39,525 nucleotides of DNA from Gammaproteobacteria bacterium (lineage in GTDB: Bacteria; Pseudomonadota; Gammaproteobacteria; HK1): the NCBI GenBank assembly GCA_011775625.1, contig JAABYT010000011.1, forward strand, positions 106,524 through 146,048, given 5' to 3'. Made by a program: the position numbers and the translations under genes. The notes beneath the pieces were generated by a model. It had not been told where the DNA came from. It saw nothing but the letters and a program-made list of their open reading frames with translations, and did not search any database. Positions 1 through 39,525 of this stretch are shown one piece after another. How positions within the stretch are numbered: the first letter of the stretch is position 1; each line of letters opens with the position of its first letter.

Positions 1-960
1 CGCGGCTTGTTCGCGAAGCTCATCAATGCCGAGCAGCAAGACGTCGCCATCGTCCCGGCCGCCAGCTACGGGGTCGCGGTGGCGGCCAGCAATCTGCCCC
101 TGGACAGAAACCAGAGCGTCGTGCTGCTCGCCGAGCAGTTTCCCTCGAACGTCTATGCGTGGCGGGAATCCGCCGCCCGCGCGGGCGCGCGCGTGGTGAC
201 CGTCGAGCGCCCGGGCGACGGCGATCTCACCCGGGCAGTGCTCGATGCCATGGACGAGCGCACCGCCATCGTGGCACTGCCCAACTGTCACTGGGCCGAC
301 GGCGCCCTGCTCGACCTCGAGCGCATCGGCGCCGCCTGCCGGACGCTCGGCGCAGGCCTGGTTCTCGACGTGACCCAGTCCGCCGGCGTCATGCCCCTCG
401 ACGTGCGCGCCATCGAGCCGGATTTTCTCGTCGCCGCCTGCTACAAGTGGCTGCTCGGCCCCTACAGCACCGGGTTTCTCTATGTGGCGCCCCACCGGCA
501 GGGCGGCACGCCCCTCGAGTACAGCTGGCGCGCGCGCATCGGCAGCGAGGACTTCGCCGGACTGGTGAACTACCAGGACAGGTTTCAGCCGGGCGCCCTG
601 CGCTTCGACGTGGGCGAGTGCGCGAACTTCCACACCATGCCCGCGGTAGTGGCGGCGCTCGAGCAGATTCTCGACTGGGACCCGGCCCTCATCGCCGAGA
701 CCCTGGCGGCGCGCAACGCGGGAATCGCCGAGCGCGCCGCGGCGCTCGGCCTCGAGTCTCTCGACGCCGCGCAGCGCGCAGGGCATTTTCTCGGCCTGCG
801 TTTCCCGCGCGGGGTTGCGGACGGGCTGCTCGACGCGCTCAAGAGACAAGGGGTGTACCTGAGCGTCCGCGGCGACAGCCTGCGCATCACGCCCCACCTC
901 TACAATGACGATGCCGACGAAGATCGGCTCATGCACGCGCTCGAGCGCGCCATCGCCTGA
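1..960 (+). CDS. PLP-dependent aminotransferase class V-fold enzyme, 5'-partial
   Basis: The reading frame is open from the first base, so the true start lies upstream; 319 codons are visible. It is a fold-type I PLP enzyme of the class V aminotransferase / cysteine desulfurase / kynureninase group. The cofactor-binding Asp lies in LVLDVTQSAG (nt about 358-387) and the Schiff-base Lys in ACYKWLLGP (nt about 436-462). The N-terminal substrate-binding segment is missing because of the window edge. A second class V enzyme starts 18 bases downstream on the same strand, so the two probably share a transcript. The 'CYKWLLGPYSTGF' segment recalls kynureninase-like and isopenicillin-N-epimerase-like members, but the substrate cannot be named from sequence alone. 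Confidence 0.85.
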   Translation, partial: RGLFAKLINAEQQDVAIVPAASYGVAVAASNLPLDRNQSVVLLAEQFPSNVYAWRESAARAGARVVTVERPGDGDLTRAVLDAMDERTAIVALPNCHWADGALLDLERIGAACRTLGAGLVLDVTQSAGVMPLDVRAIEPDFLVAACYKWLLGPYSTGFLYVAPHRQGGTPLEYSWRARIGSEDFAGLVNYQDRFQPGALRFDVGECANFHTMPAVVAALEQILDWDPALIAETLAARNAGIAERAAALGLESLDAAQRAGHFLGLRFPRGVADGLLDALKRQGVYLSVRGDSLRITPHLYNDDADEDRLMHALERAIA

Positions 961-978
961 AAGCACTACGGTGCCACC

Positions 979-2163
979 ATGAGCTTCGATATCGAACGCG
1001 CGCGGGCGCAAACACCGGGGTGCACCGAACGGATCCACTTCAATGCCTGCGGTGCCGCGCTCATGCCGACGCCCGTCGTCGATGCGTTGAAGCAGCACAT
1101 CGATCTCGAGGCGCGCATGGGCGGCTACGAAGCGGCGGATGCCGCCGCGCAGCAGACCGAATCCACCTACTCGGCCATCGCACGCATGCTCGGCTGCCAC
1201 AGCAACGAGATCGCCGTTGTGGAAAACGCGACGCGCGGCTGGGACATGGTCTTCTATGCGATGCCATTCAAACGCGGCGATCGCATTCTCACCTGCACGG
1301 CCGAGTACGGCTCGAACTACATCGCTTATCTGCAGATGGCGCGCAGGACCGGAGCGATCATCGAGGCGATACCGGACGACGATCGGGGTCAGGTGGATGT
1401 GGATGCGCTGCGCGAACTCATCGACGAGCACGTCAAGCTCATCTCCATCACCCATGTGCCGACCAACGGCGGCCTCGTGAATCCAGCGGCGGAGATCGGC
1501 GCGCTCGCCCGGCAGCACGGCATTCCCTTTCTGCTCGATGCCTGCCAGTCCGCCGGTCAGATGCCGCTCGACGTCTCCGAGCTCCAGGTCGACATGCTCT
1601 CGGCCACGTCGCGCAAGTTCCTCCGCGGTCCACGGGGAATGGGTTTCGTCTACGTGCGCGAAGCCATGATCGAGCGGCTCGAGCCGCCGTTTCTCGACAA
1701 TCACGCAGCCACCTGGATATCCCGGAGCGCGTTTCACGTGCGCGAAGATGCGCGTCGCTTCGAGAACTGGGAGTGCAACGTCGCTGCCAAGATCGCATTG
1801 GGCGTCGCCGTCGACTACGCCCTCGATTGGGGCCTCGAGGCCATCGAGGCCCGGGTGACGGCGCTCGCCGACGCGCTGCGTGCGCGGCTCGATGCCCTCG
1901 GCGGCGTGCGCGTTCGCGACCGCGGGCGGCGGCGCTGCGGCATCGTCTCGTTCACCGTCGCCGATGAGGCGCCGGAGCGCGTGGTGCGCGCACTGTGCGA
2001 ACGCGGCATCCATGCGAGCGTCTCGCGGGTGACGAGCACCCGGCTCGACATGCAGGGGCGTGGCCTCGACGCGCTGGTGCGCGCCGGCGTTCATTACTAC
2101 AACACCGAGGAAGAGGTGGAGCGGTTCGTCGCCGCCCTCGACGACATCATGCGGGGAAACTGA
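979..2163 (+). CDS. PLP-dependent aminotransferase class V-fold enzyme
   Basis: Full-length 394-residue fold-type I PLP enzyme. The start ATG follows the previous gene by 18 bases. It begins with an IHFNACGAAL segment, typical of the cysteine desulfurase/isopenicillin N epimerase-like branch. The PLP-pyridine Asp is D187 (LLDACQSAG) and the Schiff-base Lys is K213 (TSRKFLRGP). There is no CSD-type catalytic Cys loop that I can recognise near residue 330, so desulfurase activity is not supported. It is clearly a different paralogue from its upstream neighbour, although both share the D-x-x-Q-S-A-G and K-x-L-x-G-P pattern. Together they look like a two-enzyme PLP operon; whether they act on the same pathway is inference. 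Confidence 0.85.
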   Translation: MSFDIERARAQTPGCTERIHFNACGAALMPTPVVDALKQHIDLEARMGGYEAADAAAQQTESTYSAIARMLGCHSNEIAVVENATRGWDMVFYAMPFKRGDRILTCTAEYGSNYIAYLQMARRTGAIIEAIPDDDRGQVDVDALRELIDEHVKLISITHVPTNGGLVNPAAEIGALARQHGIPFLLDACQSAGQMPLDVSELQVDMLSATSRKFLRGPRGMGFVYVREAMIERLEPPFLDNHAATWISRSAFHVREDARRFENWECNVAAKIALGVAVDYALDWGLEAIEARVTALADALRARLDALGGVRVRDRGRRRCGIVSFTVADEAPERVVRALCERGIHASVSRVTSTRLDMQGRGLDALVRAGVHYYNTEEEVERFVAALDDIMRGN

Positions 2164-2188
2164 TCGAGGCGGCTGCGGCCCGGTGTGA

Positions 2189-2782
2189 TCAGCCCCGTCT
2201 CGAGCGGCGCAGCTCTCTGATCACCGCCCGCGAGAGCTGGCGCACATCGGTGTCGTAGAGCACCAGACGACCGCCGGCGCTGACCGCCGAGATGGCGACG
2301 ATGCTCCCCACCAGCATCAACAGCAGCACCAGGAACCAGGCGGCGAAGTAGGACAGACGAAAGGACTGGGGAGCACCGGTCGCATCCGCGGCGGCGGGCG
2401 TTGCTTCCTCGCCGGCGGCGGCGCGCTCTTGCACGGGCAGGGCAAATATTTTGTCGAGATTCGAACCGCGCTCGATGGCGAGGGCGAAGCGCTCGATCTG
2501 CGCCGGCTGCTGGTACAAACCCCAGGCCTCGCGCAGGATCATCACCGCCGCGCCGATGCCGATGACGAGAAAAACCAGGCCCAGCAGGCGCACCAGTATC
2601 GCCATAGCATGCTGAAACACACTGAGCGCGCGCGGCGGCGATTCTCTCAGCAGCAGATCGTATTCGCGGTAGTCGCTGTGCGCGGCCGCCACGGGCTGCG
2701 GCGCACGCCCGGGACTCGCGCGCACCTCGCCCTGCGTCGCTTTCAGATCGCCGAGCGGTGGCACCTGCTCATGCTCGCTCAC
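2189..2782 (-). CDS. Two-pass membrane protein of unknown function
   Basis: 197 residues. I do not recognise the family. After a hydrophilic N-terminus of about 50 residues there is one hydrophobic helix (about 60-87, AILVRLLGLVFLVIGIGAAV) and a second near the C-terminus (about 145-168, FAAWFLVLLLMLVGSIVAIS), followed by a basic tail ending in RELRRSRRG. Between them is an Ala/Glu-rich soluble stretch. Its start overlaps the end of the upstream amidinotransferase-family gene by 14 bases, so translation is probably coupled and the two are probably one operon. It converges on the aminotransferase gene to its left with a 25-base gap. Confidence 0.7.
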   Translation of the reverse strand: MSEHEQVPPLGDLKATQGEVRASPGRAPQPVAAAHSDYREYDLLLRESPPRALSVFQHAMAILVRLLGLVFLVIGIGAAVMILREAWGLYQQPAQIERFALAIERGSNLDKIFALPVQERAAAGEEATPAAADATGAPQSFRLSYFAAWFLVLLLMLVGSIVAISAVSAGGRLVLYDTDVRQLSRAVIRELRRSRRG

Positions 2783-3725
2783 GCTCCAGCACTCCTGTGA
2801 GACATCCGAATCCTCCCGCAGCCTTGACGAGCTCGCTGGCCGCTACGGTGACGCATTCTATCGCGTGCCGCTCGTAGAATTCCTGCACCTTCGTGTAACC
2901 GTGCTCGAGAAGGATACGCCGCGGCCCGAGGGTCACGAAATTGATCGCACGATTCATCTGGTACTCGTCGACCTCCGGCAGAAAAATCACCTGCATGCCG
3001 CGCGCGCGGCACGCCTCGACGATCGCGTGCGGGGTGCGGCGGGGCCAGGCAACGGCCAGATCCCGATCGACGATGCGCAGCATGCCCATGAGGTGCATGG
3101 TGCCGAACGGCAGATCGGCGGCGATCGTCTCCACCTGCATGTCGGCCAGCACCTCGGTGATCTGGGCGATACCGTGAGGGTTGGTGCGCAGGCCGCGGGC
3201 GACGGCGACGGTGCGCTCGTCGAGCCACATGGCGTCGGCGCCTTCGAAGGTGGCGCGACCGCTGATGCTGCGCAGGATGGGAATACCCAGATCCGCCAGA
3301 CGCCGCGCCACCTCGCGCTCCTCACCGGCGCGCACGGTGGAGGCCGGACGCGCGAGAACGGCGCCCTGGGGAGTGAGAAACACCAGGTCCGCGCAGAACA
3401 TCTGATTGGGACGCGGCGCCTGCGCCGGCTCGATCATGTGCACCGTGACCCGTGCGTCCCGGTAGGCCTCGGCCAGGGCGTCGTGCTCCTCCCCGGCGCG
3501 GGGCACGTCGATGGGGGCCAGCATCTGCACCTGGTTGGGGTTCGTCGAGGCTTCGAGCTCGGCGCCGGGACGGTGCAGCAGCACCGCGCGCAGGCGTCGC
3601 CACTCGCTGTCGATGCCGCAGGCCGCCCAGATCCCGCCGATTTCCGTCTCCAGGCCCTGGGTGCGCGGCGACCAGCCCTCGCCGCCGTAGGCGGAGAGCC
3701 CGAAGGTGCTCTGCTGCTGCCCCAT
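2769..3725 (-). CDS. Amidinotransferase / arginine deiminase-superfamily hydrolase
   Basis: 318 residues from the ATG at 3725, chosen because GGGGAGGA lies about 8 bases upstream and the family core begins soon after; an in-frame extension to 3821 is low-complexity and unlikely. The protein has the penten-fold guanidino-modifying enzyme signatures: a FEGADAMW acidic motif (160-167), the catalytic-type His in GTMHLMG (H211) and the nucleophilic Cys near the C-terminus in GGFGCLTG (C308). These match the dimethylarginine dimethylaminohydrolase / arginine deiminase / glycine amidinotransferase superfamily. The exact substrate (arginine, methylarginine or another guanidino compound) is not decided by what I can see. 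It overlaps the downstream membrane-protein gene by 14 bases. Confidence 0.85.
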   Translation of the reverse strand: MGQQQSTFGLSAYGGEGWSPRTQGLETEIGGIWAACGIDSEWRRLRAVLLHRPGAELEASTNPNQVQMLAPIDVPRAGEEHDALAEAYRDARVTVHMIEPAQAPRPNQMFCADLVFLTPQGAVLARPASTVRAGEEREVARRLADLGIPILRSISGRATFEGADAMWLDERTVAVARGLRTNPHGIAQITEVLADMQVETIAADLPFGTMHLMGMLRIVDRDLAVAWPRRTPHAIVEACRARGMQVIFLPEVDEYQMNRAINFVTLGPRRILLEHGYTKVQEFYERHAIECVTVAASELVKAAGGFGCLTGVLERERA

Positions 3726-3865
3726 GCCCGTCCTCCCCGGGGATACGGCCGCCGGCCGCGGCGCGAATGGCGCTAACCATAGCACGCCGCGGCGGCGGAC
3801 TCCGGCAGCCCGCCGGCGCACCCCTATAGTTAAGCATTCACTTTAAAAAAAGACGCTAAATGAGT

Positions 3866-3894
3866 TTGAATCGGGGCCCAGTTAGGTCTATTCT
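3866..3894 (+). promoter_or_regulatory. Candidate sigma70 promoter upstream of the FHA gene
   Basis: TTGAAT and TATTCT are separated by 17 bases (3866-3871 and 3889-3894), each matching four of six consensus positions. They lie in a 120-base AT-rich stretch that stands out sharply from the GC-rich surroundings, about 66 bases before the ATG at 3960. This is pattern matching only. Confidence 0.35.
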
Positions 3895-3903
3895 TTAATG
3901 TGT

Positions 3904-3933
3904 AACAGTATAAAGCATGATTATCTTACTGTT
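3904..3933. promoter_or_regulatory. Inverted repeat, possible operator
   Basis: AACAGTA (3904-3910) and TACTGTT (3927-3933) are perfect 7-base inverted repeats with 16 bases between them, just downstream of the candidate -10 box and before the FHA gene. The spacing is compatible with a dimeric regulator, but in such an AT-rich stretch a chance match is possible. Confidence 0.3.
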
Positions 3934-3959
3934 TTATATAGCTATTTAGTGAATTTATC

Positions 3960-5054
3960 ATGGCTCTGCTGCGTCGAAAGTTCACCCCGTTCACCGGCTT
4001 CCAGGTCGAGGGGCCGGCCGCCGATCCGCTCGCCGTCGGCTCCCTGGTCGAGCGCTTCCGGGCCGATCTGAGCGCCTTCTCAGACCCGGTCACGCGCACC
4101 GCGGACCAGCTGCGGTCCCTGTTCGGCAAGCGGGCCCGCAAGCCGCTGGTGCTCGAGCTGCCGGGCAAAACGCTGGTGTTCTCGACCCCGGCGGAGTTCG
4201 AGTTCGGGCTCGCCAGCCGCATCGAGTTCCCGGTGCGAAAGGCGGCGCGACTGGTCGAGCGCAGCGCCGACGATCTCAAGGCCATGGCCATCAAGCTGCG
4301 CGCCGTGGAGAAGCGCTTCGCCAGCATTTTCGCCCGCTGCCTCGAGCGCCCGCATCTGATCTCGGAGCTGCTCGCCGATCTCGACGCGGGACTGCTGTCC
4401 CGGGATCACGACTGGCGCGAGATCATCGAGGCGCTGTCCGGACGCGGTCCGGAGTTCAACGATTTCAAGAACATCGCGCTCGTCAAATACATGCAATACC
4501 TGGCCTCCCGCCAGGCGACCCTGCGCAGCATCTACCTGGAGAAAGTGCAGGGCGACCTGGATCTCGCTGCCCGCGCCGCCGAGGAAGCGTCGCCGGCCGA
4601 GCCCATGCAGGCGTCCATGCTGCCGATTTCCTACAAGGAGACGGCGTTGTTCGAGCGGGACCAGGGCGGCGGCGGCGCGAGCGGCAGCGGCGGCACGAAC
4701 GGCAGCGACGACGAGGGCGAGGGCACCGATACGCTCAAGCCGGTCCCGCGGGGTGAGACCATCTGCGTTCGCTTCAGCGACGGCCGCGAGGTCGATCTCA
4801 AGCTCGCCCGGCATCGCTACAAGCTGTTTCCCGGCAAGCACTTCTGTCTCGTGGACGATGCCAGCGGCGTGACGCATCTGCTGCGCCCCGGGCGCAACGT
4901 GGTCGGCCGGCATTCCGGCAACGAGGTCGTGATCGACCCGGCCTACCTGGCGATCTCCCGCAAGCACGTCATCATCGAGCCGATCTCCGACAACGCGGCG
5001 CTGCTCACGGACATCTCGTCTCACGGCACGTTCATCACGCCGCAGCACGTTTGA
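3960..5054 (+). CDS. FHA-domain protein with helical N-terminal region
   Basis: 364 residues. The C-terminal 60 residues form a forkhead-associated domain, which binds phosphothreonine peptides: the strand/turn motif VVGRHSGNEVVI (about 314-325), SRKH (333-336) and the SSHGTF turn (353-358) are all present. Residues 1-200 look helical and charged, and a Gly/Ser/Asp/Glu-rich linker (about 233-260) joins the halves. No Ser/Thr kinase, phosphatase or type VI secretion gene lies nearby, so its partner is unknown. It sits behind an AT-rich promoter region and ends before a strong terminator, so it is probably transcribed alone. No convincing Shine-Dalgarno precedes the ATG. Confidence 0.8.
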   Translation: MALLRRKFTPFTGFQVEGPAADPLAVGSLVERFRADLSAFSDPVTRTADQLRSLFGKRARKPLVLELPGKTLVFSTPAEFEFGLASRIEFPVRKAARLVERSADDLKAMAIKLRAVEKRFASIFARCLERPHLISELLADLDAGLLSRDHDWREIIEALSGRGPEFNDFKNIALVKYMQYLASRQATLRSIYLEKVQGDLDLAARAAEEASPAEPMQASMLPISYKETALFERDQGGGGASGSGGTNGSDDEGEGTDTLKPVPRGETICVRFSDGREVDLKLARHRYKLFPGKHFCLVDDASGVTHLLRPGRNVVGRHSGNEVVIDPAYLAISRKHVIIEPISDNAALLTDISSHGTFITPQHV

Positions 5055-5127
5055 GCGTGGACGAGGCACGCTAGAGGTTACGACCCGAATTACTCTCTCC
5101 TCCGACCTTAGCTGATACGAATCAGCG

Positions 5128-5158
5128 GCCGGCCACCCCCTGGGCCGGCTTTTTTTTT
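5128..5158 (+). terminator. Rho-independent terminator after the FHA gene
   Basis: A perfect 7-bp GC stem (GCCGGCC at 5128-5134, GGCCGGC at 5143-5149) with an 8-base loop is followed directly by nine T residues. It ends the transcript of the FHA gene whose stop is at 5054. Confidence 0.9.
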
Positions 5159-5162
5159 GCCC

Positions 5163-5192
5163 GGGACACTGGGTGAAGCGCGACGGTACAAT
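5163..5192 (+). promoter_or_regulatory. Candidate promoter for a leaderless lipoprotein mRNA
   Basis: GGGACA (5163-5168) and TACAAT (5187-5192) are 18 bases apart, right after the terminator. The -10 box matches five of six positions. The expected transcription start would fall within a few bases of the ATG at 5202, and there is no Shine-Dalgarno, so the message may be leaderless. Confidence 0.35.
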
Positions 5193-5201
5193 GCACCTGC
5201 C

Positions 5202-6062
5202 ATGTGCATTCGCCTCGCCAAGCTGGCCCGATGCAGCGCGCTGCTTGCCGTGCTCGCGCTCTCCGGCTGCAGCACCATCCAGTTCGCCTACAACCACGCG
5301 GACTGGATGCTGCTCGAGAAAGCAGACCACTATCTGGATCTGGACGACGCGCAGCGTGCGCGCGCCGATGAGCTGATCGGCGCGCGCATGCAGGCGCACC
5401 GGCGCAACGAGCTGCCGCTCTACGTCGCCACCCTGAGCGAGATCCGCGTCATGCTGGCGGATAACCTGACGGCCGCCGAGCTCGACGTCATCAAAGAGCG
5501 GCTGCGCACGCTGTACCGGCGCGGCATGGGCGACACCGTCCCCACCGTCGTTGCCCTGCTCGGCGATCTGGACGACGCCCAGATCGACCATCTCGAGCGG
5601 CGCTTCGAGCAACGCAACCGCGAGTTCGCCGAGGACTTCCTGCAGCGATCTCTGCCGGTGCGCCTGGAACGTCGCGTCGAGCGCAGCATCCGCATGATGG
5701 AATTCTTTGTCGGAGATCTTCGCCCGGAGCAGAAGGAGCTGGTGAGACGGCACCGCAACGCCATGCCCTTGACCGCCGAGGGCTGGCTTGCCTACCACCA
5801 GGCACGCCAGCAAGCGCTGCTGGGTCTGCTCAGGCGACGCGCGTCGAGCCACGCGCTGGAGCGCCACCTGATCGCCTGGTGGGTGGAGCTGGCCGATCAA
5901 CCCGCGGCGCTCGCGCAGCAGATCAAAGACAACGACCGCGCCTGGTCGGAGATGGTGATCGCCCTCGACGCAACCGTCGACGCCGATCAGCGCCGGCAGC
6001 TGCTCGACACGCTCGACCGGTTCATCGAGGCGTTCGCCGAGCTGGCGGCGGAATCGACCTGA
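5202..6062 (+). CDS. DUF6279-family lipoprotein
   Basis: 286 residues from the ATG at 5202. A short basic N-terminus and hydrophobic stretch end in the lipobox LSGC, followed by STIQF, so signal peptidase II cleavage and lipidation at Cys are expected. The mature protein starts FAYNHADWMLLEKADHYLDL, a pattern typical of DUF6279 lipoproteins, and is then almost entirely helical and highly charged, with many Arg/Glu pairs. The residue after the lipidated Cys is Ser, which suggests outer-membrane sorting. Function of the family is unknown to me. The gene is the first after a terminator and converges on the dehydrogenase gene with 15 bases between stops. Confidence 0.8.
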   Translation: MCIRLAKLARCSALLAVLALSGCSTIQFAYNHADWMLLEKADHYLDLDDAQRARADELIGARMQAHRRNELPLYVATLSEIRVMLADNLTAAELDVIKERLRTLYRRGMGDTVPTVVALLGDLDDAQIDHLERRFEQRNREFAEDFLQRSLPVRLERRVERSIRMMEFFVGDLRPEQKELVRRHRNAMPLTAEGWLAYHQARQQALLGLLRRRASSHALERHLIAWWVELADQPAALAQQIKDNDRAWSEMVIALDATVDADQRRQLLDTLDRFIEAFAELAAEST

Positions 6063-6077
6063 CGCGGGAGCCTGCGC

Positions 6078-6974
6078 CTAAGGCGTGGTCAGCAGGCGCA
6101 TCAGGCTCGATGTATCCCAGCGGCCACCGCCGCGGGCCTGCACCTGAGCGTAGAACTGATCGACCAGCGCCGTGACCGGCAGGCGCGCGCCGGTGCGTCG
6201 CGCCTCGGCGAGGCAGATGGCGAGGTCCTTGCGCATCCAGTCGACGGCGAAGCCGAAATCGAACTTGTCGTCCACCATGGTCGCGCCGCGGTTCTCCATC
6301 TGCCAGGACTGGGCGGCGCCCTTGGAGATGACCTCGAGCACCAGCTTGGCATCGAGCCCCACGCACTTGGCGAAGTTCATGCCCTCGGCGAGCCCCTGCA
6401 CCAGGCCCGCGATACAGATTTGATTGACCATCTTGGTGAGCTGCCCGGCGCCGGCGGGGCCCATCAGAGTGACGGCGCGGGCGTAGCTGTCGATGACCGG
6501 CTCGACCTGCTCGAACTGATCCGCCTCGCCGCCCATCATGACCGTCAGCACACCGTTCTGGGCGCCCGCCTCGCCGCCCGATACCGGTCCGTCGAGAAAG
6601 TGCAGGCCGCGCTCGCGGGCGGCCGCGTCGAGCTCCCGGGCGAGCTCGGCGGAGGCGGTGGTGTGATCGACGAACACGCTGCCGGCCTGCATCCCGGAGA
6701 ACGCGCCGTTGCTGGCCGTGCTGATGGCGCGCACGTCGTCGTCGTTGCCGACACAGGCGAAGACGATGCGCGCACCGCTCGCCGCCTCGGCGGGCGTCGC
6801 CGCGGAGGTGCCTTTGAACTTCTTCAACCACTCCTCGGCCCGGCTCGCGGTGCGGTTGTAAACGGTCACCTGGTGACCGGCGCTCGCCAGGTGGCCGGCC
6901 ATGTGAAAGCCCATGACGCCGAGCCCGATGAAGGCCACTCGCTCGGATTTGTTGTTGCTCGCATCAGCGCTCAT
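6078..6974 (-). CDS. NAD(P)-dependent beta-hydroxyacid dehydrogenase
   Basis: 298 residues, the usual size for 3-hydroxyisobutyrate dehydrogenase / tartronate semialdehyde reductase / glyoxylate-succinic semialdehyde reductase enzymes. The Rossmann motif FIGLGVMG lies at 15-22, with VTVYNRT following at the end of the second strand, which favours NADP over NAD. The substrate-binding DGPVSGGEAGA motif is at 128-138 and the catalytic Lys in GQLTKMVNQ is K181 with N184 nearby. These residues support an active enzyme; which hydroxyacid it uses is open. A branched-chain or C4 semialdehyde role would fit the 4-hydroxybutyrate genes 14 kb away, but that link is speculative. The start ATG at 6974 diverges from the PLP gene at 7181. 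Confidence 0.85.
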   Translation of the reverse strand: MSADASNNKSERVAFIGLGVMGFHMAGHLASAGHQVTVYNRTASRAEEWLKKFKGTSAATPAEAASGARIVFACVGNDDDVRAISTASNGAFSGMQAGSVFVDHTTASAELARELDAAARERGLHFLDGPVSGGEAGAQNGVLTVMMGGEADQFEQVEPVIDSYARAVTLMGPAGAGQLTKMVNQICIAGLVQGLAEGMNFAKCVGLDAKLVLEVISKGAAQSWQMENRGATMVDDKFDFGFAVDWMRKDLAICLAEARRTGARLPVTALVDQFYAQVQARGGGRWDTSSLMRLLTTP

Positions 6975-7180
6975 GAGGCTCCTCCGTCTTCGCTGCGAAA
7001 CCGATGTAAAGCGGGCGGCCCGCGCCCGGGCGCCCCGAGGGTGCGCGCCATTATCGCGACCGGGGCGAGGGGCGGCAATACGGCCTCGGCCACCGTGCGC
7101 GTGCGGCGCTTTTACTTACGCGGAGGATCGAGGACCATATAGCCCCTTTTCGCGACGCTGTTCATGAGGACACCAGTTCG

Positions 7181-8332
7181 ATGCGATTCACGACTCAGCA
7201 GATTCATGCGGGCGTAGAGCCCGACCCGGTGACCGGGGCCATTCTCACGCCCATCTACCAATCCACCACCTACGTGCAGGAATCCATCGACAACTATCTG
7301 GGCAAGGGATACTCGTACTCGCGCTCGGGGAACCCGACGGTGCGGGCGCTCGAGAAAAAGCTCACGATTCTCGAGGGCGGCGCCGAATGCCGTGCCTTCT
7401 CCACGGGCATGGCGGCGACGACGGCCACCATGCTGGCACTGCTCAACGGCGGCGAGCACGCCATCGTCTCCGACGTGGCCTACGGCGGAACCTATCGGCT
7501 GGCAACGATGATCCTGCCGCGCTTCGGCGTCGAATTCACTTTTGCCGACACGGCGAACCCGGACGCGGTGCGCGAGAGCGTGCGCGATAACACGCGGCTG
7601 ATATTCACCGAGACACCCGCCAATCCGACGCTGAAGCTGACCGACATCGCTGCGATCTCCGAGATCGCCCGCGAGCACGGCATCCCGCATGCGGTGGACA
7701 ACACCTTCCTCACGCCCTACTACCAGCGGCCTCTCGAGCTCGGTGCGGACATGTCGATCCACAGCACCACGAAGTATTTCGACGGCCACAACGCCACCGT
7801 CGGCGGCGCCGTCATCAGCGCCACGGCGGAGCTCGACGAGAAGATCCGCTTCGTGCAGAACACCACCGGCTCGATCATGTCACCGCAGGTGGCGTGGCTC
7901 ACCATGCAGGGCTGCAAGACGCTCTCGGTTCGAATGGATGCCCAGTGCGCCAACGCGATGGCCATCGCCGAGTTTCTGCAGGGTCATCCCAAGGTGGAGC
8001 GGGTGTGCTATCCCGGTCTCGCGTCGTTCGAGCAGCACGAGCTCGCCAAGCGGCAGGCATCCGGCTTCGGCGCCATGATCTGGTTCGAGGTCGAGGGCGG
8101 CACGCCAGCCGGGAAGAAGCTCATGGACTCGGTGAAGCTGTGGTCGCTGGCAGAGAACCTCGGCTCGGTGGAGTCCCTGGTGACCCACCCGGTGACCATG
8201 ACCCATGCCGACGTCGCCATCGAGGAGCGCAGGCGGGTCGGTATCACCGACGGTCTGGTGCGCCTGTCGGTGGGCCTGGAGGCGGTCGAGGACCTGATCG
8301 AGGATCTCGAGCAGGGGCTCGCGAAAGTCTAG
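7181..8332 (+). CDS. Cystathionine gamma-synthase/lyase-type PLP enzyme
   Basis: 383 residues of the Cys/Met metabolism PLP family. Visible signatures are YSYSRSGNPT (45-54, phosphate-binding Tyr/Arg from the neighbouring subunit), the pyridine Asp in AVDNTF (D173) and the Schiff-base Lys in HSTTKYFDGH (K198). TGAILTPIYQSTTY near the N-terminus is the family's opening pattern. The length and motifs fit cystathionine gamma-synthase, cystathionine gamma/beta-lyase or methionine gamma-lyase; I cannot separate these by eye. A TGAGGA Shine-Dalgarno precedes the ATG. The gene stands alone, facing away from the dehydrogenase and towards the DUF2058 gene. Another member of the superfamily (O-acetylhomoserine sulfhydrylase) lies at 18285. 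Confidence 0.85.
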   Translation: MRFTTQQIHAGVEPDPVTGAILTPIYQSTTYVQESIDNYLGKGYSYSRSGNPTVRALEKKLTILEGGAECRAFSTGMAATTATMLALLNGGEHAIVSDVAYGGTYRLATMILPRFGVEFTFADTANPDAVRESVRDNTRLIFTETPANPTLKLTDIAAISEIAREHGIPHAVDNTFLTPYYQRPLELGADMSIHSTTKYFDGHNATVGGAVISATAELDEKIRFVQNTTGSIMSPQVAWLTMQGCKTLSVRMDAQCANAMAIAEFLQGHPKVERVCYPGLASFEQHELAKRQASGFGAMIWFEVEGGTPAGKKLMDSVKLWSLAENLGSVESLVTHPVTMTHADVAIEERRRVGITDGLVRLSVGLEAVEDLIEDLEQGLAKV

Positions 8333-8351
8333 GCGAAGCGCGGCCGGCGCA

Positions 8352-8909
8352 TCACCAGGTGATGTCGTCGGGCACCGGGTGCTCGCCGCCGTCCTCGCTG
8401 GTCTCGGCGCCGCCGCACAGGACCGTGTGCGGCGCGAGCGCGAGCAGCCGTTCGGCGGCCGCTGCGCGCATGAGATGGTGGTTGCCGTCGAGTGCCGCGA
8501 TGACGATTTCGCCCGAGGCCAGCTTCAGGCGCTGCGCCTCGCTCACGTAGATGCGCTTGACGTGCTTTCCCTTGACGAAGTGGTAGGGCACCTGCGCCTC
8601 GGCGTCGTTGAGGCGCTCGCTCTCTATCAGCGCTTCGATCTTGCGGCGCAGCGCCTTCTTGGCGCTCTCGCTCACCGATTCGCCACCGAGCGTGGCATCG
8701 CGGATGAAGCGCGCGGTGCGGCGCTGGTTCTCGCGCAGCACGTGACGCGCAACCGGTTTGAATGATTCGGCGGGCGCCTGGGGCGAAGGCTTGTCGCGCG
8801 CTGCCGCAGGCTTTTTCTTGCCTGCACGCCGCTTCTTGCGCGGCTGCTCGAGCCGCGCCTCGCTCACCAGACCGACTTTGAGTAGCTCGTCGCGGAGGGA
8901 GTTGCCCAT
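8352..8909 (-). CDS. DUF2058 (YaiL-like) protein
   Basis: 185 residues from the ATG at 8909; this start gives MGNSLRDELLKVGLV, the classic opening of DUF2058 proteins, whereas a longer frame to 8954 adds unrelated residues. After it comes a Lys/Arg/Ala/Pro-rich region (about 19-45, RKKRRAGKKKP), then the conserved domain with VPYHFVKGKHVKRIYV and the C-terminal strand region around ALDGNHHLMRA. The family is nearly confined to gammaproteobacteria and its role is not established; the basic N-terminus suggests nucleic acid or ribosome contact, which is inference. It converges on the PLP gene with a 19-base gap. Confidence 0.85.
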   Translation of the reverse strand: MGNSLRDELLKVGLVSEARLEQPRKKRRAGKKKPAAARDKPSPQAPAESFKPVARHVLRENQRRTARFIRDATLGGESVSESAKKALRRKIEALIESERLNDAEAQVPYHFVKGKHVKRIYVSEAQRLKLASGEIVIAALDGNHHLMRAAAAERLLALAPHTVLCGGAETSEDGGEHPVPDDITW

Positions 8910-9007
8910 ACCCGGCTCGCCGTTGCCCGCCGCCTTAGTGGCGCCAGCGCACATTCAACCCCAATAGAGAAGGCCGCGCAAATGAGCTACCCTGCCGCCG
9001 ACCCGCC

Positions 9008-9484
9008 GTGACGCCCCGAGAATTGAAGCACCTGCTCGTCGTCTACCACTCTCAGACCGGCCACACCCAGGCGATGGCCGAAGCGGTGGTGCGCGGAGCG
9101 GGTTGCGCGCAGGTGCAGGGGGTCGAGACACGCCTGCTGCGCGCGGGCGCCGCCGGGCCCGACGACCTGCTGTGGGCCGATGCCCTGGTTCTCGGCACGC
9201 CCGAGAATTTCGGCTACATGTCCGGCGCCGTGAAAGATTTTCTCGACCGTACCTACTATCCTTGCGAAGGCAAGGTGGAAAGCCTGCCCTATGCGGTCTT
9301 CATCAGCGCCGGCAACGACGGCAGCGGCGCCCTCAGCAGCATTCAGCGGATCGCCAGGGGTTATCCACTGCGCGCCGTGCAGGAGCCAATCATTGCCCGC
9401 GGCGACACCACCGATGCGATCCTCGAGGCGTGCGAGGCGCTCGGCATGGCCATGGCGGCGGGACTCGAGATGGGCGTATTTTGA
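9008..9484 (+). CDS. Flavodoxin-like / NAD(P)H-dependent FMN reductase-family protein
   Basis: 158 residues starting at GTG. The FMN phosphate-binding loop YHSQTGHTQAMAE follows the first beta strand at about residues 12-24, and the second FMN loop is represented by GTPENFGYMSGAVKDFLDR (about 63-81), a WrbA/flavodoxin-fold pattern. It probably binds FMN and carries electrons or reduces a small substrate in the cytoplasm. It ends one base before an in-frame GTG of the next reading frame and 69 bases before the likely start of the actin-like gene, so the two are probably co-transcribed; no functional link between a flavodoxin and an actin homologue is obvious. Confidence 0.8.
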   Translation: MTPRELKHLLVVYHSQTGHTQAMAEAVVRGAGCAQVQGVETRLLRAGAAGPDDLLWADALVLGTPENFGYMSGAVKDFLDRTYYPCEGKVESLPYAVFISAGNDGSGALSSIQRIARGYPLRAVQEPIIARGDTTDAILEACEALGMAMAAGLEMGVF

Positions 9485-9553
9485 GTGGCTTCCGACGGCG
9501 CCGGGGCGGGCTGCCGTTCAGGCACGATCGATGAAATTGAGCCGTCAGGGGAA

Positions 9554-10615
9554 ATGCGCGTGAACGTCGTTGGTATCGATATCGGTTTCGGGTTTACAAA
9601 GGCAACTAACGGCAGGGACACGCTGGTGTTCAAGTCGATTTTCGGCGAGGCCAGCGATATCCCGTTTCGCGAGCAGCTGCTGAGCGCGGCGTCTCCCGAA
9701 GAGCATCTGCACATCGAGCTCGACGGTGAGTCGTTCTTCGTCGGCGAGCTCGCCGAGCACCAGAGCCACGTACGCTCCTTCACCCTCGATCAGAATCAGT
9801 TCATCACCAACTTCGCCAAGACCATGGCCATGGCGGCGCTCTCGCGTCTCGCCTCGCCGAACGACTCGGTCAACCTGGTGACCGGGCTGCCGGTGAGCTT
9901 CTACCGCCGGCACCGCGAGGAGCTCTCCGGGCTGCTGCTCGGCAGGCACACGCTGGCAACCCTCGATGCGAACGCTAACCGCCGCGAGATCCCGCTCACG
10001 GTCAATCAGGTGCGCGTCATTCCGCAGCCCTTCGGCTCGCTGTTCAATCTGATGATGGGCGACTCGGCGGAGCTCACCGACAAGCGCTTCGCGGAGGAGA
10101 AGATCGGCGTCGTCGACGTCGGTTTCCGCACCACCGACTACACCGTGTCGGACAAGACCAAGTACTCGGGCCGCGGCAGCGGCTCGTCGGAGTCGGGCAT
10201 CGCGCGCGCCTTCGCCATGATCGCCGCCAAGCTGCTCGAGCAGACCGGCGTCGACGTGGAGCTCTACCGCATGTACGACGCGGTGGCGCGCGGATCGATC
10301 AAGATTCGCGGCAAGACCATCGACCTGAGGCCGCTCACCGAGGAAGCGTTCAGCAAGCTCGCCTCGGCGGTTGCCGGCGAGGTCGATCGCCTGTGGGCGG
10401 ACGACTGGGACATCGATCGCATCGTCGTCACCGGCGGCGGCGGTGCGGTGCTGGCGCCGTACCTGCAGCCGCTGCTCTCGGGCGAGGTGCAGCCGGTGGA
10501 TCCCACCGCCGATTCGCGGCTCAACAACGTGCGCGGCTACTGGAAGTACGGCCGCAACGTCTGGAACACGCAGCCGCAGGCGGTGCCGGAGAGACGCGCG
10601 GCGTCGGACAGCTGA
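9554..10615 (+). CDS. ParM/StbA-like bacterial actin ATPase
   Basis: 353 residues from the ATG at 9554. A GTG two codons later (9560) sits at a better distance from the AGGGG Shine-Dalgarno and could be the true start. Three actin-fold nucleotide-binding motifs are seen: phosphate-1 GIDIGFGFTKA (7-17), phosphate-2 VVDVGFRTTDY (186-196) and the adenosine motif VVTGGGGAVL (about 291-300). This is the plan of plasmid segregation filament proteins (ParM/StbA) and their relatives. Such proteins polymerise with ATP and usually pair with a DNA-binding adaptor (ParR) and a repeat centromere (parC). I see neither here; the neighbours are a flavodoxin and a convergent LysR regulator. Codon use and GC content match the surroundings. 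Confidence 0.8.
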   Translation: MRVNVVGIDIGFGFTKATNGRDTLVFKSIFGEASDIPFREQLLSAASPEEHLHIELDGESFFVGELAEHQSHVRSFTLDQNQFITNFAKTMAMAALSRLASPNDSVNLVTGLPVSFYRRHREELSGLLLGRHTLATLDANANRREIPLTVNQVRVIPQPFGSLFNLMMGDSAELTDKRFAEEKIGVVDVGFRTTDYTVSDKTKYSGRGSGSSESGIARAFAMIAAKLLEQTGVDVELYRMYDAVARGSIKIRGKTIDLRPLTEEAFSKLASAVAGEVDRLWADDWDIDRIVVTGGGGAVLAPYLQPLLSGEVQPVDPTADSRLNNVRGYWKYGRNVWNTQPQAVPERRAASDS

Positions 10616-10645
10616 GCGCCGGGGCCGGGCAACGGCCGCGCCCGT

Positions 10646-11572
10646 TCAGGCCGCCGCGGAGCGGGCGGCGCTGTTGCGCGCCTCCTCGAGCAGCCATTCC
10701 CGAAACGCCACCACCCTGGGGCGCTCGGCGCTCGCCAGCGGACACACGACGTAGTAGGCGAAGCTCACCGGGAAGCTGAGCGCGAACGGCCGCACCAGCC
10801 TGCCGGCGGCGATGTCGTCGGCAACCAGCACGTCGCCCACCAGCGCCACGCCCTGGCCGTCGATGGCGGCCTGCACCGCCAGGCTCGCCATGCTGAAGGT
10901 CGGTCCGCGGCTCAGGTCGCAGCCGTCGACGCCCGCCGCCTGCAGCCACATGCGCCAATCCGGATAGCCGTGGTCCTGGTAGGGCGCCGTGTGGTGCAGC
11001 AGGGTGTGCCGGCACAGGTCCGCCGGCACGCGCAGGGGAGCGGCGCCCTCGAGCAGGCGTGGACTGCACACGGGCACCGCCACCTCGTCCATCAGCCGGT
11101 CGACGCGCATGCCCGGATAGCGGCCGGCGCCGTAGCGCACCGCGATGTCGACCCCCTCGCGGGCCAGATCCACCAGACGCATGGAGGCGTCCAGGCGCAC
11201 GTCGTAGCCGGGGTTCGCCTGGCGGAAACGGTCGAGCCGGGCCACCAGCCATTTGGCGCCGAAGGAGGGCGGCACGCTGACCGTGAGCGGCCCGCTCTCG
11301 TCGCCCGCGCGCAGCGCGTCCATGGCCGCGGCGAGGCGCTCGAAGCCCTCGCGAAGACCCGGCAGACAGGCCTGTCCCGCATCGGTGAGTCGCAGCGAGC
11401 GGTTGGCGCGCTTGAACAGCGCCAGCCCCAGGTAGGCCTCCAGGCCCTTGACCTGATGGCTGACCGCCGCGGGCGTCACGTGCAGCTCCTCGGCGGCGCG
11501 CGTGATGCTCAGGTGGCGGGCGGCGGCCTCGAAGGCGCGGAGCGCGTTCAGCGGTGGCAAATTTCGTTGCAT
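10646..11572 (-). CDS. LysR-family transcriptional regulator, GcvA-like
   Basis: 308 residues. The N-terminal winged helix-turn-helix spans about 5-64 (LNALRAFEAAARHLSITRAA, then TPAAVSHQVKGLEAYLG as recognition helix), with the PPLNALRAFEAAARH opening typical of the GcvA/AmpR branch. The effector domain follows from about 93 (LTVSVPPSFGAKWL). It is divergent from the DUF1127 gene across a 129-base AT-rich region that contains a dyad suited to a LysR protein, so it probably regulates itself and that neighbour. Its natural effector and any wider targets are not visible. Confidence 0.88.
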   Translation of the reverse strand: MQRNLPPLNALRAFEAAARHLSITRAAEELHVTPAAVSHQVKGLEAYLGLALFKRANRSLRLTDAGQACLPGLREGFERLAAAMDALRAGDESGPLTVSVPPSFGAKWLVARLDRFRQANPGYDVRLDASMRLVDLAREGVDIAVRYGAGRYPGMRVDRLMDEVAVPVCSPRLLEGAAPLRVPADLCRHTLLHHTAPYQDHGYPDWRMWLQAAGVDGCDLSRGPTFSMASLAVQAAIDGQGVALVGDVLVADDIAAGRLVRPFALSFPVSFAYYVVCPLASAERPRVVAFREWLLEEARNSAARSAAA

Positions 11573-11615
11573 AACTTAGAAAAACTAAAATCTGTCTGTA
11601 GATCTTCTCGTTTGT

Positions 11616-11632
11616 GAAAACCGCTTGTTTTC
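11616..11632. promoter_or_regulatory. Dyad in the LysR/DUF1127 divergent region
   Basis: GAAAAC (11616-11621) and GTTTTC (11627-11632) form a perfect 6-base dyad with a 5-base spacer in the middle of the divergent intergenic region. LysR-type regulators bind partly dyad-symmetric sites between divergent genes, so this is a plausible operator, unproven. Confidence 0.35.
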
Positions 11633-11650
11633 TTTACTTTTAGACCCAAC

Positions 11651-11679
11651 TTGAGCTTCAGCCAAACTTCAAATATTGC
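11651..11679 (+). promoter_or_regulatory. Candidate promoter for the DUF1127 gene
   Basis: TTGAGC (11651-11656) and TATTGC (11674-11679) are separated by 17 bases and lie 22 bases before the GTG start at 11702. The match is modest. Confidence 0.3.
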
Positions 11680-11701
11680 TTAACTAACGAGGAAATCTAA
11701 A

Positions 11702-12154
11702 GTGAAAGACAGACCATTTCAAGGGCCATACGGGAGCGCGCCGTACCCGCTCGAAGGCACCCTGCCGGCGGGCGACACGGACGCGCGGGTTCCCGGAACA
11801 CCGCTCACCCTGGAGGAGTTCGAGGCCGCCCAGCGCCTTGGCCGCAGGCTGCAGGCGCGGGCCATGGCGTCGGCCCTCACGGGGCTGCTCAGAACCCTCG
11901 CCTGGCCGTTCACAAGGCTCGCTGCGGGCTATATGCGGGCCAGCCGTGAGGCCGCCGCGATACGCCAGCTGAACGCCCTCAACGACCACCTGCTCGCGGA
12001 CCTGGGCATCCGGCGCAGCGAGATCCCCGCCGCCGTGGCCGGTCTGGTGAGGCGCCCCGCCGCCGCACCGACGCTGTCCCGGGTGCGCGCGGCGCCGGTG
12101 CGCGTCGAGCCGGCCGCCCCCGGCAACGACCCCGAGGCCAAGGCGGCGGCCTAG
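11702..12154 (+). CDS. DUF1127 domain protein
   Basis: 150 residues from a GTG with AGGAA seven bases upstream. The DUF1127 motif lies at about 82-108 (AAAIRQLNALNDHLLADLGI, then RRSEI), a short Arg-rich helical segment. Most DUF1127 proteins are 45-75 residues; this one carries an 80-residue N-terminal extension (Pro/Gly-rich then helical) and a 40-residue Ala/Pro/Arg tail. Small DUF1127 proteins have been linked to RNA turnover and phosphate or carbon metabolism in alphaproteobacteria; whether that applies to this longer form is unknown. Its TAG stop shares the four bases CTAG with the stop of the convergent aconitase X small-subunit gene. Confidence 0.75.
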   Translation: MKDRPFQGPYGSAPYPLEGTLPAGDTDARVPGTPLTLEEFEAAQRLGRRLQARAMASALTGLLRTLAWPFTRLAAGYMRASREAAAIRQLNALNDHLLADLGIRRSEIPAAVAGLVRRPAAAPTLSRVRAAPVRVEPAAPGNDPEAKAAA

Positions 12155-12579
12155 GCCGGCGGGTCGCTGCGCAGGCGACCGCCGGGCGCCACCTGCACCC
12201 GGTCGCCCGAGCGCAGGCGCGCGCGCTCGGCATCGTCGATGAGCAGCACCGGCACCTGCACGCCGTAGAGCGCGCCCGCCACCATGGCACCCACGGCGAC
12301 GTTCACGTCGGGCTTGCCGAGCGCGATCCCCACCGGGCCCACGCCGCGGCGAATGGCCTCGGCGATCCCCGCGGGGGTGCCCGCCGATCCGCGGCTTTCG
12401 GGCAGAATCAGGAAGCGCCCCGCGATGCAATGTCCCCGCTGCGGGTGATGCTGGTCGACGATGGTGCCGGTTTGCGCATCGAAGCCGCCCCAGAAGCTCA
12501 GGGGCTCGTCGAGAACCATGGCCTCGCCGCGCGCGCCGCCGTCATTGAGCACGCGCGCGACGATGTCGATGCCGCTCAC
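12151..12579 (-). CDS. Aconitase X swivel domain subunit (DUF126)
   Basis: 142 residues from a GTG at 12579 whose GTGA overlaps the stop codon of the large-subunit gene, a strong sign that this, and not the longer frame running through the upstream gene, is the start. The swivel-domain signature LSFWGGFDAQTG is at 28-39, followed by IVDQHHPQRGHCIAG and the Ser loop at about 62-69 (SRGSAGTP). In bacterial and archaeal aconitase X the corresponding loop usually reads GxGSSxGS or GKGSTVGS; here only one Ser (S65) is kept. It should pair with the large subunit at 12576-13880 to make a heterodimeric hydro-lyase. Confidence 0.85.
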   Translation of the reverse strand: MSGIDIVARVLNDGGARGEAMVLDEPLSFWGGFDAQTGTIVDQHHPQRGHCIAGRFLILPESRGSAGTPAGIAEAIRRGVGPVGIALGKPDVNVAVGAMVAGALYGVQVPVLLIDDAERARLRSGDRVQVAPGGRLRSDPPA

Positions 12580-13880
12580 CCGCGCACCCCCCAGGCCGCG
12601 TCGCGCCACAGGCGGGCGTCGCGCCACACTTCGCCCCGAACCGCCGACTCCACGCACTCCTCCAGGGTGCCGAATACCGACTCCACCGCCAGCATGCCCG
12701 GCGCGTAGTAAGCCCACTTCGCGGAGTTGGTCATGACCCGCCCGCGACAGCCGCGCACCGCCGGCGAGAAGTACGTGCAGGTGTCGACGATGACCTGCAC
12801 ACCGGCGCGCGCGAGCATCTCGGCCCAGCCCTGCTTCGCGATCTGCGCGTACACGTGCCGGCTGGTGGACGCGTAGAACGCCGTGTCGGCGTGCACCCGG
12901 CGCCCTTCGACGAGCGCCACCAGGCGCGCGAACTCGGAGAAGGAGAAATGCGGCGTGCCGACGGCCACCATGGCGAGGGGCCCGGGCGTGCCCGTCGAGA
13001 GCGCGTCGCGTGCCGCAACGAGCTCGGCGGGGGTGACCCGCACGGTCACCTCCGGCGCCCTGCCCTGAAACGCGCTCGCCTCGTCGGGCGCCTCCGGCGT
13101 CACGCCGACGGCGTGGAACAGACCCACCGCGCCGGAGGCGGCTGCGGCGGCGCTGATCGCCTTGAGCTGGTCCTCGTTGCTGTCGTGCGCCAGGCCGCGG
13201 ATGACCGGCACCCGCGATCCGGCGAGTCTGCCCAGGTGATGGCCGAGCACGTGATGGAAGATGTCCTCGCGCCTGAGATCCTCGGGAATCGCGCCCACAT
13301 CGACGAGCGCGCGGCCGCGCCGGCCCTCGTCGGTGTGCAGACCCGAATAGGGCACGCGTCCGACCAGCGCCGCGCACACATCGAGATAGTCGCCGTACTT
13401 GTTGGTGCGCGCTCCCACCACGGAGTTGTAAAAAGTCACGGCATTGGACTCCGAGCCGACGATGTGCTCGCCGACCCCCGGCCTTCCCGGCAGCTGGTAT
13501 GGCGCGCAGGTCCACACCGGCTCGCAACCCAGCTGCTCGTAGAGATCCATGAGCAGACGCGCGCCGCTGACGACCACCGGATCGTCTTTCTCCGGCCGGA
13601 TGTCCGCGTCGACCCGGCTCACCAGCGAGGCGTTGGTCCACGCCGGCACGGCCAGGCGCGCGCCGTTGTCGAGCATGAAGCGGGCGAAATCCACGTGTGC
13701 CTGTCCGTTGTAGAAACAGGCATCGATGTGCGCGAAGCGGATGTCCTGAAGGCGCGTGGCACGCGTAATCTCGGCGGCGCGCAGCACCACCTGCATGGCA
13801 AGGCGCATGGCCGCGCCTTCGGCACCGTCGAGCAGCGCGCGATCGCGGTCATCGAGCTCGATCGGCGCGTTCTGCATCAT
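12576..13880 (-). CDS. Aconitase X catalytic subunit (DUF521), probable hydro-lyase
   Basis: 434 residues. The aconitase X signature SESNAVTFYNSVVGARTNKY covers about 143-161, continuing to GRVPYSGLH. Cys at 125 (VWTCAPY) and 368 (DTCTYFSP) and the TNSAKWAYYAPG motif (about 384-395) are in family positions for metal or iron-sulfur binding. Characterised bacterial members with separate large and small subunits are cis-3-hydroxy-L-proline dehydratases; archaeal ones are phosphomevalonate dehydratases. The first is the better guess here, but no proline racemase, pyrroline reductase or hydroxyproline transporter lies next to it, so the substrate is inferred only. It is transcribed divergently from the MATE exporter. 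Confidence 0.85.
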   Translation of the reverse strand: MMQNAPIELDDRDRALLDGAEGAAMRLAMQVVLRAAEITRATRLQDIRFAHIDACFYNGQAHVDFARFMLDNGARLAVPAWTNASLVSRVDADIRPEKDDPVVVSGARLLMDLYEQLGCEPVWTCAPYQLPGRPGVGEHIVGSESNAVTFYNSVVGARTNKYGDYLDVCAALVGRVPYSGLHTDEGRRGRALVDVGAIPEDLRREDIFHHVLGHHLGRLAGSRVPVIRGLAHDSNEDQLKAISAAAAASGAVGLFHAVGVTPEAPDEASAFQGRAPEVTVRVTPAELVAARDALSTGTPGPLAMVAVGTPHFSFSEFARLVALVEGRRVHADTAFYASTSRHVYAQIAKQGWAEMLARAGVQVIVDTCTYFSPAVRGCRGRVMTNSAKWAYYAPGMLAVESVFGTLEECVESAVRGEVWRDARLWRDAAWGVRG

Positions 13881-13992
13881 GGACTCGCGCTGCCTGTTGC
13901 CGGAGTTGACGCGCCTCGTGCGCGTGAAGGACCCTCGTCATGCCTCGAGCATCCCCGAAGCGAAAGTCAATCACGTAACGTCGCCAGCGGCA

Positions 13993-15357
13993 ATGACAAC
14001 CTCGAACGCGCGCCTCGTCGAAGGCCCGGTGACCAAGCACCTGGTGTCCATGACCGTGCCCATGGTCTGGGCGGTGCTCGCCATCATGCTTTTCAACGCC
14101 ACCGACACCTTCTTCGTCGCGCAGCTCGGTGCCCGGCAGCTGGCAGCCATGAGCTTCACGTTCCCGGTGGTCATGGTCATGACCAGTCTCGGCATCGGCA
14201 TGATGGCAGGCACCTCGTCGGTGCTCGCGCGGGTGGTCGGCGAGGGCGACATGAGCCAGGTGCGCCGCCTGGCGACCGATGCGCTCACCCTGGCCGTGCT
14301 CGTCTCGGTGGTCCTGAGCGTCGCCGGCATCCTCGCGCTCGACCGGCTGTTCACCCTTCTCGGCGCGTCGGCGCAGGTGCTGCCCATGATCCGCGACTAC
14401 ATGCTCATATGGTTCGCCGGATTCGCGCTGGTTCTGGTGCCGATGGTGGTTATCGGCGCGGTGCGCGCCACCGGCGATACCCGGCTGCAGGCGCGCCTGA
14501 TGATGACGTCGGCGGCCATCAACCTGATTCTCGACCCGCTGCTGATCTTCGGCTTGCTGGGCTTTCCGCGCCTGGAGCTCGCCGGCGCCGCGCTCGCCTC
14601 GGTGATCGCGCGTGTCGTGACGCTCGCCTTCGGTGCATTGGTGATCCACCGCATGCAGCTGCTGTGCTCACCGCTGTGCTCACCGGCAACCGTGTGGCGC
14701 TCCTGGAAGCGCATTCTGCACGTCGGACTGCCGGCAGCAGGCACCAACGTCATCATCCCCATCTCGGCGGGCATCATCGTCGCCCTGCTGGCGGGTTTCG
14801 GCGATCGCGCGGTGGCGGGATACGGCGCCGCGACCCGCATCGAGGCGCTGAGCCTGGTGGTGTTCTTCGCCATGTCGGCCGTCATCGGTCCCTTCGTCGG
14901 CCAGAACCTCGGCGCCGGCAGGCCAGAGCGCATCGCCGAGGCGCTGCGCCGCAGCGCGCTCTTCTGCCTCGCCCTCGGCGCCGTCATCGCCCTGGTGCTG
15001 GCGGTGCTGGCGGCACCGTTGAGCCGGCTTTTCAGCAACGACGCCGAGGTGCTCGCGGTGACGAGCACGTACCTGCGCATCGTGCCCCTGAGCTACGGCA
15101 CCGCCGGTATCATCATGGTGGTGAACGCCGCCTTCAACGGCATCGGCCAGCCGCTGCCCGCGGTGGCCATCTCGGTCGGGCGCACGCTCGTCCTCTACGT
15201 GCCGCTCGCCTACGCCGCATCGCGACTGCTCGGCGTCGCGGGTATCTTTGCCGCCGCCTGTTTTTCGGACCTGCTTTCCGGCATCATCGCCTACGCGTGG
15301 TTCCGCCGCCGATTGCGCGCCAAGCAGGCGTTACCGGAATCGCCCACGATCCGATGA
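13993..15357 (+). CDS. MATE-family multidrug/metabolite efflux transporter
   Basis: 454 residues from the ATG at 13993, the usual MATE length; upstream in-frame ATGs would add a basic, low-quality N-terminus overlapping the aconitase X gene. About twelve hydrophobic helices are visible in two similar halves; the first helix begins VSMTVPMVWAVLAIMLFN and the FVGQNLGAGRPERIAEA loop after helix 7-8 is a typical MATE feature. It should export a cationic or aromatic compound against Na+ or H+. The neighbours give no clear substrate, though being divergent from a hydro-lyase operon suggests shared regulation. A small membrane protein starts within its last codons (ATGA overlap). Confidence 0.88.
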   Translation: MTTSNARLVEGPVTKHLVSMTVPMVWAVLAIMLFNATDTFFVAQLGARQLAAMSFTFPVVMVMTSLGIGMMAGTSSVLARVVGEGDMSQVRRLATDALTLAVLVSVVLSVAGILALDRLFTLLGASAQVLPMIRDYMLIWFAGFALVLVPMVVIGAVRATGDTRLQARLMMTSAAINLILDPLLIFGLLGFPRLELAGAALASVIARVVTLAFGALVIHRMQLLCSPLCSPATVWRSWKRILHVGLPAAGTNVIIPISAGIIVALLAGFGDRAVAGYGAATRIEALSLVVFFAMSAVIGPFVGQNLGAGRPERIAEALRRSALFCLALGAVIALVLAVLAAPLSRLFSNDAEVLAVTSTYLRIVPLSYGTAGIIMVVNAAFNGIGQPLPAVAISVGRTLVLYVPLAYAASRLLGVAGIFAAACFSDLLSGIIAYAWFRRRLRAKQALPESPTIR

Positions 15358-15689
15358 TTGCCAATTTTCTCTCCAGGGTCGGTTTTCTGAGAGCCGCTTT
15401 GATGCTCGGCACGCTGCTCGTCGTGCTGCTCTCGCCGTTCGCCGGCGGTCACGTGCAAACCAGCGGCTGGCCCCTGGTCACCACCCTGATCGCACCCGTG
15501 TGCTTCGTGCTGCTGGTGTTCGTCCTCGGACTGGACATGCTCATGACGCGCGTATTCATGTCCGGCAGCAGCGCGGACGCACGCCGGCGACTGGTGCTGA
15601 TATTTCGCAGCGAAGCGCTGCTGCTTCTCGTCCTGCTCGCGAGCTGGGCGCCGTTCGTGGTGTCGTTGCTGCGACTGCGCGGGGACTAG
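15354..15689 (+). CDS. Small three-pass membrane protein coupled to the MATE gene
   Basis: 111 residues. The ATG at 15354 overlaps the TGA of the MATE gene as ATGA, so translation is almost certainly coupled. Three hydrophobic helices are visible (about 11-31, 39-64 and 86-108) with a short basic loop ADARRRLVLIFR before the last. I do not recognise the family; it resembles small hypothetical membrane proteins of gammaproteobacteria. It may assist the transporter or simply share its message. Its TAG stop overlaps the stop of the convergent methyltransferase gene within CTAG at 15686-15689. Confidence 0.75.
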   Translation: MIANFLSRVGFLRAALMLGTLLVVLLSPFAGGHVQTSGWPLVTTLIAPVCFVLLVFVLGLDMLMTRVFMSGSSADARRRLVLIFRSEALLLLVLLASWAPFVVSLLRLRGD

Positions 15690-16447
15690 GCGCCGGCCTC
15701 TTCTGTTCTCGCAGTGAGCAGACCCCAGCGCTGCTCGCCGCGCTCGGCGCGCACGATCTTGCCCTGCCACCCCCGTCTGAGGTCCTCTTGCTCGTCGGCG
15801 CCGAGTCCCGCAGCGGGCAGCGCGTCGAGCTCCCGGCGCGAGATGTCGATGAAACGCGCCGTCCAGTCCTCGCCCTCGACGGCCACGAAGCCGGCCTCGC
15901 GCAGGCATTCCACGTAGCGCGCGAGCGGGAGCAGATGATACCCGCGCTCGGCCACGTAGGCGGCGAAGTCGTCGCTCGGCGCCTCTTCGCCGCAGCAGTA
16001 ATCGGTGAAAAGCAGCCGCCCGCCGGGCACCAGGACCTCACGCAGCAGGCGAAACAGACGCGCCTTGTCCTCGATGTGCAAAAACACGTCCCGGCTGTAG
16101 ACGGCGTGGTAGACGCGCGAGGCCGCCAGGTCGAGACAGTCGCCGCGGGTGAAGCGCACGCGATCCTCGAGGTGCTGCTGGCGACACCGCTCGCGGGCAC
16201 GCGCGACCATCTCGGCCGACAGGTCCATGCCGTCGACCCGCGCGCCGAACTCCCTCGCCATCAGCAAAGCGCTGCCGCCGAGACCCGAGCCGACGTCGAG
16301 CACCCGATCGCCCGGGCGCAGAGCGAGGCGCGCGATGCACTCGCGCGCGCACGCCGCGCCGCCGGGGCTGACGAAGTCACGCCCGTAGATGGCCTCGTAC
16401 TTGTCGATCTCCCTCGGCGCGTACTGGTCGCCCGGCGCCGCGCTCAC
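15686..16447 (-). CDS. SAM-dependent methyltransferase, phosphoethanolamine N-methyltransferase-like
   Basis: 253 residues from a GTG at 16447 that overlaps the DUF4389 stop as GTGA. The class I motif is VLDVGSGLGGSA (49-60), the acidic residue after strand 2 is in VDGMDLS (D75), and YGRDFVSPGG (21-30) sits before it. The C-terminal half reads TDYCCGEEAPSDDFAAYVAE, then RGYHLLPLARYVECLREAGF and RELDAL, closely following the second methyltransferase domain of plant phosphoethanolamine N-methyltransferases. It may methylate a phosphobase, a sarcosine-like amine or a phospholipid headgroup. The sterol-desaturase-like gene just upstream on the same strand would fit a membrane-lipid role, but this is inference. 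Confidence 0.82.
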   Translation of the reverse strand: MSAAPGDQYAPREIDKYEAIYGRDFVSPGGAACARECIARLALRPGDRVLDVGSGLGGSALLMAREFGARVDGMDLSAEMVARARERCRQQHLEDRVRFTRGDCLDLAASRVYHAVYSRDVFLHIEDKARLFRLLREVLVPGGRLLFTDYCCGEEAPSDDFAAYVAERGYHLLPLARYVECLREAGFVAVEGEDWTARFIDISRRELDALPAAGLGADEQEDLRRGWQGKIVRAERGEQRWGLLTARTEEAGA

Positions 16448-16740
16448 GGCTCCTCGTCCGGCTCGGGCCAGTCGGCGAAGGGAAACGGCATGTCCTCGGA
16501 GTTGTACGTCATGAAGCGAACGATTTGACGCAGGTACTCTCCCAGCGATGCACCAAACGCCCGCAGCCGCTCGCTCGTGCCGGCCGTAATCAGGGCCCAG
16601 CAGATCTGCACCAGGACGACGGCCCCCAGCACCCAGTTGACCACCCAGTAAACGAAGGCGAACACGAGGATGAAGAAGACCCGCAGCCATGCCTCACCGT
16701 GCGTGAGATTCTTCTTGACCTCATCGGAAGTGACCATCAT
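16444..16740 (-). CDS. DUF4389 membrane protein
   Basis: 98 residues counting from the ATG at 16740; a second ATG at 16737 is at the better distance (8 bases) from GAGGG, so either may be used. Two adjacent hydrophobic helices (about 18-50, LRVFFILVFAFVYWVVNWVL onward) are followed by SERLRAFGASLGEYLRQI and the C-terminal MTYNSEDMPFPFADWP, which is the DUF4389 hallmark. The function of the family is unknown. GTGA overlap couples it to the methyltransferase gene downstream; the sterol-desaturase-like gene ends about 60 bases upstream of its start. Confidence 0.85.
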   Translation of the reverse strand: MMVTSDEVKKNLTHGEAWLRVFFILVFAFVYWVVNWVLGAVVLVQICWALITAGTSERLRAFGASLGEYLRQIVRFMTYNSEDMPFPFADWPEPDEEP

Positions 16741-16798
16741 CAATTCCCTCTCAGACGTTCGTTGGTAAACGTGTAAACAACTTGGACCCCTCGGGGGT

Positions 16799-17650
16799 TC
16801 AGCCGTGCTCGTCCCACTTGCGCCGGTTGAGCGCGTAGCCCTCGACGCTCGCGGAGAAAGGGATCATCAGCATGCCGGGAAGCGTGTCGCATACGCGCCG
16901 CTCTGTGAAGCCGTGGATACCGATGCTCATCGCGTCATGGCCGGCGCGGGGCTGATCGCGGTAGGTGCCGAAGATGCGATCCCACCACGGAAGATTGAAA
17001 CCGAAGTTGCTGTTCGTCTCGTCTTGCTCCACCGAGTGATGCACGCGGTGCATGTCCGGTGTGACGACGAGCAGCCGGAGCACGCGATCGACGCCGCTGG
17101 CGATGCGCACGTTGCCGTGATTGAACATGGAAGTGGCATTGAGAATCACCTCGAAGAGGAAAACCGCGAGCGCGGGCGGGCCGAGCGCGATGATCACGGC
17201 GAACTTGATGAGCATGGACAGAACGATTTCCACGGGATGGAAACGCACGCCGGTCGTGACGTCGAAATCCAGATCCGCATGGTGCATTCGATGAAAACGC
17301 CAAAGCAGCGGCACCGCATGGAACATGACGTGCTGCAGGTAGATGGCGAGGTCCAGCACCAGCACCGAGAGCGGCACCAGGGCCCAGTGCGACAGCGTGG
17401 AGCCGCTCAGCAGCCCCCAGCCGCGCGACTCGGCGACGATCGCCATGCCCACCGCGGCGGAGGGAAACAGCACGCGCAGGAGCAGCGTATTGATGACGAC
17501 GATGCCGATGTTGTGAGGCCAGCGCGCGAGTCGCGCGAGCTTCAACTCGCGCCGGGGCGCAGCCACCTCCCAGAGGGCCATGGAAACGAGCACCAGGAGA
17601 AAACAGCCGAGGCGAAAGCCCGGGTGGTTGCTGAGGATGATGTCGCCCAT
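16799..17650 (-). CDS. Fatty acid hydroxylase / sterol desaturase-superfamily membrane protein
   Basis: 283 residues from the ATG at 17650; a longer frame to 17878 would run through the divergent gene and is rejected. The di-iron histidine clusters are complete: HVMFH (107-111), HRMHH (120-124), a lone His in FNHGN (H178) and HRVHH (201-205), embedded among four to five hydrophobic helices. The enzyme would hydroxylate or desaturate a lipid using O2 at the inner membrane. Bacterial relatives act on sterols, hopanoids, carotenoids, ether lipids or fatty acids, and I cannot choose among these. The same-strand DUF4389 and methyltransferase genes follow, so a three-gene lipid-related operon is possible. 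Confidence 0.87.
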   Translation of the reverse strand: MGDIILSNHPGFRLGCFLLVLVSMALWEVAAPRRELKLARLARWPHNIGIVVINTLLLRVLFPSAAVGMAIVAESRGWGLLSGSTLSHWALVPLSVLVLDLAIYLQHVMFHAVPLLWRFHRMHHADLDFDVTTGVRFHPVEIVLSMLIKFAVIIALGPPALAVFLFEVILNATSMFNHGNVRIASGVDRVLRLLVVTPDMHRVHHSVEQDETNSNFGFNLPWWDRIFGTYRDQPRAGHDAMSIGIHGFTERRVCDTLPGMLMIPFSASVEGYALNRRKWDEHG

Positions 17651-17755
17651 GCTCGCCGTACTTGCCCTCGGATCGGTATGATATCCTGACGCCGCCAGAC
17701 CCGGCACCCCGCCAGAGGGCTGTCGGCCTGCGGGCGGCAGCGCCCGGGTACGACC

Positions 17756-18229
17756 ATGATCGATGATATTCCCACCATCCGCCGGATCCTGAAGGAGAAC
17801 CACACCATCGCCATGGTGGGGTTGTCGGCGGATTGGTTCCGGCCGAGCTACTTCGCCGCCAAATACCTCAAGGACCACGGGTTCCGCGTGATACCGGTAA
17901 ACCCCCGCTACGAGGAGATCCTCGGCGAGAAGAGCTATGCCCGGGTTCAGGATATTCCCGAGCCCATCGACGTCGTCGACTGCTTCCGCAAGCCCGAGGA
18001 CATACCGCCGCTCGCCGACGCCGCCATCGAGGTCGGCGCAAAGGTGCTGTGGATGCAGCTCGGAATCGTCAACGAGGAGGCCGCCGCCAAGGCGGAGGCA
18101 GCCGGCCTCGAGGTCATCATGAACCGCTGCATGAAGATCGAGTTCGCGAGAATGTTCGGCGGGCTCAATTTCGTCGGCGTGGACACCAAGATAATCTCTG
18201 CAAAGCGCCCCATGTGGCTGCCCTACTGA
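17756..18229 (+). CDS. CoA-binding domain protein (YccU-like)
   Basis: 157 residues. The Rossmann-type CoA-binding domain of the succinyl-CoA synthetase alpha type covers nearly the whole chain: IAMVGLSADWFRPSY (about 17-31), GFRVIPVNPRYEEILGEKSY (about 42-61) and the central PIDVVDCFRK. Members of this stand-alone family bind CoA, but their role is not settled. It is the first of a same-strand run with O-acetylhomoserine sulfhydrylase (55 bases downstream) and an acyl-CoA ligase, and members often neighbour metY-type genes, which fits what is seen here. Confidence 0.85.
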   Translation: MIDDIPTIRRILKENHTIAMVGLSADWFRPSYFAAKYLKDHGFRVIPVNPRYEEILGEKSYARVQDIPEPIDVVDCFRKPEDIPPLADAAIEVGAKVLWMQLGIVNEEAAAKAEAAGLEVIMNRCMKIEFARMFGGLNFVGVDTKIISAKRPMWLPY

Positions 18230-18284
18230 GACCGGCGACCGGGCGGGACTTCGGCGCGCGCATTAATCGACGGAACACAAGCCA

Positions 18285-19568
18285 ATGCCTGATCGCGATT
18301 TCGGACCAGAGACACTTTGCCTGCACGCCGGACAGCTTCCCGATCCCGCGACCGGCGCGCGCGCGGTGCCCATATACCAGACCACCTCGTACGTCTTCGA
18401 CAGCGCCGATCACGCGGCGAGCCTGTTCAATCTGCAGACCTTCGGCAATATCTATACGCGACTGATGAATCCGACCACGGCGGTGTTCGAGGAGCGCGTC
18501 GCGGCGCTCGAACGCGGACGCGCGGCGGTGGCCACGTCTTCGGGAATGGCCGCGGAGATGTCGGCGGTGATGACGCTGCTCCAATCGGGCGACCACATCG
18601 TCTCCGCGAGCACGCTCTACGGCGGCACCTACACGCTGTTCGATGTCAACCTGCCCAAGCTCGGCATCGAGACGACGTTCGTGAATCCCGACGATCCGGA
18701 GAACTTTCGCGCAGCAATAAGAAAAAACACCAAGCTCGTCTACGCCGAGACAATCGGCAATCCGCTCATCAACGTGCTGGACATTCGGGCCGTGGCCGAC
18801 GTCGCGCACGAAGCCGGCATTCCGCTGATGCTGGACAACACCTTTCCGACCCCCTACCTGTGCCGGCCGATGGATTACGGCTGCGACATCGTCGTTCACT
18901 CGGCGACCAAGTACATCGGCGGCCATGGAACCACCATCGGCGGTGTGATCGTCGAGTCGGGAAAATTCCCATGGGATAACGGCAACTTCCCCGGCATGAT
19001 GGAGCCGTCCAAGGGCTACCACGGCGTACGCTTCTACGAGACGTTCGGCGATTTCGGTTACACCATGAAGATTCGCTGTGAGACCCTTCGCACCTTTGGC
19101 GCGGCGCCGAGCCCGTTCAACTCGTTCCTGCTCATCCAGGGCCTGGAGACGCTGGCCGTGCGCATGGACAGGCACTGCGAGAACGCCATGGCGGTCGCGA
19201 AGTTTCTCCAGGAGCATCCGCGCGTCACCTGGGTGAACTATCCCGGGCTTCCCGACAACCGCTACTACGATCTCGCGCAGAAGTACATGCCCAAGGGCGT
19301 GAGCTCGATCATGACGTTCGGCGTCAAGGGCGGCCGCGAGGCCGGTGAGAAATTCATCGAGGCGGCACAGTTCATGAGCCATCTCGCCAACGTCGGCGAC
19401 GCGAAGACGCTCATCGTGCACCCGGCCTCCACCACGCACCGCCAGCTCAACGAGGAAGAGCAGATCAGCGCCGGCGTCACCCCGGAGATGGTCCGCATCT
19501 CGGTGGGTCTCGAGAGCATCGAAGACATCCTCTGGGACATCGACCAGGCTCTCGCGCGATCGGCCTGA
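18285..19568 (+). CDS. metY: O-acetylhomoserine sulfhydrylase (aminocarboxypropyltransferase)
   Basis: 427 residues, the usual length for MetY and longer than cystathionine gamma-synthase. It opens FGPETLCLHAGQLPDPATGA and AVPIYQTTSYVF, the MetY pattern. The pyridine Asp is in MLDNTFPTPYL (D184) and the Schiff-base Lys in VHSATKYIGGHG (K209). MetY makes homocysteine directly from O-acetyl- or O-succinylhomoserine and sulfide, in the cytoplasm, and can also use methanethiol. No SAM or SAH riboswitch fits in the 55 bases upstream. A 13-base gap separates it from the acyl-CoA ligase, so the two are probably co-transcribed. Confidence 0.9.
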   Translation: MPDRDFGPETLCLHAGQLPDPATGARAVPIYQTTSYVFDSADHAASLFNLQTFGNIYTRLMNPTTAVFEERVAALERGRAAVATSSGMAAEMSAVMTLLQSGDHIVSASTLYGGTYTLFDVNLPKLGIETTFVNPDDPENFRAAIRKNTKLVYAETIGNPLINVLDIRAVADVAHEAGIPLMLDNTFPTPYLCRPMDYGCDIVVHSATKYIGGHGTTIGGVIVESGKFPWDNGNFPGMMEPSKGYHGVRFYETFGDFGYTMKIRCETLRTFGAAPSPFNSFLLIQGLETLAVRMDRHCENAMAVAKFLQEHPRVTWVNYPGLPDNRYYDLAQKYMPKGVSSIMTFGVKGGREAGEKFIEAAQFMSHLANVGDAKTLIVHPASTTHRQLNEEEQISAGVTPEMVRISVGLESIEDILWDIDQALARSA

Positions 19569-19581
19569 GCCGGAACTTGCC

Positions 19582-21222
19582 ATGAGCAGGCGCAGGGACA
19601 GCAGTATCTACGACCGGGACCTCGATCGCGTCGAGGCGAACTACCGGCCTCTGACGCCGATCTCCTTCCTGGAGCGTTCCGCTGCCGTTTACCCGGAAAA
19701 GACCGCGGTCATCCACGGCGATCTTCGATTCACCTACGCCGAGCTCTACGAACGCTGCCGCAAGCTCGCCAGCGCGCTCGCGCGGCGGGGAATCGGACCG
19801 GGCGACACCGTGTCGGTCATGGCGTCGAACGTGCCGGCAATGCTCGAAGCGCATTTCGGTGTGCCGATGGCGGGCGCGGTGCTCAACGCGCTCAACTACC
19901 GTCTCGATCCGGGCAGCATTGCCTACATTCTCGAGCACGGGCAGTCGAAGCTGCTGATCACCGATCGCGAGTATTCGGACACCGTCGCCGATGCCATCGG
20001 GCGCATGGACAATCCCCCTGCCGTTATCGATATCGACGACCCGTTGTTCGAAGGCGGCAGGCTGCTCGGAGAGAAAGACTACGAGGCGCTGCTCGAGGAA
20101 GGCGCGAGCGCGGACCCTTACCGCACGCCATCCGATGAATGGCAGGCCATCAGTCTGTGCTACTCCTCCGGCACGACCGGTCAGCCCAAGGGTATCGTGT
20201 ACCACCACCGCGGCGCATACCTGAACGCCATCGGCCAGATTCTCGCCTTCGGAATCGACGAGCAGAGCGTCTATCTCTGGACACTGCCGATGTTTCACTG
20301 CAACGGCTGGACCTACACCTGGGGCGTGACCGCGGCCGCGGGCACCCACGTGTGCCTGCGACAGGTGGACCCGGCGGTGATATTCCCCATGATCAAGCAG
20401 CACGCCGTGACCCACATGTGTGGTGCACCGGTCGTGCTCAACATGCTGATCCACGCGCCGCAGGAGCAGCGCGTGCGATTCGATCACACCGTGGAGGTCG
20501 CCACCGGGGGTGCGGCGCCACCGAGCCGGGTCATCTCCGCGATGGAGGAGCTGGGCTTTCGGGTCCTGCATCTCTACGGGCTCACCGAGACCTACGGTCC
20601 GGCCACCCTGTGCGCCTGGCAGGGCGAGTGGGGCACGCTCGACACCGAGGCCCGCGCGGCAAAGATGGCGCGCCAGGGCGTCGTCTATCACACCCTGCAG
20701 GAGCTCATGGTCGCCGACAGCGAGACCATGGAGCCGGTGCCCTGGGATGGCGTCACCATGGGCGAGCTCATGCTTTGCGGCAACACCGTGATGAGGGGCT
20801 ATCTGAAAAACGCCGATGCAACCGAGGAGGCCTTCCGCGGCGGCTGGTTCCACACCGGAGACCTGGCCGTGCGGCATCCAGACGGCTACGTGGAGGTCAA
20901 GGATCGCGCCAAGGACGTCATCATCAGCGGCGGCGAGAACGTCTCCAGCCTCGAGGTCGAGGAGCTTCTCTACAAGCACCCTTCGATTATGGAAGCCGCG
21001 GTGGTGGCACGGCCCGACGATTTCTGGGGCGAAACGGTGTGCGCCTTCGTCACGCTGAAGCCCGAAACCGAGAGCGTCAGCGACGAGCAAATCATGACCT
21101 GGTGCCGCGATAAGATAGCGCGCTACAAGATTCCGAAGACCATCGTCTTCGGGCCGCTTCCGAAAACCTCGACCGGCAAAATCCAGAAGTTCGTGCTGAG
21201 GGATCAGGCAAAGGCGCTGTAA
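19582..21222 (+). CDS. AMP-forming acyl-CoA ligase
   Basis: 546 residues of the ANL superfamily. The P-loop is YSSGTTGQPKG (194-204), the aromatic/acid motif LYGLTETYGP follows at about 332-341, GWFHTGDLA lies near 421, and the C-terminal catalytic Lys is in PKTSTGKIQKF (K533). The enzyme activates a carboxylic acid to its acyl-CoA. The WTLPMFHCNGWTYTW segment is common to a group that includes medium-chain acyl-CoA ligases and 3-methylmercaptopropionyl-CoA ligase (DmdB). MetY next door, which handles methanethiol and sulfide, makes a sulfur link tempting, but no dmdC or dmdD partner is present. Its stop codon lies at the very edge of a long inverted repeat. Confidence 0.87.
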   Translation: MSRRRDSSIYDRDLDRVEANYRPLTPISFLERSAAVYPEKTAVIHGDLRFTYAELYERCRKLASALARRGIGPGDTVSVMASNVPAMLEAHFGVPMAGAVLNALNYRLDPGSIAYILEHGQSKLLITDREYSDTVADAIGRMDNPPAVIDIDDPLFEGGRLLGEKDYEALLEEGASADPYRTPSDEWQAISLCYSSGTTGQPKGIVYHHRGAYLNAIGQILAFGIDEQSVYLWTLPMFHCNGWTYTWGVTAAAGTHVCLRQVDPAVIFPMIKQHAVTHMCGAPVVLNMLIHAPQEQRVRFDHTVEVATGGAAPPSRVISAMEELGFRVLHLYGLTETYGPATLCAWQGEWGTLDTEARAAKMARQGVVYHTLQELMVADSETMEPVPWDGVTMGELMLCGNTVMRGYLKNADATEEAFRGGWFHTGDLAVRHPDGYVEVKDRAKDVIISGGENVSSLEVEELLYKHPSIMEAAVVARPDDFWGETVCAFVTLKPETESVSDEQIMTWCRDKIARYKIPKTIVFGPLPKTSTGKIQKFVLRDQAKAL

Positions 21223-21288
21223 GAAAAATTCACGTGTGCGGAAATTCGTAAGCAGAATCCCGCGTTTCCGCACACGTGAATTTTTCTT
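21221..21288. repeat. Long perfect inverted repeat (24-bp arms), left of the HOT gene
   Basis: The arm at 21221-21244 begins AAGAAAAATTCACGTGTGCG and its exact reverse complement occupies 21265-21288, with a 20-base loop. The left arm starts inside the TAA stop of the acyl-CoA ligase gene. The right arm ends in a T-rich run, and the left in an A-rich run, so the RNA could act as a terminator in both directions. Its sequence is related to the second repeat at 22634-22711. Confidence 0.9.
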
Positions 21289-21315
21289 GCGGCGCCCACA
21301 TCAGAGGCAACACAA

Positions 21316-22623
<1,308 letters not shown>

Positions 22624-22633
22624 AGCGCCTAGA

Positions 22634-22711
22634 GGGGCGAGAAAAGATCACGCGCACGCAAATCCGGGAGCTTGTTTACGGATTTGCGTGCGCGTGATCT
22701 TTTCTCGCCCC
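22634..22711. repeat. Long perfect inverted repeat (33-bp arms), right of the HOT gene
   Basis: Arms at 22634-22666 and 22679-22711 are exact reverse complements with a 12-base loop (GGAGCTTGTTTA). The inner part of the left arm reads GAGAAAAGATCACGCGCACG, matching the equivalent part of the first repeat at about two thirds of positions, with A-rich, TCACG and AAAT blocks kept. It starts 11 bases after the HOT stop codon. Confidence 0.9.
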
Positions 22712-22849
22712 GCCGGCACGGCCCCAACAGCACGCCCCCGCTGGCAGCGAACCCAGGCCGGGTGTAATCTGGCGCAAGGCCCGCGGCCCCTCGGCCGGAA
22801 CCCCTGACAACGCGCATACCGTCCGCATCGGGCGGCGCAGGAGCGATCC

Positions 22850-24331
22850 ATGGATACCAAGACCAAGACGCAGATTTCGCTCAAAGACCCCTCTCTGCTG
22901 CACGAGCAGTGCTATGTGAACGGCGCCTGGGTGGACGCCGACGACGGCGCCAGCATCGATGTCAACAATCCCGCCACCGGCGAGATCATCGCCAGCGTGC
23001 CGAGCCTGAGCGCCGGGCAAACCCGCCGCGCCATCGAGGCCGCCGATGCCGCCTGGCCCGAGTGGCGCGCCAGGACCGGCAAGGAGCGCTGCAACATCAT
23101 GCGCCGCTGGTACGAGCTGATGATGGAGAATCAGGAAGATCTCGCGGTGCTCATGACCAGCGAGCAGGGCAAGCCCATGCTGGAGTCCCGCGGCGAGATC
23201 GCCTACGCGGCGTCGTTCATCGAGTGGTTCGCCGAGGAAGCCAAGCGCGTCTACGGCGACACCATCAACCACCCGCTGCCGGGCAAGCGCATCGTCGTCA
23301 TCAAGCAGCCCATCGGCGTGGTCGCGGCCATCACGCCGTGGAACTTTCCGGCGGCCATGATCACGCGCAAGTGCGCGCCGGCCATGGCGGCGGGCTGCCC
23401 GGTGGTCATCAAGCCGGCCTCGCAGACGCCGCTCTCGGCGCTGGCGCTCGCCGAGCTCGCCGAGCGCGCCGGCATTCCCAGGGGCGTGCTCAACGTGATC
23501 ACCGGAAAAGCCAGCGTGCTCGGCGCTGAGCTCACCTCGAACCCGACGGTGCGCAAGCTGAGCTTCACCGGCTCGACCGCGATCGGCAAGCTGCTCATGG
23601 CCCAGTGCGCCGGCACCGTGAAGAAGGTCTCCCTCGAGCTCGGCGGTAATGCGCCGTTCATGGTCTTCGACGACGCCGATCTGGACGCCGCCGTGGTCGG
23701 CGCCATGGCATCGAAGTACCGCAACGCCGGGCAGACCTGCGTGTGCGCCAATCGCATTCTGGTTCAGGACGGCATCTACGACGCCTTCGCCGAGCGCATG
23801 GCCGACGCGGTCAAGGCGCTCAGGGTCGGCAACGGCCTCGAGGACGGCGTCCAGCAGGGCCCGCTCATCGACGAGGCCGCCGTGGCCAAGGTCGAGGAGC
23901 ACATTGCCGACGCCACCGCGAAGGGCGCGAAGGTCGTGGCCGGCGGGCATCGGCACGATCTCGGCGGCACATTTTTCGAGCCGACGCTGCTCTCGGGCGT
24001 GACCAGCGAGATGGCCGTGAGCCGCGAGGAGACTTTCGGTCCGGTGGCGCCGCTGTTTCGCTTCGGCGACGAGACCGAGGCCATCCGCATGGCCAACGAC
24101 ACCGAATTCGGACTGGCGGCGTATTTCTACAGCCGCGACGTGGGCCGCATCTGGCGCGTCGCCGAAGGTCTCGAGTACGGCATCGTCGGCGTCAACGAGG
24201 GCATCATCTCCAACGAGGTCGCACCCTTCGGCGGCGTCAAGGAATCGGGCATCGGCCGCGAGGGCTCCAAGTACGGCATGGACGACTTCCTGGAGATCAA
24301 ATACCTCTGCCTGGGCGGCATCGACGCCTGA
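22850..24331 (+). CDS. gabD: NAD(P)-dependent succinate-semialdehyde dehydrogenase
   Basis: 493 residues of the aldehyde dehydrogenase superfamily. The oxyanion Asn is in TPWNFPAAM (N165), the general base Glu in SLELGGNAPF (E263), and the catalytic Cys in NAGQTCVCANR (C297). The second Cys two residues on (CVC) is the redox-switch pattern of succinate-semialdehyde dehydrogenases, as in E. coli GabD-like and human enzymes. It oxidises succinic semialdehyde to succinate, feeding the TCA cycle. AGGAG precedes the ATG by 7 bases. With the HOT gene just upstream it forms a two-step route from 4-hydroxybutyrate. No GABA transaminase is present in the window. Confidence 0.88.
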   Translation: MDTKTKTQISLKDPSLLHEQCYVNGAWVDADDGASIDVNNPATGEIIASVPSLSAGQTRRAIEAADAAWPEWRARTGKERCNIMRRWYELMMENQEDLAVLMTSEQGKPMLESRGEIAYAASFIEWFAEEAKRVYGDTINHPLPGKRIVVIKQPIGVVAAITPWNFPAAMITRKCAPAMAAGCPVVIKPASQTPLSALALAELAERAGIPRGVLNVITGKASVLGAELTSNPTVRKLSFTGSTAIGKLLMAQCAGTVKKVSLELGGNAPFMVFDDADLDAAVVGAMASKYRNAGQTCVCANRILVQDGIYDAFAERMADAVKALRVGNGLEDGVQQGPLIDEAAVAKVEEHIADATAKGAKVVAGGHRHDLGGTFFEPTLLSGVTSEMAVSREETFGPVAPLFRFGDETEAIRMANDTEFGLAAYFYSRDVGRIWRVAEGLEYGIVGVNEGIISNEVAPFGGVKESGIGREGSKYGMDDFLEIKYLCLGGIDA

Positions 24332-24334
24332 CGG

Positions 24335-25177
24335 TCATTCCGACAGCCACTCGGCCACCAGCGCGATCTGCTCCTCGGACATGAGGGTCGGCGCGTGGCC
24401 GATGCCCGGCAGCACCTCGAGGCGCACGCGCGCCCGGCTCGCGGCCATCTGCTCGGCGACCTCGGCGGTGAGCACGTCGGAACGCTCGCCGCGGATGACC
24501 AGCACCGGACACTGCACGCCGCTCCAGATCGGCCAGAGATCGACGTCGGCTCTGGGCATCGCGCGGATCGGCTCGGCGATCCCCGGGTCGTAGGCGAGCC
24601 CGACCCTGCCGTCGTCCAGCTCACGCACCGACGAGCGCACGAGCCCCTGCCAGTGGACGTCGCTGAAGGGCCCGAACGGCGCGTAGATGTCGCGCAGGTA
24701 GGCATCGAGCTCCTCGATGCCGGCGAATTTCGGATCGAGCCCCACGTAGGCGGCGATGCGCTCCAGTGCCGGCGCCGGAATGAACGGCCCGACATCGTTC
24801 ATGACCAGGCGTTCCACGGGGCTGGCGGCCTGGGCTGCCAGCATCATGCCGATGAGACCGCCCATGGAGGTGCCGACCCAGTGCACGCTCTCGGCGCCCA
24901 GGTGCGCCAGCAGCGTGGCCATGTCGTTCATGTATTGGGGGTATCCGTAGTCGCTTTTCTCGGCCAGCCAGTCGCTCGCACCGCGGCCCACCACGTCGGG
25001 GCACACGACCCGATACTCTCCCGCGAGCGCCGCCGCCAGCACGTCGAAGTCGCGGCCGTTGCGCGTGAGGCCGTGCACGCAGACGAGCACCCGCGGGTTG
25101 TCGCGCTCACCCCACTCGGTGTAGGCGACGCGGTGAAAGCCGTGAGGGCCGAGTGACAGGTAGCCGCCGTGGCGCAA
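24335..25177 (-). CDS. Alpha/beta hydrolase
   Basis: 280 residues. The oxyanion loop VCVHGLTRNGRDF lies at about 32-44, the nucleophile elbow GTSMGG places Ser at 104, the acid is probably the Asp in RGERSDVLT (about 237) and the catalytic His is in GIGHAPTL near residue 260. It is a soluble cytoplasmic esterase/hydrolase-like protein; substrate unknown. It converges on the semialdehyde dehydrogenase gene with only three bases between the stop codons and lies downstream of the aap terminator, so it needs its own promoter. Confidence 0.87.
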   Translation of the reverse strand: MRHGGYLSLGPHGFHRVAYTEWGERDNPRVLVCVHGLTRNGRDFDVLAAALAGEYRVVCPDVVGRGASDWLAEKSDYGYPQYMNDMATLLAHLGAESVHWVGTSMGGLIGMMLAAQAASPVERLVMNDVGPFIPAPALERIAAYVGLDPKFAGIEELDAYLRDIYAPFGPFSDVHWQGLVRSSVRELDDGRVGLAYDPGIAEPIRAMPRADVDLWPIWSGVQCPVLVIRGERSDVLTAEVAEQMAASRARVRLEVLPGIGHAPTLMSEEQIALVAEWLSE

Positions 25178-25207
25178 ACGACTATCTCCCGAGGGCTGGG
25201 TGCGAAC

Positions 25208-25235
25208 AAAAAAAAGCCCGGCTCGTGCGCCGGGC
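25208..25235 (-). terminator. Rho-independent terminator of the aap operon
   Basis: On the minus strand a 7-bp stem (GCCCGGC/GCCGGGC, 25216-25222 and 25229-25235) with a 6-base loop is followed by eight T residues (25208-25215). It lies about 50 bases after the aapP stop codon. Confidence 0.9.
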
Positions 25236-25283
25236 CGTGACAGGTTCCATCTCGTTATTGTTATTGTCGATTGTTGTTGTTAT

Positions 25284-26081
25284 TCAATGCGCCAGGATCT
25301 GGCTCAAGAACAGCTTCGTGCGCTCGTGCTGGGCGTTACCGAAGAACTCGCCGGGCTCATTCTGCTCGATGATCTCGCCGCCGTCCATGAAGATGACGCG
25401 GTTGGCGACGGTCTTGGCGAATCCCATCTCGTGGGTCACGCAGAGCATGGTCATGCCTTCCTGGGCGAGCTCGATCATCACGTCGAGCACTTCCTTGATC
25501 ATCTCCGGATCGAGCGCCGAGGTCGGCTCGTCGAAGAGCATGATCTTCGGATTCATGCACAGCGACCGTGCAATGGCGACGCGCTGCTGCTGACCACCGG
25601 AGAGCTGTCCCGGGTACTTTCTGGCCTGCTCCGGGATCTTGACGCGCTCCAGGTACTGCATACCGAGCTCCTCGGCCTCGGCGCGCGGCATCTTGCGCAC
25701 CCAGATGGGCGCGAGCGCGACATTCTCGAGCACCGAAAGATGCGGGAACAAATTGAAGTGCTGGAACACCATGCCCACCTCGCGGCGGATCTGCTCGATG
25801 TGCTTGAGATCGTTGGTGAGCTCGACACCTTCGACGATGATCTGGCCTTTCTGGTGCTCCTCCAGGCGATTGAGGCAGCGGATGAGGGTCGATTTCCCCG
25901 AGCCGGACGGACCGCAGATGACGATCCGCTCGCCCTTGTTCACCGTGAGGTTGATGTCCTTGAGCACGTGGAATTGCCCAAACCACTTGTGCACGTCGAT
26001 CATCTGAATCATGACCTCGTCTGAGACGGTCATTTCCCTGGCCGCTGGCGCCAGGCTCTCGGCTCTCACTTCTTCTGTCAT
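25284..26081 (-). CDS. aapP: General L-amino acid ABC transporter ATP-binding protein
   Basis: 265 residues. Walker A is GPSGSGKST (57-65), the Q-loop is in [12 protein letters not shown], the signature [15 protein letters not shown] is at about 159-173, Walker B is [12 protein letters not shown] (about 180-191) and the switch His is in CVTHEMGFA. High similarity in plan to AapP/GlnQ-type ATPases of polar amino acid transporters. It drives the AapQ-AapM permease. GAGGT precedes the ATG at 26081 by 8 bases; a later ATG at residue 17 is possible since the conserved domain begins near residue 24. Last gene of the four-gene operon. Confidence 0.93.
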
Positions 26082-26118
26082 GGTCCTGTACCTCGAGTTT
26101 CGCCGAATCGTCGAGCGG

Positions 26119-27228
26119 TCAATGCCCCGTGTGCAGCTTGCGCTCCAGACGCTGACTATACCGGGACATGCCGAAGCAGAAAATCCAGAATCCGAATCCC
26201 ACGAACACGTAGCCCTCCACGTAGAAGCCCAGCCAGTCGGGATTGGTGGCCACCGCCTGGGCCATTCCGAGAAAATCGAACAGCCCGATGATGAGCACCA
26301 GGGTCGTGTCCTTGAACAGGCCGATGAAGGTGTTGACGATGCCCGGAATGACGATCTTCAGCGCCTGGGGCAGCACGATGAGCACCATCATGCGCCAGTA
26401 GCTGAGCCCCAGCGCCTGGGCCGCCTCGAACTGGCCCTTCGGTATGGCCTGCAGGCCGCCACGCACCACCTCCGCCATGTACGCCGCCGAGAACAGCATG
26501 ACCCCCACCAGCGCCCGCAGCAGCTTGTCGAAATTGACACCCTCCGGCATGAACAAGGGGAACATGACCGACGACATGAAAAGCACCGTGATGAGAGGCA
26601 CGCCGCGCCACAGCTCGATGAAGGCGACGCACAGCGCTCGCACGATGGGCATCTGCGAGCGCCGGCCGAGCGCGAGCACGATGCCGATGGGCAGTGACGC
26701 GACGATGCCGGTCACGGCGATGACGAGCGTCAGGAACAGTCCTCCCCACAGCGGCGTCTCGACCAGCTCGAGCCCCGCGGTGTCGCCGTAGAACATCACG
26801 AAAGCGAAAACCGGATAGACCACCAGCAGGAACAATCCTACCCAGTGCTTGTGACGGAAGGCAGGCAAGAACAGCGGAATCGCGGCCAGCAGCAGCACGA
26901 TGTAGGCGGTGTTGATGCGCCACAGCTGATCGTCGGGAAAACGCCCGTACATGAGCTGCTTGAACCACACGCGGATGTAGACCCAGCACGCTCCGAGGCG
27001 ATCGCAGTCCTCGCGGGTCTCGCCACGCCAGGTTGCATCGGTGATGACCCACTCGACGATGGGCGGAATGGCCACGTAGAGCAGGTAAAGGGAGATGAGC
27101 GTCAGGCCGACATTGAGCGGCGTGGAGAAAAGATTGTGCACGAGCCAGCCGCGCACGCCGACGGTGGACGCCGGTGCCGGCAGATCGGGGTGTGTCCCCG
27201 GCGAATAATGCATGCCCTGCTCCGACAC
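26119..27228 (-). CDS. aapM: General L-amino acid ABC transporter permease AapM
   Basis: 369 residues with about eight hydrophobic helices. The C-terminal half is a His/Glu/Gln-type ABC permease domain with the ATPase-contact EAA loop [20 protein letters not shown]. The extended N-terminal half with a periplasmic loop holding Cys ([11 protein letters not shown]) is characteristic of AapM rather than of ordinary 220-residue amino-acid permeases. It pairs with AapQ in the inner membrane. The start lies one base after the aapQ stop, and aapP follows after a 37-base gap. Confidence 0.92.
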
Positions 27229-27229
27229 G

Positions 27230-28435
27230 CTAACGCTCCACCAGGGCGATTTTTCTGTTGTACCAGTTCATGATCATCGAGATGAAAAGACTCAGGCACA
27301 GGTACACCGCCATGGTCATGGCGATAATCTCCACCGCCTGGCCGGTCTGCATGAGCGTGGTGCCGGCAAATACCAGCACCAGATCCGGATAGGCGATGGC
27401 TGCCGCCAGCGAGGAGTTCTTGGTGAGGTTCAGGTACTGGCTGGTGAGCGGCGGAATGATGACCCGCAAGGCCTGGGGAATGATCACCATTCGCAGCGTC
27501 TGGCTGCGGGTAAGGCCCACTGCGTAGGCCGCCTCGGTCTGCCCGTGGCTGACGGCCATGATGCCGGCGCGAACGATCTCGCCGATGAACGACGCAGTGT
27601 AGGTGGACAGCGCCACCAGCAGCGCGAAGAACTCCGGCGACATGACCGCGCCACCTTTGAAGTTGAAGCCCTTGAGGGCCGGGTAGTCGAAATGCAGCGG
27701 AGAGCCGGCGGCGAAAAAGGCGAGGACCGGCACACCGGCGACGAGCCCGAGCCCGATCCAGAAGATCGGCAGCTGCTCGCCGGTTCGGTCCTGGCGCACG
27801 TGGGCCCAACGCCTCACGGCCTGGAACGCGGCGATGCCCACCAGGAAGGCTATGACGACCACGTGGAAACCCTGCTCGGGCACGGGGTCCGGAAAGTACA
27901 TGCCGCGGTTGTTCAGAAAAAAGCCGTCGCCGAGGGAAAGGCTCTGGCGCGGCCCCGGCAGTGGACGCAGCACCGCGAAGTACCAGAAGAAGATCTGCAG
28001 CAGCAGCGGAACGTTGCGCAGCACCTCGATGTAGACCATCGCCAGCTTCGAGATCAGCCAGTTGCTGGAGAGCCGTGCGATGCCGATGATGAAACCGAGG
28101 ATGGTGGCGAACAGGATCCCCCAGAAGGAGATCCAGATGGTGTTCAGCAGACCCACCAGGAAGGTGCGTCCGTAGGTGTTCTCCTCGTGATACTCGATGA
28201 GCGACTCGCCGATGCTGAAGCCGGCGGTGCTGCCGAGGAACCCGAATCCGGAGGCGATTCCCTGACGCTCCAGGTTCGCCAGCGTGTTCCTTACCAGGAA
28301 CACGCCCAACAGGATGACCAGGGCAACGACGACGACCTGGAAGAAAAGTGCCCGCCAGGCGGGGTCGTTCCAGAGCGGCGGCTTCTTGGGCGGGACGGCG
28401 CTGGAAGCAGCGAATGAGTTCGGATCCGCGGCCAC
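27230..28435 (-). CDS. aapQ: General L-amino acid ABC transporter permease AapQ
   Basis: 401 residues from a GTG preceded by GGAGGAGCTC. About eight hydrophobic helices are seen, with a long central periplasmic region (about 150-230) typical of AapQ and an EAA loop EIVRAGIMAVSHGQTEAAYA near residue 290. It forms the inner-membrane channel with AapM. It is separated from aapJ by 114 bases that hold a strong hairpin, whereas aapQ, aapM and aapP are closely spaced. Confidence 0.92.
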   Translation of the reverse strand: MAADPNSFAASSAVPPKKPPLWNDPAWRALFFQVVVVALVILLGVFLVRNTLANLERQGIASGFGFLGSTAGFSIGESLIEYHEENTYGRTFLVGLLNTIWISFWGILFATILGFIIGIARLSSNWLISKLAMVYIEVLRNVPLLLQIFFWYFAVLRPLPGPRQSLSLGDGFFLNNRGMYFPDPVPEQGFHVVVIAFLVGIAAFQAVRRWAHVRQDRTGEQLPIFWIGLGLVAGVPVLAFFAAGSPLHFDYPALKGFNFKGGAVMSPEFFALLVALSTYTASFIGEIVRAGIMAVSHGQTEAAYAVGLTRSQTLRMVIIPQALRVIIPPLTSQYLNLTKNSSLAAAIAYPDLVLVFAGTTLMQTGQAVEIIAMTMAVYLCLSLFISMIMNWYNRKIALVER

Positions 28436-28473
28436 GAGCTCCTCCGGGGCTGATTGTTACCGAACAGCGCGCC

Positions 28474-28503
28474 CCGGGACCGGCAAGCCAGCCGGTCCCG
28501 GGA
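28474..28503 (-). terminator. Intercistronic hairpin between aapJ and aapQ
   Basis: CCCGGGACCGGC (28474-28485) and GCCGGTCCCGGG (28492-28503) form a perfect 12-bp stem with a 6-base loop. No T run follows on the minus strand, so it is more likely a partial terminator or an mRNA-stabilising structure that lets binding protein be made in excess over permease. Confidence 0.75.
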
Positions 28504-28549
28504 TAGGCCTCGTCAGAGTCGTTTAATCGCGCGCCTCAGGAAGCGGTGC

Positions 28550-29572
28550 TCAACGCACGGGCATGGCGTACTGCAGACCGCCGTCCTTCCATAGCGCGTT
28601 GACGCCGCGCGGGAGGCCCACCGGCGTGTTCGGTCCCACGTGCTTTTCGTACACGTCGCCGTAGTTACCGACCTGTTTGATGATCTGATAGCCCCAGTCG
28701 TTGGCAACGCCGAGGTTCTTGCCGAGATCGCCCTCCAGACCGAGGATGCGCCGCTGAATGGGATCCTTGGTGCTGGCCTTGAGCTTATCGACATTGGCCT
28801 GGGTGACGCCGTTCTCCTCGGCCTCCACCATCATGTAAAGGCTCCACTTGACGATGTCCAGCCACTGGTCGTCACCGTGACGAACCACCGGACCGAGGGG
28901 TTCCTTGGAGATGGTCTCGGGCAGCACCATGTGGGCATCGGCGTTCTTCAGCTTCAGGCGCTGCGCGGCAAGCGCCGAGCGATCCGTGGTGTACACGTCG
29001 CAGCGACCGGAGTCGTAGGCTGCCACCACCTCATCGGCCTTCTCGAAAACCACCGGCTTGTAATCCATGTTGTTGGCACGAAAAAAGTCCGCCATGTTGA
29101 GCTCGGTGGTGGTGCCGATGTTCACGCACACCGCGGCTCCGGCGAGCTCCCTGGCGCTTTTGACACCAAGGTCCTTACGCACCATGAAGCCCTGGCCGTC
29201 GTAGTAGTTGACACCGGCGAAGTTGAGTCCGAGCGCGGTGTCGCGTACCAGCGTCCAGGTGGTGTTGCGCGACAGAATGTCGATCTCGCCGGACTGCAGC
29301 GCCGTGAAACGCTCCTTGGCCGAGAGCGGCGTGTACTTGACCTTGTCGGCATCGCCGAACACCGCGGCGGCGGCGGCGCGGCACACATCCACATCGATAC
29401 CCGTCCAGTTGCCGGCCTGGTCCGGGTTGGAGAAACCGGGCACCCCCTGACTGACGCCGCACTGAATGAAGCCCTTGTCCCTGACATCACTGAGGGTGGT
29501 GGCCTGGGCAGCCCCCGCGAGGGTTGCGGACAACACCGCCGCAACCGCGATCCCTTTGACGAGATTCATCAT
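28550..29572 (-). CDS. aapJ: General L-amino acid ABC transporter periplasmic binding protein
   Basis: 340 residues. A Sec signal peptide (about 1-24, MNLVKGIAVAAVLSATLAGA then AQA) is followed by the mature start TTLSDVRDKGFIQCGVSQG. The family 3 solute-binding motifs GIDVDVCRAAAAAVFGD and LSAKERFTALQSGEIDIL are present; the two Cys (CGV and DVC) plus those in VCVN and GRCDVY are common in AapJ. It captures L-amino acids, mainly polar and acidic ones, in the periplasm. AAGGAG lies just before the start. First gene of the operon, divergent from the YbdK gene across about 280 bases. Confidence 0.93.
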   Translation of the reverse strand: MMNLVKGIAVAAVLSATLAGAAQATTLSDVRDKGFIQCGVSQGVPGFSNPDQAGNWTGIDVDVCRAAAAAVFGDADKVKYTPLSAKERFTALQSGEIDILSRNTTWTLVRDTALGLNFAGVNYYDGQGFMVRKDLGVKSARELAGAAVCVNIGTTTELNMADFFRANNMDYKPVVFEKADEVVAAYDSGRCDVYTTDRSALAAQRLKLKNADAHMVLPETISKEPLGPVVRHGDDQWLDIVKWSLYMMVEAEENGVTQANVDKLKASTKDPIQRRILGLEGDLGKNLGVANDWGYQIIKQVGNYGDVYEKHVGPNTPVGLPRGVNALWKDGGLQYAMPVR

Positions 29573-29850
29573 TAACTCCTTACTTTACATAGTTATGGCA
29601 TATGACAGAAAGCTCGCGGGTATCGGATGCGGGCCGGTCCGAGTCGGCCGCCCTTTTTGATTCCGGTAACCCGGGATTGGGGCTGAGAACCTACCACACC
29701 CGCGGAGAGCCCCTCAAGGCGCCGCGCGGCGACGAGGCTGCGAAGAGACGCGGCGCGCGCGGCTGGACTATGCTTGCGATGAGCATTCGCGGCCCACCCG
29801 ACCCTCGACGGGTGTCTGCAGAGCGCACCCAGCCAGCGATGGAAGCCGTC

Positions 29851-30981
29851 ATGTCACCACCGAGCTTCACCGTGGGCATCGAGGAGGAGTACCTCCTGGT
29901 CGACCCGGACTCGCGCGATCTCATCCGCGAGGCACCGCCGACCATGCTTGCGGCGTGCGAGAAAGCGCTGCAAGACCAGGTGACGCCGGAGTTCCTGCAG
30001 TGCCAGATCGAAGTGGGCACCCGGGTCTGCGCGTCCATCGCGGCGGCGCGCGACGACCTGGCGCACCTTCGCCGGACGGTGGCCGCCGTCGCCCGCGAGC
30101 ACGGTGTGCGCGTCATCGCCGCCTCCACGCATCCGTTCGCAACGTGGGGGATGCAGAAGCGCACCAGCAAGGAGCGCTACGAGATCATCGAGCAGGATCT
30201 GCAGGAAGTGGTCCGGCGCCTGATGATCTCGGGCATGCACGTGCACGTGGCCATCGAAGACGACGACCTGCGTATCGATCTGATGAACCAGGTCGTCTAC
30301 ATTCTGCCGCACCTGCTCGCCCTCAGCACCTCGTCACCTTTCTGGCAGGGACACGAGACGGGGCTCAAGTCCTATCGCATAGCGGTCTGGGACGAGATGC
30401 CGCGCACCGGCCTGCCCGCGCACTTCGACAGCTTCGGCGAGTTCGAGCGTCACGTGAACGTGCTGGTGAGCGCCGGCCTCATCGAGGACGGCACCAAGCT
30501 TTGGTGGGACGTGCGGCCGAGCGTGCGTTTTCCGACTCTGGAGATGCGCATGTGCGACATCTGCACGCGCCTCGAGGACACCATCTGCATCACAGCGCTC
30601 TATCGCTGCTGGCTGCACATGCTCTACCGTCTGCGCATGAACAATCAACGCTGGCGGTTCTACGGACCGATGCTCGTCAACGAGAACCGCTGGCGCGCGC
30701 AGCGTTACGGCATCGATCGCGGCCTGGTCGACTTCGGCAAGGGCGCGGTGGTCCCCTACGCGGAACTGCTCGAGGAAATTCTCAGCCTGGTGCGCGAGGA
30801 CGCCGAGCACTTCGAGTGCGTGGCGGAGGTCGAGCAAGCTCGCGAGGTGCTCGCCCGCGGCACCAGCGCGCACCGCCAGCTCGCAACCTATCATGACGCA
30901 TTGTCGCGGGGGGCCAGCGACAGGGAAGCGCTCGAGGCCGTGGTCGACATGCTCATCGAGGACACCATGTACGGCCTGTAG
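29851..30981 (+). CDS. YbdK-type carboxylate-amine ligase (GCS2 family)
   Basis: 376 residues from the ATG at 29851, chosen because the family core FTVGIEEEYLLVD starts at residue 6; an in-frame ATG at 29839 would add four residues. Other features are the substrate/ATP region with SGMHVHVAIED, and KLWWDVRPSVRFPTLEMRMC. GCS2-family enzymes join an amino acid to glutamate-like acids with ATP; E. coli YbdK has weak glutamate-cysteine ligase activity, but many members make other products. The 278 bases upstream, shared with aapJ, hold no other gene that I can support. It converges on the acetyltransferase at 30996. Confidence 0.87.
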   Translation: MSPPSFTVGIEEEYLLVDPDSRDLIREAPPTMLAACEKALQDQVTPEFLQCQIEVGTRVCASIAAARDDLAHLRRTVAAVAREHGVRVIAASTHPFATWGMQKRTSKERYEIIEQDLQEVVRRLMISGMHVHVAIEDDDLRIDLMNQVVYILPHLLALSTSSPFWQGHETGLKSYRIAVWDEMPRTGLPAHFDSFGEFERHVNVLVSAGLIEDGTKLWWDVRPSVRFPTLEMRMCDICTRLEDTICITALYRCWLHMLYRLRMNNQRWRFYGPMLVNENRWRAQRYGIDRGLVDFGKGAVVPYAELLEEILSLVREDAEHFECVAEVEQAREVLARGTSAHRQLATYHDALSRGASDREALEAVVDMLIEDTMYGL

Positions 30982-30995
30982 CGCCGTCGGGACCT

Positions 30996-31634
30996 TCAGC
31001 TGCCGCGGAACTCCTGGCCGGCGGGCATGACGCCGGGCAGACGCGGGTCGGTGATAATCCGCGTCTCCTGCCGGTAGGGCGCGAAGCCCGCGCGCTGATA
31101 GACGGCGATGGCGTGGGGATGATCCAGGTTGCAGCTCTGCACCCAGACGCGGTCCGGCTCCTTGTCCCAGGCCTCGTCCACGGCCCAGTCGAGCAGGTAG
31201 TGGCCGAGACCGCGGCCGATGAATTCCGGCAGGAGCCCTATGAGGCCGATTTCGATCTCATCGACGGCGCGACAGTCCAGCTCGACGAAGCCAGCCGGAT
31301 TTCCTCCCACGTAGAGCACGTACACCTCGACCTTGGGATGGTGGACGATGTCACACAGCGTGTCGTCATCCATCAGACGGCGCTCGTACCACAACCACGG
31401 CCCGCCTACGGTGTTGTACAGATAACGATAAAACGACGGAACAGGGCGCTCGACGCGCATGAGCGCAAGCTTCTCTCCACGATGCGGCGCAGGCGGTCGG
31501 TGGGGGCGATGGGTCATCTCGAGGAACGTCACGACAACCTCGAGCTTGCCCTTGGGGGTCCTGCGCCGGGCCCTCGGAGGCCTGCGGACCTGCTTCAAGG
31601 GAAACGAGCGAATCGAGCCTCCGTCGTCACTCAT
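30996..31634 (-). CDS. GNAT-family N-acetyltransferase
   Basis: 212 residues. The acetyl-CoA-binding motif A is LIGLLPEFIGRGLGHYLLDW (131-150), with the Arg/Gly-x-Gly pyrophosphate loop, followed by the C-terminal AIAVYQRAGFAPY motif. The segment VVVTFLEMTHRPHRP near residue 33 and SFYRYLYNTVGGPWLWYERR near 67 mark a recognisable GNAT subgroup of unknown substrate; the first 30 residues are very basic and could be a mis-set start. Its ATG overlaps the end of the upstream acetyltransferase gene by 8 bases, so the two are coupled. Confidence 0.85.
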   Translation of the reverse strand: MSDDGGSIRSFPLKQVRRPPRARRRTPKGKLEVVVTFLEMTHRPHRPPAPHRGEKLALMRVERPVPSFYRYLYNTVGGPWLWYERRLMDDDTLCDIVHHPKVEVYVLYVGGNPAGFVELDCRAVDEIEIGLIGLLPEFIGRGLGHYLLDWAVDEAWDKEPDRVWVQSCNLDHPHAIAVYQRAGFAPYRQETRIITDPRLPGVMPAGQEFRGS

Positions 31635-32079
31635 CGTCCCGCAACCATCGCGACATCACCAGACGCGGCTCGACCTCGTATCCGACGCGCTCGTAGAACG
31701 CACGCACCGCGTCGTTCTCGGGACGTATCATGAGCTCGACTTTGCGAATTCCGCATCCGGCAAGCCAGTCCTCGGCATGGCGAACCATGCGCCGCGCCAA
31801 CCCCTCGCGCCGCCTGGTCGGGTCCACGGCCAGGTAATAGAGCCACCCCCGGTGGCCGTCACTGCCGCACATGATAGTCGCCCGGAGGCCGCCAGTACCA
31901 TCATCATCGGTGCCGCTCGCCACGAACAGGCGCGCGCCGGGGCTGCGCAGGCACAGCGCGATATCCTCGAGCGGGTCGTTCCACGCCCGCAGCAGACCGC
32001 AGACCTGCCACAGCGCGACCACGGCGTCCCGATCCCGCTCGGCGTAGGGGCGGATTTGGAACAGCGGGACCTCGGTCAC
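31627..32079 (-). CDS. GNAT-family acetyltransferase, YpeA-like
   Basis: 150 residues from a GTG at 32079 with GAGGTG five bases upstream; a longer frame to 32280 lacks family resemblance. FQIRPYAERDRDAVVALWQ, LLRAWNDPLEDI and DGHRGWLYYLAVDPTRRREG match E. coli YpeA closely in plan. The CoA-binding loop is RRREGLAR. The protein acetylates an unknown amine or lysine. It is followed by a second GNAT gene overlapping by 8 bases, so the two acetyltransferases form an operon. Confidence 0.87.
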   Translation of the reverse strand: MTEVPLFQIRPYAERDRDAVVALWQVCGLLRAWNDPLEDIALCLRSPGARLFVASGTDDDGTGGLRATIMCGSDGHRGWLYYLAVDPTRRREGLARRMVRHAEDWLAGCGIRKVELMIRPENDAVRAFYERVGYEVEPRLVMSRWLRDDE

Positions 32080-32292
32080 GATTTCACCTCGAAAACCATG
32101 CCACAGTATCAAACACCGTCGCAGACGCCCGCCGGAGCGGGGGTCGCCGATGGACAGTATCGCGCCGGCTGCGTAGATTGCCGCAGGGCAGCGGGTGGAC
32201 TGACGGGGCATGATACCTATCCGCCCCGCGGCCCGCGCGCCCGGGCCGACGCCCCGCAGGGGCGGAGTGCCCCCCGGCACTGCGCGAGCGCG

Positions 32293-32616
32293 ATGAAGAA
32301 GGTTTACAGCTCAGACAGCTTTTTACTGGTTGGACATCTGCGCCAGCTGCTCGAGAACGAGCACATCGCGTGCGTCACCAAGAACGAGTATCTGCTCGGC
32401 GGCGCCGGCGAGCTGCCGCCCACGGAATGCTGGCCGGAGCTGTGGATCGTCGAGGACGCGCAGTACGACAAGGCCAGGGAGCTCGTCGAGGGTTTTCTGT
32501 CGACGTCCGCGGGAAGCGCCCTGGAGTGGAGCTGCGCCGAGTGTGGCGAGCGCCTGGAGGGGCAGTTCACGGCGTGCTGGCGCTGCGGTGCGCCCCGCGC
32601 GCCCGGCCTCGACTGA
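32293..32616 (+). CDS. DUF2007 protein with C-terminal zinc ribbon
   Basis: 107 residues from the ATG at 32293. The DUF2007 (putative signal-transducing) domain covers 1-75: KKVYSSDSFLLVGHLRQLLE, CVTKNEYL and LPPTECWPELWIVED. A zinc-ribbon follows with CAEC (about 82-85) and CWRC (about 95-98). The role is unknown; the fold resembles GlnB-like ferredoxin-type domains and the ribbon may mediate protein or nucleic-acid contact. It is the first of a same-strand run with glutathione transferase and glutaryl-CoA dehydrogenase. Confidence 0.8.
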   Translation: MKKVYSSDSFLLVGHLRQLLENEHIACVTKNEYLLGGAGELPPTECWPELWIVEDAQYDKARELVEGFLSTSAGSALEWSCAECGERLEGQFTACWRCGAPRAPGLD

Positions 32617-32666
32617 GCCCGAACGGGGTCGCTTGAGACCTCCGCAGCGTTGAGCAGGAGAAAGCA

Positions 32667-33326
32667 ATGGATGGCCTGGAGCTGGTCATCGGCAACAAGA
32701 ACTACTCGTCGTGGTCCCTGCGGGCCTGGCTGCTGCTGAAGCAGCTCGGTATTCCCTTCGCCGAGGTCCGCATCCCCCTCGACACCCATGCGTGGCAACG
32801 CGAGATCGGCAGGCATTCGCCATCGCGCAAGGTGCCGGTGCTCAAGCACGGCGATCACGTGGTATGGGACTCCCTCGCCATCTGCGAGTACGTCTCCGAG
32901 CAGTTCGGCGAGGGGCGCGGCTGGCCCGCCCCGGTCGAGGCCCGCTCCGTGGCCCGCTCCGTGAGCGCCGAGATGCACTCCGGCTTCTCGGCCTTGCGCG
33001 AGACCATGCCCATGAACTGCCGCCGGCGCGTGGCGGGCTTGCGCGCCGGCGAGGCTGCCGGCGAGGACATCCGGCGTATTCGCCAGATCTGGCGCTGGTG
33101 TCGGGAGACCTGGGGCCACGACGGGCGATTCCTGTTCGGCGACTTCTGCATCGCCGACGCCATGTATGCGCCGGTGGTCTCACGCTTCCACACCTACGGC
33201 GTGCGCCTCGGTCCGGTGGAGCGCGCCTACACCGACGCCATCATGGCACTCGACACGATGCAGGAGTGGATGCGCGCCGCGGCGGAGGAATCCGAGGTCA
33301 TCGGAGAGGCCGAGGTCGGGGTCTGA
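32667..33326 (+). CDS. Glutathione S-transferase family protein
   Basis: 219 residues. The N-terminal thioredoxin-like domain opens LELVIGNKNYSSWSLRAWLL, a pattern shared by a common proteobacterial GST subgroup, with the glutathione-contact segment RKVPVLKHGDHVVWDSLAIC at about 53-72. The C-terminal helical domain includes FLFGDFCIADAMYAPVV. It should conjugate or bind glutathione in the cytoplasm; its electrophile is unknown. A GGAG sequence lies before the ATG. Confidence 0.88.
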   Translation: MDGLELVIGNKNYSSWSLRAWLLLKQLGIPFAEVRIPLDTHAWQREIGRHSPSRKVPVLKHGDHVVWDSLAICEYVSEQFGEGRGWPAPVEARSVARSVSAEMHSGFSALRETMPMNCRRRVAGLRAGEAAGEDIRRIRQIWRWCRETWGHDGRFLFGDFCIADAMYAPVVSRFHTYGVRLGPVERAYTDAIMALDTMQEWMRAAAEESEVIGEAEVGV

Positions 33327-33406
33327 CGGAGTCGGAGCCCGAGCAGACCGCACCTGGCGGTCCTTGGTAAACTAGCGTTTTCACCGCGGCTCCGGGAGAA
33401 GCCCTC

Positions 33407-34618
<1,212 letters not shown>

Positions 34619-34624
34619 TAGAGT

Positions 34625-35113
34625 GTGAATGGAAGGTTGAAGTTCCTGCGCGCAATCCGCCTCGACGACTCCGACACCCAGGTCTACGAGCGTGTCTCGA
34701 AGCCCGGTGAATGGGTGGTGCCGGGTTCCTTCGCCTTTCTCGATCTGGATCCCGCCTCACTCGAAGGCAAGCAGCTGCAGGCGTTCAAGAGCGGTTTTCT
34801 CGGCACCGAGAGCTTCGGCTGGACCACGCTCGTCGAGATTGCCGAGATCGACGAAGACGAGTACCAACAGGTCATCGACCGCCTGGCTGCGCACTTCATG
34901 GAGCACTACGGCGCGCCGCACATCGCCGCCGCGCTTCCGGCCGCCGGCGAGGAAGCGCACTACGCCGCCACGATCTGCGAGTATCCGCTCGACACGCTGC
35001 TCGCCATCGAGCGCGAATTCGGAGACGAGGGCATTGTCGAGAGCCTCAAGGTCGTGAGGCCCAACGCCGCCAATCACGGCGACGTCAAGCTTTGGGCGAT
35101 CGAAGAGGACTGA
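34625..35113 (+). CDS. DUF6505-like protein
   Basis: 162 residues from a GTG at 34625, six bases after the gcdH stop; an alternative TTG four codons later (34637) would give LKFLRAIRLDDSD as the start, the usual opening of this family as I remember it. GEWVVPGSFAFLDLD and FKSGFLGTESFGWTTLVEI are also consistent with DUF6505. The protein is acidic, soluble and without a signal peptide or a known catalytic motif. Its position next to gcdH suggests co-transcription. The family call is from memory and should be treated as moderate. Confidence 0.65.
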   Translation: MNGRLKFLRAIRLDDSDTQVYERVSKPGEWVVPGSFAFLDLDPASLEGKQLQAFKSGFLGTESFGWTTLVEIAEIDEDEYQQVIDRLAAHFMEHYGAPHIAAALPAAGEEAHYAATICEYPLDTLLAIEREFGDEGIVESLKVVRPNAANHGDVKLWAIEED

Positions 35114-35122
35114 GATCGGCCG

Positions 35123-37084
35123 CTACTGCACGCGCGTCAGATTTCCGAAAGCCTCGCCTACCCGAATCAACCGCAGACATTGGCTTGCGCGCAGGGTGGT
35201 GTTGTCGCCGCTGGTGCGCTCGTACATGAGATTCGTCGGATCGGGATCGTGCTCGCCGCTGTCGGCGAGCGAATGATAGAGCTCGTGGGCGAGGCCGATA
35301 TCGATATCCTGTATGGCCGCCGTGATCCAGACGGTATCGGCCAGCGCGCGCCGTTTGCGACTGTTCGAACGCCCGAGGGCGAGCGCCTCGAAGGGTAGAT
35401 CCTGCAGCGTGCCGGCGACGAAGAAGACCGCCGGGCGCGCCGGGTCGAGCCGCGATACCAGCTCCGTGGACCAGTCGTAACGAAAAATCTTCACGCGCTC
35501 GGGTCCTTCCACCAGGCGCACCGTGACCTCGGGAACTGCGATGCCGCACTGGGCGAGAACTCGCGCCGCCTTCGCGGTGGCCTCGCGCACCACGTCGAGC
35601 TGCCAGCCGGCGTCCTCGACGATGACCACCGTGGGGCGCAGCGCGTGAGTGCTGCCCGACGGCGCGGCGTCGGTGCCGAGATCCTCCGGCATCCAGGTGA
35701 AACGACTGGTCTCGACAATCTGGCGGGGCATGGCGGCGCAGCCACCGCGCTCGCGGGCGCCGGGGTCGGGCAGAAAGCCGCCGACGCTGTAGGCGGCCTT
35801 TTCCGCGTCCGGCGCCTCGGCGAGCGCGAGAATCGCGTCCTTAAGCTCTGCGGCGCGCCACTGCGGCTGCGCCTGCAGCAGGCACGCGGCCAGCGCCGAG
35901 ACCCGTGCCGCCGCGTAGCTGGAACCGGATACGACCCGGGGCAAGCCGTAGAAATCCGTGACCAGCATGCCCTCGGCGGGCACCAGCAGATCGACCGACG
36001 TCCGGCCCCAGTTCGAGCCCGGTGCCGGCCGCCCCTGCGCATCGGCCGAGCTGACCACCAGCATGTTCTCGAGCATGAGCGAGGCCGGATAGACCGGCTG
36101 GCTGTCGATATCGCGCCCGTTGTTGCCGGCGGATACGACGAACAGCATGTCCGGATGGGCAGCGGCGGCCTGCTCGAATATCTGCCACTCCTCCACCCGG
36201 TTGCCGCCGAGCGACAGGTTGAGGACCGCCACGCCGGCGCTCGCGGCATCCTCGACGAGCTCGGCCATGCGCGTCATGTCGGGGCGCGGGTAACGGTACG
36301 CAACCAGCGCGGCACCCGGCGCCTCGCGCAGCAGCAGGCTGGCGGTCTGGGTGCCGTGGCGCTGGGGAAAGAACGCCGAGCGCGCGGGATTGGCATCGAA
36401 CGGCCGCCGATCCAGATCCCAGAAGTCGAAGCCGACGATGGCGCCGCCGCTGTCGCGGGCGAGCCGGTCGGCGATGCCCGGCAGCAGGTAGTTGACGCCG
36501 GCATCCACCAGGGCGACGCGCACCGCCGGCGTGTCCGTTGCCCCCCCGGCGGCCTCGGCCGGCTCCGGCACGGGCGGGTTCAGCGCCTCCCGCGTCTGCA
36601 CGTCGTCGAGCGTGGCGCTGAGCAGCTCCAGGTACTCGGCCTTGCCACCGGCATCGTAGACGAGGCGGCGCGCCGTCTGCACCCGACACTGGCCGTCGGC
36701 GACGATCAGCAGATGCGGTTGCAGAGCCTCGCCCGCGCCGGCCCCCGGCGCCCAGTACTCGCCGGTGATGCGGCGAAAGCCTTCGCCGGGCTCGAAGGTC
36801 TGCAGGCGCATCTGGTCGCCGCTGTCGATGACCGAGAATTGCCGACGAACGCCGACCTCCCGGCCACGCACCACCAGCGGTGATTTCTCCAGCAGCGTGG
36901 CGCCCGGTATCGCCATCTCCTCGCCGTCGGCGTGCACTCCCTCGCCGCCGCACACGGCGTTCACGGCCGCCAGCAGGCGCGCCTCCGGCGTTGCCGCGAG
37001 CGGCGCCTGCTGCGCCAGCGCGGGCAGCGCACACAGAGTCAGGACGGCGGTCGCGATCGCGACACGACACTCATTTATATGCAT
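35123..37084 (-). CDS. Secreted S8 subtilase with C-terminal zincin-like HExxH region
   Basis: 653 residues from the ATG at 37084, which gives a signal peptide (1-25, ending ALAQ). Residues 26-185 form a prodomain-like region. The subtilase domain (about 186-435) has the full triad: Asp in ALVDAGVNY (D194), His in QRHGTQTAS (H243), Ser in SGSSYAAARV (S389), with the oxyanion Asn in SAGNNG (N321). After about residue 480 a second region ends in AHELYHSLADSGEH: HExxH at 600-604 with a third His at 612, then a possible Met-turn NLMY (M620). That is a metallopeptidase-like site on the same chain. It should act in the periplasm or outside; targets are unknown. It diverges from the ligase-like gene. 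Confidence 0.85.
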   Translation of the reverse strand: MHINECRVAIATAVLTLCALPALAQQAPLAATPEARLLAAVNAVCGGEGVHADGEEMAIPGATLLEKSPLVVRGREVGVRRQFSVIDSGDQMRLQTFEPGEGFRRITGEYWAPGAGAGEALQPHLLIVADGQCRVQTARRLVYDAGGKAEYLELLSATLDDVQTREALNPPVPEPAEAAGGATDTPAVRVALVDAGVNYLLPGIADRLARDSGGAIVGFDFWDLDRRPFDANPARSAFFPQRHGTQTASLLLREAPGAALVAYRYPRPDMTRMAELVEDAASAGVAVLNLSLGGNRVEEWQIFEQAAAAHPDMLFVVSAGNNGRDIDSQPVYPASLMLENMLVVSSADAQGRPAPGSNWGRTSVDLLVPAEGMLVTDFYGLPRVVSGSSYAAARVSALAACLLQAQPQWRAAELKDAILALAEAPDAEKAAYSVGGFLPDPGARERGGCAAMPRQIVETSRFTWMPEDLGTDAAPSGSTHALRPTVVIVEDAGWQLDVVREATAKAARVLAQCGIAVPEVTVRLVEGPERVKIFRYDWSTELVSRLDPARPAVFFVAGTLQDLPFEALALGRSNSRKRRALADTVWITAAIQDIDIGLAHELYHSLADSGEHDPDPTNLMYERTSGDNTTLRASQCLRLIRVGEAFGNLTRVQ

Positions 37085-37125
37085 CACAACAACCGCTCGA
37101 TGCTGCTGATACTCTCCTGGGTCCG

Positions 37126-37159
37126 TATAGTTTACCGTCACCGGGATGGTTATAGTTAT
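37126..37159. promoter_or_regulatory. Direct repeats in the subtilase/ligase-like divergent region
   Basis: TATAGTTTA (37126-37134) and TATAGTTAT (37151-37159) share TATAGTT and start 25 bases apart in the otherwise GC-rich 121-base intergenic region between two divergent genes. They could be regulator sites or overlapping -10 elements. Confidence 0.35.
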
Positions 37160-37205
37160 CGACCGGCCTCGAAGCAGCCAACCACGCCTGGTGCAAGTCC
37201 CTCAC

Positions 37206-37973
37206 GTGAACGATTCACCGCAACTCCCGCCCCACTACGAGCTGGTTCAGCTTTACCACGTGGACGACGTGATGCGCGAGGCCGCGCGGCGCGCCCGCAA
37301 CGGTGCCGGCGAGGGCACGCTCGTCTGGGCGGTCGAGCAGGGCGACGCGCACACCACCAGCGACAAGCGCTGGTACTCGCCGCCGGGCAACCTTCACTGC
37401 GCGCTCCTTCTGCGCCCGGATTATTCCAACGCACGATGCGGACAGCTGGCCTACGTCGCCGCACTGAGCGTGGGCAGCGCGCTCGCAGAGCTTCTGCTGC
37501 CCATGACGGGACTGCGCTACAGGTGGCCGTCGAAGCTCTACATCAACGATTTGCGCGCCGGCCAGATCATGCTGGCGGCGTCGGACGGTCACAGCGACCC
37601 CTACGAGTGGCTTGCGCTGGGCGTGATGGTCAACGTCGCCGAGCATCCGCCCAATCCCGAGCCTGAGGAGTTCGTGAGCGTGCACGCGAGCGGCGCGACC
37701 GATGTGACGGTGGCGCAGGTGCTGGAGGGCTTCGCCCGATACTTCCTGCACTGGATCAACCGCTGGGCCGAGAACGGTTTCGGACCCATCGCCCACCAGT
37801 GGCAGCTGCGCGCCGACGGTGTCGGCGAGGAGATGACGGTCCGCGTCGGTGAGCAAACCCATCGCGGCACCTTCGTCGAGGTGGACGAAGAAGGTAGACT
37901 GGTGCTCCTGGAGTCCGGTCAGATCGAGCAGCGCATCAGTGTCAATGCCTTCTTTGCCCTCGACGGCGAGTGA
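37206..37973 (+). CDS. Biotin/lipoate protein ligase-like protein lacking the adenylation motif
   Basis: 255 residues from a GTG at 37206; the in-frame ATG at 37146 would add 20 residues and run through the intergenic repeats, so the GTG is preferred, though neither has a clear Shine-Dalgarno. The fold follows biotin protein ligase: GTLVWAVEQGD, then RWYSPPGNLHCALLLRPD, QLAYVAALSVGSAL, and RWPSKLYINDLRAGQIMLAA. In active ligases the loop before the Trp is GRGRxGRxW and the later motif is KWPNDxxxxxxK; here they read GDAHTTSDKRW (46-56) and RWPSKLYIND (106-115), so key Arg, Lys and Asp residues are changed. The C-terminal 100 residues may be a DUF4444-type domain. It may bind rather than activate a ligand. 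Confidence 0.65.
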   Translation: MNDSPQLPPHYELVQLYHVDDVMREAARRARNGAGEGTLVWAVEQGDAHTTSDKRWYSPPGNLHCALLLRPDYSNARCGQLAYVAALSVGSALAELLLPMTGLRYRWPSKLYINDLRAGQIMLAASDGHSDPYEWLALGVMVNVAEHPPNPEPEEFVSVHASGATDVTVAQVLEGFARYFLHWINRWAENGFGPIAHQWQLRADGVGEEMTVRVGEQTHRGTFVEVDEEGRLVLLESGQIEQRISVNAFFALDGE

Positions 37974-38344
37974 GCACACGAGACACCCGAGCGCGCGCCC
38001 TGACCCGAAGACGAGCTGCCGTGTACGGAGACCGACAGGAACAAGCCCCGGGCGTGTACGCCATCGACGAGCACGGTGAGCTGACCCTGGTGCACGAGTA
38101 TCAGGACGGCGATTACTCCCTGGAGGATCTGCTGGAAGAGTTTGGCTTCGGGCGTGCCGCGGGCGAATCCGAGAACGGCGATGCGATCATCGCGCTCAAC
38201 GCCGAGGAGATTCGCCAGCTCAAGGTCAACGCCGACGCCTACAGCTTCGACTACGACGAGGGATTCATCGAGATGTGCCTCGACATCGAACGATTCGCCA
38301 CGGCGGCGAGCGAGGAATCCCTGCGCCTGGTCTCACTGGACTGA
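37970..38344 (+). CDS. Acidic protein of unknown function coupled to the ligase-like gene
   Basis: 124 residues from a GTG that overlaps the upstream stop as GTGA, so translation is probably coupled. After a basic N-terminus (about 1-20, which may not be part of the true protein) the chain is strongly acidic: GVYAIDEHGELTLVHEYQDG, DYSLEDLLEEFGFG and YSFDYDEGFIEMCLDIERFA. There is no signal peptide, membrane segment or metal motif. I do not recognise the family. It probably works with the ligase-like protein upstream. Confidence 0.65.
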   Translation: MSTRDTRARALTRRRAAVYGDRQEQAPGVYAIDEHGELTLVHEYQDGDYSLEDLLEEFGFGRAAGESENGDAIIALNAEEIRQLKVNADAYSFDYDEGFIEMCLDIERFATAASEESLRLVSLD

Positions 38345-38354
38345 TTGCCGGGCC

Positions 38355-39332
38355 GTGGCTCTGCTCCGGCATCTGGTATACCTGCTGATGCTGCCTTTGC
38401 CGGCGCTTGCGCAGCCGACGGCGCCAGCTCCCGGCGAGCGCGTCGCCGACCAGGCCCTGCTGATGGCCGCCGAGGCCGGGCGCGTGGAGCTGGTCGAGTT
38501 CGCGCTCGACAACGGTGCCGACATCGAGGCCCGGGATCGACGCAGGCGCGGGGGCACGCCGCTGCACCTGGCCATCGAGAACGGTCACTACCCCGTCGTT
38601 CGCGCGCTGCTCGCACGCGGCGCGGACGCCGACGCCGCGAACGCGAGCGGACACACGCCCCTCATGGTGGCCGCAGACGCGCGCGACGACCCGCTCATGG
38701 GCGTCGAGCTCATCGGTGCCGGCGCAGCAGTCAATGCGGCCGCGGCCGACGGCACCACGGCGCTGATGGCCGCGGCGGGCCGCGGTCACGAGAACTTCGT
38801 CGGGCTGCTGCTGCTGAACAAGGCCGACCCGGCCGCGGTCGACGCCGCCGGGCGCGACGCGCTGCTGCTCGCCGCCGAGGACGGCTCGCTCGCCTCGGTG
38901 GCCGCGCTGGTCGACGCCGGGGCGAGTCCGAATCGACGCGCGCTGAACGGCGAGACGCCTCTCGGGCGCGCGGTCATCGGTGCCCATGCGGGCATCGCTG
39001 CGCGGCTCCTGGCGGCCGGCGCCGACGTGAATGCACCCGTGGCCAACGGCCAGACGCCGCTCATCATTGCCGTGCGCACGGGCGATACCGCCACCGTGGA
39101 CGTGCTCCTCGGCGCGGGTGCGGACGTGAATCGACGCGAGCTCGGCAACGGCAACACGGCGCTCATGTACGCCGCCAACAGCGGCTTCGCGGATCTGGTG
39201 GAACGGCTTCTGGAAAACGGCGCCGATGTGCGGGCGCAGGCCGAGGACGGCTGGACGGCGATTCAGGCCGCGGAGATGGTGGGTGAGACGGGCATCGCCG
39301 AGCGCCTGCGGGCTGCGGCCCGCGGCGGCTGA
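38355..39332 (+). CDS. Exported ankyrin-repeat protein
   Basis: 325 residues from a GTG at 38355, eleven bases after the previous stop. The start gives a Sec signal peptide (MALLRHLVYLLMLPLPALAQ), so the protein is periplasmic. About eight ankyrin repeats follow, each with a G-x-TPLxxA or G-x-TALMxA opening and a LLxxGADVN end: examples are GGTPLHLAIENGHYPVVRAL, GTTALMAAAGRGHENFVGLL and GNTALMYAANSGFADLVERL. Ankyrin arrays bind other proteins; periplasmic members in proteobacteria are sometimes tied to oxidative stress or contact-dependent processes. No catalase or toxin gene is beside it. It converges on the partial gene at the right edge. Confidence 0.85.
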   Translation: MALLRHLVYLLMLPLPALAQPTAPAPGERVADQALLMAAEAGRVELVEFALDNGADIEARDRRRRGGTPLHLAIENGHYPVVRALLARGADADAANASGHTPLMVAADARDDPLMGVELIGAGAAVNAAAADGTTALMAAAGRGHENFVGLLLLNKADPAAVDAAGRDALLLAAEDGSLASVAALVDAGASPNRRALNGETPLGRAVIGAHAGIAARLLAAGADVNAPVANGQTPLIIAVRTGDTATVDVLLGAGADVNRRELGNGNTALMYAANSGFADLVERLLENGADVRAQAEDGWTAIQAAEMVGETGIAERLRAAARGG

Positions 39333-39336
39333 GCGG

Positions 39337-39525
39337 TCAGGCGCTCTCGACGCTCGCGGGCTCGGCGGATCGGATCGCGTCGAGAATCATGCGGCGCTGC
39401 TTGACCAGCACCCGGTAGCATCGCAGCGCGCCCTGCTCCCAGGGGCTCGTCGGCGAGGCGAGGCGCGCGATCTGACGCTCGAAGTGGCGTATATCTCTGC
39501 GCAGCTGGGCCTCGCTCGGCCACGC
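39337..39525 (-). CDS. C-terminal part of a small helical protein, cut by the window edge
   Basis: 62 codons and a TGA are visible, running off the window at the right. The peptide is rich in Arg, Glu and Ala, with segments PSEAQLRRDIRHFERQIARL and YRVLVKQRRMILDAIRSAE. This looks more protein-like than the other frames here, which are Arg/Pro/Ala-rich in the manner of antisense reading. It converges on the ankyrin gene with a four-base gap. No family is recognised. Confidence 0.55.
   Translation of the reverse strand, partial: AWPSEAQLRRDIRHFERQIARLASPTSPWEQGALRCYRVLVKQRRMILDAIRSAEPASVESA

Follow-up and report, generated by a model that had tools for sequence, protein, structure and literature searches.

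A gammaproteobacterial subtilase joined to a domain of a probable new metzincin family whose zinc motif is lengthened

We analyzed a window from an uncultured gammaproteobacterium – the whole stretch of DNA under study, 39,525 nucleotides – in which a single gene encodes a chain with the residues of both a serine protease and a zinc protease (Table 1). The gene is present in one copy in the draft host genome, and the plus strand carries stops in the reading frame of 35123-37084. Its neighbours in the window encode an acyl-CoA dehydrogenase, a DUF6505 protein and a biotin/lipoate ligase: 9 bases lie between the 3' end of the protease gene and the DUF6505 gene, which is convergent, and 61 bases between its 5' end and the divergent ligase gene. 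Two more genomes (G001 and G007) retain DUF6505 as the convergent neighbour, and the three g2 genomes with the protease gave no DUF6505 match. Neighbourhood clustering across the loci that encode the fused protein recovered no conserved partner gene, merely close-relative synteny and antisense shadows of GC-rich genes, and the adjoining genes give no pointer to the exact function of the protease in the organism. A plus-strand open frame of 412 codons in the same GC-rich DNA (35645-36883) is most likely no gene in its own right but an antisense shadow that the protease gene casts.

Table 1. Features of the protease locus and of the chain that it encodes
Feature	Positions in window	Strand	Basis or remark
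Protease gene	35123..37084	-	ATG at 37084, stop 35123-35125; 653 aa
DUF6505 gene	34625-35113	opposite to protease gene	
Biotin/lipoate ligase gene	37146-37973	opposite to protease gene	
Ankyrin-repeat protein	38142-39332		adjoins protease locus; PF12796, E=3e-48
Signal-peptide-like N-terminus, residues 1-26 (VAIATAVLTLCALPALA-QQA)	37007..37084	-	sequence; AlphaFold2 helix 3-23
N-domain, residues 27-187	36524..37006	-	variable, mostly beta
S8 subtilase domain, residues 188-440	35765..36523	-	D194, H243, N321, S389; PF00082
Linker, residues 441-484	35633..35764	-	poorly conserved, length varies; candidate processing region
Predicted metzincin-fold domain (C-domain), residues 485-653	35126..35632	-	AlphaFold2, Foldseek, conservation
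Putative zinc motif H600-E601-x-x-H604-x7-H612 and Met-turn N618-L619-M620, to E622	35219..35287	-	conservation
C-domain model, first part			strand 485-489, backing helix 496-511, strand 520-526, helix 536-546
C-domain model, middle part			strands 552-555, 567-570 and 584-587; active-site helix 594-607
C-domain model, last part			loop with H612, NLM, C-terminal helix 633-645

Pfam covers only the S8 part of this chain, and the putative zinc protease domain is previously unnamed. PF00082 matches residues 188-423 (E=1.2e-23, 84.2 bits against a cut-off of 21.8), and neither the N-terminal 185 nor the C-terminal 174 residues have a Pfam match, even at E=10; among 42 fused relatives, S8 was likewise the sole family that Pfam recognised. 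A full-length AlphaFold2 model reached a pLDDT of 92.4 and a pTM of 0.88, with lower-confidence stretches in the signal peptide region and at residues 41-60, 171-190, 441-450 and 471-480. The N-domain retains Cys45 and Cys133 in most relatives and has a conserved LNPPVP right ahead of the linker. Several Granulosicoccus relatives do not have this domain, which is therefore not essential. Apart from the signal peptide, no part of the chain is less conserved than linker 441-484 (mean majority 0.25, versus 0.68 for S8).

Within the S8 domain we located D194 (VDAGV), H243 (RHGTQ), N321 (SAGNN) and S389 (GSSYAA) – the triad and oxyanion residue exactly as the original prediction had named them, with Asp, His and Ser in S8 order. 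Foldseek matched this part of the model to deseasin MCP-01 (3.9e-18) and subtilisins, consistent with a subtilisin fold. The domain thus has the complete triad, oxyanion Asn and fold in common with the S8 family, its nearest members by score being deseasin MCP-01, mycosin and PatA. Unlike known S8 proteases, this subfamily carries RYPRPDM and GSSYA signatures, is always joined to a metallo domain in our sample, and is preceded by a mostly beta N-domain that matches no Pfam family. Sub-threshold NCBIfam matches of the S8 domain were to T7SS mycosin (3e-18), PatA (1e-11) and QhpE (1e-9). That the highest scores are against these three processing proteases would fit a dedicated maturation protease for one specific secreted substrate. 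We consider this unlikely, however: all three scores fall far under the curated cut-offs (66 bits against 278.75 for the mycosin family TIGR03921), and no conserved substrate-like neighbour appears across the fused loci beyond close-relative synteny.

The second set of residues lies about 200 residues further on, where the original prediction had noted HELYH with a His eight residues later. The sequence bears this out: H600-E601-L-Y-H604 is followed by H612, with x(7) between H604 and H612, and by NLMY at 618-621. Among 20,000 shuffles of the protein, HExxH arose in 0.6%, HExxHx7H in 0.005%, and HExxH followed by the His and [NSC]xM in none. To examine conservation we turned to relatives. A contig scan with the single full-length protein as query found none; a scan of genomes with a C-domain alignment yielded 101, and we retained 80 of these. 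Every one of the 80 has HExxH-x7-H, in the form HE(L/M)xHx7H, and the motif is thus not a product of chance. HEL[FY]H was itself part of one of the two search patterns, so this conservation is partly built in for the matches of that pattern; the fair test comprises the 43 loci found solely through the pattern without HExxH, and 43 of 43 retain the motif. The poor conservation of HExxH that the original prediction had set against itself was accordingly not seen.

Conservation extends across both active sites. Forty-two of the 80 relatives are fused to the same S8 subfamily, one of them cut by a contig end; in the 41 complete homologues and the window protein, D194, H243, N321 and S389 are invariant, as are H600, E601, H604 and H612, so that, judged by alignment, each of the two sets is complete and without variation. 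Asn618 and Met620 have one exception each among the fused rows (Met is kept in 41 of 42). Further invariant positions in the C-domain include W494, C513, G571, N574, W586 and G610, and C513 likely forms a disulfide with C636. The reading that HExxH arose by chance, or that the fusion is an artefact of annotation or assembly, draws on the presence of one copy in one draft genome, but is refuted by this conservation and can practically be dismissed: the same architecture occurs on 42 contigs from many genomes, including the chromosome-titled records L029 and L030, and the probability of the motif is 5e-5 even within a single sequence.

To place the C-domain in a clan, we examined its predicted structure. 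An AlphaFold2 model built with the 80 sequences had a pLDDT of 97.0 and a pTM of 0.93, and it contains the metzincin core: a 4-5 stranded sheet, a backing helix and a C-terminal helix. The active-site helix holds H600, E601 and H604, and N618-L619-M620 sits at the place expected of the Met-turn that the original prediction had suggested for NLMY, an assignment made by sequence and position only. The order of helices and strands agrees with that described for metzincins (PMC12237041, PMC11674741). Consistent with this, the best 50 Foldseek matches in the PDB were all metzincins (best E 1.9e-6, highest TM 0.59), among them snake-venom metalloproteinases, ADAM33, ADAMTS, fragilysin and karilysin, though the matches are distant (TM 0.5-0.6, rmsd 4-6 Å). 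Sequence profiles gave less. The top PDB match of the C-domain profile, a snake-venom metalloproteinase, was not significant (E=0.046), and hhalign against bacterial families returned probabilities of 18% for reprolysin and 7% for matrixin, the latter alignment placing HExxH on HExxH, third His on third His through a two-residue gap, and Met on Met. The window's domain has no Pfam or NCBIfam match, and thus does not fall within the M10 matrixin or M12B reprolysin profiles. As the profile similarity is weak, the metzincin relation rests on the fold, which is established at the level of structure prediction.

Among the 80 members, Pfam and NCBIfam gave scattered weak matches to HExxH families (M13, M48, HtpX). 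These were rejected because the window's domain has none of them and no gluzincin is among the listed fold matches.

The C-domain resembles the metzincin clan (adamalysins/ADAM, fragilysin, and matrixins such as karilysin) in its Foldseek-assigned fold, HExxH and third His, and in the succession of sheet strands, backing helix, active-site helix, Met-turn and C-terminal helix. It differs in the spacing of the motif, as the original prediction had pointed out for H-x(3)-H-x(7)-H. The metzincin consensus is HExxHxxG/NxxH/D (PMC12237041, PMC11674741), with Gly or Asn three residues before the third ligand, whereas 80 of 80 relatives have HExxHxxxxxGxH: the Gly stands at +10 from the first His rather than +7, and the third His at +12 rather than +10. 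In the model the active-site helix stops at residue 607, where the classical Gly would stand, and the loop that then reaches H612 is two residues longer. The lengthened spacing is a real departure and the family's own signature, not a mis-alignment. In matrixins the third His and the Met are spaced by 8, and the C-domain has the same spacing.

Igalysins (MEROPS M64; IgAse, PMC12237041) and CLCA provide a precedent for metzincins with a lengthened zinc motif. The igalysin motif HExxHxxxGxxD has one extra residue and an active-site helix half a turn longer (PMC12237041). The C-domain has two extra residues, a Gly at +10 and a His as putative third ligand where igalysins have Asp, and is without their 53-residue connecting segment ahead of the Met-turn; its motif is thus not that of M64. 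No curated family matches it, and given the predicted fold the C-domain probably represents a new metzincin family in which the loop to the third ligand is lengthened. The definition of metzincins relies on a short zinc motif. If a metzincin fold does accommodate a third ligand moved by two residues, this would call for a wider clan search pattern and give a gauge of the tolerance of the loop.

The same departure from the clan consensus, together with the weak profile similarity to known families, might instead indicate a metzincin-derived module that is not an enzyme – a substrate-binding or inhibitory domain with structural zinc – so that cutting is done by the subtilase alone. This seems quite improbable, given that the catalytic Glu and three His are invariant in 80 of 80 relatives, that a structural zinc site would have no need of E601, and that the domain also occurs as short stand-alone proteins with no such subtilase in the flanks. 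In an active C-domain, zinc would be bound by two His of the active-site helix, H600 and H604, and by H612 as third ligand, which follows a loop exceeding that of known metzincins by two residues; E601 would act as general base, and M620 would form the Met-turn floor under the site. On whether the three His could meet at one zinc, the check that the original prediction had proposed, the fold match and the conservation bear indirectly. We infer that the S8 and metzincin units are both active. The fusion of a serine protease to a metalloprotease-like domain that the original prediction described is well supported by the invariance of both sites in fused homologues and by the metzincin fold match; the gene product is probably a secreted or periplasmic protein with two protease classes on one chain.

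We next asked how the two domains are distributed. Five full-length relatives (47-69% identity) occur within the same taxonomic family, and one genome of the class carries the C-domain alone. On the evidence of their reading frames and of an S8 profile made from the fused relatives, the remaining 38 of the 80 are stand-alone. Fused relatives are gammaproteobacterial, by record title where the class is named; stand-alone relatives are mostly betaproteobacterial, though two loci within their clade are labelled gammaproteobacterial. Four stand-alone loci titled as a Bordetella parapertussis MAG (L038, L047, L068 and L076) branch among environmental betaproteobacteria, and their labels look like mis-assigned metagenome bins. 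In a C-domain tree a single branch separates fused from stand-alone members (SH-aLRT 96), the labels requiring one change versus 26.5 expected with shuffled labels; such a split may reflect gain or loss of the fusion alike. Stored flanks of up to 6 kb around the stand-alone members contained no subtilase of this kind, though the rest of the genome may hold one. The metallo domain therefore seems to need no such partner in general.

In an even sample of the class comprising 369 genomes, the S8 subfamily (E<=1e-40, which leaves out weaker, unrelated subtilases) was present in eight. All eight also carry the C-domain, with coinciding open frames: no genome in the sample has the S8 subfamily without the metallo domain. 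The only other strong C-domain matches were short stand-alone frames in two genomes (G030 and G103). From these sequence comparisons the fusion appears to be old and stable, with the metallo domain existing alone as well, and the pairing looks real and functional. Searches of open-licence literature found nothing on this fusion, or on the spacing written as a pattern. What we describe is a finding about protease families, not a system of a new kind.

Taken broadly, we consider it probable that the chain carries two protease activities. After secretion, the N-domain might aid folding as a prodomain or chaperone and the subtilase might mature itself; it could then cut the chain at its flexible linkers, near residues 171-190 and 441-480, freeing or activating the metzincin, after which both proteases would cut substrates with different specificities. 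The linkers flanking S8 combine low conservation with lower model confidence and are compatible with self-processing or two-step cleavage. Activation of the metzincin in cis by the S8 domain is a possibility that we put forward tentatively. Doubtful as a whole is the fuller proposal of a self-activating zymogen, in which a new metzincin family (HExxHx5GxH), alone in betaproteobacteria and in gammaproteobacteria tied permanently to a subtilase of its own, is activated in cis by that subtilase. A reading about as likely as cis-processing, and itself somewhat short of an even chance, is that two active, independent domains form a two-specificity scavenging exoprotease without processing between them. 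Processing is not favoured by the joint model, whose high confidence (pTM 0.88) points to a compact protein that might remain in one piece, and the linker varies in length as a simple tether would; the strict pairing of this S8 subfamily with the metallo domain hints at something beyond tethering, though the independent reading could accommodate it. A serine/metallo fusion that is stable and has a stand-alone sister lineage offers a natural system for studying whether one protease domain activates another in cis.

At the ankyrin-repeat gene that adjoins the protease locus, we observed that the frame overlaps the preceding ORF and that a signal-peptide-like stretch sits well inside it – its true start therefore likely lies further in.
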